A stretch of DNA of 43,916 nucleotides from a virus, in the IMG/VR virus record IMGVR_UViG_3300036799_000069, positions 1 to 43,916 of that record; one strand, given 5' to 3'. Below are positions 1 to 43,916 of this stretch, piece by piece. Positions within the stretch are counted from its first letter, which is position 1; each line of letters begins with the position of its first letter. Both the position numbers and the translations under genes were made by a program. The notes under the pieces were generated by a model, which saw nothing but the letters and a program-made list of their open reading frames with translations, was not told the origin of the DNA and did no database searches.

Positions 1-146
1 AGGGGGGACAGGGGGGACACTGTCCCCCCCTACTCGCGAAAATCCGTGACCGTCAAGTCAGGATTGACCAGGTAGAGAGAAATTGTTTGTTTCGCGTTAT
101 GAGCTACTTCGCAAGGGGGGGGGAGATGTCCCCCCTTGTCCCCCCT
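1..146. repeat. Left copy of the 146-bp terminal direct repeat
   Basis: These bases recur at 43771-43916. Bases 21-146 are identical in both copies (126 bp). The only difference is base 20 (C here, G at 43790), which is the central base of a palindrome with GGGGGGACA and TGTCCCCCC arms. The repeat means the molecule is circular in the assembly or has short direct terminal repeats. The copy ends inside a run of TGTCCCCCC repeats, which suggests an assembly overlap in a circular genome rather than a natural end. Confidence 0.9.
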
Positions 147-198
147 TGTCCCCCCTTTGTGCACACACCGTGAGTGAACCGGGGAGAGGAGCAAGATC
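1..198. other. Iteron-rich noncoding region, candidate replication origin
   Basis: No gene is seen here. The 9-mer GGGGGGACA occurs at 2-10 and 11-19, and its reverse complement TGTCCCCCC at 21-29, 127-135, 137-145 and 147-155. The last three are spaced exactly 10 bp, one helical turn. Inside this frame lie inverted repeats CGCGAAA (35-41) with TTTCGCG (90-96) and GTCAA (52-56) with TTGAC (64-68), plus an AT-rich stretch (about 76-100) and a run of nine G (115-123). Clustered iterons next to an AT-rich segment, just downstream of a replication ATPase gene in the circular map, are the usual layout of an iteron origin. Alternatives are a packaging site or the target of the FtsK-like translocase. 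The G runs could also form G-quadruplexes. Function is inferred. Confidence 0.55.
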
Positions 199-438
199 AT
201 GCCCCCACGCAAGATCGACCCCAACGGGAGAGAGCTGGCCTGTCTACGCGGCGGCCGATGGTCCGGTGCCTGGTACTGGCGAGACCACGTCGAGCACCTA
301 CAGGCCAACCCCACCCACGCCAGCCGGACCCTGCTCGACTACCAGCCGACTGAGCAATGGACCACCAACCCGACGTACGCCTACCTGCAAGGCCGGGTGT
401 GGGTGCCAAAGAAACCCGCGGCGGCATGTGGGAGTTAA
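199..438 (+). CDS. Hypothetical protein, 79 aa
   Basis: First gene after the iteron region. The ATG follows a strong ribosome binding site (GAGAGGAG, 7 bases upstream). The protein is small and aromatic-rich (RWSGAWYWRDH near the N-terminus; a WTTNP segment before VWVPKKP) with no recognised domain. It probably opens the early rightward operon that leads to the resolvase and terminase genes. Its end overlaps the start of a disrupted reading frame. No function can be given. Confidence 0.6.
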   Translation: MPPRKIDPNGRELACLRGGRWSGAWYWRDHVEHLQANPTHASRTLLDYQPTEQWTTNPTYAYLQGRVWVPKKPAAACGS

Positions 439-609
439 GGCCAGCGTCTACCGGGAGTACGGCGATGCATCTACGGCACGCGAGAAGACGTCGAAACTCT
501 CGACTACGCCATACAGTTGGACTTGTCACGCAATTGGCCCGACTTCACACCTCAATGCCAGCTCGCCAGGGACATTCACGTATGCCCGAGGTGCACCCAT
601 GACTTCTAA
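428..609 (+). pseudogene. Small gene with an apparent frameshift
   Basis: A GTG at 428 opens a protein-like stretch (VGVKASVYREYGDA). Near 465-475 the plausible coding moves by one base into a different frame that reads IYGTREDVETLDYAIQLD and ends with a zinc-binding-like tail, CQLARDIHVCPRCTHDF, before TAA at 607-609. That second part has no ATG, GTG or TTG of its own in frame after the stop at 436-438. The two halves together would give a protein of about 60 residues. The break could be a real mutation, a sequencing or assembly error, or a programmed shift. The next gene starts at 599 and overlaps the end. Confidence 0.4.
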
Positions 610-916
610 ACCCGCGAAACGCACCATCACCACCTGCCCGACATGCGCTGCCGTCACCATCCCCGCGACCACACCATCAGGCACTCGGGTCATCGTTGAC
701 TTCAACACCTCACCCCGCGGTGGCATCGCACTATCCCCCGGTGCTAGGCCCGCTGCTCTCGTTATCGCGCCAGACCGCGCGTGCCCACCCGGCCACACCC
801 GCCACACGCTGCATGAGATGACCTGCGAGCGACCCCACAAGCGACGACCACTGGCCAAGCGGCCAACACCTGTCCCGTTCAACCACCCGGCACTATTCGA
901 CGGCACATCATGCTAG
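599..916 (+). CDS. Hypothetical zinc-finger-like protein, 105 aa
   Basis: The protein starts MTSKPAKRTITTCPTCAAV and carries a CPTC pair near residues 13-16 and a later CPPGHTRHTLHEMTC segment, a possible zinc site made of Cys and His. The rest is rich in Pro, Arg and Thr. The reading frame continues upstream of the ATG without a stop, but the upstream sequence does not look like protein and overlaps the two preceding genes. No family is recognised. Small Cys-pair proteins are common in actinophage early regions. Confidence 0.5.
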   Translation: MTSKPAKRTITTCPTCAAVTIPATTPSGTRVIVDFNTSPRGGIALSPGARPAALVIAPDRACPPGHTRHTLHEMTCERPHKRRPLAKRPTPVPFNHPALFDGTSC

Positions 917-926
917 AGGAGAAAAC

Positions 927-1121
927 GTGACCCCCACCGAATGGTTCTACGAGTACGTAGCCGAGACACCCGACATACGCCTAATGCCCGACCCGGGCAA
1001 CCCAGAAACGATGCTGACCGTGCTAGTGCTAGGGCAACACCAAGAACCCCCACAGTGCGTCGCCAGCTTCGCTCACCATATCGAGACCATGACCGCCATC
1101 CGATCGAAGATGCAACCATGA
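927..1121 (+). CDS. Hypothetical protein, 64 aa
   Basis: The GTG start has an excellent ribosome binding site (AGAGGAG, 5 bases upstream). The stop overlaps the ATG of the resolvase gene as ATGA, so the two are translationally coupled. The protein is small, soluble and acidic in its first half (MTPTEWFYEYVAETPDIRL), with a hydrophobic strand TMLTVLVLG in the middle. No family is recognised. Confidence 0.65.
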   Translation: MTPTEWFYEYVAETPDIRLMPDPGNPETMLTVLVLGQHQEPPQCVASFAHHIETMTAIRSKMQP

Positions 1122-1702
1122 GACGCATCGGAGGACTCGACACCAGTCTCACCTCAACTGGCGTAGCCATCATCACCCGCAGAACCAACGCCACGTGCAT
1201 CGCCAACGTCAGCATCATCCGCACCGACGGATCCCTCAAAGACCCACTAGAGAAAACCAGTCGACGACTACTCGACATCCGCAACAAAGTCATCCACGCC
1301 GTAGCGCTCTGCGAACTCATCGTCATCGAACTACCAGCGATCGGAGCAAAAGGCGGCAGAGCACTCGACCGCAACGGACTATGGTGGGCCATCGTCGGAC
1401 GCCTCATCGACCTCAACATCCCCGTCGCATGCTGCGCCATCAGCACCAACAAAAAGTTCATGACCGGCAGCGGCAACGCCGGCAAAGGCGCCATGTGCTC
1501 AGCCATCACCCGACTATGGCCGGAAGTCCAACTGTCCAACAAGATGACTCAAGCGGAAGACGAAGCGGACGCGTTGTCACTGGCCCACATCGGTGCCGTC
1601 AAAGCCGGGTGGGAAGTACCTACACTCCAACGACACCGCGATGCCCTCCCCGCCGTAGCATGGCCCGACCAACCCGTCACCGAACTGGAGGAGACGGCAT
1701 GA
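1118..1702 (+). CDS. RuvC-like Holliday junction resolvase
   Basis: A 194-residue protein with the RNase H-like fold signature of RuvC resolvases: GLDTSLTSTG at residues 6-15 with the first catalytic Asp at 8, IELPAIG around 70-76 with Glu 71, and the C-terminal acidic pair in QAEDEADALSLAH (Asp 148 and Asp 151). RuvC enzymes cut four-way DNA junctions symmetrically with two metal ions. Phages use them to resolve recombination intermediates or to debranch DNA before packaging. The gene sits a few genes before the terminases and is coupled to both neighbours by 4-base overlaps. The exact subfamily (RuvC proper or a phage junction nuclease) cannot be told. Confidence 0.85.
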   Translation: MRRIGGLDTSLTSTGVAIITRRTNATCIANVSIIRTDGSLKDPLEKTSRRLLDIRNKVIHAVALCELIVIELPAIGAKGGRALDRNGLWWAIVGRLIDLNIPVACCAISTNKKFMTGSGNAGKGAMCSAITRLWPEVQLSNKMTQAEDEADALSLAHIGAVKAGWEVPTLQRHRDALPAVAWPDQPVTELEETA

Positions 1703-1962
1703 GCGACTACTGGCCCATCGCCAGCTCCCACAACGTTCGCATCCTCCTGCCCGACGAAGGCACCACCGCGTTCGACCGGATCGCGCTCGGCCTGTGCACG
1801 GTGCGGTGGCATCCGAACGCGTGCACCCTGACCCACGGCCACACGGGCGTCCACAGGGCCGCTGACGGTTCGGCCCTCATTGCCACCCACGGGAGCGGAG
1901 ATCTTGAGCCTGGCGCTCACACAGCGGACAGCGCGGGGCACGCTCAGTCCTGCGGTACGTAG
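1699..1962 (+). CDS. Hypothetical protein, 87 aa
   Basis: The ATG overlaps the stop of the resolvase gene. The sequence has a segment CTVRWHPNACTLTHGHTGVHRAADGSALIATHG with two Cys and several His, which may bind a metal. No known family is recognised. It lies between the resolvase and the HTH protein on the same strand, within one operon. Confidence 0.6.
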   Translation: MSDYWPIASSHNVRILLPDEGTTAFDRIALGLCTVRWHPNACTLTHGHTGVHRAADGSALIATHGSGDLEPGAHTADSAGHAQSCGT

Positions 1963-1974
1963 GAGCTGGTACCC

Positions 1975-2406
1975 GTGTCGCACAACCCGCACGCCGACCC
2001 GAACCCAGCCCAGGTGGCCACTGAGCAGGAGCAGTGCTTCGCACTGAAGCTGAAGGGTTACTCGGTGCGGGCCATCGCCGCTGAGACGGGGATGTCGAAG
2101 ACAACGGTGCAGCGCCGGCTCGACTCGGCTTATGCGGAACTTGTGCAGCCGGTGGCGGCTGAGGCCCGCGCCATCGAGATTGAGCGCTACGACGCGTGGC
2201 TAAAGCAGCTAGAGGACAAGGCTCAAGCAATGGCCTCGTCTTCTCTGGGCATCACGTTGGATGAGTTGTGCAAGGTGACGGCCACTAAGACGCGGGTGGC
2301 TGAGCGCCGGGCGCGGTTGATGGGTTTGGATGCGCCTATCGCGGTTGAGGCTCGTGGGGAGTTGCGGGTCGTGGTTGAGGGTTTGGACTCGGAGGCGTTG
2401 CGATAG
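1975..2406 (+). CDS. HTH protein, probable terminase small subunit
   Basis: A 143-residue protein starting at GTG with GGAG upstream. Residues about 28-50 (KGYSVRAIAAETGMSKTTV) form a clear helix-turn-helix. A long helical segment follows (residues 55-100, LVQPVAAEARAIEIERYDAWL), then a conserved-looking C-terminus (ERRARLMGLDAPIAVEARGE). Phage small terminase subunits that bind the packaging site have this layout, and RARLMGLDAP-like tails are frequent in them. The large terminase follows 2 kb downstream with only small genes between. A plain DNA-binding regulator is the alternative. Confidence 0.6.
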   Translation: MSHNPHADPNPAQVATEQEQCFALKLKGYSVRAIAAETGMSKTTVQRRLDSAYAELVQPVAAEARAIEIERYDAWLKQLEDKAQAMASSSLGITLDELCKVTATKTRVAERRARLMGLDAPIAVEARGELRVVVEGLDSEALR

Positions 2407-2447
2407 ATCGCAGGTTGATTAGTCACCCGTTCGGCGCTACCATGCTC

Positions 2448-2468
2448 GCAACACGTGTGGCACACTAT
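2448..2468 (+). promoter_or_regulatory. Operator-like site S1 with adjacent -10-like box
   Basis: GCAACACGTGTGGCAC (2448-2463) is followed at once by CACTAT (2463-2468), and the ATG of the next gene comes 4 bases later (2473). It shares the ACACGTGT core with about eleven other gene-gap sites in this genome. The tight spacing suggests a leaderless or near-leaderless transcript. Confidence 0.5.
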
Positions 2469-2472
2469 CTCT

Positions 2473-2652
2473 ATGGACGAGATTAGCAGGATCATCAACA
2501 AGTTGGATATTGAGATGTGGGAACAGGGTTTCCGGTCCGACCAGGCATCTCGTGAGGCAACCTCAGCCCAGCACGCTACAGAGAGGGCTTCGGCCGCCGC
2601 TCAATTGCTGGCCCGGAAGGGATCGCGCCGAACCTCGCCCTCCAACTGGTGA
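2473..2652 (+). CDS. Hypothetical alpha-helical protein, 59 aa
   Basis: I place the start at the ATG (MDEISRIINKLDIEMWEQGF). A GTG 18 bases upstream lies inside the operator-like site and is less likely. The protein is helical and charged, with an Ala-rich C-terminal half (ASREATSAQHATERASAAAQLLARK). It follows operator-like site S1 with almost no leader. No family is recognised. Confidence 0.5.
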   Translation: MDEISRIINKLDIEMWEQGFRSDQASREATSAQHATERASAAAQLLARKGSRRTSPSNW

Positions 2653-2918
2653 GTAAGCCGCACGCGCACCCATCGTTCGCTCTGATCGGTGGGTGCAAGT
2701 GGTACATGGTCCTCCACGGTGAGGTGGTCACATTGCGCCCCATCGAGCTGGCGCCCGCACGGGGTTCTGCTGAGTGCGTGCATTGTGGCCTGGAGTGTTG
2801 GACGTACTGCCGGTCATGCCGGCGTGCGGTAGCACCCGAATGTTTCGAGGAGCACGAGCGCGACCACACGGAGTGGCGTACGCGTACCGGTGGTACATGG
2901 ACGAAGGTGGAGAGATGA
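2649..2918 (+). CDS. Small zinc-ribbon protein, 89 aa
   Basis: The GTG start overlaps the preceding stop (GTGA). Two Cys pairs, CVHC (about residues 43-46) and CRSC (54-57), followed by Cys/Glu/His residues in PECFEEHERDH, look like a treble-clef or cross-brace zinc site. A WYMVLHGEVVTLRPIE strand region precedes it. Such proteins often bind nucleic acids or other proteins, but no function is known here. The end overlaps the next tiny gene by ATGA. Confidence 0.6.
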   Translation: MSKPHAHPSFALIGGCKWYMVLHGEVVTLRPIELAPARGSAECVHCGLECWTYCRSCRRAVAPECFEEHERDHTEWRTRTGGTWTKVER

Positions 2919-2992
2919 TCTGCGGACCTGATGGTTTGGACATGGGTGACGACGAGACGATCCTGATTGAAATCCCCGGTGGTGAGTCATGA
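2915..2992 (+). CDS. Acidic micro-protein, 25 aa
   Basis: ATG overlaps the previous stop and the gene ends in an ATGA overlap with the next one, so it is packed in a coupled chain. The sequence MICGPDGLDMGDDETILIEI is strongly acidic. GGAGAG lies just upstream of the start. No family is recognised; the tight coupling at both ends is the main reason to believe it is real. Confidence 0.4.
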   Translation: MICGPDGLDMGDDETILIEIPGGES

Positions 2993-3087
2993 TCCGCACC
3001 GGGTTGCTTTGGGTGGTCATGGCCGTCCTGGTTACGGCGGTGTTCATGGGCTCCGCTGTGCTGATTGACCTGTTAACTCATGGTTGA
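2989..3087 (+). CDS. Single-pass membrane micro-protein, 32 aa
   Basis: Begins with ATG overlapping the previous stop. Nearly the whole protein is one hydrophobic helix (LLWVVMAVLVTAVFMGSAV) with a short charged start (MIRTG) and a tail LIDLLTHG. It is one of several such peptides in this genome. Its role is unknown. The -35 box of the next promoter overlaps its last codons. Confidence 0.5.
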   Translation: MIRTGLLWVVMAVLVTAVFMGSAVLIDLLTHG

Positions 3088-3112
3088 CTAACCGCCACAT
3101 GTGTGGCAAGGT
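3084..3112 (+). promoter_or_regulatory. Promoter with embedded operator S2
   Basis: TTGACT (3084-3089), a 17-base spacer, then CAAGGT (3107-3112), 7 bases before the ATG at 3120. The spacer holds GCCACATGTGTGGC (3094-3107), arms GCCACA/TGTGGC around TG. The same layout, base for base over most positions, occurs on the other strand at 9537-9565. Confidence 0.55.
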
Positions 3113-3119
3113 GGGGGTT

Positions 3120-3482
3120 ATGGCAGAGCTACCTAAGACATTCAGCGAGGCCGGGTTTGCTACCGAGCCCGACCACCTCATGCACCTAGTGCTCACGTGG
3201 GCCGAACGCGGACTGTTGACCATGTCCGACGACTGGCGCAACCGTCGCGTTCGATTACTGGGCAATCGCATCAGCGAAGCCGCAGAGATGGCCGCCAACA
3301 ACCTATATCTACAGGGGCTGATCATGGTCACCTCGGCCGCTCTCCTCCTGCCCACGGGCGCTATCCGGACCACCGAAGCCGGCAGGCGCCAGCTAGCCGA
3401 GTGGGATATTCAAGTCGCTGGAGTAGCTGAGCCCGTCGCACCGACCGCACACACCCCAACCTGCCTAGACGACCAGGAATGA
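3120..3482 (+). CDS. Hypothetical protein with possible winged-helix character, 120 aa
   Basis: I choose the ATG at MAELPKTF because it follows the promoter and a GGTGGGGG stretch; an earlier in-frame ATG lies upstream of the -10. The sequence contains helical segments (HLMHLVLTWAERGLLTMSDDWRNRRVRLLGNRISEAAEMA) and later a hairpin-like GAIRTTEAGRRQLAEWD, which resembles the wing and last helix of small DNA-binding proteins. This is only a resemblance. Its own operator-bearing promoter is consistent with a regulatory gene. Confidence 0.6.
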   Translation: MAELPKTFSEAGFATEPDHLMHLVLTWAERGLLTMSDDWRNRRVRLLGNRISEAAEMAANNLYLQGLIMVTSAALLLPTGAIRTTEAGRRQLAEWDIQVAGVAEPVAPTAHTPTCLDDQE

Positions 3483-3592
3483 CGCACCATCCCCGAGTCA
3501 CGGTTGACCTGAAACACGTTGCAGGCCGCGGGTTCAACTCCCGCGATCGGGGCGAGTCGCGCGAAGTAAATATCGGAGGGAACATCAAGTAG
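3479..3592 (+). CDS. Hypothetical basic micro-protein, 37 aa
   Basis: ATG overlaps the stop of the previous gene (ATGA) with CAGGA just upstream. The product starts MTHHPRVTVDLKHVAGRGF and ends EVNIGGNIK. The middle (AGRGFNSRDRG) is what a translated tRNA T-arm looks like: the DNA reads GCGGGTTCAACTCCCGC. A full tRNA cannot be folded, so the coding reading is kept at low confidence. No family is recognised. Confidence 0.3.
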   Translation: MTHHPRVTVDLKHVAGRGFNSRDRGESREVNIGGNIK

Positions 3593-3607
3593 ACGAAACC
3601 CTACAAG

Positions 3608-3623
3608 TGCCGGTGCACCGGCA
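3608..3623. promoter_or_regulatory. Perfect 16-bp palindrome upstream of whiB
   Basis: TGCCGGTGCACCGGCA is a perfect 16-bp palindrome located 65 bases before the whiB-like start. No T run follows, so it is not a classic terminator. It could be an operator for the WhiB gene. It differs from the ACACGTGT family. The rest of 3593-3687 shows no convincing gene. Confidence 0.35.
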
Positions 3624-3687
3624 TGGGTCCTGGTTAGTCAAGCCACCGACGCGACTCCCCAACAACCACTCACAGAACGGTAAGCCA

Positions 3688-4233
3688 ATGGACTGGAGGG
3701 ACAAAGCCTCATGTCGGGATGAGGACCCAGAGATTTTCTTTCCCATGCCCGCGGACCACGTGACGGAAGCCAAGGCACTGGCCGTGTGCGCCACCTGTCC
3801 CGTCAAGGCGCTTTGCCTTGCTTATGCGATGGAGCTGGTCATTCCTTACGGTATCTTTGGTGGGGTGACGCAGCGGGTCAGGGAGGGCATGAGGTACGCG
3901 GCGGCACCGGAGCCGGTGCCGGCTGAGGAGACGAAGCGGTGCGCGCGGTGTAACACGCGTAGGCGGGTGAGTGAGTTCACTCCGAATGATCGGACCCCGG
4001 ACGGTTTGACGATGCGGTGCACTGAGTGCAATAAGAAGACGAAGCGGTGGGCGGATAACGCGGCGTTGCGTAACCCGGGTGAGCTGCCTGAGGGTCGGCA
4101 GTGTAACCGGTGCAGTCAGGTTAAGCCGTTGGATGCGTTCAAGAAGGATAGCCGTAAGCCGTTGGGTCGGCAGTATTCATGCACTTTGTGTGAGTCGGCG
4201 CGGGCGCGTGACGCTTACCACGCGAATAAATGA
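3688..4233 (+). CDS. WhiB-family regulator fused to two zinc ribbons
   Basis: A 181-residue protein. Residues 1-70 are a WhiB domain: Cys 9, 34, 37 and 43 in the [4Fe-4S] pattern, then GIFGGVTQRVREG (55-67), the conserved turn and basic segment. WhiB proteins bind an Fe-S cluster and the primary sigma factor and redirect transcription in actinobacteria; phage versions can alter host gene expression. Unusually, two further modules follow: CARC...CTEC (85-114) and CNRC...CTLC (139-168), each a Cys4 zinc ribbon of the type often attached to HNH or endonuclease VII-like proteins. The start ATG fits the WhiB length, and an upstream in-frame GTG would add only non-conserved sequence. The fusion is the odd feature. 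Confidence 0.85.
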   Translation: MDWRDKASCRDEDPEIFFPMPADHVTEAKALAVCATCPVKALCLAYAMELVIPYGIFGGVTQRVREGMRYAAAPEPVPAEETKRCARCNTRRRVSEFTPNDRTPDGLTMRCTECNKKTKRWADNAALRNPGELPEGRQCNRCSQVKPLDAFKKDSRKPLGRQYSCTLCESARARDAYHANK

Positions 4234-4346
4234 CCGGCGTGCGACCGCGCGTGGCTTGCCCAGCGTGCAACCGTGATGTCGCGGTGAGCTACGGCGGCAG
4301 GCTTCACGCGCACAAGACCGGGCGCTATAGCGGCCTGGCACACTGA
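4230..4346 (+). CDS. C2H2-like zinc micro-protein, 38 aa
   Basis: ATG overlaps the WhiB stop as ATGA. The sequence MTGVRPRVACPACNRDVAV then ..RLHAHKTGRYSGLAH has one CPAC pair and two His 16-18 residues later, matching a single small zinc finger. It sits between the WhiB fusion and the large terminase. Single-finger micro-proteins next to terminases or HNH genes are common in actinophages. Exact role unknown. Confidence 0.55.
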   Translation: MTGVRPRVACPACNRDVAVSYGGRLHAHKTGRYSGLAH

Positions 4347-4350
4347 GGCC

Positions 4351-5730
4351 GTGACCGCACCCGCGACCCTTGAGCACGTTTACCGACCTCGCGGCGCAGC
4401 TCGTGCTCTGATGTCATGTCGCGCCCCTGAGGTCCTGTTGAGCGGGCCGGCGGGCACGGGTAAGAGCCGGGCGTGCCTGGAGAAGCTGCACCTGATGTGT
4501 TTGCTGAACCCGAAGATGCGGGCACTGATTGTGCGGAAGACAGCGACGTCGCTGACGGGGTCGGCGTTGGTGACGTGGGAGCAGACAGTCGTATTGGAGG
4601 CGATGGCGCATGGATCTGTTGTGTACTTCGGGGGCAGTTCCCGCGTTCCACCGCAATACCGCTATCATAACAAGTCAACTGTTTCCGTTGGGGGCATGGA
4701 CAACTTTACCCGTATCATGTCCACTGAATACGACGTTGTGTACGTCCAAGAGGCAACAGAACTCACGATTGACGACTGGGAAGCCATCACTTCCCGGCTT
4801 CGGAACGGCAAAGTCAGCTTCCAGCAACTCATAGCGGACTGCAACCCGTCAGCGCCCACGCACTGGCTGAAAGCTCGGTGCGAGACGGGCGCGTGTGTCC
4901 TCATGGAATCCCGGCATGAGGACAATCCGCTACTGTTCGGTGATGACGGTGAGATCACTCGGAGCGGCACTGCGTACATTAGTCGGTTGGATGCGCTTAC
5001 TGGGGTTCGTTATTACCGGCTTCGCAAGGGCTTGTGGGTTGCTGCGGAGGGAATGATTTTCGAGGACTTCGACCCCGCCGTCCACGTGATCGCCCGCTTC
5101 GAGATCCCCGCCACGTGGACCCGTTGGTGGGCTGTTGACTTCGGCTTTACCAACCCTTTTGTGTTGCAGTGCTGGGCTGAGGACCCTGACGGCAGGTTGT
5201 TCCTGTACCGGGAGATTTACCACACCCGCCGCACCGTGGATCAGCACGCCCAAGACATCCTCGACGTGGTCGCTCCCCTGTCCGATGCGCAGCGCAGGCA
5301 GCGTGACGCTGGCGCGCCCATCGCCCTGAGGGATCGTGTGTGGATCGAGCCCCGGCCACGGGGCATTGTGTGTGACCACGATGCGGAGGGCCGGGAGACG
5401 CTGACTCAGGCGGTGGGGATCGGGACGATAGCGGCTGATAAGCGGGTCACGGAGGGCATTCAGGCGTCGCAGCGACGGCTTCGTGCCGCGAGTGACGGCC
5501 GGCCACGGACGTACTTCCTGGCGGATAGCGTGGTCCGGCGTGACCAAGATCTGGTGGATCGGAAGTTGCCGACGTCAACGGTGGAGGAGGTCCCGGCCTA
5601 CATCTGGGCGGTGAAGGCTAGCGGGCAGATGAAGGAGGAACCGGTGAAGGAGAATGATCACGGGTGTGATGCGCGCCGGTACTTGGATCTGCACCGTGAG
5701 GCGGGCTCGCCTCGGATCCGGAGTATGTGA
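4351..5730 (+). CDS. Terminase large subunit
   Basis: A 459-residue packaging motor. The ATPase half has Walker A SGPAGTGKS (residues 31-39) and Walker B YDVVYVQEA (127-135, catalytic Glu 134), followed by a coupling-motif region around CNPSAPTHWL (164-173). The C-terminal RNase H-like nuclease begins at WWAVDFGFTNPF (259-270) with metal-binding Asp 263. It cuts concatemers and drives DNA into the prohead through the portal. The start is GTG, 4 bases after the preceding stop. Length and domain order are normal for the phage terminase-3/6 type. The portal gene follows after four small genes. Confidence 0.95.
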   Translation: MTAPATLEHVYRPRGAARALMSCRAPEVLLSGPAGTGKSRACLEKLHLMCLLNPKMRALIVRKTATSLTGSALVTWEQTVVLEAMAHGSVVYFGGSSRVPPQYRYHNKSTVSVGGMDNFTRIMSTEYDVVYVQEATELTIDDWEAITSRLRNGKVSFQQLIADCNPSAPTHWLKARCETGACVLMESRHEDNPLLFGDDGEITRSGTAYISRLDALTGVRYYRLRKGLWVAAEGMIFEDFDPAVHVIARFEIPATWTRWWAVDFGFTNPFVLQCWAEDPDGRLFLYREIYHTRRTVDQHAQDILDVVAPLSDAQRRQRDAGAPIALRDRVWIEPRPRGIVCDHDAEGRETLTQAVGIGTIAADKRVTEGIQASQRRLRAASDGRPRTYFLADSVVRRDQDLVDRKLPTSTVEEVPAYIWAVKASGQMKEEPVKENDHGCDARRYLDLHREAGSPRIRSM

Positions 5731-5746
5731 CCGATAGCCTGCCAGG

Positions 5747-5830
5747 GTGTACACCCGGACCCTGGTCGCTGTTGAGCTGCTGGCGTACGGCTTGGTGGTC
5801 TTGCTCGCGCTGCTGATGGTCGCCGGGTGA
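5747..5830 (+). CDS. Single-pass membrane micro-protein, 27 aa
   Basis: GTG start, sequence beginning MYTRTLVAVELLAYGLVVLL and ending in LMVAG, one transmembrane helix and almost nothing else. The ribosome binding site is weak. It lies in a chain of closely spaced small membrane genes between terminase and portal. No function is recognised. Confidence 0.4.
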   Translation: MYTRTLVAVELLAYGLVVLLALLMVAG

Positions 5831-5836
5831 CAGCGC

Positions 5837-5968
5837 GTGGATGACACGTCGGTGATGCTGTCCAACCCGTGGGGCATCCTGGCCATCGTCTTGACGATGT
5901 TTGCCGTGCTGGGGCTCCTGGCTATGGGCTGCTTCTATCTGTACGAGCGGTGGCGGGATGGACGCTGA
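5837..5968 (+). CDS. Single-pass membrane protein, 43 aa
   Basis: GTG start; a short N-terminal segment MDDTSVMLSNPW is followed by a hydrophobic helix (GILAIVLTMFAVLGLLAMG) and a charged end YLYERWRDGR, so the C-terminus is probably cytoplasmic. It overlaps the start of the next gene by 11 bases. Not recognised as a family. Holin-like activity is possible but not supported by position. Confidence 0.5.
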   Translation: MDDTSVMLSNPWGILAIVLTMFAVLGLLAMGCFYLYERWRDGR

Positions 5969-6191
5969 AACCAGAGAGATCAGGCAGGTGAGGTCGCACC
6001 GTCGCTCCGCTGCCCGCCGTAACGCGGTGATGGTGCTTGTGACGTGGCTGCGGACCCGAGTGTTCCCCGTGTTGGGTTCGGTGCTGGGCTTAGGCTGCAT
6101 GGCCGTGGCCGCGTTCACCTTGGGTGCGACTATTGGCCTGTTCGTGCTGGCGGGCATCCTGTGGATACTGGAATGGCGGGTGAGAGGATGA
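5958..6191 (+). CDS. Hypothetical membrane protein, 77 aa
   Basis: Basic cytoplasmic N-terminus (MDAETREIRQVRSHRRSAAR) and two hydrophobic stretches (residues about 36-52, VFPVLGSVLGLGCMAVA, and 53-72, AFTLGATIGLFVLAGILWIL), then EWRVRG. The start overlaps the preceding gene, and the end overlaps the next ATG. Small two-helix proteins like this can be holins, but the true lysis cassette is at 34.6-36 kb. Role unknown. Confidence 0.6.
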   Translation: MDAETREIRQVRSHRRSAARRNAVMVLVTWLRTRVFPVLGSVLGLGCMAVAAFTLGATIGLFVLAGILWILEWRVRG

Positions 6192-6400
6192 CTGCAACGG
6201 TGATCGATAGGCGCCCGGAATACATCATCGAGGTGGACCGCGACCTGACAGAGCTGGAGGCGACCAGACTCCGGCAAACATGGACGCAGCTATGGCGAGA
6301 GCCAACGCACTGGCACACTCCCGGCACCCCATACCCACGGCTACGCGCCCTTGACGGACTAGGCCCGCGCCTGTGTCATCCGGTAATCCTCGATGCGTAG
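6188..6400 (+). CDS. Hypothetical protein, 70 aa
   Basis: ATG overlaps the previous stop, with GAGAGG upstream. The sequence MTATVIDRRPEYIIEVDRDL then TELEATRLRQTWTQLWREP is acidic and helical. Similar short proteins precede portal genes in other actinophages, but I cannot name a family. The end overlaps the portal start by 8 bases, so translation is coupled. Confidence 0.6.
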   Translation: MTATVIDRRPEYIIEVDRDLTELEATRLRQTWTQLWREPTHWHTPGTPYPRLRALDGLGPRLCHPVILDA

Positions 6401-7667
6401 TCTCATCGGTGGCATCCTTGATGCGCTCCGCACGCCCGTGCCGTTCACTCCACGCACCGGCACTGGCCTGTCCATGCTCACCCAAGGCAGCCGGGGTGAC
6501 GACCAAACCAACATGGAGGCCATGGGCGCCAACTCCACGGTGTACGCCATCGTGCACCGAACCACGGAGGCTCTCGCGGGCGTCGACTGGCACCTGTACC
6601 GCAAGCACCCTAGCGGGGAGCAGGAAAGGCGCACCATTGTCCCGTCGCACCCGGCGTTGGACCTGTGGAACAAGCCTAACGACTTCTATACCCGGCAATT
6701 GTTCATTGAGACCACCACTCAGCACCTGATCCTCACTGGTAAGGCACCGTGGGTAGTCGCCAGGGTCGGCAAGGCAACACCACCCATGGAACTATGGCCC
6801 GTGCGACCTGACCGAATCCACCCGGTTAAGGACCCTGAGAAGTTCCAAACCGGGTGGATCTACAAGATGGGTTCCGATGAGGTGCCACTAGACCTCAACG
6901 AGGTCATCAGGATGCGGATACCGGACCCACTCGATCCGTACAACGGCTTAGGCCCCGTCCAGGCCCTCGCCATTGACCTACAGTCATCCCAACTGGCTGC
7001 GGAATACAACCGCATGTTCTTCCTCAACTCAGCGGAGCCCGGTGGTATCGTCCAAGTGGACCGGCGCCTCTCCGATGATGAGTTCAATGAGATGCGCGAC
7101 CGCTGGCAAGAACAACACAAGGGCGTCTCTCGAGCACACAGAGTAGCCATTCTCGAGCAGGCCGAATGGGTGGAACGGAACTACACCCGCCGCGACATGC
7201 AATACGCCGAACTGCGCACCGACTCCCGCGAAGTCACCCGCGAAGGCTTCGGGATGCCCAAGGCCATGCTCGGTAGTGTTGATGATATCAACCGCGCCAA
7301 CGCTGAAGCCAACGAAGTGGTGTTCGCCCGCTGGTTGCTCGTCGGCGCCCTCGAACGCCTCAAAGGGGCCATGAACTACAACCTCCTCCCCATGTACGGC
7401 AAAGGCACCCAAGACGTCTACGAGTTCGACTACGACTCGCCCGTGCCCGAGGACGTGGACCGGGAGAACGCAACGCTGACAGCGAAATGGGCCGCCGCGG
7501 TCCTCGCTGTCCAGGCCGGGTTTGATCCGGTGGTGATGTTGGAGGCGCTGGGCTTGCCTGCTGTGCCGTATGAGCGGCCAGCTCTACCGACCCCGGTGCC
7601 TGCTGGTCAGCCGGACCCTGCGTTGGCCGCGCGGCTCAACGGGCATCATCCGGTGGGTGCGCGCTAG
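6393..7667 (+). CDS. Portal protein (HK97-type)
   Basis: A 424-residue protein of normal portal size. Characteristic segments are NSTVYAIVHRTTEALAGVDWHLY (core wing entry, near residues 47-69), a receptor region with LILTGKAPWVVAR, LNEVIRMRIPDPLDPYNGLGP (stem entry) and FGMPKAMLGSVDDINRANAEAN, the conserved helix of HK97 portals. It forms the dodecameric ring at the unique capsid vertex through which DNA passes and onto which the terminase docks. A Pro/Ala-rich tail ends it. Normally prohead protease and capsid follow directly; here a leftward cassette of about 5 kb separates them. Confidence 0.93.
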   Translation: MRSLIGGILDALRTPVPFTPRTGTGLSMLTQGSRGDDQTNMEAMGANSTVYAIVHRTTEALAGVDWHLYRKHPSGEQERRTIVPSHPALDLWNKPNDFYTRQLFIETTTQHLILTGKAPWVVARVGKATPPMELWPVRPDRIHPVKDPEKFQTGWIYKMGSDEVPLDLNEVIRMRIPDPLDPYNGLGPVQALAIDLQSSQLAAEYNRMFFLNSAEPGGIVQVDRRLSDDEFNEMRDRWQEQHKGVSRAHRVAILEQAEWVERNYTRRDMQYAELRTDSREVTREGFGMPKAMLGSVDDINRANAEANEVVFARWLLVGALERLKGAMNYNLLPMYGKGTQDVYEFDYDSPVPEDVDRENATLTAKWAAAVLAVQAGFDPVVMLEALGLPAVPYERPALPTPVPAGQPDPALAARLNGHHPVGAR

Positions 7668-7677
7668 GGTGCGCCGT

Positions 7678-8022
7678 ATGAACTGGTGGGGGGACGCCGG
7701 CAGGCACGAGAGGCCGCCACCATGGGCGCAATACCAAACTGAGCTACTACAAGAGCTGATCGATTGGAGTAAGCGGATCATGGCGACTACGCAGGACGTT
7801 GAGAATGGGTTGCACCAGTTGTTCGGTGTTGTGGACACGCTGCTGACTCGGGTCACTGCCGCGACTACTGGTGGTATGACCGCTGATGAGGCGCAAAGTT
7901 TGGTTGATGAGATGAACACTGAGCGGCAGAAGATTGCGGATACGTTGTCCGCTGCTGATGTGTCGGTCCCGCCTGCACCGGCTACTCCTGCCGCGACGGA
8001 CGGGTCGGCTACTCCGCAGTAA
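7678..8022 (+). CDS. Hypothetical helical protein downstream of portal, 114 aa
   Basis: Starts MNWWGDAGRHERPPPWAQYQ; the rest (LLQELIDWSKRIMATTQDVENGLHQLFGVVDTLLTRV) is strongly helical and ends in a Pro/Ala/Thr tail. An internal ATG at 7780 (MATTQDVENG) has a good site (GGAGTAAGCGG) and would give 80 residues, so the start is uncertain. It is the last rightward gene before the big terminator. No family is recognised; a scaffold- or coiled-coil-type structural role is possible. Confidence 0.55.
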   Translation: MNWWGDAGRHERPPPWAQYQTELLQELIDWSKRIMATTQDVENGLHQLFGVVDTLLTRVTAATTGGMTADEAQSLVDEMNTERQKIADTLSAADVSVPPAPATPAATDGSATPQ

Positions 8023-8106
8023 CCGAGTATGATGGTCGGTGGTACTCCGGCTGATTGGGTCGCTCGATAGAGCAGGGGCCGGCACGCACTGGAGGGTGGC
8101 CTGCCA

Positions 8107-8159
8107 GGGCACACTGAACCCCCCTACCTATCGAATAGGTAGGGGGGTTCAGTGTGCCC
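8107..8159. terminator. Perfect 25-bp hairpin, bidirectional terminator
   Basis: Two 25-base arms (8107-8131 and 8135-8159) pair perfectly around the 3-base loop CGA. The stem contains a run of six C/G pairs and the outer GGGCACACTGAA segment. It lies where the rightward portal operon meets the leftward accessory block, so it can end transcripts from both sides. Actinobacterial terminators often lack a U tail. An arm this long and perfect is unusual for a phage. The stretch 8023-8106 holds no convincing gene. Confidence 0.8.
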
Positions 8160-8236
8160 GTGGGTGTTAGCCGATCTCGACGCCGGTCATATCGCTCCGT
8201 TCTGTGCGATGATCGGTTACCGTCACCTCGCGGGGA

Positions 8237-8443
8237 CTATTCGGGGTCGGCCCGTGAGGTGACGGCTGTCTCTGCCGGATGTAGCTCTTTGCTCCAGCCG
8301 CAACGCGGGCAGTACTTCCAGCCATCCAGGGCCATGAACTCGTCACATACCCGTCCGGGCTCCCAGCACGAGCACCGCCAGTTCGTACACCCCGGCATGA
8401 AACCGTCTGGAAGCACTGGGGCTTCGGCGGTTGGTCGGTTCAT
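8237..8443 (-). CDS. Small zinc-binding protein, 68 aa
   Basis: Last gene of the leftward block. It contains CTNWRCSCWEPGRVCDEF and WKYCPRCGWSKELH, six Cys in total, with CPRCG as a zinc-knuckle-like end. Its start overlaps the stop of the upstream DNA-binding gene by ATGA, so it is co-translated with it. No family is recognised. Confidence 0.6.
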   Translation of the reverse strand: MNRPTAEAPVLPDGFMPGCTNWRCSCWEPGRVCDEFMALDGWKYCPRCGWSKELHPAETAVTSRADPE

Positions 8444-8745
8444 CGGACTCCCAGCTCCCGTTCGATCTCGCGTGTCTTATCGGCCGTTGCGTCTGCTTTA
8501 GCCGGTGGATGCTGTGCGATCCAGAGCGCTACGGTTGTCTCACTGTCGTAGAGGCGCGCGTCGCGCGGCCCCGTGGTGCCGACGTGCTCGAACGTCCGGA
8601 CGTCATCCGGGCCGACCTCGACCCGCCTTCCGCGGTGGCGGGCGATCCATGACCGGACCGTGGCGGGCGTGTTGAAAGCCCGTCGCCCGTCCGGGTATTT
8701 GAGGTTTTCGGCGATCTGTGCGGCTGTCCAGCGTGGCCCGGTCAT
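8440..8745 (-). CDS. Predicted DNA-binding protein with two HTH-like segments, 101 aa
   Basis: I start it at MTGPRWTAAQIAENL because a clear ribosome binding site (GGAAGGGGG) precedes it. The first segment RWTAAQIAENLKYPDGRRAF and NTPATVRSWIARHRGRRVEV resembles excisionase/MerR-type winged helices (AAQIAE...TVRSWI), and a second, similar pattern follows (SETTVALWIAQHPPAKAD). Such small proteins regulate transcription or act as recombination directionality factors; no integrase is seen here, so regulation is more likely. Operator-like site S3 lies 32 bases upstream. Confidence 0.65.
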   Translation of the reverse strand: MTGPRWTAAQIAENLKYPDGRRAFNTPATVRSWIARHRGRRVEVGPDDVRTFEHVGTTGPRDARLYDSETTVALWIAQHPPAKADATADKTREIERELGVR

Positions 8746-8776
8746 GGTGGCCCCCTTCCGTTGGCTAGTCGGAGCG

Positions 8777-8787
8777 TACACGTGTGG
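8777..8787. promoter_or_regulatory. Operator-like site S3
   Basis: TACACGTGTGG with the perfect core ACACGTGT (8778-8785). Read on the minus strand it leads into TACGCT, a TAnnnT -10-like box, about 27 bases before the start of the DNA-binding protein gene. It belongs to the same site family as the other gene-gap palindromes. Confidence 0.45.
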
Positions 8788-9058
8788 TTAGCGTGTGCCG
8801 GTGATGGCGCGGCAGATGGCAGCGGACTGTGCTTTCATGTGGGCGATTTCCGCGTCGGTGTACGGGTGGTCACCGGGGTCGGATATTCAACCCTAAGAAC
8901 AAGCCACGGGCGTGGTCGTCATCGCTGCGCACGGACCTGGGGTTGTCGCTACCGGTTAGGACGTTGGTGTCTTTCCATGGGTACTGTGCCCGGTAGCCCG
9001 CTTCGATTGCGACCTCATCACGGCCACTGCCGGAACTTCCGAATAGGAACTCGAACAT
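8788..9058 (-). pseudogene. Small gene with an apparent frameshift near its 3' end
   Basis: A well-initiated frame (GAGGAGACAGC then ATG at 9058) gives MFEFLFGSSGSGRDEVAIEA and continues through SVRSDDDHARGLFLGLN to a stop at 8870. A different frame with no usable start then reads DPGDHPYTDAEIAHMKAQSA and AICRAITGTR, ending at 8788. The second part is protein-like (helical, good codons), so the two look like one gene of about 88 residues broken by a one-base shift around 8878-8890. A real mutation, a sequence error or a programmed shift are all possible. Confidence 0.45.
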
Positions 9059-9067
9059 GCTGTCTCC

Positions 9068-9232
9068 TCAACGCTTCGTCTTGCCGAAACCGCGGCACGT
9101 CCTGCACGCACCGATGTGCCTACCTCGGTTGTCGACGTCGCTGCCGCTCCCTCCGCATGTCCCGCACGTGGAACCGCTCAGGTCGTCGTGATAGACGGAC
9201 TTCTTGCCGTCCGCTCTGTTATTCCTTACCAT
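9068..9232 (-). CDS. DnaJ-type zinc-finger micro-protein, 54 aa
   Basis: ATG preceded by GAGGAGACCGGC, a strong site. The sequence has CGTCGGSGSD and CRTCRGFGKTKR, two CxxCxGxG-like motifs as in the DnaJ central zinc domain, with about 20 residues between them. One such unit can bind one zinc ion. It ends 9 bases before the start of the next leftward gene. Role unknown; an RNA- or protein-binding adaptor is plausible. Confidence 0.7.
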   Translation of the reverse strand: MVRNNRADGKKSVYHDDLSGSTCGTCGGSGSDVDNRGRHIGACRTCRGFGKTKR

Positions 9233-9242
9233 GCCGGTCTCC

Positions 9243-9311
9243 TCACCTAGCTGCGCAGTATGCTGCGATCAGCACAAGCAGGAAGAGTGGCGCCGCAACG
9301 GCCACATGCAC
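9243..9311 (-). CDS. Putative membrane micro-protein, 22 aa
   Basis: GTG start giving MHVAVAAPLFLLVLIAAYCA then AR, one transmembrane helix. An AGGTGAG stretch lies just upstream. The frame extends upstream without a better start (DATQGALAALGEW) to a stop near 9354, so the start is uncertain. It fits the run of small membrane genes but is at the limit of what can be supported. Confidence 0.35.
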   Translation of the reverse strand: MHVAVAAPLFLLVLIAAYCAAR

Positions 9312-9350
9312 CCACTCACCTAGGGCGGCGAGAGCGCCTTGCGTGGCGTC

Positions 9351-9530
9351 TTAGCCATGACTCCTCCTGGTGTGCAGGATTGCAGTGATTGCGGTAAGGA
9401 CGAACACGCAGCCGAACATCAACGCCCCACGCGGACTGTGTCCGATAGCCATCAGGCAAGTAGACAGCGCCCAAATTACGGCATTGAACTGCCATAGTCG
9501 CGCTAGCTTCTGGCTTTGCGTTCTGCCCAT
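9351..9530 (-). CDS. Two-helix membrane protein, 59 aa
   Basis: I start it at MGRTQSQKLARLWQFNAVIW because promoter S4 ends 6 bases upstream, giving a leaderless message. Two hydrophobic segments (NAVIWALSTCLMAIG and GALMFGCVFVLTAITAIL) flank a short HSPR turn, with basic ends (LHTRRSHG). Both ends are therefore probably cytoplasmic. No family is recognised. Confidence 0.6.
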   Translation of the reverse strand: MGRTQSQKLARLWQFNAVIWALSTCLMAIGHSPRGALMFGCVFVLTAITAILHTRRSHG

Positions 9531-9536
9531 GAGACC

Positions 9537-9565
9537 ACACTGCCACATGTGTGGCAGTGTGTCAA
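9537..9565 (-). promoter_or_regulatory. Leaderless promoter with embedded operator S4
   Basis: On the minus strand TTGACA (9565-9560), a 17-base spacer and CAGTGT (9542-9537) precede the ATG (9530) by 6 bases. The spacer is almost filled by the palindrome whose plus-strand form is TGCCACATGTGTGGCA (9541-9556). A protein bound there would block RNA polymerase. Confidence 0.6.
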
Positions 9566-10024
9566 CTAGCGGTGTATCCGACCCGTGAACGTCCCCGAAA
9601 TCCGAGCACCACCACCACGCCCACACAGCATCACCAAAGCGATCAAGGCCAACACACCGATAGCCGCCGGCATCGCACTAGCCGCCGCGTGACTGACACT
9701 CACCGCCGCGCTACTCACCGCATCCACGATCCACACAACCCCCGTGATAACGCACGCCACAGCACCACAACCCAGCACGCCCGCCGCCCAGCACAGCGGG
9801 TTCCGGTACCACTCCCCGCGAGTTTCCTGCTCACTGAGCACGCGGGCTGGTATGCGGTGCAGGCCATGCGACTCCAGCACGTATTCGGGACTGTTGAGCC
9901 TCGGTGTGTACTCCTGGCGCACTTGGAGTTGACCGCTGTGGGCTCTCGCCGACGCCGCTAGGCGCTTAACGCGGTCAGCGATAATGGCACCATCGATGTC
10001 CGCTAGATCCGTTTCGATGCTCAT
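9566..10024 (-). CDS. Membrane protein with cytoplasmic N-terminal domain, 152 aa
   Basis: A soluble first half (MSIETDLADIDGAIIADRVK to RGEWYRN, residues 1-74) is followed by two transmembrane helices (about 77-100, LCWAAGVLGCGAVACVITGVVW, and 118-136, AAIGVLALIALVMLCG) and a Gly/Arg-rich tail. The ATG overlaps the stop of the upstream gene. The layout resembles small phage membrane proteins thought to act in host interaction or exclusion, but no named family is recognised. Confidence 0.65.
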   Translation of the reverse strand: MSIETDLADIDGAIIADRVKRLAASARAHSGQLQVRQEYTPRLNSPEYVLESHGLHRIPARVLSEQETRGEWYRNPLCWAAGVLGCGAVACVITGVVWIVDAVSSAAVSVSHAAASAMPAAIGVLALIALVMLCGRGGGARISGTFTGRIHR

Positions 10025-10227
10025 TGCTTGCTCGTATCGCGTACGTCTCCGAAGACAACGGCGGCCGACTTTGACGCCAACGGCATCGCCCTGGCCATAA
10101 TTTCCTCTACCGTCTGAGGTATAAACCGAGGGTTGCCATTGTACGATTCGGTGACCTCATAAGAGGAGACCTCACGTTTGCCGCTGTAGTCATCGAATAC
10201 GCTCACGGTGATGCTGATCTCACCCAT
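10021..10227 (-). CDS. Hypothetical protein, 68 aa
   Basis: A strong site (GGAGGAGAGC) precedes the ATG. The first half is beta-strand-like (ISITVSVFDDYSGKREVSSY) and the second half helical (TVEEIMARAMPLASKSAAVV). Soluble, with no motif I recognise. It is coupled by a 4-base overlap to the membrane protein downstream, so both are likely made together. Confidence 0.65.
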   Translation of the reverse strand: MGEISITVSVFDDYSGKREVSSYEVTESYNGNPRFIPQTVEEIMARAMPLASKSAAVVFGDVRDTSKQ

Positions 10228-10266
10228 GCTCTCCTCCTGGCGGTGGCGATACTTCCCATAACCTGA

Positions 10267-10296
10267 CTATGCGCGACGAACAGACAGCGCGCATAG
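10267..10296. terminator. Hairpin downstream of a leftward gene
   Basis: CTATGCGCG (10267-10275) pairs with CGCGCATAG (10288-10296) around a 12-base loop. It starts 2 bases after the stop of the 49-residue leftward gene, the expected place for a terminator or attenuator before the next leftward gene pair. There is no U tail. Confidence 0.45.
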
Positions 10297-10297
10297 A

Positions 10298-10447
10298 TCA
10301 CCCCTTCGGTCTCATCGGAATCAGCGCCGCGTGGTGCAGGTGACCATGCGCCAGCATGTCCTCAACGATGGCCAGCGCTGGCATCAGATAGCCGTGCTGT
10401 AGCTGAAACCTGATGTCCTCTAACTGGTGTTCCTCGGCAGTTGTCAT
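10298..10447 (-). CDS. Hypothetical small protein, 49 aa
   Basis: The ATG lies 5 bases after the -10-like TAGACT of promoter S5, so the message is probably leaderless. The sequence MTTAEEHQLEDIRFQLQHGY then LMPALAIVEDMLAHGHLHHA is helical and His-rich towards the end. No family is recognised. The promoter-operator directly in front is the main support for the gene. Confidence 0.55.
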   Translation of the reverse strand: MTTAEEHQLEDIRFQLQHGYLMPALAIVEDMLAHGHLHHAALIPMRPKG

Positions 10448-10450
10448 GGC

Positions 10451-10588
10451 TCAGTCTACAACACGTGTTGCGGCGCGCTTAACGGCGGGCCATAGTTTGC
10501 CCCGGCACCACTTCGGCCGCGCGTGCCAAGTCAGCACAGCGTCAACACTCCGACACAGCGCAGCGAGCCGATCAACGTGACGACACAT
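10451..10588 (-). CDS. Hypothetical basic protein, 45 aa
   Basis: Follows the YdjM-like gene by 5 bases, start ATG with GGTGATA upstream. The sequence MCRHVDRLAALCRSVDAVLT and WHARPKWCRGKLWPAVKRAA is basic with Cys and Trp residues. Its end runs through operator S5 and the -10 of the next promoter, a compact arrangement that is unusual for a functional gene. Kept at moderate confidence because of coupling to the preceding gene. Confidence 0.4.
   Translation of the reverse strand: MCRHVDRLAALCRSVDAVLTWHARPKWCRGKLWPAVKRAATRVVD
10453..10470 (-). promoter_or_regulatory. Leaderless promoter with operator S5
   Basis: CAACACGTGTTG (10459-10470) is a perfect 12-bp palindrome. On the minus strand it abuts TAGACT (10458-10453), a good TAnnnT -10, and the ATG follows after 5 bases. 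A TTAAGC about 18 bases further upstream could serve as a weak -35. Confidence 0.6.
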
Positions 10589-10593
10589 CGCTA

Positions 10594-11220
10594 TCACCGC
10601 CCGCTCAACGTGAACACCGCGGACACGATCGGCGTGAGCAAACCCAGCATCGCCAGGCCGATCACACCCGACAGCAAAAACAGGACCGGCACCACATAGA
10701 ACCGCTCCGCTGCACTGTTCGTGGAAAACAAGCCAACGGCGTGGCGCCGCCACACCTCCCGATAACGGAGGTAGTTGTAGACCGCCGACAGTGGCACGCC
10801 AGACGGCGTCAGACTGTCTGCTAGTACGTGACTGGCCGTACCCAACGTGACGGCCGCGCCGAACCACAACGCCATACCGGCGATAGGCGGCATCAGTGAC
10901 AAAGCCACCGCCACCAACAGGCCCGCCAGGACGCACCACTCCAGGCAATGCGACGGGCCCCGGTGCACATCGCCCCGCGCTTTGTCCTTATCCGTGCGGA
11001 ACATCCGATAACCCAGATGCCCCGTACCCCGCACCAACGCGGCACCGGGGTGCATGTGCCCCTTGAACCGTGGATGATCCAGGTCATTCCACGTCGATGT
11101 CCACACCACCACGGGTGGGGCCGCGAGCATGACCATTGTGGGCGCGTGCATGAGGAACGCGCACTCCTCTAACCCAAGCGCTACGGGTGTCGCCGCCGCG
11201 TAATGCCCCAGCCACATCAC
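10594..11220 (-). CDS. YdjM-like membrane-bound metal-dependent hydrolase
   Basis: A 208-residue protein of the YdjM/DUF457 type. Conserved metal-binding motifs are HY near the start (His 6), DLDHP (residues 46-50), HRGPSH (86-91) and GTASHVLADSLTPSGV (127-142), placed between four or so transmembrane helices (e.g. CVLAGLLVAVALSLM, FYVVPVLFLLSGVIGLAMLG). E. coli YdjM is an SOS-induced inner-membrane protein. The exact substrate of the family is not settled, with lipid or membrane turnover suspected. The start overlaps the FtsK-like gene stop, so the two are made together, which suggests a common envelope-related job. Confidence 0.8.
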   Translation of the reverse strand: MMWLGHYAAATPVALGLEECAFLMHAPTMVMLAAPPVVVWTSTWNDLDHPRFKGHMHPGAALVRGTGHLGYRMFRTDKDKARGDVHRGPSHCLEWCVLAGLLVAVALSLMPPIAGMALWFGAAVTLGTASHVLADSLTPSGVPLSAVYNYLRYREVWRRHAVGLFSTNSAAERFYVVPVLFLLSGVIGLAMLGLLTPIVSAVFTLSGR

Positions 11221-13028
11221 CGCCGGTCCTTTTCACGGACAACGCTGGGCCGGTTTGCTGCCCACTTCTCCAGGTCGACCAGTCGATATCGCGCTGGCTG
11301 ACCCGGTACGGGCCGCTCCACAGGGTCAGGGAACGTGGCGTCCCGGTCACGGGCGTTACGCAGCGTCTTCACCGCCAGGGCGAGCCCGCCAGCAGCGTCG
11401 GTCAGCGTGACCCCGTCCTCAACGATCTCGCCCTCCAGCGCGGGCAGGAGCATGAGGTAGGGAGGCAGCGAGGCAGCGTCGCGCGTTTCCGTATGGTCCG
11501 CGGGTTCTGTCACGCGTTCAGAGGGGTACCTCACGGGACCTGCCTCATCCGTTCGAGGGAACGTTGAGACGGTGCCCGACATGGCGTACGCACGGGCGTC
11601 TTCCTCGTCGGTGAGCATCACCTGCACCGGGGTTGCTTCACCGTCAGCGACGACGTGGACCCGACCGCGGTGCATGGACCGCTTCGGGTACCGGCCCCCG
11701 ATCTTGCATTCGGGGGCCAGCATGTTCCACGTGGAAACGGTGGCGCGCCCTAATACTCGGGTGGACATGTTTTCGCGAGCGGCGGTGCCACCGATGGCTT
11801 GGGCGGTGAGTTTCTGTCCGATCGGGATGACGTGGACGCGCCCTTGCCGGCCCATGGCCATTGCCCGACCCAACGCTGCCAGTGATGGTGGCTTAGCGGG
11901 GTCGCCGGGTTCTTTGATAGAGCGCCAGTACGCGGCCAAGTCTTGCTCTAGGGTGTTTAGCTCTTCCGCAACGACGGCGAGGCGTGGCCCGACTAGTGCA
12001 GGGTCGACATTGCCGCGGATGTCAGCGTGAGCGCTGATTGTTCCGAACCGTTCGTCTATCTCCCCGGATAACCACAGTAGGGCCTCATGTATCTCCTGAG
12101 GGGATGCCGCGTATCGCACGTTGGGGAGGCCCTTGCACCACGCTTGGGATACTTGCTTGCGATCGAGGATGAGGACTAGGCCACCGCCGTGGAGTATTTG
12201 CATGATGAGTGCCCGCGCAGCCACGGACTTGCCGGCGTTGGTGGCCATGCTGAAACCGACGTGGGGGGCGTCGGCATCAAGGTCTAGGCCGTAGGGTGTG
12301 TCTCGTGGTGCTAATCCGAGTACGGGTCGCCCATCGGGGGCCATCGCGACTAGCGCACGAATAGCGGGATCGGCGAACGTGACTAGGTCACGTGGTGCGG
12401 GCGCTGGTGTCAGTTCCATGTAGGGCCGTTCGCCGCGTAGCTCGAAGTGGGCGGACGGTGAGGTGAGGCCGATGCGTCGGGCGACTAGCCGCGCTAGTGT
12501 TTTTTCTTGCTGGTCGGTCGGTGAGAACGTCAGCGGTAGGTAGATGCGGCTTGGTCTTTCCTCGACGTCCACGGGTATGTGTATCCACGTCCGGGGGTCG
12601 AGTGCGTAGCGGGCGTCTCCGAGCTTCTGCGCCAGTGTTTCCGCTAGGGGTGCGACGATCTCTTTGCGGTGCGCGTAACGCCGGGACTTCTCAACGATCC
12701 ACCACGCGGTGATCAGGAGGGCGATCCACAAACATACGCGGATAGTGTCAATGGTTGCCGCTGCACCGACGATGAGACCGTAGACCGTGAACGCCGTAGC
12801 AATGATGATGAGGTTGCGGATACCTGACCGGCGCGCGTGGGAATAGTGCGCCCACCGCGACGCGTGACCAGTGTCAGTGACAGCCCTAGTCCCGTGATGG
12901 CGCCACCGTGCGTCCGTGCGCCGCTGCCCATCCAACGGGCGACCACCCACGAACCGGGCCGCATAAACGGCGGCCATTGTGTGCTTACGGGGGGACTGTA
13001 TAACGGCTTTCCGTGTGCGTAATAGCAT
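11217..13028 (-). CDS. FtsK/SpoIIIE-like DNA translocase
   Basis: 603 residues. A basic N-terminus is followed by two transmembrane helices (about 71-91 and 95-112), then a RecA-fold motor: Walker A MATNAGKS (261-268), a LVLILDRK strand (284-291), and Walker B LAVVAEELNTL (350-360). GRQGRVHVIPIGQKLTA (393-409) is the typical FtsK sensor segment. The last 65 residues (LTDAAGGLALAVKTLRNARD to ARYRLVDLEKW) look like a MerR/excisionase-type winged helix, standing where FtsK carries its DNA-recognition gamma domain. Plasmid TraB proteins use this design to move double-stranded DNA after recognising short repeats. In a phage it may act in DNA transfer, segregation or injection (inference). The ATG is preceded by GGGGAGTG. 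Confidence 0.85.
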   Translation of the reverse strand: MLLRTRKAVIQSPRKHTMAAVYAARFVGGRPLDGQRRTDARWRHHGTRAVTDTGHASRWAHYSHARRSGIRNLIIIATAFTVYGLIVGAAATIDTIRVCLWIALLITAWWIVEKSRRYAHRKEIVAPLAETLAQKLGDARYALDPRTWIHIPVDVEERPSRIYLPLTFSPTDQQEKTLARLVARRIGLTSPSAHFELRGERPYMELTPAPAPRDLVTFADPAIRALVAMAPDGRPVLGLAPRDTPYGLDLDADAPHVGFSMATNAGKSVAARALIMQILHGGGLVLILDRKQVSQAWCKGLPNVRYAASPQEIHEALLWLSGEIDERFGTISAHADIRGNVDPALVGPRLAVVAEELNTLEQDLAAYWRSIKEPGDPAKPPSLAALGRAMAMGRQGRVHVIPIGQKLTAQAIGGTAARENMSTRVLGRATVSTWNMLAPECKIGGRYPKRSMHRGRVHVVADGEATPVQVMLTDEEDARAYAMSGTVSTFPRTDEAGPVRYPSERVTEPADHTETRDAASLPPYLMLLPALEGEIVEDGVTLTDAAGGLALAVKTLRNARDRDATFPDPVERPVPGQPARYRLVDLEKWAANRPSVVREKDRR

Positions 13029-13034
13029 GGTGAT

Positions 13035-13328
13035 TCACTCCCCGACGTCACTAGCTGAGTCGACAACGGCCTGCGACGCGCTACCAAGGGCATCAGCGCC
13101 AGCTCGCGCGTACGTGTGCACCGTCGTCTTCGGCCAGCCCGTGGCGGCCTCAATCTCACGCACCGACATGTGATGACACAGCGCCAGCATGATCGCGTTG
13201 ACGGCTTCCTGCTCCGCGTCCCGGCGCTGTTTGGCTATCCGTCCGGCTTCGATGAGATCCGCGACGTGATCGGCCGGGTTGACCTCGCGTCCGAGGAAGT
13301 AGCGGACGGCTTGGGGGGCGGTCATCAT
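13035..13328 (-). CDS. Helix-turn-helix protein, 97 aa
   Basis: First gene of the leftward block, just upstream of the FtsK-like gene. Residues about 50-75 (HHMSVREIEAATGWPKTTVHTYARAG) form a resolvase/sigma-4-like HTH, preceded by a helical region (GREVNPADHVADLIEAGRIA) and followed by an Ala/Ser tail. MM starts at 13328 or 13325. It may regulate its own divergent promoter region, which holds two operator-like sites, or act as partner of the translocase. It is the best candidate for the leftward regulator. Confidence 0.75.
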   Translation of the reverse strand: MMTAPQAVRYFLGREVNPADHVADLIEAGRIAKQRRDAEQEAVNAIMLALCHHMSVREIEAATGWPKTTVHTYARAGADALGSASQAVVDSASDVGE

Positions 13329-13367
13329 GAGTGTGGGCCTCTCGTCGTCCCGTTTTAGGACGCAAGC

Positions 13368-13404
13368 GTGCCACATATGTGCACGGAGCGGCAACACGTG
13401 TCAC
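13368..13404. promoter_or_regulatory. Divergent control region with two operator-like sites S6/S7
   Basis: GTGCCACATATGTGCAC (13368-13384, core CACATATGTG) and GCAACACGTGTCAC (13391-13404, core ACACGTGT) lie 23 bases apart, about two helical turns. They sit between the leftward HTH/FtsK genes and the rightward protease-capsid operon. One bound regulator could thus control both directions. CATAGTGT at 13440-13447 may hold the -10 of the rightward promoter. Confidence 0.55.
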
Positions 13405-13453
13405 CCTGGGGTGTCTGTGCAGACGCACAGTGATAGGGCATAGTGTGCGCGCC

Positions 13454-14287
13454 ATGACGCACCGCCGGCCTGGTTGGACGCCTGGCGCGCTGCGCATGGC
13501 GGCTTTACGCGCTGACCCCGACCGGCTCAAAGTAGAGAACGCGGCCAGCGATACGGCCACTATGTGGGTCTATGACGAGATTTCGTGGGCAGGTGTCACC
13601 GCTGAGGCGTTCGCTAAAGAACTAGCCGGCGTGACTGCCCCGAGCATCACTCTTAGGCTTAACAGCCCCGGTGGCTGCTTATTCGACGGCATCGCTATCT
13701 ACAACTCACTGGTGAGCCATCCGGCTACGGTCAACGTCCAGGTAGACGGCCTCGCAGCGTCGTGCGCATCAGTTATCGCCATGGCAGGTGACACCATCAC
13801 CATGGGCGCCGGCACTCAGATGATGGTGCATGACGGCTTCGCTGTGTGCTTGGGCAACGCTGCGGACATGCGCAGGGCCGCCGACGAGCTTGACCAGTTT
13901 TCTAGCGAGATAGCCGGGTTCTACGCCCGCCGCTCCGGTGGGGATGCCGCCACATGGCGGGCGGCGATGCTAGCGGAGACCTGGTTTAGCGGCCCGGAAG
14001 CTCTCGCCGCCGGACTGGCTACCGCAGCCGTCACGGACGAGCCGGATAGCGTGCCTGGCGATATGCCAGTGGCCGCACGGTTTGACCTCTCGATTTTCAA
14101 CTACTCGGGACGGCGGCAGGCACCGGCACCAATGGTCACTTTCAATCAGCCACCCGCCGCCGTCCCGACACCTGCCCCGACGTTCGACGCCACAGCATTC
14201 CGCAGTGCTGTGCGCGCAGCGTGGGGCACACCGCTTGTTTCTGATTACGCCACTCTGCTCCGTGACGCCGTGAAAGAGGCACAATGA
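13454..14287 (+). CDS. ClpP-like (S14) prohead protease
   Basis: 277 residues. The fold of ClpP/SppA proteases is visible in ITLRLNSPGGCLFDGIAIYN (65-84), VDGLAASCASVIAMAGD (97-113) with nucleophile Ser 103, and MMVHDGF (123-129) with His 126. AETWFSGPEALAAGLATA is the usual C-terminal catalytic-domain signature. It cleaves scaffold or the N-terminal delta domain of the capsid protein during prohead maturation. The C-terminal 70 residues (Pro/Ala-rich, then TFDATAFRSAVRAAW) could interact with capsid. The start ATG lies after the divergent control region. It overlaps the capsid gene by 4 bases. Confidence 0.92.
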   Translation: MTHRRPGWTPGALRMAALRADPDRLKVENAASDTATMWVYDEISWAGVTAEAFAKELAGVTAPSITLRLNSPGGCLFDGIAIYNSLVSHPATVNVQVDGLAASCASVIAMAGDTITMGAGTQMMVHDGFAVCLGNAADMRRAADELDQFSSEIAGFYARRSGGDAATWRAAMLAETWFSGPEALAAGLATAAVTDEPDSVPGDMPVAARFDLSIFNYSGRRQAPAPMVTFNQPPAAVPTPAPTFDATAFRSAVRAAWGTPLVSDYATLLRDAVKEAQ

Positions 14288-15645
14288 CAGCACCACCGCT
14301 TGAGAAGCTGCCAGTGCCGACTAACGCGGCAGAGCTTGAGGAAATCCTCGCCGACAAGGTGAAGATCGACGCCATGGTCGCCAGTGGCCAGCTCAAAGAC
14401 GTCATCACCAACTACACACGCATCGTCAACGAACGCGACGCCGACCAAGCCAGGCAGATCAGGGCCGAAGTTGAGCGGGTAACAGCGGAGTTCCTGAAAG
14501 AGCAGGGCGTTGACCGGATCTCACGACCGGACCTCACCAATGCTGTCGACCAGATCAAAGCCAGCAACGGCCGGACGTCACTGTACGGGCGCACCGCACC
14601 CGGCGTGGCCGCTGACAGGCTGTTCGCGAACATGGCTGATTTCATGGCCTCCACGTGGCACCGGGCGCGTGGCACCGAAGCACTCAACCGGCGCGGGAAA
14701 CTGGAGCAGATCCAGAACGCGTTCGGGTCGACAGTCCCCTCCGATGGTGGCTTCCTGATCCCTGAGATCATGCGCAGCGAACTACTACGGGTGTCGCTGG
14801 AGACGGCGATCGTGCGGTCACGGGCACGGACCATCCCCATGGACTCCCTACTCGTGCCGTTCCCCATGATTGACTCCACCTCCAACGCATCCAACGTGTA
14901 CGGCGGGCTCACCGCCTACTGGACCGATGAGGGCGCCGCGCTCACCCAGTCGTCCGCGAAGTTCGGCCGGATCCTCTTGCAAGCTAAGAAGCTCACGGCC
15001 TACAGCGAAGTACCCAACGAACTGTTCCAAGACTCACTGATCAGCCTGGAAGCGTTCATCAACCAGGCGTTCCCTGAGGCCCTAGCGTGGTTCGAGGACA
15101 TAGCCTTCATCCGCGGCACTGGCGTCGGCGAACCCCAAGGGTTTTTCAACTCGCCGGCTATCGTGTCCGTGGCCAAGGAAGTTGGGCAGACGGCGGCCAC
15201 GATCGTGTGGGAGAACATCGTGAAGATGTTCAGCCGCATGCTGCCCACGTCAATCAGTCGGGCCGTGTGGATCGCGCACATCGACACGTTCCCGCAGCTC
15301 GCCACCATGGCCCTGTCCGTGGGTACCGGTGGTGTGCCCGTGTGGTTGACCAACGGCACGGACAGCGCACCCATGAGCATCCTCGGCAGGCCCGTCATCT
15401 TCACCGAGAAAGCGGCCACCACGGGCACTGTCGGTGACCTCAGTTTCGTGGACTTGGGTTATTACCTCATCGGTGACCGCCAGGTCATGCACTCCGAGGC
15501 GTCACCTCATTACAAGTTCGCTAACGACCAGACCGCTATCCGCTTCATTGAGCGGGTGGACGGCCGGCCGTGGCTCCAGTCCGCTATCACGCCCAACCAG
15601 GGAGCGAACACGTTGTCACCGTTCGTCCAGATCGCAACGAGGTGA
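14284..15645 (+). CDS. Major capsid protein (HK97 fold)
   Basis: 453 residues. Residues 1-100 or so are a charged helical delta domain (LEEILADKVKIDAMVASGQL to VERVTAEFLKEQGV), which would be removed by the protease. The HK97 core follows: GGFLIPEIMRSELLRVSLE, KLTAYSEVPNELFQDSLISL, AFIRGTGVGEPQGFFNSPAI, and a C-terminal LGYYLIGDRQVMHSEASPHY block, all hallmark segments. It builds the icosahedral head. There is no separate scaffold gene, which fits the delta-domain type. Coupled to the protease by an ATGA overlap. Confidence 0.95.
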   Translation: MTAPPLEKLPVPTNAAELEEILADKVKIDAMVASGQLKDVITNYTRIVNERDADQARQIRAEVERVTAEFLKEQGVDRISRPDLTNAVDQIKASNGRTSLYGRTAPGVAADRLFANMADFMASTWHRARGTEALNRRGKLEQIQNAFGSTVPSDGGFLIPEIMRSELLRVSLETAIVRSRARTIPMDSLLVPFPMIDSTSNASNVYGGLTAYWTDEGAALTQSSAKFGRILLQAKKLTAYSEVPNELFQDSLISLEAFINQAFPEALAWFEDIAFIRGTGVGEPQGFFNSPAIVSVAKEVGQTAATIVWENIVKMFSRMLPTSISRAVWIAHIDTFPQLATMALSVGTGGVPVWLTNGTDSAPMSILGRPVIFTEKAATTGTVGDLSFVDLGYYLIGDRQVMHSEASPHYKFANDQTAIRFIERVDGRPWLQSAITPNQGANTLSPFVQIATR

Positions 15646-15649
15646 TCGA

Positions 15650-16060
15650 GTGAAGGGCCTTGGAAGGCGCTACAACGCCGCCACGTCGGCGACTACCGCC
15701 GCTGTGCGGGTGCGGTTGCATGACGCTGGCACGGCGACCATCTTCTGTATCGGTGCGACGTCGGGCGCGGTGACCATTCAGGAGGCGAACGCCGCTTCTG
15801 GTGGTACCGCCCAGGACTTGGCCATCTTCACGGAATATCACCGTCAAAACAGCGGTGTGTGGACTCGGGTCACGCAAGCCGCCGCTGCGACGGTGACGGC
15901 CGGTACGGGCGGTTTGCTCGCTGTCGAGGTGGACGCATCCGCCTTATCGGACGGCTTCAAGTGGATCACGGCGTCGCACTCGGCTGGATCGTTTGTGATC
16001 ATCACTGCTGACCTTGCGGTGCAACGCGCACCCGCGGCGCTTGCGACGGCGATCACATGA
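15650..16060 (+). CDS. Hypothetical virion protein next to capsid, 136 aa
   Basis: GTG start with GAGGTGA upstream. The protein (MKGLGRRYNAATSATTAAVR then VRLHDAGTATIFCIGATSGA) is rich in short beta strands, Ala, Thr and Gly, and ends AVQRAPAALATAIT. This composition and the position directly after the capsid gene suggest a small beta-structured decoration or head protein. No family is recognised. It overlaps the next gene by 4 bases. Confidence 0.6.
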   Translation: MKGLGRRYNAATSATTAAVRVRLHDAGTATIFCIGATSGAVTIQEANAASGGTAQDLAIFTEYHRQNSGVWTRVTQAAAATVTAGTGGLLAVEVDASALSDGFKWITASHSAGSFVIITADLAVQRAPAALATAIT

Positions 16061-16527
16061 GCGTCCTCATCAGCTCGTCCTCCTACCGGGCGTTGCGGGA
16101 AGGCCCCCAAGTACTGCGGGCCGCCGCCGCGCTCCCCCAAACCACACAAACAGCGCTATTCACCATCGCTGGCGGTTTAGTCATCATCACCAAACTGGTC
16201 GGCATCGTGACGACAGTGGTGCAGGCCCAAGCCACCACTACTCAGCTCATTGCGACGCCGACTGTTGGTTCGCCGACGAACCTGTCCACCGCGAGCGGTG
16301 ACCTCAACGCCGCCGCGGTGGGTGCGACGCTGGTACCTGGCGCCACGGTGGGCGCCGCTTTGACCTTATCGGGCGCTGGAGTGCCGTTCCTGATGCCCAT
16401 GCCCGCTTCGCTCATTGTGGCTACGGGAACCATCGACCTCAAAACGGTGGCCAGTTCTACTGGCGCTATCCGGTGGATGCTGAACTACGTCCCGCTTGAC
16501 GACGGTGCGTCCGTCGTCGCCGCGTAA
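16057..16527 (+). CDS. Hypothetical virion protein, 156 aa
   Basis: The first part is helical and contains a hydrophobic stretch (LFTIAGGLVIITKLVGIVTTVV, residues 33-54). The rest is beta-rich (GATLVPGATVGAALTLSGAG, IDLKTVASSTGAIRWMLNYV). Similar head-cluster proteins exist in other actinophages without known function. Coupled by ATGA to the preceding gene. A capsid-associated role is inferred from position. Confidence 0.6.
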   Translation: MSVLISSSSYRALREGPQVLRAAAALPQTTQTALFTIAGGLVIITKLVGIVTTVVQAQATTTQLIATPTVGSPTNLSTASGDLNAAAVGATLVPGATVGAALTLSGAGVPFLMPMPASLIVATGTIDLKTVASSTGAIRWMLNYVPLDDGASVVAA

Positions 16528-16544
16528 CCGACCGGGAGGGCATC

Positions 16545-16883
16545 GTGCCTAAGAACACGCACCAAGGGCCAAGTATCGCCGGGTGGAACGTGCCGTTGCC
16601 CGGTGAGACACGGGAGGAACACGCAGAACGCCTCGGTGTTGACGTGGCCGATTTGGAGTACACGGGCGCTGACGCGGACATGCGCCGTCAGCGGGCCGGT
16701 GACCGCCCGGACACTTCCGCTCCCGACTTGGGGGTTTCCGGGCAGCGTGAGTCGATCCATTCCGGCGCGGAAGGCCCCAACGCGGACCCGACCGCGCCGG
16801 CCGCCGATCTGCGCAAGGGCACAGCTAAGGCGTCGTCCACGGACTCATCAGCGTCGGATAAGGGGCGCGATGAGTCTAAATAG
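16545..16883 (+). CDS. Hypothetical protein with disordered tail, 112 aa
   Basis: GTG start with GGGAGGG upstream. The N-terminus (MPKNTHQGPSIAGWNVPLPG, EEHAERLGVDVADLEY) is compact; the second half is polar and low-complexity (ADPTAPAADLRKGTAKASST), likely disordered. It overlaps the zinc-ribbon gene. No family is recognised. Confidence 0.6.
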   Translation: MPKNTHQGPSIAGWNVPLPGETREEHAERLGVDVADLEYTGADADMRRQRAGDRPDTSAPDLGVSGQRESIHSGAEGPNADPTAPAADLRKGTAKASSTDSSASDKGRDESK

Positions 16884-17076
16884 GTGCTCGGATTGCACCA
16901 CAGCGTACGCGGTTGGTTTGGAGGCGTGCCCCCATTGCGGTTCGACGGACATTTCGTCGCAAGACGCCTCGCAGTACGCCACGCCGGCCGCTGACGTTGT
17001 CGAGGTGACCCCCGAGGGCGACCCGACGACCGAGGAGCCGGTCACGAGCGACCCGTACGACCTGCGTCATGGGTGA
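16870..17076 (+). CDS. Zinc-ribbon protein, 68 aa
   Basis: Starts MSLNRCSDCTTAYAVGLEAC then PHCGSTDISSQ: a C-x2-C...C-x2-C zinc ribbon within the first 25 residues, followed by an acidic, probably disordered tail (VVEVTPEGDPTTEEPVTSDP). Proteins of this plan are frequent just after actinophage capsid genes. Overlaps both neighbours by a few bases. Confidence 0.65.
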   Translation: MSLNRCSDCTTAYAVGLEACPHCGSTDISSQDASQYATPAADVVEVTPEGDPTTEEPVTSDPYDLRHG

Positions 17077-17203
17077 GCCCACCGAGCAGGACGGTTCATT
17101 CCTGAAACAGATAACTATTGAGGTAGCGGCCACGGCGACTCACCCGCCAGGCACCGAGCTCGACGAGAACGGGCGCCCCATACCCCCGAAGGATGACGAA
17201 TGA
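17069..17203 (+). CDS. Hypothetical small protein, 44 aa
   Basis: The ATG overlaps the previous stop and its own stop overlaps the next ATG. It reads MGEPTEQDGSFLKQITIEVA and ends TELDENGRPIPPKDDE. Acidic, no membrane segment, no known family. The tight coupling on both sides supports it as real. Confidence 0.5.
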   Translation: MGEPTEQDGSFLKQITIEVAATATHPPGTELDENGRPIPPKDDE

Positions 17204-17577
17204 CGGTCGGTGTAGCCGTCGCGACGGCTAACTCACTGCTCAATGTGTTCCGCGGTGTCACCATGCCCGGCCTCAGTCTCTTTATGAAAGTGCACGTCGG
17301 TGATCCCGGTGCGGCCGGGACGGCGAACCCTTCGGCTACGACGACACGTAACGCGGTGACGTGGGCGGCAGCGTCGGGCGGGTCGATGGCCCTGTCATCA
17401 ATCGGCACCTATGCGATGACCACCACGGAAACCGCCAGTCACGTGTCATTCTGGGATGCGGCGACATCTGGCACCTTCCTCGAATCGGCTGCGCTGTCGT
17501 CCGGGGTGCCAGTCATCAACGGCTCAACGCTGACGTTCACGGTTATCACGCTCGCCTACACTCCGATTGCGGCGTGA
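17200..17577 (+). CDS. Beta-rich virion protein, 125 aa
   Basis: MTVGVAVATANSLLNVFRGV opens a protein containing FMKVHVGDPGAAGTANPSAT, TWAAASGGSMALSSIG and ETASHVSFWDAATSGTFLES, segments I know from a small family of actinophage structural proteins of unknown exact place (often called minor tail or head-decoration protein). A beta-sandwich is likely. It begins a cassette of possible decoration or fibre genes inserted between capsid and connector genes. Confidence 0.65.
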   Translation: MTVGVAVATANSLLNVFRGVTMPGLSLFMKVHVGDPGAAGTANPSATTTRNAVTWAAASGGSMALSSIGTYAMTTTETASHVSFWDAATSGTFLESAALSSGVPVINGSTLTFTVITLAYTPIAA

Positions 17578-17580
17578 CCC

Positions 17581-17934
17581 GTGGCCGTCAACCTCGTTAG
17601 CGTCACCACGATCAACCGCGCGAAGCTCTATCAGGGGCAACCGTCCACTTCAGCGGCCACGCTTTATACGGTGCCAGCTTCCACGGACGTTAAGCTAGCT
17701 TCGATCATATTGTGCAACACGACCGCTGCCCCGGCAACCGTGACCCTGAACGTTGTGACCGCCGCGGGCACGGCCAGCGCAGCTAACCAGATCTTGGCTG
17801 CGCTATCAGTGAACGCTAACCAGGTTATTGTTCTGGACTTGCCGGTCTATATGTCCGCAGCCGACTTCATTTCCGGGCTACAGGGCACTTCCAGTGCGAT
17901 CACGGTCACTATCAGCGGCGAGACGTACGCATGA
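17581..17934 (+). CDS. Beta-rich virion protein, 117 aa
   Basis: GTG start 3 bases after the previous stop. The pattern LYTVPASTDVKLASIILCNT, ATVTLNVV and NANQVIVLDLPVYMSAADFI resembles the small beta-sandwich proteins found on many tailed phage particles (receptor- or fibre-associated, e.g. with VPAGT...VTSI.V.N). No enzymatic motif. Part of the cassette between capsid and connectors. Confidence 0.6.
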   Translation: MAVNLVSVTTINRAKLYQGQPSTSAATLYTVPASTDVKLASIILCNTTAAPATVTLNVVTAAGTASAANQILAALSVNANQVIVLDLPVYMSAADFISGLQGTSSAITVTISGETYA

Positions 17935-18683
17935 CGGGTCTCACTCGGTATCCGAGTGTCGCAGCGACTGCGGTTGCCACGGCACCGGGTTTGTCCGGGC
18001 TCACCCAAGGCCGCTTTGTCGGTGTCACCACGTACGGTGCGCCCGCAGCGGGGACGTTCTCGGTCGGTGACTATGTCGTTGACCAGAGCGGCAACATGTA
18101 CGTCTGCACTATTGCAGGCGCACCGGGCACGTGGGCTAACCCACAATCCCTGGGCAATGCCCTCACTGTTGGCGAGGAGACCGTCCACCGCGACTTCATG
18201 GCGTCGCAGGCGTCGGCCAGCACAACAGGCGTCTTCGGTCTCACGTTCTTTACCGCCCGCAAAACGGAGACCACCACACAGTTTCGCATCATCACGGGCT
18301 CCACCGCTGCCGCGGCCACGCCGACCCTCTGTCGCGTGGGGTTGTACTCCATCGCCTCCAACGGTGACGGGACGCTGGTCGCATCTATCGCTAACGACAC
18401 CACTTTGTTTGCCGCTACAGTTACTGCCTACGTCCGATCTTGGTCGGTGTCTTACGCTAAGACGGCCGGTACCCGGTACGCATTAGGTCTGATCGTAGTG
18501 AGTGGGGCAGCCACTCCTACGTTTATTGGGTATATCGCTAGCGGCACCGCGATGCCTGCTGAGTGGGCGGCGAGCGCCAGGCTGACGGGTCGCCTGACCG
18601 GTCAGTCGGATCTACCAGCCTCATTTACCGAGGCATCTCTACTGACTAGCGCGAACGCGCATTATGCCGCCATCCTCCCGTAG
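17931..18683 (+). CDS. Putative fibre or decoration protein, 250 aa
   Basis: The N-terminal third holds AGTFSVGDYVVDQSGNMYVC and GAPGTWANPQSLG, a motif typical of carbohydrate- or fibre-type modules in phage tail proteins. The C-terminal part (FRIITGSTAAAATPTLCRVG, IGYIASGTAMPAEWAASARL) looks like a beta-sandwich binding domain. It lies directly before the beta-helix spike gene and overlaps its upstream neighbour by 4 bases. Function by context only. Confidence 0.6.
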   Translation: MTGLTRYPSVAATAVATAPGLSGLTQGRFVGVTTYGAPAAGTFSVGDYVVDQSGNMYVCTIAGAPGTWANPQSLGNALTVGEETVHRDFMASQASASTTGVFGLTFFTARKTETTTQFRIITGSTAAAATPTLCRVGLYSIASNGDGTLVASIANDTTLFAATVTAYVRSWSVSYAKTAGTRYALGLIVVSGAATPTFIGYIASGTAMPAEWAASARLTGRLTGQSDLPASFTEASLLTSANAHYAAILP

Positions 18684-18714
18684 GTCGGTTCGCTACTTTA
18701 AGGTGGACTGACGG

Positions 18715-20694
18715 ATGACGTCTTTGACGGTAGGCGTCACCCGTCCAGTCCGACCGAGCATCGATTCCGGCGACGACACTGTGTCGCTGTGGGTGGTCTC
18801 CCGTGTGTCCACGGGTAGTGCGTCGGCTGTGTCTGCGGTTGCGACCGTGACGGCGCGCAGATCAGACAGCGGTGCGGTGTCCTCGCATCGCTCTATAACG
18901 GCGACGGTGACGGCCCCTCAGGTCATCTCCGAGTACCGCCCGGAGTATTACGGCGCGACGGGCGACGGACTGACTGATGACACAACGGCGTTCACTGCCA
19001 TGGCGGGGGCTATCAACGCTGTCGGAGTGTCGGCCGTTGTTACGCTCAAACCATACGCCGTGTACCGAGTTGGCAGGCAGACGTTAGCGGGGAACACGAC
19101 CAGCGGGGGGTCATATCTACCGGCTAGCATCTTCAGCATAACGGGGCTACCGGGCCTTATAGTAAACGGCAACGGTGCCACACTGAAATTCAACGACGGA
19201 TTGCGGGCTGGTACGTTCGACCCCGTAACCGGAGCAATCTACGGCACGGTCAACGTTGCCATCGCGTCGTCCGGCAATACGCAGTACGTCGCCGCGCCAG
19301 GTAACGTCATAGAGGTCTATAGCACCACGCGGGTGGTCATCCGTGATCTTATCGTGGACGGCAATGACGGTGCGTTTGTTAAGGGTGGCGGGATAGGCGT
19401 CGCCGGGACGACGGACTACTCAGTCGCCGGCACCGGCATTCTACTGCAAAAGGTACGTCGCCTAGCCCTGGAGAACGTGCACACAGTCCACATGCCGCTT
19501 GACGGTGTGTCATTCTCTGATAAGTCGACTACGGCCAACGCTGATGGCAACACTGTGGCTATCCACGGCAGTAGCTTCGACTACGCCGGACGCAACGGCC
19601 TTTGGCTCGGTAGCTGTAGCAACGTCCACGTGACCGCGAGCAAGCACAACCACGCGGGCCGGGGCAGCTTCACCACCGCACCCAGCATCGGCCTGGACCT
19701 GGAGGCGTACCCGCCGAACAATTCGCGCCGCGCCGTGTTCGAGGCGTGTGAGTTCGTGGACAACACGTCGCGGGCGTACAGCATGGCAGCCGGATGGGGG
19801 CATGTCTTATTCAAAGGCTGCGGTTTCCGGGCCAGCGGTACGCGCGGTGAGTTCGCCACACCAACCGGCCCGTGGGTGAGTCACGAAGACTGTTATATCA
19901 GTGGGTTTGTTAACACGCTGGGCACCGACGCGAATGACTCTGACAGCGAATTGAAACCACTGAACGGTACGGCGTTCAGGCGGTGCTTGTTCGAGGATGC
20001 CGACTACATCCAGCCCGTGGCCTTCCTTGACGGTGCCGGTATCCCAACGATGCAAGCGGAAGCCAAACAGAGCTACGGCACTCAAACCGGGACTGTGGCT
20101 ATAACGACGTCTGCTAGCACTACGGCTAATAGGTGGAAGTGTCAAGTCTTGTATGGTGGGTCCGTTGTTGAGACATACGATCCCCTCAATACCGTGGCTG
20201 GCGCCCTGGCGACGCTGAACGCGTCAGCGTATGCCACTTTCGCTGACCTGGGGTCTCCGTCGGCGAATCCAGTTGGCCAGCCGGCACCCGTGAGCGCCGT
20301 GACACTGCCTGTGAGGATACTCGATCGCAGCAACGGCGGTCTAGTCGCGAAGGCGTACGACAACGCCCTATTCGAGGATTGCACGTTTATTCCCCACGCT
20401 GTCACTGCTTTCAATATGTCAACTAATAGTGGCCTCGTCTCGCCCACAACTATGCGACGATGCACCGTAGTTGTTTACAACTCAATAGTAGCGGACAAGG
20501 CAAACCAGTCGATCATAAAGCAGACATACCTAGATGGCCTTAGATTCGTTGAGCCACCCGGACTGACCCCGCCAGTGAACGCGTGGTACGTCGGAAAAGA
20601 CGGCACCGTGACTTACTCACCGGACGGCGTCACCGTGGGGCCGTCGATACACTGGGGCGCGTGGAACGGTCCGACCGGGACGATCACCTCATAG
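18715..20694 (+). CDS. Right-handed beta-helix spike protein
   Basis: 659 residues. Residues 1-50 form an attachment-type N-terminus (GVTRPVRPSIDSGDDTVSLW) shared with the next gene. After residue 78 comes YYGATGDGLTDDTTAFTAMA, the standard entry of pectate-lyase-like beta-helix spikes, then repeated coils (VIEVYSTTRVVIRDLIVDGN, VAIHGSSFDYAGRNGLWLGS, ACEFVDNTSRAYSMAAGWGH). Such proteins bind or cleave surface polysaccharide. No catalytic residues can be fixed by eye. Its place right after capsid genes, not after the tape measure, is odd: it may be a head fibre. GC is lower than in its neighbours. Confidence 0.8.
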   Translation: MTSLTVGVTRPVRPSIDSGDDTVSLWVVSRVSTGSASAVSAVATVTARRSDSGAVSSHRSITATVTAPQVISEYRPEYYGATGDGLTDDTTAFTAMAGAINAVGVSAVVTLKPYAVYRVGRQTLAGNTTSGGSYLPASIFSITGLPGLIVNGNGATLKFNDGLRAGTFDPVTGAIYGTVNVAIASSGNTQYVAAPGNVIEVYSTTRVVIRDLIVDGNDGAFVKGGGIGVAGTTDYSVAGTGILLQKVRRLALENVHTVHMPLDGVSFSDKSTTANADGNTVAIHGSSFDYAGRNGLWLGSCSNVHVTASKHNHAGRGSFTTAPSIGLDLEAYPPNNSRRAVFEACEFVDNTSRAYSMAAGWGHVLFKGCGFRASGTRGEFATPTGPWVSHEDCYISGFVNTLGTDANDSDSELKPLNGTAFRRCLFEDADYIQPVAFLDGAGIPTMQAEAKQSYGTQTGTVAITTSASTTANRWKCQVLYGGSVVETYDPLNTVAGALATLNASAYATFADLGSPSANPVGQPAPVSAVTLPVRILDRSNGGLVAKAYDNALFEDCTFIPHAVTAFNMSTNSGLVSPTTMRRCTVVVYNSIVADKANQSIIKQTYLDGLRFVEPPGLTPPVNAWYVGKDGTVTYSPDGVTVGPSIHWGAWNGPTGTITS

Positions 20695-20711
20695 CTGAAT
20701 AGGGAGGTGAC

Positions 20712-21356
20712 ATGTCCTCGACTTTGATCGGCGTAGCGCGGCCGACCAGAATAGACCTAGACCCCGGCGACGACTACGTATCGCTATGGGTCGTTCCCGT
20801 CGCGACAACCGGTGTTGTGACGGGCACGATCACGGCCACAACCACGGTCACGGCGACCCGGTCAGACGCGGGCTCCGTAACAGCCACCACCACGGCCAGC
20901 GCCATCGTGACCGCCGTCCGGTCTGATTCAGCGTCGGTTACCGCGACGACAACAGCTAGCGCGGTCGTCAGTGCGATCCGGTCAGATTCAGCGACGGTCG
21001 CCGCTACCACCACGGCAACAGCTCTTGTCACCGCCAGCCGCTCAGATGTCGGCACAGTCAGCGCGACCACCACAGCCACCGCCGTTATCTCGGCTGCGGT
21101 GACCGGTGGTGGCGGTGGTGTCGTCGCAGCAACAACCACGGCGGTGGCAATGGTCACCGCCACCGCAACACCACCACCAGTCGCGGTGGGCTCGTGGTAC
21201 ACACTGATAGCGCTCAATGATGAGGCACGGCAGTACGTGGCCGAAGCCCCAGAGTTCGCGCGGCTAGCGTGCCCCAACGACGGCGAGCCGTACTCAACGG
21301 GGCCTGACGGACAGCTCTTCTGTCGATATGACGGCTATAGGCCGGGTACCTCCTAG
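20712..21356 (+). CDS. Thr-rich repeat protein with zinc-ribbon end
   Basis: 214 residues. It opens with the same module as the spike (GVARPTRIDLDPGDDYVSLWVV). Residues about 40-150 are five to six copies of a 20-residue repeat of the form TATTTASAIVTAVRSDSASV (60-bp DNA period, about 20835-21170), a fibrous beta-type composition. The C-terminal 60 residues are different: YTLIALNDEARQYVAEAPEF then RLACPNDGEPYSTGPDGQLF and CRYDG, a CPNDG zinc-ribbon found in many actinophage structural genes. Strong site GGGAGGTGA before ATG. Likely a particle-bound fibre related to the spike. Confidence 0.65.
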   Translation: MSSTLIGVARPTRIDLDPGDDYVSLWVVPVATTGVVTGTITATTTVTATRSDAGSVTATTTASAIVTAVRSDSASVTATTTASAVVSAIRSDSATVAATTTATALVTASRSDVGTVSATTTATAVISAAVTGGGGGVVAATTTAVAMVTATATPPPVAVGSWYTLIALNDEARQYVAEAPEFARLACPNDGEPYSTGPDGQLFCRYDGYRPGTS

Positions 21357-21364
21357 TGTTCGAC

Positions 21365-21415
21365 GGCACGTGTGGTAGTGTTCGGACTATTCCGATACTC
21401 CCGCAACGGTGCGGG
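21365..21415 (+). promoter_or_regulatory. Promoter/operator S8 and leader hairpin
   Basis: GGCACGTGTGG (21365-21375) directly abuts TAGTGT (21376-21381), a TAnnnT -10. Downstream, CCCGCAACGGTGCGGG (21400-21415) forms a 6-bp hairpin in the 5' leader of the next gene, before its ribosome binding site (TTGAGGAG). The gap 21357-21436 therefore looks like a dedicated promoter. Confidence 0.55.
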
Positions 21416-21436
21416 TAGACCACTTGAGGAGATCTC

Positions 21437-21862
21437 ATGGCTAAGACCAAGGCTGCCGGACAGTTCGATGACAGCTTCTATCAGAAGCTCGTTGAGCAGG
21501 CCGTGCCAGCGCCGCGTACCGCGTCGTCCCGTAATGACGTCCACGTGCCGAAGGTCATTGCTGACCAGGTCCAGCGCCACGCCGACAACCGTCAGGCGTT
21601 CCATGTGCCTGTGACAAACGAAGACGAGTTCGAGCACGTACGCGACCTGTACATCAGCGCCGCGTATCAGCTTGGTCACTCAGCGAACGTGAAAAAGCAC
21701 ACCGACAAAGACTCCGGTGCGTGGCTATCAACGCGGGTTTCGATCGGTGCGAAGCGCGGACGAGCGTCCAGTAACGGAACCGCCGCGGCCAGCGATAATG
21801 AGAGTACATCAGACGATGTACAAGCTGCCGCACACTCAGTGAGCGAAAATCGCGGCTGGTAA
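21437..21862 (+). CDS. Hypothetical basic/acidic protein, 141 aa
   Basis: Own promoter (S8) and a strong GAGGAG site. Starts MAKTKAAGQFDDSFYQKLVE. The middle (FHVPVTNEDEFEHVRDLYIS, AAYQLGHSANVKKHTDKD) is helical and charged, followed by a segment SGAWLSTRVSIGAKRGRA that could contact nucleic acid, and a Ser/Ala-rich disordered tail. Its separate control suggests expression apart from the virion genes. No family is recognised. Confidence 0.6.
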   Translation: MAKTKAAGQFDDSFYQKLVEQAVPAPRTASSRNDVHVPKVIADQVQRHADNRQAFHVPVTNEDEFEHVRDLYISAAYQLGHSANVKKHTDKDSGAWLSTRVSIGAKRGRASSNGTAAASDNESTSDDVQAAAHSVSENRGW

Positions 21863-21903
21863 TCGTTATTGCATCTGCGCGTGCATAATGCGATGGTGGG
21901 CTA

Positions 21904-22266
21904 GTGACACCAGAGGCGCAAGAGGTGAGTCGGGTCGTCCTACACGGCAAAGACGCCGTCAAGGGCGACCCGACGACCGTAGTAGCAATGAAATTCAGCG
22001 ACGGCACCTGGGGCCTACACGTCCCCACCGAATCGCACACAGTGCGGCTCCACTCCGACGCCGTCGCCGCGCTCGCCCAAGCCCTCGACCCCGCCGGCCC
22101 CGCCGCGGTGGTCCTCGCGTTGCAAGACAACGCCGGCCGCATGACGTTCCTGCACGCACCCGTCAGTCACGGCGCACAGTCAGTACTCCCGAGCGGCATC
22201 GTCAGCGCGTTGCAGACCGCGCTGCACGCGCTGCACAAAGCCCAACGGCTACTCGGGTCGCGCTAA
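21904..22266 (+). CDS. Hypothetical protein, 120 aa
   Basis: GTG start. The sequence has a beta-rich N-terminal half (VVLHGKDAVKGDPTTVVAMK, TWGLHVPTESHTVRLHSD) and a helical C-terminus (SGIVSALQTALHALHKAQRL). No motif is recognised. It is the last gene before the structured noncoding gap. Confidence 0.55.
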   Translation: MTPEAQEVSRVVLHGKDAVKGDPTTVVAMKFSDGTWGLHVPTESHTVRLHSDAVAALAQALDPAGPAAVVLALQDNAGRMTFLHAPVSHGAQSVLPSGIVSALQTALHALHKAQRLLGSR

Positions 22267-22536
22267 GCTGACCCTGGGCACAGCCGCTGCCCGCCAGCCC
22301 CCACCGTGTCCCCCCGACCGGTGGGGGCGCCCCTATATATAAGGTCACGCTGGCAGGCTTTGTCGCGCCACCAAGCTCCACTCCTCGGCTTGGTGTCCTG
22401 CGCGACCGGCCCGCCGACTGGTGGCGTCTATTTGGCTCCTGGCGCCACCAGTCCCTCCCGTAGCATGTGTGGCAGCGGCCAGCGCGTCCGCCTCCGTAGC
22501 CCAGGTACGCAGGTGGAAACGGCGCCCGCTGGTCGC

Positions 22537-22577
22537 CTAACGGCCCCCGCTGTAGTCCATGCACCGGGGGCCGTTAG
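22537..22577. terminator. Strong 13-bp GC-rich hairpin
   Basis: CTAACGGCCCCCG (22537-22549) pairs perfectly with CGGGGGCCGTTAG (22565-22577) around a 15-base loop, followed by TCT. This is the strongest of the four hairpins in the gap and the most terminator-like. It sits just before the operator and start of the connector-tail operon. Confidence 0.6.
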
Positions 22578-22601
22578 TCTGCCCGCACCCGATTACCCAC
22601 C

Positions 22602-22619
22602 GTGACACACGTGTGTCAC
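22602..22619. promoter_or_regulatory. Operator S9, perfect 18-bp palindrome
   Basis: GTGACACACGTGTGTCAC is a perfect 18-bp palindrome, the longest and most symmetric member of the ACACGTGT site family. It lies 30 bases before the start of the connector gene and 25 bases after a terminator-like hairpin. It may control the whole tail operon. Confidence 0.65.
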
Positions 22620-22648
22620 ACGGCCACCTGAAAGCGTGTGGTCAGGGA

Positions 22649-23686
22649 ATGGTTGCCTACGCAACACGCCGGCGTGTCCAACTCGCCATGGACACCAAGA
22701 CGACCGCGCGCAACGCCGCCCAGATCGACGACGCTCTCGAGAGCGCGTCCCGCGAGGTCGACGGGCTCTGCAACCGGGTGTTCTACCCCACCACCCGCAC
22801 CCAGACGTGGGATTACCCACTCGCTGACCGCTCCCGTCCCTGGCGTTTGTGGCTCAACGACGACGAACTGATCTCCGTCAGCTCCCTGGTCACCGGGGCC
22901 GTCACCGTCGCCGCAAGTGACATCCTCCTGCGTCCCGACCACGGGCCCCCGTTTAACTCCATTGAGATCCGCCGCTCCACTATCGGGGCCTACCAGTCGT
23001 CCACAGACCTGCAACGCGCCATCACAGCGGTGGGTGTGTTCGGGTACGACCTGGTCGAAGCGGCGGCGGGGACGCTGGCGAGCTCGTGCACGTCGGGTGC
23101 GACCACGGTCACCGTGTCGGACTCCAGTGTGATCGGGCCGGGGTCGTTGCTGCGGGTCGGCACGGAACGGGTGGTGTGCACCGAAGCGTCCATGGTGGCA
23201 ACGGCCGCAACGGTGGCAGCACCGGGCCTGACCGCGACCGCGGGGAACGTCACGGTGCCATTGTCGGGGGCGGGCCCGGTGGTCGGTGAGGTGATCCTGG
23301 TCGACAGTGAGCGGATGCTGGCCGTGGACCTGGTCGGCACGAACCTCACGGTGCGCCGCGCGTGGGATGGCAGCGTGCTGGCCGCGCATTCAGCCGGTGC
23401 GGTGATCAACGCGTTGCGGCAGCTCACGGTGACCCGCGGTGCGCTGGGGACGTCAGCGGCGGCTCACAGCTCCGCTGACGTAGTGGTCCGGCACGTGTTC
23501 CCCGGTGGGATCGTGAACCTCACGGTGGCCCTGGCCGTAGTCGAGCTGGGCAGCGAGTCCACGGGATACACCATTGACCGGCGCTCGGAGCAGTCACCTC
23601 AACTCGCGGCCACTAACGCACTCAGTCAGCTAATCGACCGAGTCACGACGCAATATGGCCGGAAGAATAGGATGCGTGCAGTATGA
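22649..23686 (+). CDS. Head-tail connector/adaptor protein
   Basis: 345 residues. The start MVAYATRRRVQLAMDTKTTA is chosen by length; a second ATG at 22688 (MDTKTTARNAAQ) is also possible and has a palindrome ACACGCCGGCGTGT just upstream. DTKTTARNAAQIDDALESAS and REVDGLCNRVFYPTTRTQTW match the N-terminal helices of gp6-like adaptors (bundle that docks under the portal). A long beta-rich insertion with Val/Thr/Ala strands follows (residues about 140-300), then the C-terminal SPQLAATNALSQLIDRVTTQ. The insertion makes it much longer than a usual adaptor (about 110 residues), so it may also carry a decoration-like or Ig-type region. Confidence 0.7.
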   Translation: MVAYATRRRVQLAMDTKTTARNAAQIDDALESASREVDGLCNRVFYPTTRTQTWDYPLADRSRPWRLWLNDDELISVSSLVTGAVTVAASDILLRPDHGPPFNSIEIRRSTIGAYQSSTDLQRAITAVGVFGYDLVEAAAGTLASSCTSGATTVTVSDSSVIGPGSLLRVGTERVVCTEASMVATAATVAAPGLTATAGNVTVPLSGAGPVVGEVILVDSERMLAVDLVGTNLTVRRAWDGSVLAAHSAGAVINALRQLTVTRGALGTSAAAHSSADVVVRHVFPGGIVNLTVALAVVELGSESTGYTIDRRSEQSPQLAATNALSQLIDRVTTQYGRKNRMRAV

Positions 23687-23778
23687 CGGGACTACTCGTG
23701 GCATCCATCATCTTCGGTGACCTAGTACTGACGGTATCTCTCATCGTGCTGTTCCTGGACTTCAGGGGACGGCGGTGA
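23683..23778 (+). CDS. Single-pass membrane micro-protein, 31 aa
   Basis: ATG overlaps the connector stop; its own stop overlaps the next GTG. MTGLLVASIIFGDLVLTVSL then IVLFLDFRGRR is one hydrophobic helix with a basic end. It sits unexpectedly in the middle of the connector genes. Real by its coupling on both sides; role unknown. Confidence 0.45.
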   Translation: MTGLLVASIIFGDLVLTVSLIVLFLDFRGRR

Positions 23779-24134
23779 CGACCAGCGGGCCGATCTTCCA
23801 CGCCGATTCGCTGGTTGAGAAGATGCAAGCGGACATCGCAACTGACATTGCGCAACGCGGGTTCGAGCTGTGGCAAGCGAACCTGTCCGGCAGCCTGCGT
23901 CACCCCACCGGCTACTACCAGTCGCAAATACAGGTAGTCGACCACCCGGACGGGAAAGCCGTCAACGATAACGGCATCGTCTACGGTCCGTGGCTTGAGG
24001 GCGTTGGCAGCCGCAACAGGTCCACCAGATTCAAGGGCTACTTCTCGCTACGTCGCGCTATGGAAACCTTGCAGTCCGAGGCGACGGACATAGCGCAGAA
24101 GTCCGTAGATGAGTTCATTGCGGCGGTGAACTGA
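23775..24134 (+). CDS. Head-tail connector, HK97 gp10-like
   Basis: 119 residues, GTG start. ADIATDIAQRGFELWQANLS, then HPTGYYQSQIQVVDHPDGKA and VNDNGIVYGPWLEGVGSRNR followed by RRAMETLQSEATDIAQKSVD match the gp10/HK97-type minor tail or tail-completion family, in which GPWLEG..SRN and the C-terminal helix are conserved. It completes the head-tail joint before the tail tube starts. Position between adaptor and tail terminator fits. Confidence 0.75.
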   Translation: MTTSGPIFHADSLVEKMQADIATDIAQRGFELWQANLSGSLRHPTGYYQSQIQVVDHPDGKAVNDNGIVYGPWLEGVGSRNRSTRFKGYFSLRRAMETLQSEATDIAQKSVDEFIAAVN

Positions 24135-24171
24135 CATCACCAGTCCAGTCACGCCACTCGACCTAGTCGGC

Positions 24172-24609
24172 ATGTTCAACGCCGTGGAAACCCACGCCAT
24201 GACGTGCGGCCTATTCGACACCGTCACGGGACACGAGTCGAAGTCGGCGCCCGGTCACGGACTGCATTACGAGATCTGGGCTGGCCCCATAACCCCCGTC
24301 CAATCGTCCGGGCTGGACACGACCACCGTGCGAGTCACCATCCAAGGCCGCGTCAAATGCGACATGACGAGAGAGCCACTGGACCTGGTCGAAACGGACC
24401 TCCTGTACGCGGTCGACCGACTCATGGCGGCCTACAGCGGACAGTTTCAACTCACCCTCGGCAACGTACGATCCATTGACCTACTGGGCGCTCACGGCGT
24501 TGTGCTGGAGGCTAGGCCGGGGTACATCAGCCAGAATAACAGACTGTTCAGGGTCGCTGACCTCACAATACCCATCATCGTTAACGACGTGTACGGGCAG
24601 GTGGCTTGA
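24172..24609 (+). CDS. Tail terminator-like protein
   Basis: 145 residues from the ATG (MFNAVETHAMTCGLFDTVTG). The in-frame codons before it read DITSPVTPLDLVG and look coding; a true start at a non-standard codon (ATC, 24136) is possible. Segments AGPITPVQSSGLDTTTVRVT, TREPLDLVETDLLYAVDRLM and FRVADLTIPIIVND match actinophage tail terminator proteins, which cap the tail tube. The stop overlaps the next ATG. Position between connector and tube genes agrees. Confidence 0.7.
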   Translation: MFNAVETHAMTCGLFDTVTGHESKSAPGHGLHYEIWAGPITPVQSSGLDTTTVRVTIQGRVKCDMTREPLDLVETDLLYAVDRLMAAYSGQFQLTLGNVRSIDLLGAHGVVLEARPGYISQNNRLFRVADLTIPIIVNDVYGQVA

Positions 24610-25337
24610 TGGCTCCGCAGACCGGGCTAGGTGCGGCACTATACGTTGGTGGGTTCGACTTGTCGGGCGATATCCAGTCACTGGGGAAGTTGACGACCGG
24701 TGGCAAGGCCATCGACATTACCGGGATCAACAAGTCCGCATATGAGCGGTTGCTGGGCATCCGTGACGGCGTGCTCGACATGACCACATTCTTTAACTCC
24801 ACAGGTGAGCACGCACGGTTCTCCACACTGCCGACCACGGACGTCATCAGCACCGCCGTCGTCGGGTCAGGTGTCGGTGCGGCCACGTTCAACCTCGTAG
24901 CCAAGCAGGCCAATTACAACCTGAAACGCGGCAAGAACGGCGAACTGAACTTCGACGTGAGCATGGTCGCTAACGGGTTCGGCACCGTGTGGGGGCAATC
25001 CCTATCCGCTGGTATCCGCACCGATGGTGCGGCGGCGAACGGCACCGCCATTGACAGCGGCGTGGTATCCACCGCGTTCGGCCTAGAAGTGTGGTACCAC
25101 CTACTGGCCTTCACCGGTACCAGTGTCATCATCAAACTCCAAGACAGCGCCGACAACAGCTCATTCGCCGACCTCGCTGGTACCGCCACCTCAGCGCTCA
25201 CCACCGCCGGTCAAGCCGTGTGGTTCAACATCACCGGCACTGTGCGGCGTTACGTCCGAGCCGTCACCGTGGGCACGTTCTCCAATGCGCAGTTCGTGGC
25301 GTCGCTTGCCAGGAATGAGACTGCCGTTGTCTTCTAA
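24609..25337 (+). CDS. Tail tube-like protein, 242 aa
   Basis: Starts at the ATG that overlaps the previous stop (GCTTGATGG). The N-terminal 125 residues (FDLSGDIQSLGKLTTGGKAI, INKSAYERLLGIRDGVLDMT, LKRGKNGELNFDVSM) are a tube-type domain related to the two genes further on. Residues 130-242 form a second, beta-sandwich domain (IIKLQDSADNSSFADLAGTA, WFNITGTVRRYVRAVTVGTF) typical of surface-exposed additions on phage tail proteins. It could be the main tube protein with an Ig-like knob, or a minor tube component. Confidence 0.75.
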   Translation: MAPQTGLGAALYVGGFDLSGDIQSLGKLTTGGKAIDITGINKSAYERLLGIRDGVLDMTTFFNSTGEHARFSTLPTTDVISTAVVGSGVGAATFNLVAKQANYNLKRGKNGELNFDVSMVANGFGTVWGQSLSAGIRTDGAAANGTAIDSGVVSTAFGLEVWYHLLAFTGTSVIIKLQDSADNSSFADLAGTATSALTTAGQAVWFNITGTVRRYVRAVTVGTFSNAQFVASLARNETAVVF

Positions 25338-25788
25338 CGGACTGTTCCGCATCGCCCCCGCCATGGCCGCTGAGGCGTACAAAACGTATTCCATTCGGTC
25401 GCCCATCGGGAGCCACTACCGGCCCGCGACGTGCGCTGAGGTCGACTGCCCCGCACACACCCACGGGTGGACCACCACCGTGGACACCGACACCCCACTA
25501 GGCCGGGAACAGGCCGACTACATCCGTGCCCGCGCTGGCCGGCGCTTCACCGAGGAACGCCTACCCGGCACCCTGGTCGCGTTCCGTTTCCCCGCCGGCC
25601 AGCGCTGCTTCGCGGCCGAATCCCACAAGGTCAGCCTAGGGCGACCCGAGATCTACCTCGTGCGCGGCGGGGACTGGCGGGGCAACCCCCGAGGCGACGG
25701 GGTCCGCAGGCACGTCAGGCCAGACGACTGGATCGAAGACTTCGGTGAGCACCAACAGAACCTCGCTGACCGGCTGAGGCAGGGATAG
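25315..25788 (+). CDS. Conserved tail-region protein, 157 aa
   Basis: The start overlaps the preceding gene by 23 bases (ATG at 25315). The core AYKTYSIRSPIGSHYRPATC AEVDCPAHTHGW is followed by GREQADYIRARAGRRFTEER, AGQRCFAAESHKVSLGRPEI and YLVRGGDWRGNPRGDGVRRH. This matches a widespread, uncharacterised actinophage protein that is usually encoded next to the tail tube genes. Cys and His residues (C...CPAH.H, RCF...HKV) could bind a metal. An internal ATG at 25363 is an alternative start. Role in tail assembly inferred. Confidence 0.7.
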   Translation: MRLPLSSNGLFRIAPAMAAEAYKTYSIRSPIGSHYRPATCAEVDCPAHTHGWTTTVDTDTPLGREQADYIRARAGRRFTEERLPGTLVAFRFPAGQRCFAAESHKVSLGRPEIYLVRGGDWRGNPRGDGVRRHVRPDDWIEDFGEHQQNLADRLRQG

Positions 25789-25795
25789 GAGTCGC

Positions 25796-26206
25796 GTGGC
25801 CAAGACAACAGGACTCGGGTGGACAACGTTCACCGTCGATGACTCCACAGGCGTGGCCCAAGCCGGTGTGCGGACCGACGTGACCGACGTCGACTTCACT
25901 ACGCCACGCACAGCGCAGGAAATCACCAGCATCGATCTGTCCGCGCACGAACGGCTACTACTACTCGCGGACTTCTCCATCAGCCTCAAAGGCAACTTCA
26001 ATGACGCCACAGGTCAGTCACACGCCGTGTTCAAAACTGTGGGGGTGTCCGGGGTATCGAGGCTAACAACCATGACCGTAGCGGGGGCGACACTCGCACC
26101 ACGGGTCCTCTACGAGGAATACACCGTGCAGCGTGCGGCTAATGGGTCGCTGATGTGGGATGCGAAAGGGCTACTAGCGGACGGCACGGTGCCGACGTGG
26201 AGCTAA
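25796..26206 (+). CDS. Tail tube-like protein, first tandem copy
   Basis: 136 residues, GTG start. GLGWTTFTVDDSTGVAQAGV, DVDFTTPRTAQEITSIDLSA, HERLLLLADFSISLKGNFND, SHAVFKTV and the end LLADGTVPTWS make up a compact tube domain. The next gene repeats the same plan almost motif for motif. One of them is probably the major tail protein, and the other a tip, cap or alternative subunit. The two-copy arrangement looks like tandem duplication followed by divergence. Confidence 0.75.
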   Translation: MAKTTGLGWTTFTVDDSTGVAQAGVRTDVTDVDFTTPRTAQEITSIDLSAHERLLLLADFSISLKGNFNDATGQSHAVFKTVGVSGVSRLTTMTVAGATLAPRVLYEEYTVQRAANGSLMWDAKGLLADGTVPTWS

Positions 26207-26224
26207 CCGAGTTAGGGGCATGAC

Positions 26225-26632
26225 ATGGCTAAAGCATCCGGCGTTGGCTGGACGACCGCCAGCGTTGACGACAGCGCGGGCTCACCACAGGCGATCAAGA
26301 ATGACATCACCGATATTGACTTCACGACACCCCGGTCAGTGCAGGACGTGACCGGGGTCGACAAGTCAGCGATGGAGCGCCTGCTACTCCTGGCCGATTT
26401 TTCCCTCACCCTTAAGGGCGTGTTCAACACGGCAGCCAACCTGTCACATGCCGTGTTCAAAACCGTGCCGTCAACTTCTGTTGCCCGCACAACCACTCTC
26501 ACCGTGAATGGCGTCACCCTCGCTAATGAAGTGCTCTACACCGACTACAAAATCCAGCGCGGCAAGAACGGCGAACTGCCCTGGGATGCCCCCGGCTTGT
26601 TGGCTGATGGCACCGTACCGACGTGGGCATAA
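26225..26632 (+). CDS. Tail tube-like protein, second tandem copy
   Basis: 135 residues. Compare with the copy upstream: GVGWTTASVDDSAGSPQAIK, DIDFTTPRSVQDVTGVDKSA, MERLLLLADFSLTLKGVFNT, SHAVFKTV, LLADGTVPTWA. By eye well over half the residues agree over the full length. The segment KIQRGKNGELPWD also recalls LKRGKNGELNFDV in the 242-residue tube gene. It precedes the assembly chaperones as a major tail protein normally does. GAC-rich ribosome site is weak (GGGGCATGAC). Confidence 0.75.
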   Translation: MAKASGVGWTTASVDDSAGSPQAIKNDITDIDFTTPRSVQDVTGVDKSAMERLLLLADFSLTLKGVFNTAANLSHAVFKTVPSTSVARTTTLTVNGVTLANEVLYTDYKIQRGKNGELPWDAPGLLADGTVPTWA

Positions 26633-26641
26633 GGGGTACCT

Positions 26642-27187
26642 GTGGGGTTCACGCCGAAACGGAAGCAATACAACCTCAAGTTCGAGAATGAGGACTATAA
26701 CGGCCTAGAGGTATCGATGACAGGGTCCAGTCTGGGGGAGGTACTGGACTCCATGAATATCGGCGCACTGATGGGAGAAGCCGACCAATTACGCATCGAC
26801 GCACAGAACGCTGTCACGCCCGACGACCTTAAAGCTATAGCAGCGAAAGCCGCGCGAGTGTCGGACGCCACGGACAGGTTCTACCGTGATTTCGCTAGCC
26901 ACCTCGTGAAATGGAACGTTGAGGAGCCACCCGGCACGCCCGTACCGGCAAACTATGAGGGCGTGAAAACGCAAGAGCTGACGTTCATCGCGGACATCCT
27001 CACTTCATGGCGCACGGCGGTGCAGGGAGTGGAGCCGGATTTATCTCAGCCATCGAACGATGGCGCGCGTTCCCTGGAGGGATCAATTCCGATGGAGCCC
27101 TCATCACCCGACCGGCAGAGCTTGCCCGAGCTGAGTTCATCCTCGGATGCTGCGAACGGTTTAGTTGCCTCCCCAGTCGGCTCCTGA
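26642..27187 (+). CDS. Tail assembly chaperone, first frame
   Basis: 181 residues, GTG start. YNLKFENEDYNGLEVSMTGS, SLGEVLDSMNIGALMGEADQ, FASHLVKWNVEEPPGTPVPA and the end DGARSLEGSIPMEPSSPDRQ match the lambda gpG-type chaperones of actinophages, whose first frame often ends with an SIPME segment. They bind the tape measure protein and tail tube subunits during assembly. The next reading frame (27007-27267) has no good start and would be read by -1 frameshift to make a G-T fusion. Confidence 0.82.
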   Translation: MGFTPKRKQYNLKFENEDYNGLEVSMTGSSLGEVLDSMNIGALMGEADQLRIDAQNAVTPDDLKAIAAKAARVSDATDRFYRDFASHLVKWNVEEPPGTPVPANYEGVKTQELTFIADILTSWRTAVQGVEPDLSQPSNDGARSLEGSIPMEPSSPDRQSLPELSSSSDAANGLVASPVGS

Positions 27188-27267
27188 GTGAGGATGCGGA
27201 GCTAATCCAGTTACTGGCCCTAGAAGATTTGGGCGGTAGTCGAAAACCTAAAGAAGGCGACGGGTAG
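27007..27267 (+). CDS. Tail assembly chaperone, second frame (read by -1 frameshift)
   Basis: This frame overlaps the end of the first chaperone frame by 180 bases and lies one base back from it. FISAIERWRAFPGGINSDGA, LITRPAELARAEFILGCCER and FSCLPSRLLSEDAELIQLLA match the C-terminal part of actinophage gpGT fusion proteins. The ATG at 27007 has no ribosome site, so it is probably not an independent start. Candidate slip sites are GGATTTA (about 27037-27043) and GGAGGGA (about 27075-27082), where the A-site tRNA can re-pair well. The end overlaps the tape measure GTG. Confidence 0.72.
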   Translation: MAHGGAGSGAGFISAIERWRAFPGGINSDGALITRPAELARAEFILGCCERFSCLPSRLLSEDAELIQLLALEDLGGSRKPKEGDG

Positions 27268-30200
27268 TGGCAAACGAGATCGAAATCGTCGTCAAGGCGA
27301 CGTCTTCCGGTCTCAAGGGTGAAATAAAGACAGCAGTCGACGCGGCCATTGCCGGACTCTCAATTGACATTCCCGTCAAGCCTCAGACGGCCGCGCTCTC
27401 CGCCGAGGTGCGGACCGCCGTCACGGAGGCAACGACCGGCGAAAGCATCAACGTCACTGTCAAGGCCGACACCACGGGCCTGCGTGCTGGAGTAACCGCG
27501 GCGGCGACAGAAGCGGCCACCGGGCAAGAGATCAAAGTCCCGATGAACGTAGACTCGACCGGGTTGCGGGAGAAGGTCACCGCGGCTAAGGACGAGGCTA
27601 GCGTCGGGCAACACATCGACATACCCGTCAACATCGATGAGAACCTAGCGCGCACGGCGGGGGAACGGGCAGGAGCAGCCGCCACTCAGGGTATCATATC
27701 GCAATTTCAGAAACTCGACCTCGGTTCATATCTTGCTAACGCTATATCCGTGGCGGTCATACCAGCCATACAGTCCATCGGACAATTGTCCGGCGCGCTT
27801 GGTCTTATTCCCGCCATGGCGGTCGGTGTGGGCACCGCGCTAGCAACGGTGGCAGTCGGTGTCCAGGGCATGGATACGGCCTTCAAGGCTAGCGAAGCGT
27901 CGACCAAGGCGAACTCGGCAGCGCTGAAAGCCGACCAGCAAGCGGCGACGGCGCAAGCCACAGCCACCCAGGCCAGTACGGCAGCGGGCACAGCGAACGT
28001 GGCAGCGCTGAAGCAGCGCGTGGCCGAAGGGGCCGCGCACGTCGCCACCCTGAAAGCCGAAGGGTCAGCTACCGCAGCGCAGAAAGCCGCCATTGCGGGG
28101 GCAACCGCAGAGCAGGCTAGTCTGACAGCCCAGCTCAAAACAGCACAGGCAGCGTACAGCGGCAACACCGCTGCCACTAACGCGTCGTCTACCGCACAAA
28201 AGAACGCTAGTAGCGCTGCCAGTCAGGCGAAATCAGCTCATGAGGCGGCGGCTAAGGCGGCTGACGCGTACGCGGCGTCCATGAAAAACCTAGCGCCCGC
28301 AGCTCAACAGGTTGTGTCGGCCATTATCCAGCTTGAGCCGGCGTTCACATCACTGCGAATGGACGTTCAGCAGCACTTGTTTCAGGGTCTCGGGCAAACT
28401 CTGATGACCGTGGCGAACACTGCGCTACCCGTGGTACGCACCGGACTAACGCAGATGGGTGACTCGCTTAACGCCGTGGTTAAGCAAATCGCGGGGTTTA
28501 TTGAGCTCAAGCAAGCGGCGGACGCGTGGAAAGAGATCTTTGCTAACGTCGCAGCGGCGGCTAAGAACCTGGCAGGCGCGGTCTCCCCTATCTTGCAGAT
28601 CTTCACGCAGGTAGCGCAGGTGGGCTCCCAATTCCTACCCGGCCTAGCGCAAGGGTTCACCGAAGCAGCCACCAAGGCAGCCGAGTTCGTAGCCAACGCG
28701 GCCAAGACGGGACAGCTAGCGCAGTGGATCCAGACCGGCATCGATGCCGTCAAGACGCTGTGGGGCATCTTTACCGACCTTGTACAGATCATCGCGAAAG
28801 TGACTGCCGCACCGGGACCTGGACTACTTGATGCCATTAAGGCCATACTCGACGTCGTATTGCAGTTGATAACCAAATTCCCCGCACTTATCACTCTAGT
28901 GGAGGCGTTCATTGCTCTGTGGGCGACCGCTAAAGTCGTGCAGGGTATTTCTGGAATGGTTACGAGCATTGGCGGTCTACTTCGAGCGTTGGGCCTCATA
29001 GGTCCAGCCGCAGCAACGGCCGCAGCCGCTGAGGCAGGCGTGGGCGCGGCTGGCGTGGCAGCCGGGGCAGCCGGTAGCGCTGGCCTACTCGCTACGTTAG
29101 GTCCAATTGCCCTAGTTGTACTCGCGCTAGCCGGCATCGGTCTGGCGATTTACGAGGTAATCAAGCACTGGGATACGATAAAGCAGGTAGCAACTAATGC
29201 GGCTACGACAATAGCTCAGACAGCGAAGACAGGTGCACAACAGTTCAAGCAGGGTTGGACGGATGGCTGGAACGCCATCAAGAGTGTGTTCAATGCCGGC
29301 GGGTCCGCAGTCACCGCTTCGGCACAAAAAATAACGCAAGCGTATCGTGATGCCTTCACGCCTATACCAGCCATCGCTACCGGCGTCATGGGTGGGCTTA
29401 ACGTCGTCGTCAATGAGGGCGTACACAACATAGCGGCAGCCGTGGGTACGCTGCCCCCGCAGGTACAGGCGCAGCTAGGCCAACTGGCCCCGGCCATGCG
29501 CGGACCCACACAGGCCGCGCTGGCCGGTTTACTGCCCATTGTTACGTCAGGTATACAGAACATCACGAATCAGGTGCAAGGCCTCTCCCCGCAGGTACAG
29601 ACAGCCCTTGCACCCTTATCGCCCGCCATGCAGCAATCAGTCGAGTCGGCTATGGGTGGCCTCCTGCCGGTCGTATCCACTGGTGTCACCAACATAAGCA
29701 CGGCAATAGCATCGCTCCCCCCGGCGGCGGGTACGGCGCTAACGCCATTGCAAGCGGCGATCCAGACCCCGACCGATTCGGCCTTCTCCAACATGCTCAC
29801 TGTAGTACAGACCGGAATCACAAACATCACCACGGCGACTGGGCAGATGCCGAGTCAAGTACAAAGCTCAGTCGGGGATATGTCGACCACCCTGAACCCG
29901 GCTGGACAATCCGCCATGTCCGGGTTCTATCAGGCAATGATTGACTTCTATAACAATACTATAGTCCCCTGGCTGAGCTCGATAGCTGCCTCAATAGCCA
30001 GTCTCAAAGGGCCAGTGCAAAAGGATAGGCAGATCCTAGTCGACAATGGCCGCGCAATCATGGAGGGCCTGCACGCTGGAATGCAGGACCGATGGGCCAG
30101 CATCGCTGACTGGCTCAAAAGCCTAGGCCCACAGATGGGCGATCTAATCGGCACCACATCGGGCGGTTTACCAGTCGACGGCGGCAGTTCGACGGCATCG

Positions 30201-30515
30201 CAGTTCCCCTTCCAGGCAATGACAGGGGCAACCGCGATGACCCCATACATCATCCACCCGAACTACGACACCGCTTCGCTGTACAACACCCTGTATCCAC
30301 CCGCGCCGCCGCTGCCACCACCAACACCCGGCGGGGGCGGAACGGGAGGGGGTCATCACGGACACCACGGCGGTGGTCACGACCTTGCATCACTCCAGGC
30401 CGCGTTCACCGGGGCGCTAGAAGACATATTCTCTGGTGGACTCAAAACCGACATCAACTACAACGACCTGACCCTACGCCTCAACAAAGTCACCCGATCC
30501 AACGCGAGGCGATGA
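27267..30515 (+). CDS. Tape measure protein
   Basis: 1082 residues, the longest gene. The N-terminal 125 residues hold three or four degenerate repeats (GLRAGVTAAATEAATGQEIK, GLREKVTAAKDEASVGQHID). A long Ala/Gln/Lys coiled-coil (residues about 210-350) follows. Hydrophobic helices (e.g. LLATLGPIALVVLALAGIGL near 610) could insert in the membrane during DNA entry. A C-terminal region has repeated SGIQNITNQVQGLSPQVQTA-like units. The Gly/His-rich GGGGTGGGHHGHHGGGH lies near the end. Length suggests a tail of about 160 nm using the usual 0.15 nm per residue. It sets tail length and helps eject DNA. Confidence 0.93.
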   Translation: MANEIEIVVKATSSGLKGEIKTAVDAAIAGLSIDIPVKPQTAALSAEVRTAVTEATTGESINVTVKADTTGLRAGVTAAATEAATGQEIKVPMNVDSTGLREKVTAAKDEASVGQHIDIPVNIDENLARTAGERAGAAATQGIISQFQKLDLGSYLANAISVAVIPAIQSIGQLSGALGLIPAMAVGVGTALATVAVGVQGMDTAFKASEASTKANSAALKADQQAATAQATATQASTAAGTANVAALKQRVAEGAAHVATLKAEGSATAAQKAAIAGATAEQASLTAQLKTAQAAYSGNTAATNASSTAQKNASSAASQAKSAHEAAAKAADAYAASMKNLAPAAQQVVSAIIQLEPAFTSLRMDVQQHLFQGLGQTLMTVANTALPVVRTGLTQMGDSLNAVVKQIAGFIELKQAADAWKEIFANVAAAAKNLAGAVSPILQIFTQVAQVGSQFLPGLAQGFTEAATKAAEFVANAAKTGQLAQWIQTGIDAVKTLWGIFTDLVQIIAKVTAAPGPGLLDAIKAILDVVLQLITKFPALITLVEAFIALWATAKVVQGISGMVTSIGGLLRALGLIGPAAATAAAAEAGVGAAGVAAGAAGSAGLLATLGPIALVVLALAGIGLAIYEVIKHWDTIKQVATNAATTIAQTAKTGAQQFKQGWTDGWNAIKSVFNAGGSAVTASAQKITQAYRDAFTPIPAIATGVMGGLNVVVNEGVHNIAAAVGTLPPQVQAQLGQLAPAMRGPTQAALAGLLPIVTSGIQNITNQVQGLSPQVQTALAPLSPAMQQSVESAMGGLLPVVSTGVTNISTAIASLPPAAGTALTPLQAAIQTPTDSAFSNMLTVVQTGITNITTATGQMPSQVQSSVGDMSTTLNPAGQSAMSGFYQAMIDFYNNTIVPWLSSIAASIASLKGPVQKDRQILVDNGRAIMEGLHAGMQDRWASIADWLKSLGPQMGDLIGTTSGGLPVDGGSSTASQFPFQAMTGATAMTPYIIHPNYDTASLYNTLYPPAPPLPPPTPGGGGTGGGHHGHHGGGHDLASLQAAFTGALEDIFSGGLKTDINYNDLTLRLNKVTRSNARR

Positions 30516-30516
30516 C

Positions 30517-31419
30517 ATGGCAAACACATGGTACCTAGGCCCATCCGGCGCGCTCGTCGCCATACCCGCACCATTCATCGGACTGGCCGCATCACCCTCA
30601 CTCGTCGGTAAAATCAGTACCTCACTCAACGGCACACAAACGCTGTACCGAGCCTCGCAACCCCGCGTGTGGGCCTGCAAATGGCCAGCACTCACCGAAG
30701 ACCAATCGAACTACCTACGCATGGTCGGCCACGGACTCATCCGCAGCCCCCTGCGCCTCATCGACGGCAACATACGAAACAGACTCCCCCTACGCATCGC
30801 CTCAGGCGGGTCATACACCCAAGCCGGCGACGACTTCACCACATCCACCGGATTCATACCGGACTGGGTAGCCATCACCGATCCCCCCGCCGCCGTCCCC
30901 GTCCGTGGCGCCCTTTCTTGGCAGCGAAGCAGCACCGCCGTCGACTGGGTGACCACGTTCAACGCCACGGACCGCGTACCGCTCATACCCGGTGAGCAGA
31001 TAAGGATGTCCTGTTGGGCGCGCGGCACCGCCGTGGCCACCTCCGCAGCCATCGACTGGTGGGATGCGGCCGGGGTCGCCGCGGTAGCCCGCACCACCGG
31101 CACACCCGTCGTACTCGACCCCGTCAACTGGACATACCTGGAAAGTATCGGCACGCCCACCGCAACCGAGATCGAAGCCGCGCCTGTGATCTCCGTCGCT
31201 GCAGGAGTGGCCATCTCACTGATCCAAACCACAGGATGGCAACTCGCCCCGGCCACCGCGTCAGCAGTATGGGCCGTAGGTGGCGGCGCACCCACAGTCC
31301 TGGCCGGGGCACCGTCACCGTTCACATCCTCAGGTACCACCACCTACGGAATGTCCGACACGTACATCGGCACGGGACTACGGGCGTTCGAGCTGACATT
31401 AACAGAAAGGCGCATGTAA
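30517..31419 (+). CDS. Minor tail protein (distal tail-like), 300 aa
   Basis: Begins MANTWYLGPSGALVAIPAPF one base after the tape measure stop. The first 90 residues (SQPRVWACKWPALTEDQSNY, LRMVGHGLIRSPLRLIDGNI) resemble the N-terminal ring domain of distal tail proteins. The rest is a beta-sandwich (PGEQIRMSCWARGTAVATSA, AIDWWDAAG), a carbohydrate-binding-module-like fold that often decorates such proteins. It would sit at the tail tip below the tube. Confidence 0.72.
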   Translation: MANTWYLGPSGALVAIPAPFIGLAASPSLVGKISTSLNGTQTLYRASQPRVWACKWPALTEDQSNYLRMVGHGLIRSPLRLIDGNIRNRLPLRIASGGSYTQAGDDFTTSTGFIPDWVAITDPPAAVPVRGALSWQRSSTAVDWVTTFNATDRVPLIPGEQIRMSCWARGTAVATSAAIDWWDAAGVAAVARTTGTPVVLDPVNWTYLESIGTPTATEIEAAPVISVAAGVAISLIQTTGWQLAPATASAVWAVGGGAPTVLAGAPSPFTSSGTTTYGMSDTYIGTGLRAFELTLTERRM

Positions 31420-31974
31420 GTGTCCCTACAGGGCTGGTCCGAAACGCTCATATCCTCACAAGTCGACGGTGCCGCGCTGGGCACATCCACCACACCGACT
31501 TCATTACTGCCGGGCGCGGCCAAATTCCAACTACCGGCCAACTTCTTTCAAATCGGGCGGCAACTACGCCTCACCGCCATGGGGCGCGTCTCCAACATCG
31601 TCACCACGCCAGGCACCCTCACGCTCGATGTCCGCTTCGGTGCCGTCGTCGTGTTCAACGGCGCCGCAATGCCGTTGAACACCACAGCTAAAACAAACGT
31701 GTCATGGAGGATGGAGGCGCTACTAACATGCCGCGCTATCGGCTCCAGCACCACGGCTAACCTGTTCGGATTCGGGAACTTCACTTCCGAATCCGTCAGT
31801 GGGGCCATCGCCGGCACAGCTAACGACGTACTCATGCCAGCGTCGGCGCCCGCCGTAGGTACCGGGTTCGACTCAACATCGGCACAAGTGGTTGACCTAT
31901 TTGGCACGTGGTCAATCTCCAACGCCGGTAACACCATCACCTTGCACAGCTACGCGCTAGAGTCCATCAACTAA
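31420..31974 (+). CDS. Minor tail protein, beta-sandwich type, 184 aa
   Basis: GTG directly follows the previous stop. MSLQGWSETLISSQVDGAAL, AKFQLPANFFQIGRQLRLTA, TLTLDVRFGAVVVFNGAAMP and WRMEALLTCRAIG fit a family of small phage proteins of jelly-roll type near the tail tip; the closing DLFGTWSISNAGNTITLHSY is typical. Likely a tail-tip or receptor-binding accessory. No catalytic motif. Confidence 0.65.
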   Translation: MSLQGWSETLISSQVDGAALGTSTTPTSLLPGAAKFQLPANFFQIGRQLRLTAMGRVSNIVTTPGTLTLDVRFGAVVVFNGAAMPLNTTAKTNVSWRMEALLTCRAIGSSTTANLFGFGNFTSESVSGAIAGTANDVLMPASAPAVGTGFDSTSAQVVDLFGTWSISNAGNTITLHSYALESIN

Positions 31975-31978
31975 AGCC

Positions 31979-34354
31979 ATGGCACGCAAACCAACGGGAC
32001 TACGTCCGGGGAGGGGACCGAACCCAACCGAGCGGTTCATCTCCCGGCGGGCCACGGGACCATCACCAGTCGTCACCCCTCCCCCGGCGGCGGTGACGGC
32101 GCTAGCTACAGCTATTGCCGCTGCCGATCAGACAATCATTGTCGACCTATCCGCGGACTGGGATCGCACCGGATACACTCACGCGCTCGCCTACCTCAGC
32201 ACGGCACTGGAAGACCTCACCATCGACCGGAGCGCGACGGGCGCGCTCCCCGTCGAAGTCGGCTTAGTCGAGGGGTTCGCCAGTGCCCAACTCACCGCAA
32301 CCCTTACCGGCGAGTTCAGCGATAACGTGACCAACGCACCGGAAACACTGGCACCGTACCGCACCGACTCACCACTCAGCGGCATGGTGCTACTAGCAGC
32401 CCCCGTCAAGTGCGATATAGGAGCACAAACCCCCGTAGGGCCTCAGACGGTCACTCAGTTCACCGGGCAGGTACGTTCAATCCACGTCGACTCTGGCGCC
32501 AGGTCCGCCGTACTGGTTGCGGCGGACCTGGCTGATACTCTGCGGGCACCAATCACCCTACCGGCATACGGCATCTACGAGCTGGCCATCGGCCCACAAA
32601 CAAACAAATTCGCAGTAAGGTCACAAGCGATAATCGACTACGTCCTACGCAAGAACGGCATATACGCCAGTCCGCCACCACACGACCAAGCGCAAATATC
32701 ATGCACTGGACACGGATGGTTAGCTGCCGAAATCGGCGTAGGGAGTACCAACATAGGTGGACGGTCCCCCATCACTGACGACACGTGGTGGATACCAGGT
32801 CCTTTCAACATGTTGGCAGTACGCGGGATATTCGGAGACACGGCCAGCGGTCTATTCCCGCAGTACTTCACCGCCAGAGAGCAGTACAGCCCTACCTCCG
32901 GACACGGTATCGGCATCGGCGCCTGGGTGTACGTCGGCAACGACCTCGGGCTTAGCGTAATCCAACAACGCCTATTCTCCCTCCGACCCTGCACTGACGT
33001 CTCTTACCAAATCTCCATGGACTTCATCGGCGATGGTCGCCTGACCGGCGTGATCGAAGGGCCAACCAGTAGCTTCGCGTTTGCGCAACCCATCAGCACT
33101 TCAGCGGCCTGGATGTACGTAGGACTACACTTCCAGCACATCGCCGGGGGCACCACAAAGATAACGTTCAGACAGAACGGTGTAAGCACGTCCGGGACGA
33201 ACACCACGCCCACCACCTCTACTGCCATCGCACCATTCCTGACTGCCGCCGCTAACCTGAACTGTCTAAGCTGGTCTAACTTTCAGGTCTGGTATGACCC
33301 GCTCCCACCCGTAGGGTCATGGCCCGGTGAAGTACACACGTCACAAGCGGATATAGACGTCGGACTAAATCTTATGCCCATCCTGCCGGACGTAGTCGGG
33401 ACCGACAGTTGGACCGTGATAAAAGACGTTGCAGGTGCTGAGTACGGGCTGGTCGGGTTCGATGAAAGCGGTAGGTTCTTCTTCAAGTCACGGGACCACG
33501 CTACCGATTCGGCTTCGGTCGAGAAGACAGCCACTGCCGACACATCATTACTGTCACTAGCAACCACCAGTAGTATCGACTCCGTGCGCAACGTCGTCAC
33601 GTTAGACGTCACCGCAAACTATCTTACCGAAGGGGTAATAATACAGGCAACGGATGTAAACGAGTTCGACTGTCAGACGGGAACAACCATCTTCGCCGTG
33701 CCCCTGGACTACGGAATGATCGGACGCACGCCTCTGGGCAGCACCCAAACACTATTCCAACGGATAACGGCAGACTGGGATGCCGTTCTCGCCACGCCTA
33801 ACAACACCGGCGTTGGTGGTTTCGTGGCCGTGCGCGCGGATTCCCCATCAACGGAAGTGACCAGCGGCGTCACCGTGCTATTCCTCACAGCGGGCGACCG
33901 GCTAGGGTGGATAATCGTCTACAACACATCCGGGTTCCCTCTACAATTCGCCACCACAACCGGAAACCCCGCTCTAGGGGTGCTCGGATTTACCCCTCTG
34001 GCTGGCCTGTTTCCGCAGCTAGTCGTTACCACATCGTCTCAAGTCAGCGACGCCGGCAGCGTCAGCGTCTACGGCCAGCGCGTACTTCCCATCGACGCGT
34101 CCCCCTACCGCCAACTCCTCCCACAGTTCGAGTCAATCGCCCAAACCCTACTGAACGACCTGGCCGTCCCCAGGCCGGTACTGGAGAACATCACCATAAA
34201 CGGCGACCCTGAACTCAAATTGGGGGACACTGTCAGACTAGAAGATCCAGCCACGAACGGCTCCATACTGGCCAGTGTGGTTCAAATAACCCGCACGCTC
34301 AGCGGCGGTCAGCTCACGGACACACTGTCCGTACGACCAGTGGCCGCGCCGTGA
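31979..34354 (+). CDS. Minor tail / baseplate hub protein with lectin-like insert
   Basis: 791 residues. The N-terminal part (TIIVDLSADWDRTGYTHALA, LPVEVGLVEGFASAQLTATL) and the C-terminal part (SLLSLATTSSIDSVRNVVTL, ASPYRQLLPQFESIAQTLLN, LKLGDTVRLEDPATNGSILA) are what is seen in the hub protein that follows distal tail protein in actinophages. Between them, residues about 240-445, sits a beta-rich insertion (YSPTSGHGIGIGAWVYVGND, WMYVGLHFQHIAGGTTKITF) that looks like a LamG/concanavalin-type lectin domain and could bind cell-wall sugars. GC is lower than in the flanking early genes. Confidence 0.75.
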   Translation: MARKPTGLRPGRGPNPTERFISRRATGPSPVVTPPPAAVTALATAIAAADQTIIVDLSADWDRTGYTHALAYLSTALEDLTIDRSATGALPVEVGLVEGFASAQLTATLTGEFSDNVTNAPETLAPYRTDSPLSGMVLLAAPVKCDIGAQTPVGPQTVTQFTGQVRSIHVDSGARSAVLVAADLADTLRAPITLPAYGIYELAIGPQTNKFAVRSQAIIDYVLRKNGIYASPPPHDQAQISCTGHGWLAAEIGVGSTNIGGRSPITDDTWWIPGPFNMLAVRGIFGDTASGLFPQYFTAREQYSPTSGHGIGIGAWVYVGNDLGLSVIQQRLFSLRPCTDVSYQISMDFIGDGRLTGVIEGPTSSFAFAQPISTSAAWMYVGLHFQHIAGGTTKITFRQNGVSTSGTNTTPTTSTAIAPFLTAAANLNCLSWSNFQVWYDPLPPVGSWPGEVHTSQADIDVGLNLMPILPDVVGTDSWTVIKDVAGAEYGLVGFDESGRFFFKSRDHATDSASVEKTATADTSLLSLATTSSIDSVRNVVTLDVTANYLTEGVIIQATDVNEFDCQTGTTIFAVPLDYGMIGRTPLGSTQTLFQRITADWDAVLATPNNTGVGGFVAVRADSPSTEVTSGVTVLFLTAGDRLGWIIVYNTSGFPLQFATTTGNPALGVLGFTPLAGLFPQLVVTTSSQVSDAGSVSVYGQRVLPIDASPYRQLLPQFESIAQTLLNDLAVPRPVLENITINGDPELKLGDTVRLEDPATNGSILASVVQITRTLSGGQLTDTLSVRPVAAP

Positions 34355-34650
34355 GAAAACCGGCAGTCACTCATGGCGGACACGCCGAGACCCGTAGACC
34401 ACTGGTCGTAATACCGATCGGTGGGCCGGCCAAGTCAGTCGACTGTGACACGTGCAATATGCACATGAGCACCGACGCGACACCCAACGCCGCCGACCGG
34501 TCATTCGGCCTTGCTGTCGACACGGCCGGTGCGGTGACGTCGCTCAACGATGAGTCGGACGTCCTCGCCCACTACGCTGATACTATTTGCCAGGTAAAGA
34601 AGTGCCCGCACCGGTCACCGGGAGCAGCGGTACCGACACCACCGGCTTAG
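34351..34650 (+). CDS. Hypothetical protein, 99 aa
   Basis: GTG overlaps the previous stop. The sequence contains SVDCDTCNMHMSTDATPNAA and ADTICQVKKCPHRSPGAAVP, with C-x2-C and C-x4-C-x-H patterns that may bind zinc. Its last 68 bases overlap, tail to tail, the end of the leftward holin-like gene, so the two are convergent. An ACACGTG-containing stretch (34446-34452) lies inside it. No family is recognised. Confidence 0.55.
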   Translation: MRKPAVTHGGHAETRRPLVVIPIGGPAKSVDCDTCNMHMSTDATPNAADRSFGLAVDTAGAVTSLNDESDVLAHYADTICQVKKCPHRSPGAAVPTPPA

Positions 34651-34813
34651 GGGAGTTAGGCACCGCCCACACCTGCACCGCGTACAGGACGGCGGTGACG
34701 ATGGTCAGCCAGTCAGACGACGTGATCGGCCCGCCGCGCGAGAGAATAGTCTGAGCTGCGATAAGCGCGGCACCGATCACGGCGACAATGAACTTACTGT
34801 ACTGACCCATCAT
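34583..34813 (-). CDS. Holin-like membrane protein, 76 aa
   Basis: Two membrane helices, residues about 7-25 (KFIVAVIGAALIAAQTILS) and 33-50 (DWLTIVTAVLYAVQVWAV), then a Pro/Val-rich tail that stays outside the helices. The ATG overlaps the endolysin stop (CCATGATGG). Small two-helix proteins directly downstream of an endolysin are typically holins that open the membrane. The tail (PVTGAGTSLPGK) overlaps the convergent gene on the other strand. Confidence 0.7.
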   Translation of the reverse strand: MMGQYSKFIVAVIGAALIAAQTILSRGGPITSSDWLTIVTAVLYAVQVWAVPNSPKPVVSVPLLPVTGAGTSLPGK

Positions 34814-35472
34814 GGAATTATCCCCACGTCGGTGAGCGCTTTGGAGGTCTGAGGGCCCACGTTCCGGCCGTCACCACCGGCTATGCCTGACCGGCGTTGA
34901 AATTCTTTAATGACGGCTGTGGTTTGGTCACCGTAGTAGCCGGTGGTCGGGGCGATGTGAGAATACAGCGGGAACACGCGGTTAAGGCCGACCTGTAACC
35001 TCTTGATCAGGTCGCTTGTTTGGCCGTAAGCAACCCCATCGAACGTGGCCGCGAGTGGTGTCCCGATGGCGATGCTTGACAAAATCGCTTGTCGCTCCAA
35101 TACGTCGGGGCCGTAGTCACCGTTCGCTGTGTGCGCTGTGTTCGTCTGACCCGAGTTGTACGCGTTCAACGCCGCAAGCCACGAGCCGTTACCTGAGCGG
35201 AGTCCGTCCAGCATGTCCGCGGCGCGTTGCGCCTGAGCGAACACGTCCTGATCGAAACCAGCCGGGATGGCATGCCACCGGTCATCGAGTTGGAACATGC
35301 CGTGGCCGTGCCCACCGTCACCGACGATATTACGCAGGTTCGTTTCCCGGCTTCCTACCGCATACAGCAAGCACGGCAACAACTTGCGACTGTCATTGAT
35401 CGCGGTGATGAAAGGCCACGCCTTGCTCGCCCGCTGATACTGAGCGAGCAGGTCATCACGAGTGATCCGCAT
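34810..35472 (-). CDS. Endolysin: lysozyme-like domain plus peptidoglycan-binding domain
   Basis: 220 residues. The N-terminal domain has LLYAVGSRETNLRNIVGDGG HGHGMFQLDDRW (residues 35-66): Glu 43 followed by GHGMFQLD is the catalytic pattern of lytic transglycosylase/goose-type lysozyme folds, and SWLAALNAYNSG the following core helix. Residues about 155-220 (SDLIKRLQVGLNRVFPLY, TTAVIKEFQRRSGIAG, VGPQTSKALTDVG) are a PG_binding_1 domain. It degrades cell-wall glycan strands at lysis. Coupled on both sides, with holin downstream and a membrane coiled-coil protein upstream. Confidence 0.88.
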   Translation of the reverse strand: MRITRDDLLAQYQRASKAWPFITAINDSRKLLPCLLYAVGSRETNLRNIVGDGGHGHGMFQLDDRWHAIPAGFDQDVFAQAQRAADMLDGLRSGNGSWLAALNAYNSGQTNTAHTANGDYGPDVLERQAILSSIAIGTPLAATFDGVAYGQTSDLIKRLQVGLNRVFPLYSHIAPTTGYYGDQTTAVIKEFQRRSGIAGGDGRNVGPQTSKALTDVGIIP

Positions 35473-35804
35473 CAGGGCCTCCCCATCCTGGCGATCTCCA
35501 ATTCGTTGCGCAGGCGCTGAACCCTATCCTCCAGCTCAAGCATGAGCCGCCTGAGGGTTCGGATCTCCGACTCCGCTTTACCCAGCCGATGATCCCGGTC
35601 CAGTAGTTCCCCACGGAGGTATTGGACCTGCTCACGGGTCGGCTCTAGCAGCTCAATGGCAGCGGCTGACAGCTCCGTGACCGCGTCGATCGGTGCCCGA
35701 CGTTTCAGCGCACGGCGTTCCCGCAATGCACTGAGCGCAGCGGCTATACCGCTCAGCCCACCAAGCGCGGCCACTATCTGAATGAGTAGCAGCGTGGGGG
35801 TCAC
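35472..35804 (-). CDS. Membrane-anchored coiled-coil protein, 110 aa
   Basis: N-terminal hydrophobic helix (LLLIQIVAALGGLSGIAAAL, residues 5-24) followed by a basic patch (RERRALKRR) and a long coiled-coil (LLEPTREQVQYLRGELLDRD to LEDRVQRLRNELEIA). GTG start overlapping the previous stop. This plan is common next to actinophage lysis genes. It may be a second holin, a spanin-like or regulator protein. It overlaps the endolysin gene by one base. Confidence 0.65.
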   Translation of the reverse strand: MTPTLLLIQIVAALGGLSGIAAALSALRERRALKRRAPIDAVTELSAAAIELLEPTREQVQYLRGELLDRDHRLGKAESEIRTLRRLMLELEDRVQRLRNELEIARMGRP

Positions 35805-36235
35805 GGTGACACGATGCCGCGCCGGATAATGCCGATGTCTCTACTGACCTGACACGAACGCACAAAGCACGCGGCGGCCAGTGACAAGAGCAGAGCGGAG
35901 CCCGTGAGGGAGGGCCACCCGGCGAAGGCGAAGCTGGACACACTGAAAGACGCGCACAAGCCCGCGAGGATGAGCAGCCCGGACCGCTCTAACTGGAGAC
36001 CGACCGCGCTGATGGCCAGCAGGCCAGTGAGAGTCAGGGCACCACCAACCAGGAGGCCCGCGTACCAGGCGAGCTGAGCGGCGGCGGGGAACGCCGCCAC
36101 GATCGACCGGGCGCGGACAGCGGGCACGATCAGGCCGGCGACACCGACCAGGATCATCGCCGCGCACAGGTACGCCTCGAACAGGTGGCGGGCGACGCGT
36201 GACCGAGCCCCTGGCAGCGGCGGGGGCTCGGTCAC
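35801..36235 (-). CDS. Four-helix membrane protein, 144 aa
   Basis: GTG start. After a short polar N-terminus, four transmembrane helices are visible: LCAAMILVGVAGLIVPAV, AGLLVGGALTLTGLLAISAV, SGLLILAGLCASFSVSSFAF and GSALLLSLAAACFVRSC. No enzyme motif. The position just upstream of the coiled-coil and endolysin genes suggests a role in lysis or membrane remodelling (inference). Small tetraspan proteins like this are often annotated as holins in actinophages. Confidence 0.65.
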   Translation of the reverse strand: MTEPPPLPGARSRVARHLFEAYLCAAMILVGVAGLIVPAVRARSIVAAFPAAAQLAWYAGLLVGGALTLTGLLAISAVGLQLERSGLLILAGLCASFSVSSFAFAGWPSLTGSALLLSLAAACFVRSCQVSRDIGIIRRGIVSP

Positions 36236-36244
36236 CGCGGAAGC

Positions 36245-36442
36245 CTAGGGCACCCTGGGTGGGGCCGGTGTCGGCGGCAACCGGTCGGTGTTGACCTGCA
36301 CGTCCAGGCACACGACGATGGCCGGGTCGGCGGGTGGTCGCGGGCCTACGACGCACACCGGGCCGGTGGCGGCGCTGGCCGGGATGGCGGTGAGCAGGGC
36401 GAGCGAGGCGGCAGCGGCGGCGATCGTGAGAGTCTTGCGCAT
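36245..36442 (-). CDS. Secreted protein with signal peptide, 65 aa
   Basis: MRKTLTIAAAAASLALLTAI and PASAA form a typical Sec signal peptide with a cleavage site after ASA (around residue 24). The mature part (TGPVCVVGPRPPADPAIVVC) has two Cys that could form a disulphide bond, then a Pro-rich tail. It would be exported to the cell surface or medium. A secreted micro-protein in a phage points to modification of the host envelope or exclusion. No family is recognised. Confidence 0.65.
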   Translation of the reverse strand: MRKTLTIAAAAASLALLTAIPASAATGPVCVVGPRPPADPAIVVCLDVQVNTDRLPPTPAPPRVP

Positions 36443-36479
36443 GGTGCGGTAACGAGCCGGTGGTTACTGGCGGTGCGGT

Positions 36480-36920
36480 CTACCAGTCACCGCTGACGCC
36501 CACGGGCCAGCCATCGGCCGGCGGCGTGGTGGGTGGGTTCGGGCAGAACCCAGGCGTGTCCCCGCACAGGACCATGGTCACGGGCCGGAGCTTGCCGGCG
36601 GGCAGGTCGAGCTGTTGCGACGGGGCGTGGGTGCCCGGTGGGTACAGCGTCGCCGTCACCGTGACCCGGGCCTGTGGTTGGGGCGTGGGGAAACCCTGGT
36701 TGATCCGCTGCGACATGACCACGGCCAGCGCGACCAGGAGGAGGAGCGCGGCCACCACGATGGCCACGGCGGTCTCAGTGTCACGGCGGGCGGTGCTGCG
36801 GGCACGTCGATCCCGTGGGGCGGTGATGTGTTCGTGGATGTTCAGGGCGCGCATGGATGCGGTGCGGGCGATGCTTGACAGGATGGGGCCGCCGCGTTCC
36901 CGGTGTTGTCCGGTGCTCAT
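36480..36920 (-). CDS. Single-pass membrane protein with exported domain, 146 aa
   Basis: A basic cytoplasmic N-terminus (RDRRARSTARRDTE) precedes one transmembrane helix (residues about 51-68, AVAIVVAALLLLVALAVV). An outside domain follows (RVTVTATLYPPGTHAPSQQL, VTMVLCGDTPGFCPNPPTTP) with two Cys 7 residues apart. Together with the neighbouring secreted gene it looks like an envelope-directed pair. Its promoter lies in the gap it shares with the RHH gene, next to site S11. Confidence 0.6.
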   Translation of the reverse strand: MSTGQHRERGGPILSSIARTASMRALNIHEHITAPRDRRARSTARRDTETAVAIVVAALLLLVALAVVMSQRINQGFPTPQPQARVTVTATLYPPGTHAPSQQLDLPAGKLRPVTMVLCGDTPGFCPNPPTTPPADGWPVGVSGDW

Positions 36921-36998
36921 GATTTGCCTAACGTCGCTGCGTGCGGGTGGTGACGGGTGATCTTAGCGTGGTCTTAGGGTGGGCTGGGCCTACCCCTT

Positions 36999-37019
36999 GC
37001 CACACGTGCATGGTAGCAT
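36999..37019 (+). promoter_or_regulatory. Leaderless promoter with operator S11
   Basis: GCCACACGTGCATGG (36999-37013) runs directly into TAGCAT (37014-37019), and ATG follows after 6 bases (37026). Read on the other strand the same site (TGTGGCAAGG) resembles site S2, so it may also serve the leftward gene starting at 36920. TGCATGCATGCA (37016-37027 region) is a small additional palindrome. Confidence 0.55.
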
Positions 37020-37025
37020 GCATGC

Positions 37026-37196
37026 ATGACGGAACCTCTGACGGAGCCGGTGCGAGTGTTCAGCGCCAGACTCCCTGACACCCTCCACGCCCGAATAGTG
37101 GCCTACGCCAACAAGACTGGCCAGAGCATGAATACGGTGCTCTGCGTCATGGTCCGCGACGGACTCGACAAAGCGGAGAGTGCGCCCAATGACTGA
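37026..37196 (+). CDS. Ribbon-helix-helix (Arc/CopG-like) DNA-binding protein, 56 aa
   Basis: VRVFSARLPDTLHARIVAYA followed by NKTGQSMNTVLCVMVRDGLD is a clear RHH pattern: a strand with alternating residues (VFSARLP), a helix and the conserved GQSMNTVL turn into the second helix. RHH proteins bind palindromic operators as pairs of dimers. With its own operator (S11) directly upstream, it is a good candidate for the protein that binds the ACACGTGT sites, though this is inference. Leaderless ATG; overlaps the next gene by 8 bases. Confidence 0.78.
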   Translation: MTEPLTEPVRVFSARLPDTLHARIVAYANKTGQSMNTVLCVMVRDGLDKAESAPND

Positions 37197-37398
37197 ACTG
37201 TGCGTGTTCGACAAAGGCGACCCCGAACCAGGCCTGCACATCGACGTGGTCGAAGACTGCGACGGTGACTTCTGGTGGCGCGTCGACAACGAATGGCGCT
37301 CCATCTGCGCACGGATACCACTCAAGTGGGCGGCGCTACTGAAATTCTCACCACTCACGGCCCGCGACGCAACCCACGAATACATGAAAGGTGCATGA
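37189..37398 (+). CDS. Hypothetical protein, 69 aa
   Basis: ATG overlaps the end of the RHH gene. MTELCVFDKGDPEPGLHIDV, VEDCDGDFWWRVDNEWRSIC is an acidic, aromatic-rich protein with a small beta-hairpin look. Its last bases overlap the next gene. No family is recognised. Confidence 0.6.
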   Translation: MTELCVFDKGDPEPGLHIDVVEDCDGDFWWRVDNEWRSICARIPLKWAALLKFSPLTARDATHEYMKGA

Positions 37399-38216
37399 TG
37401 ACCAACGCAATAGATACAACCCTACTGGACGGCTTGGTGCTCAAACAGGGGGGACACGACAGCCCCGACGACGGCCTCTGTCTCATGGAAGCGGTCGCCT
37501 ACGTTCGAGGCATACCACACACAGACAACCCAGGATGCGTGTCTCCAGTTCTCTCGCAAATGGGTAGACGGATAAACGATCTACTGCCTGACGAGAGACG
37601 ACAATCTCTCATTCCTCTCATCCCTGCACTGCCGGGGACCGTGGACGACGGGTACGACGAAGCCCGCAGTTACCTCGCCCTGGACTGGCTCCTGCGGACA
37701 TGGCTGCCGACGTGGCTAGATCTCGCACCTGGCTGCAACGCCATCGCCGCGCAATTACGTGAGGTCGGCGAGATAGTTGATATCGCAGCGGCGAAGCGAG
37801 TCTTTCCGTTGGTCCGAGCGGCCCGAGAGCAAGCGGCTGCCGCTTGGGATGCCGCTTGGGATGCCGCTGGGGCTGCCGCTTGGGCTGCCGCTGGGGCTGC
37901 CGCTTGGGATGCCGCTGGGGATGCCGCTGGGGCTGCCGCTGGGGATGCCGCTTGGGCTGCCGCTGGGGCTGCCGCTGGGGATGCCGCTGGGGCTGCCGCT
38001 GGGGCTGCCGCTGGGGATGCCGCTTGGGCTGCCGCTGGGGCTGCCGCTGGGGATGCCGCTTGGGCTGCCGCTGGGGATGCCGCTGGGGCTGCCGCTGGGG
38101 ATGCCGCTGGGGCTGCCGCTGGGGATGCCCTGCAACCGACAGTGGATGCACTACAACTATCGGCCATCGATCTCTACCGACGTATGGCCATCGCCGGAAA
38201 GGAGAACTCCGCATGA
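37395..38216 (+). CDS. Conserved phage protein with 24-copy tetrapeptide repeat
   Basis: 273 residues. Residues 1-148 form a conserved helical domain (GGHDSPDDGLCLMEAVAYVR, GCVSPVLSQMGRRINDLLPD, DEARSYLALDWLLRTWLPTW) seen in many actinophage proteins of unknown function. Residues 149-244 are 24 copies of the four-residue unit Ala-Ala-(Trp/Gly)-(Asp/Ala), encoded by 12-bp DNA repeats; a short tail (LQPTVDALQLSAIDLYRRMA) follows. The repeat would form one long Ala-rich helix of variable polarity. Starts MM; GAAAGGTGC precedes. Length of the repeat may vary between isolates. Confidence 0.75.
   Translation: MMTNAIDTTLLDGLVLKQGGHDSPDDGLCLMEAVAYVRGIPHTDNPGCVSPVLSQMGRRINDLLPDERRQSLIPLIPALPGTVDDGYDEARSYLALDWLLRTWLPTWLDLAPGCNAIAAQLREVGEIVDIAAAKRVFPLVRAAREQAAAAWDAAWDAAGAAAWAAAGAAAWDAAGDAAGAAAGDAAWAAAGAAAGDAAGAAAGAAAGDAAWAAAGAAAGDAAWAAAGDAAGAAAGDAAGAAAGDALQPTVDALQLSAIDLYRRMAIAGKENSA
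37839..38126. repeat. 24 tandem copies of a 12-bp unit
   Basis: Each unit reads GCCGCTkGGGmT, where k is T or G (Trp or Gly) and m is A or C (Asp or Ala). Only these two positions vary, so each unit is one of four types. Read in order: WD WD GA WA GA WD GD GA GD WA GA GD GA GA GD WA GA GD WA GD GA GD GA GD. A three-unit order GA-GD-WA recurs, which suggests growth by duplication of longer blocks. All six frames are open through the array. Confidence 0.95.
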
Positions 38217-38482
38217 CCGAACTGGCACCCATTACTCTGGCCGACCGAATCCCTACCATCACCGAAGTCATCGCCGACCGCATAAAGGGCGTAGACAAAC
38301 TCGGATACGAGTTCTACCACTTCACCACCACCGTGAAAGAAGGCGCCGAAGGGCTATACATCGAACTGGAAGTATCCGAATACGGCACCCACCCCCACGC
38401 CGTCACCGTCTACGTCCACGTATCTACACCCATATCGCGGCGCGGGCCAGCGCACGTGACCAACGGGAGCGACCATGCCTGA
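38213..38482 (+). CDS. Hypothetical protein, 89 aa
   Basis: ATG overlaps the previous stop, with GGAGAA upstream. APITLADRIPTITEVIADRI, KGVDKLGYEFYHFTTTVKEG then LYIELEVSEYGTHPHAVTVY is an acidic, mixed alpha-beta protein. No motif is recognised. Coupled to both neighbours in the rightward early operon. Confidence 0.6.
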   Translation: MTELAPITLADRIPTITEVIADRIKGVDKLGYEFYHFTTTVKEGAEGLYIELEVSEYGTHPHAVTVYVHVSTPISRRGPAHVTNGSDHA

Positions 38483-38627
38483 GTGGTTAGGGTGGATCAT
38501 CGCCGGACTCGCCATATGGTTCGCTGCGTCTGTGTTCGCCACCTACTGCATCTCCGTCTACTTCCGACAAAAGCGAGAATACATTGAGTTCCTAGAGAAG
38601 GACCCGCGATACCATGACCCAATCTAG
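38475..38627 (+). CDS. Single-pass membrane protein, 50 aa
   Basis: MPEWLGWIIAGLAIWFAASV, FATYCISVYF is a membrane helix followed by a charged cytoplasmic end (RQKREYIEFLEKDPRYHDPI). ATG overlaps the preceding gene by 8 bases, with GGAGCG upstream. Its end overlaps the next ATG. One of several small membrane proteins of the genome; role unknown. Confidence 0.6.
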   Translation: MPEWLGWIIAGLAIWFAASVFATYCISVYFRQKREYIEFLEKDPRYHDPI

Positions 38628-38817
38628 CTTCGTGCATGAACTGCATATCCGGCATGACGCGACGCGGCGGCCGGACGAGAGCGGGCTATTCTGGCGATCT
38701 CAACCTAACGGCTACAGTTCCGTAGCGTGTTCCTGTGGATTAAGCAACCAGGGAGTGACCGCAGACATGAAGCTACTGTTTGAGATACACAGGGCACTAC
38801 TTGAGAGGACAACATGA
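38614..38817 (+). CDS. Small Cys/His protein, 67 aa
   Basis: MTQSSFVHELHIRHDATRRP, then SQPNGYSSVACSCGLSNQGV and TADMKLLFEIHRALLERTT. The CSCG pair with nearby His residues suggests a small zinc site; the pattern occurs in many short actinophage proteins near recombination genes. The stop overlaps the ATG of the exonuclease gene. Confidence 0.65.
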   Translation: MTQSSFVHELHIRHDATRRPDESGLFWRSQPNGYSSVACSCGLSNQGVTADMKLLFEIHRALLERTT

Positions 38818-39683
38818 ACGGCATACCACGAGTAATCGCCCACCCGCCAGGTATCCACACACTCAGCATGGGCGACTACCAAGACGCCGACGCCCTCTCC
38901 TTCACCGGGGCCGTCAAACTACTACCCCCATCCTGCCCAGCCAAATACCGATACTGGCGAGACAACCCCGAAGAACCCACAGACGTATTCGACATCGGCA
39001 CCGCAGCACACGCCCTCGTCTTCCGAGGTGCCCACCGCATCGACGTCATCGACGCAAAGAACTGGCAAACCAAAGCAGCACAAACCGCCAAGAAAGACGC
39101 CCGCGCCACCGGTCGCATAGCCCTACTCACCGACCAATGGCAACGCGTCCAAGACATGGCAGAAGCGCTCTGGCGGCACCCCATCGCCTCAGCCCTCCTC
39201 CGCGGCGGCGCCTTCGAGCAATCCATCTTCTGGAAAGACACCCACGCCGGCATCCAACGCAAAGCACGCCTCGACTTCCTCCCCCACCGGACACCAGCAG
39301 ACATGTACGGAGTGGACTACAAAAGCTGCGCAAACGCCCACCCGGATTCCTGTTCCAAGGCGCTGTGGACCTACCGATACTGCCAGCAGGCCGCGTGGTA
39401 TCTCGACGCGATGGACGCCATGGACCTCACTAGCGCATACCACACCCCGTTCCATTTCATTTTTCAAGAGAAGACACCGCCCTACGTGGTGACCGTTGCT
39501 CAGCCCGACACGGACGCTATCCGTTGGGGCCGTGAGCTGAACCGGACCGCGATGGGCATCTATCGGGAGTGCGTGGCCACTCAGCGGTGGGGCGGGTATG
39601 ACGATGAGGTGGTACCGATCAGCTTGCCGACGTGGGCGGAATACCAACTGGCCGACATGGACATGGACGCGGTGACAGCCTGA
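38814..39683 (+). CDS. PD-(D/E)XK exonuclease (YqaJ/RecE-like)
   Basis: 289 residues. The nuclease core is visible as FDIGTAAHALVF (59-70), AFEQSIFWKD (133-142, Glu 135), GIQRKARLDFLP (146-157, Asp 154) and YGVDYKSCANAHPD (165-178; Asp 168 and Lys 170 complete the D-x-K motif), then the helix YRYCQQAAWYLDA typical of YqaJ and Exo VIII enzymes. It chews one DNA strand to make single-stranded ends for the annealing protein encoded two genes downstream. An HNH gene sits between them. Good match in length and order of motifs. Confidence 0.85.
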   Translation: MNGIPRVIAHPPGIHTLSMGDYQDADALSFTGAVKLLPPSCPAKYRYWRDNPEEPTDVFDIGTAAHALVFRGAHRIDVIDAKNWQTKAAQTAKKDARATGRIALLTDQWQRVQDMAEALWRHPIASALLRGGAFEQSIFWKDTHAGIQRKARLDFLPHRTPADMYGVDYKSCANAHPDSCSKALWTYRYCQQAAWYLDAMDAMDLTSAYHTPFHFIFQEKTPPYVVTVAQPDTDAIRWGRELNRTAMGIYRECVATQRWGGYDDEVVPISLPTWAEYQLADMDMDAVTA

Positions 39684-40138
39684 TGCCCCACCCTAACTGG
39701 CGCATACCGCTCAAATCACGCTTCTTTGATCGAGTAGCCCTGCCCAATGCCAATGGATGCATGCTATGGCTGGGTGGCGTTGGTGGAGTAGAACCCCGCG
39801 TCTACGGTCGTTTCAGGGTTGGGAAGCGGACGGTTCTAGCCCATAGATTTTCTTATGAGCTGCTGGTAGAGCCGATCCCGTCCGACTTGCAGATAGACCA
39901 TACGTGCGTGGTTACCCTCTGTGTTACCCCAGATCATCTAGAGCCAGTTACGGCGCAGATAAACTCGCTGCGTAGCGGGAACTTGGCTGGAGTCAACGCC
40001 CGAAAGACGCATTGCCCAGAACTTCATCCATACTCGCCCGAAAATACGTTCCACAGGAATGGACGGCGGTTATGCAAGATATGCAAGCGTGCGGAATGGC
40101 GGAGATGGTATCTAAGTACGCGAGGCCACAATGGGTGA
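39683..40138 (+). CDS. HNH homing-type endonuclease
   Basis: 151 residues. LAHRFSYELLVEPIPSDLQI, DHTCVVTLCVTPDHLEPVTA is an HNH_3-type core (His 54, Asp 72-His 73, His 85) with a Cys-based zinc site, and the C-terminus has a second CPEL...CKIC zinc pair. Such enzymes cut DNA and often act as selfish homing elements inserted between useful genes. Here it separates exonuclease and annealing genes that are often neighbours. Its codon use contains more AGA/ATA-type codons than its neighbours. It overlaps both genes by a few bases. Confidence 0.85.
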   Translation: MPHPNWRIPLKSRFFDRVALPNANGCMLWLGGVGGVEPRVYGRFRVGKRTVLAHRFSYELLVEPIPSDLQIDHTCVVTLCVTPDHLEPVTAQINSLRSGNLAGVNARKTHCPELHPYSPENTFHRNGRRLCKICKRAEWRRWYLSTRGHNG

Positions 40139-41039
40139 CTCCATAACGTCCGTCGTGCCATCACCAGATCGCGTTGGCCAATCAACCGCGATTGAGCAGT
40201 CCCGCGCGGCAGCGGAAGTACTCGGCAGCATCGAAGCCGCCCAACGCTGGCCGCGGGACACTCAACGGTCGCTGCGGGAACTGAACATCACATGCGGCAT
40301 CATGTCCGTTGCTGAGACCGCGTTCTACAGCTTCCCCATGGGTAGCACCACCGTTGAGGGCGCAACCGTGTCACTCGCCCGGTACATGGCGCTCGCCTGG
40401 GGTCATGTGCACTTCGGGATAAACGAACTACGCAGAGATGAGGACTACGGGCAATCCGAGATTATGAGTTGGGCCTGGGATGTCCAGTCGGGTGTTCGCT
40501 CGTCTCGGATATTCATCCTTCCTCACCGGGCTTATGCCCCTAAGAATGGGTCGAAGGTGGCCCGGATGGTGGATCTGCGGGAGATCCAGTTCAATAACCT
40601 TTCGGTGGGTGGCCGGAATGTGCGGGAGACGATGTTCGCTGTGATGCCGGCGTGGTTCCGCGAGAAAGCGGAGGCGTTGTGTCGGGAGACGCTGACGCAG
40701 GGGGAGTTGGTGGCCGGTAAGCGGGTGGCGTTGCCACCATTGCCGCTGCGGATCGCGTCGATGGTTGATTGGTATGCGAGGAAGCTCTCGGTTGACCAGC
40801 GGCAGCTTGAGGCGAAGGTGGGGAAGCCCGCGGATTATTGGTCGGTGTATGACGTGGTGTCGTTGGGGAATTTGGGGCGGTCGGTGACGTCGGGGGAGAT
40901 CACGAAGGCGGCGGCGTTCCCCCCGGCGGTGCGCACGGGCGCAGAGATCATCGCGGCGGCGCCACCTCCCGAGTCCACACCGGACAGCCTCTCACCTGCG
41001 ACGATGCAAGATCAGATAGAGACCGTCAGCCCTGAGTAG
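40131..41039 (+). CDS. RecT-like single-strand annealing protein
   Basis: 302 residues. AIEQSRAAAEVLGSIEAAQR, WPRDTQRSLRELNITCGIMS, AETAFYSFPMGSTTVEGATV, QSEIMSWAWDVQSGVRSSRI, FILPHRAYAPKNGSKVARMV, DLREIQFNNLSVGGRNVRET match a widespread actinophage family regarded as RecT/Erf-type annealing protein. It pairs complementary single strands made by the exonuclease. The C-terminal 40 residues are Pro/Ala-rich and probably disordered. Its third codon positions shift from C-rich to G/T-rich midway, as seen elsewhere in this genome. Confidence 0.75.
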   Translation: MGDSITSVVPSPDRVGQSTAIEQSRAAAEVLGSIEAAQRWPRDTQRSLRELNITCGIMSVAETAFYSFPMGSTTVEGATVSLARYMALAWGHVHFGINELRRDEDYGQSEIMSWAWDVQSGVRSSRIFILPHRAYAPKNGSKVARMVDLREIQFNNLSVGGRNVRETMFAVMPAWFREKAEALCRETLTQGELVAGKRVALPPLPLRIASMVDWYARKLSVDQRQLEAKVGKPADYWSVYDVVSLGNLGRSVTSGEITKAAAFPPAVRTGAEIIAAAPPPESTPDSLSPATMQDQIETVSPE

Positions 41040-41077
41040 ACAGTCATAAGATCAACTCTCAAGAGAAGTGGTGGATC

Positions 41078-41440
41078 ATGGATAGCGAGATCAAGGCCAA
41101 ATGGGTAGCCGCGCTACGCAGCGGACAGTACCCACAGACTAGGTCACACCTGCGTGATGACTACGGGTATTGCGTCTATGGCGTGCTCTGTGATCTAAAG
41201 AACCCAGAAGGGTGGCACGGCGTGGTGGACGACGAAGAAGCCAACACTCGGTATTTTATCGATGGGGACGAAAGAAACTACGAAGACCTACCAGAGACGG
41301 TGCAGCAGTGGGCTGGCATAGCCGAGGATGACCTAGTTATCCACACCGTCAATTATGGAACGGTCAGGGTATTCGAGCTAAACGACTACCACGCGGTGCC
41401 GTTCAACACACTAGCTGACCTGATCGAGGCGCAACTGTGA
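41078..41440 (+). CDS. Conserved hypothetical phage protein, 120 aa
   Basis: KAKWVAALRSGQYPQTRSHL, RDDYGYCVYGVLCDLKNPEG then YFIDGDERNYEDLPETVQQW fits a common small phage protein in which a WV.ALRSG.Y.Q...L pattern is followed by YC..GVLCD. Found in phages of many hosts with no known function. Start ATG after a AGAGAAGTGG site. It heads a chain of very small genes. Confidence 0.7.
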   Translation: MDSEIKAKWVAALRSGQYPQTRSHLRDDYGYCVYGVLCDLKNPEGWHGVVDDEEANTRYFIDGDERNYEDLPETVQQWAGIAEDDLVIHTVNYGTVRVFELNDYHAVPFNTLADLIEAQL

Positions 41441-41526
41441 CCAGTGATCACATAGGTACCGATGATCGGCCACACGACCTTCACGATTGGATCATCGCCG
41501 CCAGCTACCAGGTGGTGCCGATATGA
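41437..41526 (+). CDS. Micro-protein, 29 aa
   Basis: GTG overlaps the previous stop and its own stop overlaps the next ATG. The sequence starts MTSDHIGTDDRPHDLHDWII and ends AASYQVVPI; acidic with several His. Support comes only from overlap coupling on both sides. No function can be given. Confidence 0.35.
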   Translation: MTSDHIGTDDRPHDLHDWIIAASYQVVPI

Positions 41527-41609
41527 AAGGCGTACCGGCCCTGCGGGTTGCGCAGGTGTACGCGACGCTCGCCGTCGTTGACGCGATCAAGGAGCGGGGC
41601 AAGTCGTGA
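41523..41609 (+). CDS. Micro-protein, 28 aa
   Basis: ATG in a 4-base overlap (ATGA). MKGVPALRVAQVYATLAVVD then AIKERGKS is one amphipathic helix. Its stop overlaps the next GTG. No family is recognised. Confidence 0.35.
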   Translation: MKGVPALRVAQVYATLAVVDAIKERGKS

Positions 41610-41911
41610 CCGACATCGACACCCGCTCCATCGCCTACGAAGCCGTAGGTGCCGCGCTCCAACACGCCCGCGCGGCCTACGAACGACAAGGCACCGTCCT
41701 GCCCCCCATTGGGTCGCTGGCATGGCAACGCGCACCGTGGCAGGTCCACGTAGCCACCCTGGCCGCTGCGGGGCTGGCGGCGCTGCTGGACGACCGGGTG
41801 CAGCACGGGGTGCTCAAGCAGGCCGCCGTTGGTATCAGCTTGGGCCTGGATTGGCGGGCCGAGTCGTCGGTGCCGTCACACGCCGAGTTGGAGAGGAGGC
41901 GAGCTGAGTGA
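41606..41911 (+). CDS. Hypothetical alpha-helical protein, 101 aa
   Basis: GTG start. MTDIDTRSIAYEAVGAALQH, ARAAYERQGTVLPPIG, WQVHVATLAAAGLAALLDDR and ERRRAE make an Ala-rich helical protein. It overlaps both neighbours by 4 bases. No motif is recognised. Confidence 0.6.
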   Translation: MTDIDTRSIAYEAVGAALQHARAAYERQGTVLPPIGSLAWQRAPWQVHVATLAAAGLAALLDDRVQHGVLKQAAVGISLGLDWRAESSVPSHAELERRRAE

Positions 41912-42117
41912 ACCCCGTGGTGGACCCGTTGACGCCGTGCGGTGCGGCGGCCCCTGACCGGGTGTTCATGGGCCGCCACCGTGGCCTCGCCTGCGTCATG
42001 CACGTGTGCCACTACCACGCCATACAAGCCCACGTCGTGCATCAATGCTCTTGCGGCGCGCTCTGGCGCTACATCCAGGGCAGCGTGCAGGGCACACACC
42101 CGAGGAAAGCCGAGTGA
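41908..42117 (+). CDS. Cys/His-rich small protein, 69 aa
   Basis: GTG start overlapping the previous stop. CVMHVCHYHAIQAHVVHQCS then CGALWRYIQGSVQG contains a C-x4-C-x-H...H...C-x-C arrangement, very likely a zinc site. Comparable micro-proteins occur in many actinophage early operons. Function unknown. Confidence 0.6.
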   Translation: MNPVVDPLTPCGAAAPDRVFMGRHRGLACVMHVCHYHAIQAHVVHQCSCGALWRYIQGSVQGTHPRKAE

Positions 42118-42350
42118 CCTCCCGTGCCCGATTGAGTACGGCTCGTGCCTACCTGCCGCGCTGCGAGACCTCCGAGGCGGGGCAACTAGGATGCCCGGAC
42201 CCGTACCGGCGCCGAGGCACGATAGACTGTCCCAAACCCGGACTGCCACGCCGGGTCGTTGCCCGCAGAACCATCACCGGAGGTGGGCGTCATGCCCCCA
42301 CAGTCGCTCAACCCGTCACCCCCGTGCGCTACTCTAGTAGCGAGTCGTGA
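42114..42350 (+). CDS. Hypothetical basic protein, 78 aa
   Basis: GTG start in GTGA overlap. MTSRARLSTARAYLPRCETS, QLGCPDPYRRRGTIDCPKPG has three Cys and a strongly basic composition; PKPGLPRRVVARRTITGGGR follows. Ends before the terminator upstream of the replication gene. No family is recognised. Confidence 0.45.
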   Translation: MTSRARLSTARAYLPRCETSEAGQLGCPDPYRRRGTIDCPKPGLPRRVVARRTITGGGRHAPTVAQPVTPVRYSSSES

Positions 42351-42369
42351 TGGGCTCGTGGGCATCAAA

Positions 42370-42418
42370 AACCCCCCCGGATACCGCCGTGGCAGGCGGT
42401 AGTTGCCTCCGGGGGGTT
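42370..42418. terminator. Hairpin terminator before the replication gene
   Basis: An outer stem of AACCCCCC(C)GGA (42370-42381) with TCCGGGGGGTT (42408-42418) encloses an inner stem TACCGCC (42382-42388) with GGCGGTA (42395-42401). It separates the small-gene operon from the replication ATPase gene, which then has its own promoter. Confidence 0.7.
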
Positions 42419-42430
42419 CTCCATCTCACG

Positions 42431-42451
42431 GGCACGTGTCCCCGCTAACTG
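42431..42451 (+). promoter_or_regulatory. Operator-like site S12 with -10-like box
   Basis: GGCACGTGTCC (42431-42441) is followed by CTAACT/TAACTG (42445-42451) and the ATG of the replication gene 5 bases on (42457). Same family as the other sites, and again with almost no leader. Confidence 0.45.
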
Positions 42452-42456
42452 TGGCA

Positions 42457-43761
42457 ATGGAGCCCGTTGACCGGGCCGTCGCCGCGCCCACCGGGGCGTA
42501 CACCAATGGACACAAACCACCCGAACCTGACGATTTCTGGTCCGAGCGGCCAGTGCTCACCCACCTCCGCAAAGCAGCCCTCGCACGCCGAGTATCACCA
42601 TGGGCCGTGCTCGGAGTCGCACTCGTCCGCGTCATCGCCGCCGTCCCCCCGTTCGTCGTCCTCCCACCCATCGTCGCTGGCCGCGGCTCACTGAACCTGT
42701 TCATCGCACTAGTAGGCCCCTCAGGCAGCGGCAAAGGCGGGGCCACCACCACCGCAACCGAGACACTGCTCACCGCCGGCACCGGGGAACGCTTCGCCAC
42801 CCACTCACTGGGGTCCGGGCAGGGCATCGCCCACTCCTACGGCAAGCGAGAAAAAGACGGCAGCTTCGTCCGGCATTCCGTCTCAGCGCTGTTCGTCGCC
42901 GAAGAAATCGACGCCATGGGCTCCGCTGCCCGCCAGGTCGGCTCAACCCTCCTGCCCGAGCTGCGGTCGCTGTGGATGGGGGAAGCGCTGGGTAAGATGT
43001 ACGTCGACCCCGCTAAGCGCATCGAAATCCCCTCGCACACCTACCGCGCGGGCCTCATCGCCCACGTCCAGCCCGCGCGGGCTTCCACTCTGCTCGACGA
43101 CGTGGACGGTGGCACCCCACAAAGGTTCGTGTGGCTGCCCACCACCTACCCGCACAGCGACCTGCGTCCGGAGGGCCCGGTGGCTCCGTGGCGGTGGCGC
43201 TGCCCCGTGTGGAAGGCCACTACCGCGGAACCTGGCATGCCGCTGCCGGTGTGCGATGAGGCGTGGGAAGCCATCGACGGCAGTGCGCTCTCGAGAGCGC
43301 GTGGCGAAGGTGACCCACTCGACGGGCACCGGCTGTTCTGCCAGCTCAAGGTGGCCGCCGCGCTGGGCATCCTCGACGGCCGGCCGATGGTGGCCCTGGC
43401 GGATTGGGAGCTGGCGCAACGCGTCATGGCCGTCAGCGACCAAACCCGTGGTGACGTCATCGAGGCTCTGAAGTCGGTGAAGGTTCGGGCGCATGAGGAT
43501 AAGGCGTTCGGTGCGGCAGTGACCGCGGTGGCCGTGGATGAGGCCCTATCCGATGCGGCCACCAAACGGGTGCTGAAGGTGTTGCAGCGCCACATCCCGG
43601 TGACACCTGACCGGATCACGCGCACGGAGTTGCGCCATCGGGTCAGCTCCCGTGACCGGGCTCATTTCGATGAGGCGATGACTCGACTTCTGGCCACCGA
43701 TGCGGTGCTGGTGGATCACTCAGCGAGGGGTGTTGCCTATCAACGTCCGGAGGACCAGTGA
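42457..43761 (+). CDS. DUF3987-like P-loop replication ATPase
   Basis: 434 residues from ATG (a GTG 6 bases upstream is possible). An N-terminal helical region (ERPVLTHLRKAALARRVSPW) leads to Walker A LVGPSGSGKG (85-94), then ALFVAEEIDAM (144-154) as Walker B and TPQRFVWLPT as arginine-finger region. The last 75 residues (KVLQRHIPVTPDRITRTELR, FDEAMTRLLATDAVLVDHSA) look like a winged helix for DNA binding. Related DUF3987 and primase-helicase proteins drive replication start on plasmids and phages. It ends just before the G-iteron region, so it is the probable initiator/helicase for it. Confidence 0.75.
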   Translation: MEPVDRAVAAPTGAYTNGHKPPEPDDFWSERPVLTHLRKAALARRVSPWAVLGVALVRVIAAVPPFVVLPPIVAGRGSLNLFIALVGPSGSGKGGATTTATETLLTAGTGERFATHSLGSGQGIAHSYGKREKDGSFVRHSVSALFVAEEIDAMGSAARQVGSTLLPELRSLWMGEALGKMYVDPAKRIEIPSHTYRAGLIAHVQPARASTLLDDVDGGTPQRFVWLPTTYPHSDLRPEGPVAPWRWRCPVWKATTAEPGMPLPVCDEAWEAIDGSALSRARGEGDPLDGHRLFCQLKVAAALGILDGRPMVALADWELAQRVMAVSDQTRGDVIEALKSVKVRAHEDKAFGAAVTAVAVDEALSDAATKRVLKVLQRHIPVTPDRITRTELRHRVSSRDRAHFDEAMTRLLATDAVLVDHSARGVAYQRPEDQ

Positions 43762-43770
43762 CTCTAAGCA

Positions 43771-43916
43771 AGGGGGGACAGGGGGGACAGTGTCCCCCCC
43801 TACTCGCGAAAATCCGTGACCGTCAAGTCAGGATTGACCAGGTAGAGAGAAATTGTTTGTTTCGCGTTATGAGCTACTTCGCAAGGGGGGGGGAGATGTC
43901 CCCCCTTGTCCCCCCT
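43771..43916. repeat. Right copy of the 146-bp terminal direct repeat
   Basis: Matches 1-146 except base 43790 (G against C at base 20). It starts 10 bases after the stop of the replication gene and carries GGGGGGACA at 43772-43780 and 43781-43789, and TGTCCCCCC at 43791-43799, 43897-43905 and 43907-43915. With the left end it means one iteron region present once per circular unit. Confidence 0.9.

Follow-up and report, generated by a model that had tools for sequence, protein, structure and literature searches.

Why should a 44-kb siphophage of actinobacteria, in which no plasmid functions are recognised, yet carry a full, membrane-anchored translocase that apparently reads DNA? The question is raised by a gene at 11217..13028 on the minus strand of the viral record IMGVR_UViG_3300036799_000069, whose entire 43,916 nucleotides are called the window below. 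A sequence-only reading had described the product as an FtsK/TraB-like translocase with two membrane helices and a MerR-type tail, and had proposed that the tail might recognise a cluster of short repeats (GGGGGGACA) in the phage DNA.

The translocase gene and its motor domain

The gene is a single ORF with an ATG start encoding 603 amino acid residues, and was assigned to the pRL2-11 family of FtsK/HerA-superfamily translocases from the ORF itself, from full-length relatives in plasmids and in IMG/VR, and from a TcpA/FtsK fold. It lies on the minus strand, as do the other genes of its block and the protein segments given below with coordinates. The AlphaFold2 model, built from a profile alignment of 28 full-length relatives (mean pLDDT 82.8), starts with a long helix pair and a mixed domain, continues with the motor up to residue ~489, and closes with a small domain that is joined to it by a disordered linker. 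The top solved structures found with Foldseek are TcpA (E 4.0e-15) and FtsK (E 4.5e-15), and the motor domain (residues about 236–489, 11562..12323) is aligned by VIA-align with TcpA (6o1x, Z 27.2 over 261 residues) and FtsK (6t8b, Z 25.1); a fold missing from the VIA listing was not counted as excluded. Both Walker motifs claimed earlier, Walker A at residues 261–268 and Walker B from about residue 350, are present. Walker A (MATNAGKS, 12225..12248) keeps the GKS with Lys267 and Ser268 while its first Gly is changed to Met, and G266, K267 and S268 are invariant in 28 relatives; Walker B (residues 350–358, 11955..11981) ends in VVAEE (E355, E356) plus N358 and is likewise invariant in these relatives. 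Moreover, Q405, R418 and R424 of the motor are conserved. The Pfam match to FtsK_SpoIIIE (PF01580; E 0.0011, 19 bits vs a cut-off of 24) falls below the curated threshold and is real, and a PHROG FtsK/SpoIIIE-like match was found at E 3e-4, the category of which is ‘moron, auxiliary metabolic gene and host takeover’. The modelled RecA fold, the Walker A and B motifs and the conserved arginines place the protein among the predicted motors of the FtsK/SpoIIIE superfamily.

N-terminal to the motor there are two predicted membrane helices (residues about 64–87 and 89–112, 12693..12839; hydropathy 2.23 and 1.69), with hydropathy peaks at residues 73–91 and 93–111 and model helices at 64–87 and 89–136. 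The hydropathy peaks, the model helices and the TcpA/FtsK fold thus bear out the proposal of two membrane helices in front of an FtsK-type motor.

Relationship to plasmid proteins

The translocase matches 145 plasmid records, 21 of them over at least 80% of its length, and nearly all are from Actinomycetota. The plasmid relatives, which are annotated as pRL2-11, DUF87, FtsK or Tra, are 30–35% identical over about 95% of the length (30–37% across the family comparison), and a genome scan gave 41 further actinobacterial contigs with family members, many of which are plasmid-sized. In the alignment of 28 sequences many columns are invariant, those of the tail included. Judged by its collinear membrane segment, motor and tail, the protein is assigned to the plasmid pRL2-11 family, which is a widespread yet unstudied family of plasmid translocases with a MerR-type tail; no demonstration of a transfer function for any pRL2-11-family protein was found in the literature searched.

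The neighbours of the gene in plasmids include genes for DUF2637 (pPR2, pRL2 and L018), Replic_Relax and, in pRL2, a GntR regulator. In addition, many Streptomyces plasmids have, after the long gene, one or two bare-motor paralogues (about 260–330 residues) that lack the Walker A lysine; at the plasmid loci L016, L029, L033, L034, L042 and L055 the motif reads TGGGSTT or GGGAT. These tandem paralogues look catalytically dead, and a ring mixed from active and inactive subunits is conceivable. In pRL2 itself (L097, 10322-12252) the translocase is split, the motor being the annotated pRL2-11 and the tail the next small ORF, presumably by a frameshift or a sequencing error.

Several plasmids also have repeats at or near the gene. 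Short DNA repeats lie inside the linker-coding part of the translocase gene in L019 (7455-7527), L027 (7333-7529) and L046 (7602-7807), and these are possibly recognition sites. Dense GG(N)G(R)ACA- or GGAAC-like clusters occur in L002 (5249-5462), L018 (5011-5353), L021 (8137-8378), L022 (8813-8999) and L035 (12306-12520), some of them within the coding sequence of an upstream membrane protein gene. When a clt-like repeat common to the family was sought near the gene, repeat clusters turned up in many plasmids, but the motifs differ among them, several are coding, and control phages also have clusters.

Phage copies and their descent

Among 2.9 million viral contigs in IMG/VR, the long translocase form occurs in three, that of the window included, and the copies in the other two (L006 and L007) are 58–62% identical to the window copy. 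One of these relatives is an assembled circle of 115 kb (127-bp exact end overlap). It has portal and tail genes, and its terminase shares 70% identity with a terminase of the Amycolatopsis plasmid pAmyja1. The other (49 kb) matches the circle at about 90–95% identity for the greater part of its length and overlaps the end junction of the circle. A search for further phage members via the YdjM gene, the neighbour of the translocase gene described below, found none. In the motor-domain tree the three long forms from phages group as a single clade (100/100) on a long stem beside the copy of the Pseudonocardia plasmid pPSED03 (91/90), and this grouping suggests that the gene entered from plasmids. 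The short soluble phage forms, in Dagobah and others, form a separate clade without membrane helices and tail. Between L006 and L007, dN is 0.146 and dS 0.378 for the translocase, and 0.01 and 0.174, respectively, for ydjM, dN being well below dS; the translocase is under purifying selection.

The inserted block and its neighbours

The translocase gene lies in an inserted minus-strand block of about 5 kb (8237..13397) between the portal and head protease genes, which are adjacent in seven relatives of the window phage (L057-L060, L065-L067). Its stop codon overlaps the start of a gene for a YdjM-like membrane protein (PF04307, E 3.4e-9; 10594..11220) as TGATG. The pair is present in all three phages with the long form, the ydjM of the window being 58–59% identical to the two others, and directly downstream of ydjM there is a small conserved ORF of about 50 residues (10451..10596), 52% identical over 50 residues to those in L006 and L007, so that the order of translocase, ydjM and small ORF is kept in all three. 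Directly upstream of the translocase gene, a small protein with a helix-turn-helix is encoded (13035..13397), for which weak HTH matches only were obtained (IclR HTH, E 0.002) and which is likely a regulator. Two further small genes of the block (9566..10227), recognised from the gene list and sequence, have no plasmid relative; the 152-residue product of one (9566-10024) has a C-terminal hydrophobic segment. A repeat search found a 25-bp perfect inverted repeat (8107..8159), a probable bidirectional terminator that would close the block. No target-site duplication was found at the block ends, and the base composition of the block is not distinctive. Neither Pfam nor plasmid searches found DUF2637/Spd-like partner genes in the window, and a 266-residue multi-helix protein gene upstream in L006 and L007 has no plasmid match.

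In the related phage L063, a tyrosine recombinase is encoded on the minus strand (3269-4168) in the same slot between portal and protease, a position that therefore seems to be a hotspot of insertion. Pfam hmmscan of the 59 window proteins at E 1e-5 detected no ParA, ParB, integrase or relaxase, and thus an extrachromosomal prophage state is unsupported. The negatives for ParA, integrase and resolvase from the genome search are weak, since the same search missed the terminase, which hmmscan finds; the conclusion is therefore based on the hmmscan. Pfam likewise detected no type IV secretion genes among the window proteins.

The C-terminal tail and the short repeats

The motor is followed by a disordered linker (residues 496–536, 11421..11543; pLDDT below 50) and a predicted winged helix of the MerR/excisionase type (residues about 541–598, 11235..11408), delimited from a separate model and its Foldseek and VIA matches. 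For this model, residues 536–603 were folded alone with 27 relatives (pLDDT 79.8). The Foldseek matches are almost only MerR/excisionase-type winged helices (E 0.04–1, probability up to 1.0), among them CarH, BldC, BmrR, RdfS and the mycobacteriophage Xis, together with Nu1-like/small-terminase domains. The VIA-align Z values reach 7.2, which is under the comfort line of Z 8, and the matches are consistent in kind; the modest E-values are due to the shortness of the domain, which is conserved across all full-length relatives. As nearly all matches are DNA-binding winged helices of one superfamily, the MerR-type reading of the tail stands, in agreement with what had been predicted from the sequence.

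The proposed link of this tail to the repeats is disfavoured. GGGGGGACA occurs in 13 exact copies in the window vs 0.64 expected, and 11 of these belong to one locus, which was assembled at both ends of the contig and lies some 11 kb from the translocase gene. The terminal repeat of 146 bp (window 1-156 and 43771-43916) has a single mismatch, in the middle of the palindrome GGGGGGACA-N-TGTCCCCCC, and both copies are probably the same origin-like locus assembled at each end. This locus follows a DUF3987/primase-polymerase gene. The tail recognition segment (KTLRN-RDRDA-FPDPV) is invariant in both phage relatives, in which GGGGGGACA is found once in 115 kb and not at all in 49 kb, and the same TGTCCCCCC pairs, a tandem motif, occur in 11 unrelated viral contigs, all without a member of the translocase family, twice at primase/helicase genes (inside a PriCT_2/AAA_25 gene in L086 and beside a VapE-like gene in L090). 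GGGGGGACA was therefore rejected as the candidate target and is probably not the DNA site of the tail. From the position at primase genes, the occurrence in contigs lacking the gene and the relatives lacking the repeats, we infer, short of proof, that the GGGGGGACA repeats look like replication iterons. TGTCCCCCC/GGGGGGACA clusters in the unrelated viral contigs L084, L085, L086, L090, L091 and L094 appear to be a recurrent iteron type. A search of the block and its flanks gave no clt-like cluster of repeats. Elsewhere in the window (37835-38129) there is a 12-bp tandem array of 24.6 copies, which encodes repeated LPLG(M/L)P.

Possible function of the cassette

Taken together, the sequence comparisons and models identify a membrane-anchored motor with the fold of dsDNA translocases, of plasmid descent, with a DNA-binding-type tail and intact catalytic residues. 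It probably moves or positions DNA at the membrane, and its cargo may be phage, plasmid or host DNA. We give about an even chance to the reading that a plasmid-family membrane dsDNA translocase was captured as a phage accessory cassette for spreading or clearing extrachromosomal DNA. A pRL2-11-family gene would have been captured from an actinobacterial plasmid and would be carried between the portal and protease genes as a self-contained cassette of regulator, translocase, YdjM-like protein and small ORF. At the membrane or septum, the translocase would assemble as a hexamer, be loaded onto particular DNA by its winged helix, and then pump or pull dsDNA. Its most likely job would be as in the plasmid relatives, spreading or clearing extrachromosomal DNA, of the phage or co-resident, across the septa that separate hyphal compartments or cells. 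The catalytic residues are kept, whereas the Walker A lysine is lost in the tandem plasmid paralogues, and this was counted for the reading, as were the full-length plasmid relatives, the TcpA/FtsK fold, the tail fold on its disordered linker, the membrane helices, the tree, the insertion, the ydjM pairing and the dN and dS values. Counted against it are the altered Walker A, the sub-threshold Pfam match, and the lack in our searches of clt-like repeats and of ParA, integrase or relaxase. Segregation of phage DNA, or its transfer from cell to cell, may be a task of the translocase, a transfer role being plausible. The more specific version, in which the phage would send its own dsDNA genome between compartments or cells without virions, with the tail choosing a phage site and the YdjM-like protein as partner, is in our judgement quite improbable.

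Other explanations have to be weighed against plasmid-type spreading or clearing. Instead of moving the DNA of the phage, the motor and its YdjM-like partner might target, at the membrane, DNA that enters the cell or belongs to the host, as an accessory gene for defence, exclusion or host takeover. A self-standing minus-strand block that brings its own HTH gene, in the slot filled by an integrase in L063, is typical of accessory genes, the PHROG category of the distant FtsK match points the same way, and HerA-type motors, which occur in defence complexes, are found further down the fold list. However, the closest folds are TcpA and FtsK and not HerA, the block has no nuclease or SIR2/DUF4297-type partner, and the relatives, genes of plasmids, have DUF2637, Replic_Relax or GntR genes as neighbours, so we consider this explanation unlikely. 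A segregation or replication-end protein, which would anchor replicated phage genomes at the membrane or clear concatemers with the tail reading a phage site, could draw on the FtsK architecture, on the shorter, soluble forms known from Dagobah and further phages, and on the FtsK-like gene of the Streptomyces phage Geonosis, for which the authors suggest a role in replication (PMC11536984). This too has a low probability in our view: no related phage checked has the gene between portal and protease, its place is outside the replication region, the soluble forms are the separate clade described above, and replication iterons account better for the repeat cluster. It is very unlikely that the gene was acquired only recently and does nothing for the phage, a passenger, as might be thought from its rarity in viral contigs, because the open frame is kept, dN is well below dS over three diverged phages, and the gene pair is conserved.

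The capture of a translocase whose type otherwise belongs to plasmids of the Streptomyces group, as read here from gene content and descent, suggests that machinery by which plasmids transfer DNA has been taken over by some phages. In Streptomyces plasmids a single protein is known to transfer dsDNA, and there are plasmid-phages, such as pZL12, that have a transfer locus. A phage of the present type would connect the spread of phages with that of plasmids in mycelial hosts, and its compact cassette is accessible to experiment. Furthermore, the finding draws attention to the widespread plasmid translocase family with the MerR-type tail.

Comparison with known systems

The likeness to TraB proposed from the sequence holds for the architecture; membership of the TraB family proper is not supported. 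The TraB/Tra proteins of the Streptomyces plasmids pIJ101, pSVH1 and pWTY27 have the same two membrane helices, FtsK motor and C-terminal winged helix; two N-terminal membrane helices are reported for TraA of pWTY27 (PMC3583192), and the steps that correspond to hexamer formation, site-specific loading and dsDNA pumping are experimental for pSVH1 and pWTY27 (PMC3583192; PMC12857230). However, TraB is a separate sequence family. The motor match of pIJ101 Tra is remote (BLASTP E 0.005; hhalign probability 94%, in the motor only), and the HMM of the translocase family does not find pIJ101 Tra at E 1, so that the sequence kinship to TraB is weak. In addition, the pIJ101 Tra tail matches Pfam MarR_2, another winged-helix subtype than the MerR/Xis type seen here, and no clt-like repeats were found by the window gene. 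In pIJ101, tra is followed by spdA and spdB, and Spd proteins are required for spread within the mycelium (PMC12857230).

The pRL2-11/‘DUF87’ plasmid proteins (pRL2, NC_007927; pPR2, NC_019291; pPSED03) are collinear over the full length, with membrane segment, motor, linker and MerR-type tail. Unlike these copies, which are often beside DUF2637/Replic_Relax genes and in Streptomyces have tandem bare-motor paralogues, the phage copy is single, is paired with ydjM and has MATNAGKS as Walker A. TcpA of pCW3 from Clostridium perfringens is the best structural match of the motor, but the identity is 17%; its hexamer is described as FtsK-like and perhaps moving dsDNA (PMC12857230). Of the type IV secretion genes expected as partners of a TcpA/VirD4 coupling protein, Pfam found none in the window. 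The closest parallel in known biology is the Streptomyces plasmid-phage pZL12 (NC_013420). This phage, too, has an FtsK-like gene in its genome (gp071), and its plasmid transfer and lytic phage cycle were studied according to the title of the report. pZL12 has ParA/ParB, of which none were found in the window phage, and its gp071 was rejected as a relative of the translocase (hhalign probability 2.4%). In its presumed manner of working the translocase is most like TraB, TcpA and FtsK, and its sequence places it in the pRL2-11 family.

Follow-up and report, generated by a model that had tools for sequence, protein, structure and literature searches.

The 382-base gap between a 120-codon gene and the head-tail adaptor gene of this virus is read here, with a probability of roughly 0.7, as an untranslated RNA region in two parts, a leader and an upstream hairpin array, and with the same probability the last ~55–60 bases are predicted to fold as a three-way junction (P1-P2-P3) on the adaptor start codon. 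The window, i.e., the whole stretch of DNA analysed, covers a viral record of 43.9 kb that carries a terminal repeat of 146 bases, and within its structural module (13.3–34.4 kb) the gap, which begins after the stop codon at 22266 and ends before the ATG at 22649 (22267–22648), is the longest given by a simple gene finder. It holds five perfect inverted repeats with arms of 8–13 bases (perfect arms of at least 8 and loops of at most 16 were counted), located at 22297–22328 (10 bp), 22369–22395 (8 bp), 22416–22453 (11 bp), 22537–22577 (13 bp), and 22602–22619 (9+9). The whole window has 33 such repeats, with a mean of 0.24 per 382 bases, which places the gap at 20 times the genome average, and none of 500 dinucleotide shuffles reached five. 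The RNA of the gap folds with z-scores of −8.0 (plus strand) and −5.6 (minus strand) against shuffles, and of −2.3 and −2.8, within the top few per cent, when 382-base windows from the rest of this GC-rich genome are the reference; because these values are extreme in the first comparison and modest in the second, folding energy alone is weak evidence, and what proves the feature is that perfect repeats are clustered there and that the cluster is conserved. There is no conserved reading frame in the gap, its frames being interrupted by indels of one or two bases and by stops when the window is compared with its close relative, and ARAGORN matched no tRNA or tmRNA in a scan of the window. An earlier sequence-only reading had called the gap exceptional and described a run of stems of 8–13 bp. 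Both statements hold, given the length of the gap, its lack of coding potential and its conservation, and the count of repeats that shuffles never attained; what that reading missed is that the last ~60 bases would form a single three-way junction that includes the start codon.

Only one close relative was found in IMG/VR (locus L003, with an adaptor 72% identical), and it retains the complete gap. The gene upstream (21904–22266, plus strand, 120 aa, no family match) is also present there, with 88% amino acid identity and changes in third codon positions. All hairpins of the gap are given here on the plus strand. Hairpin 0 (22276–22292, GGGCA/TGCCC) differs in sequence in L003, where a hairpin is nevertheless retained (GTGGG/CCCAC), and hairpin 1 (22297–22328), with a stem of 10 bp and the loop TGTCCCCCCGAC, is 97% identical. 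An AT-rich box, CTATATATAAGGT, follows at 22333–22345 and is retained as well. Hairpin 2 (22352–22415, loop CTCCACTCCTCGG) is 89% identical and its stem is preserved by paired changes, two G-C pairs having become A-T pairs (pairs 142–176 and 150–164 of the consensus fold), while hairpin 3 (22416–22453), with 11 perfect bp, or 13 with G-U, is 93% identical, and its 5′ arm has a possible alternative partner in a copy of GCGCCACCA within hairpin 2. Hairpin 4 (22471–22532) is imperfect and poorly conserved (75%). Hairpin 5 (22537–22577), a GC-rich, terminator-like stem of 13 perfect bp without a T-run, is 69% identical and also keeps its stem, through three compensatory pairs. The lack of stem conservation that had been named as grounds for abandoning a structured element is thus the opposite of what the relative displays, and the proposal of a structured noncoding RNA is supported by this conservation, by the missing reading frame, and by the likeness to leaders that precede the same gene in many phages. 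As judged from the sequences compared, the ~300 upstream bases are a lineage-specific, conserved hairpin array, in which hairpins 0–3 probably form a separate structured RNA; since their loops are conserved besides their stems, hairpins 1–3 suggest a molecule that pairs with a second RNA or is itself a target of recognition. Fibre/spike-like genes (17931–22266, including a beta-helix protein at 18715–20694) lie between the head and connector genes, unlike in the Streptomyces phage Dagobah, and the gap therefore marks, in addition, a boundary of an inserted cassette.

We regard as possible, with the balance leaning against it, a reading in which the gap carries tandem transcription terminators or an attenuator to insulate the tail operon from the spike/fibre-like genes that are inserted upstream (17.9–22.3 kb). 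The preservation of the 13-bp GC-rich stem of hairpin 5 through compensatory change, the comparably strong hairpin that stands before the leader in L003, L008, L014, and L023, and the two possible partners of the 5′ arm of hairpin 3 all speak in its favor. However, an intrinsic terminator consists of a GC-rich stem and then a T-run, and hairpin 5 is followed by TCTGCCCG; a T-run comes after no stem of the gap, a terminator scan returned nothing convincing there, most leader-bearing relatives have no strong upstream hairpin, and the 97–100% conserved loops and the last 60 bases would be left unexplained. A strong terminator before the leader was considered as a general rule and rejected, because most relatives are without one. 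The earlier suggestion of a tandem terminator/attenuator set accordingly shrinks to hairpin 5 at best, which is conserved in stem and variable in sequence, and which lacks the T-run. Within a two-part RNA region, hairpin 5 would probably end or process incoming transcripts. Elsewhere in the window, a perfect 25-bp hairpin with a 3-nt loop (8107–8159) separates the portal module (plus strand) from a reversed cassette (minus strand) and is a probable bidirectional terminator.

The strongest conservation lies at the 3′ end of the gap. In 6.4 kb compared between the window and L003, the longest identical run is of 81 bases (22567–22647), the runner-up being of 34, and the last 62 bases are 98% identical, against 74% in the adaptor gene and about 60% at third codon positions. 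The consensus fold of the two sequences places the leader at 22596–22647 on the plus strand, with P1 formed by CCC (22596–22598) and GGG (22645–22647), P2 by an 18-bp palindrome (22602–22619, GTGACAC-ACGT-GTGTCAC, 7 bp, ending 2 nt before P3), and P3 by a hairpin of 6 bp (22622–22643, GGCCAC-CTGAAAGCGT-GTGGTC), whose apical loop CTGAAAGCGT carries GAAAGC at 22630–22635. The ATG comes directly after P1, and the 3′ strand of P1 takes part in AGGG, a weak Shine-Dalgarno sequence (22644–22651 with the start codon at 22649, a start that is conserved with relatives). The gene that begins there (22649–23686, plus strand) encodes the head-tail adaptor, or connector, of 345 aa (phrog_442, E 1.7e-8), 38% identical to QMP84394.1 of Dagobah, which was its only homologue among cultured phages; plasmids gave none. 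At the DNA level, the window resembled none of 50,697 phage genomes, nearly or distantly. No Rfam 15 family reached its gathering score in the window or in 10 relatives, and sub-threshold matches, to mir-21 and the like, were set aside as chance hairpin matches.

Some fifty other soil phages (more than 50 actinophage contigs) have a leader of this design ahead of the head-tail adaptor gene. Distant adaptor homologues were read 5′ of the gene at 28, 20 and 80 loci, the 20 being prophage loci that a 22-sequence alignment recovered in a genome scan where a 3-sequence one had recovered none. About 35 loci were found to share an element before the start, made of a C-rich strand, a hairpin, a hairpin with a GAAAGC loop, and the start itself, and these leaders, folded individually, give a three-way junction. 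In most of them the start site lies in P1 or next to it; the P2 hairpin varies, and the apical loop of P3 is NGAAAGCR, with a nearly invariant GAAAGC. Across 18 loci aligned by hand, P1, P2, and P3 covary, including the outer P1 bases at the start codon, P1 appearing as CCC/GGG, CTCA/TGAG, CTCC/GGAG, GCCAA/TTGGC, or CCCTG/CAGGG. A covariance model grown from six seeds found 20 places in 100 loci (769 kb), all on the gene strand and directly 5′ of the adaptor or of an ORF inserted there, and none elsewhere. An alignment of 60 matches had a covariation of 0.511, against 0.130 when shuffled (0/500), and sliding the partners lowered covariation to 0.09 or less and paired cells from 94% to at most 57%. 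Two further searches made no use of the protein. A DNA pattern run over 2.9 million viral contigs of IMG/VR had an adaptor homologue downstream in 42 of 50 matches; of the remaining eight, L154, L166, and L180 are at contig ends, and L133 and L135 are chance-like. The model, run over 396 actinobacterial genomes, produced a single match, upstream of an adaptor homologue. On these comparisons the wider leader family is well supported. It has no match in Rfam 15, and no earlier description was met in a literature search (the 224-motif survey, 10.1093/nar/gkx699, being outside its scope).

Among 46 leaders, the start codon is inside P1 in 26 and no more than 12 bases after P1 in 19, and in several relatives the AGG of P1 is too near the AUG for an optimal Shine-Dalgarno sequence. 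Many adaptor homologues have no leader and instead an ordinary overlapping GAGGAGGTGA site. ORFs inserted between leader and adaptor encode HNH endonucleases in six of the seven tested (L010, L013, L092, L138, L141, L162; PHROGs E 1e-30 to 1e-41) and begin at the leader's own start codon, for which reason the leader seems to control whatever follows it and to be a recurrent insertion site. Directly 5′ of the leader, many relatives carry a block, ACAACTNNATA, about 45–60 nt before GAAAGC, which is absent from the window; its other matches, if it is taken as a general promoter, are mostly within coding sequence. Leaders of the Dagobah type, as in L004 (5920–6000), L015, L016, L018, L022, and L023, have a P2 with a 5-bp stem and a canonical tRNA T-loop (TTCGATT or TTAGATC).

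The copy in the window appears to be a divergent variant of this family by its anatomy and its place, short of a proven member. It lies directly upstream of the adaptor start on the adaptor's strand (as established by phrog_442 and by alignment), its P3 has a 6-bp stem and a GAAAGCR-bearing apical loop within the 9–11 nt of the family, and a hairpin, P2, is immediately 5′ of P3. It is also the only junction-like site in the 43.9 kb, with GAAAGC 19 nt before the ATG at 22649; by estimate, roughly every 75 kb of strand would hold one such site by accident, which puts the probability of a random occurrence inside the relevant ~30 bases at about 4e-4. Of the 23 viral contigs in which its P3 pattern is present, only L003 (at 28 bases) and L095 (at 35 bases) have the adaptor downstream. 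Its P1, of 3 bp beside the ATG, is invariant between window and L003, so that covariation of P1 is seen in the wider family only. The family covariance model gave the window copy 3.7 bits (22596–22652), which is not above noise; it also misses the Dagobah-type leaders and thus covers only some subtypes, so that the case for the window copy as a member depends on where it lies, on its anatomy, and on its P3 loop.

The palindrome that we assign to P2 is the site that had been proposed as the best operator of the genome, and it could control the tail operon as the binding site of a repressor or activator of the phage, with the RNA pairing incidental, although we find this unlikely. It is perfect, spacer-free, 18 bp long, and identical in L003, and the site at 22603 fits a half-site family, TGMCACAYGTGTGKCA, present at 2447, 3093, and 9541 beside promoter-like sequences. 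However, the half-site consensus was built after the site had been seen, and each half is one base off the other three; no −35/−10 pair lies beside the palindrome, relatives have non-palindromic covarying hairpins at its position, and an operator would explain neither P1 nor P3 nor GAAAGC. The palindrome is single-copy in the window, and a search of IMG/VR for it as a multi-copy operator returned L003 only. What stands of the earlier proposal is therefore the palindrome itself, which, given the non-palindromic hairpins of the relatives, is better read as P2 of the leader; a double role, as P2 and DNA operator, is possible. At 2447, 3093, and 9541, the window has palindromes around TGCCACAYGTGTGGCA that overlap TTGACT/TTGACA-like sequences and are probable repressor operators of this phage.

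The adaptor leader, in turn, likely serves to control translation. Closure of P1 would occlude the ribosome-binding and start site, and the conserved GAAAGC loop of P3 could be the recognition element, the junction and the loop being recognised by a ligand or by a protein, either one of the virion or an RNA-binding protein of the host; alternatively, the stability of P1 might by itself set the amount of adaptor. About a dozen adaptors are needed per hundreds of capsid and tail subunits, and a leader of this kind would set adaptor quantity in an operon that also makes those subunits, a low-copy connector among high-copy proteins being a natural target for such a brake. Its sequence and place suggest that the leader is a previously undescribed RNA element that works as a switch or brake in virus assembly. 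We put forward tentatively, at somewhat less than even odds, the fuller proposal of a new actinophage cis riboregulator, whose junction and GAAAGC loop would sense a virion protein, a host factor, or a ligand, gate the adaptor, and couple head and tail assembly, and which would here be fused to the hairpin array as a second, possibly trans-acting RNA. How tailed phages adjust the dosage of virion proteins encoded in a single long late operon is for the most part unexplained, and a conserved, covarying RNA that accompanies the same connector gene across dozens of phages offers a concrete candidate mechanism.

Known phage translational operators, to which a virion or replication protein binds, include the coat-protein hairpin of MS2 and the gp32 and RegA sites of T4. 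The leader resembles them as an RNA structure over a phage start site and in the presumed translational control of a protein required in fixed amount, but they consist of single hairpins or pseudoknots and belong to other genes, whereas the leader is a three-way junction with a GAAAGC loop on the adaptor gene. With ribosomal-protein leaders and translational riboswitches, cis-regulatory classes of Rfam, it shares a small, conserved and covarying structure at the 5′ end, in which the Shine-Dalgarno sequence and the start codon are contained or which they adjoin; unlike them, it has no Rfam 15 match and the gene that it would control is a phage structural one. Dagobah (MT711977) offers a further parallel. 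Its homologous phrog_442 adaptor gene is preceded, at 28 bases from the start codon, by such a leader, in which P2 bears a loop resembling the tRNA T-loop and P3 carries CCGAAAGCAA. The proteins, however, are 38% identical, and Dagobah is without hairpins 0–5 and the 300-base array. As a cultured Streptomyces phage that carries a variant of the leader, it makes the mechanism testable.

It is improbable that hairpins 0–3 are a trans-acting small RNA like the actinobacterial 6C RNA, with C-rich loops that pair with G-rich Shine-Dalgarno regions. 6C RNA is defined by two stem-loops, whose loops contain about six C each (PMC4046766). Hairpin 1, with its GC-rich stem and six-C loop, weakly resembles the second of them, hairpin 0 supplies the first stem of the match, the virus is a presumed actinophage, the C-rich loops TGTCCCCCCGAC and CTCCACTCCTCGG are conserved in L003, and a weak Rfam match falls at the same place in both phages (20.0 and 21.0 bits). 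Those scores, however, are far below the gathering score of 47 bits (RF01066), the gap has one six-C loop (loop 1) against two in 6C, and the array lies inside a phage late operon. No promoter for hairpins 0–3 was identified.

The reading of the gap as a replication origin or second iteron-binding locus can be dismissed as very improbable, for the loop of hairpin 1 does begin with the iteron sequence TGTCCCCCC, as had been noticed, and an AT-rich box and hairpins are at hand, but the gap has a single copy, at a near-chance frequency (solitary copies at 22307 and 37448, 0.66 expected), and no GC-skew switch, and the iteron array sits in the terminal repeat beside the primase/polymerase gene. 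Clear repetition of the 9-mer is confined to the terminal repeat of 146 bases, where direct and inverted copies (1–155 and 43772–43916) make a candidate origin or regulatory region. Finally, a minus-strand gene block at 36001–37000 has a GC content of 71.5%, against about 62% elsewhere in the window.
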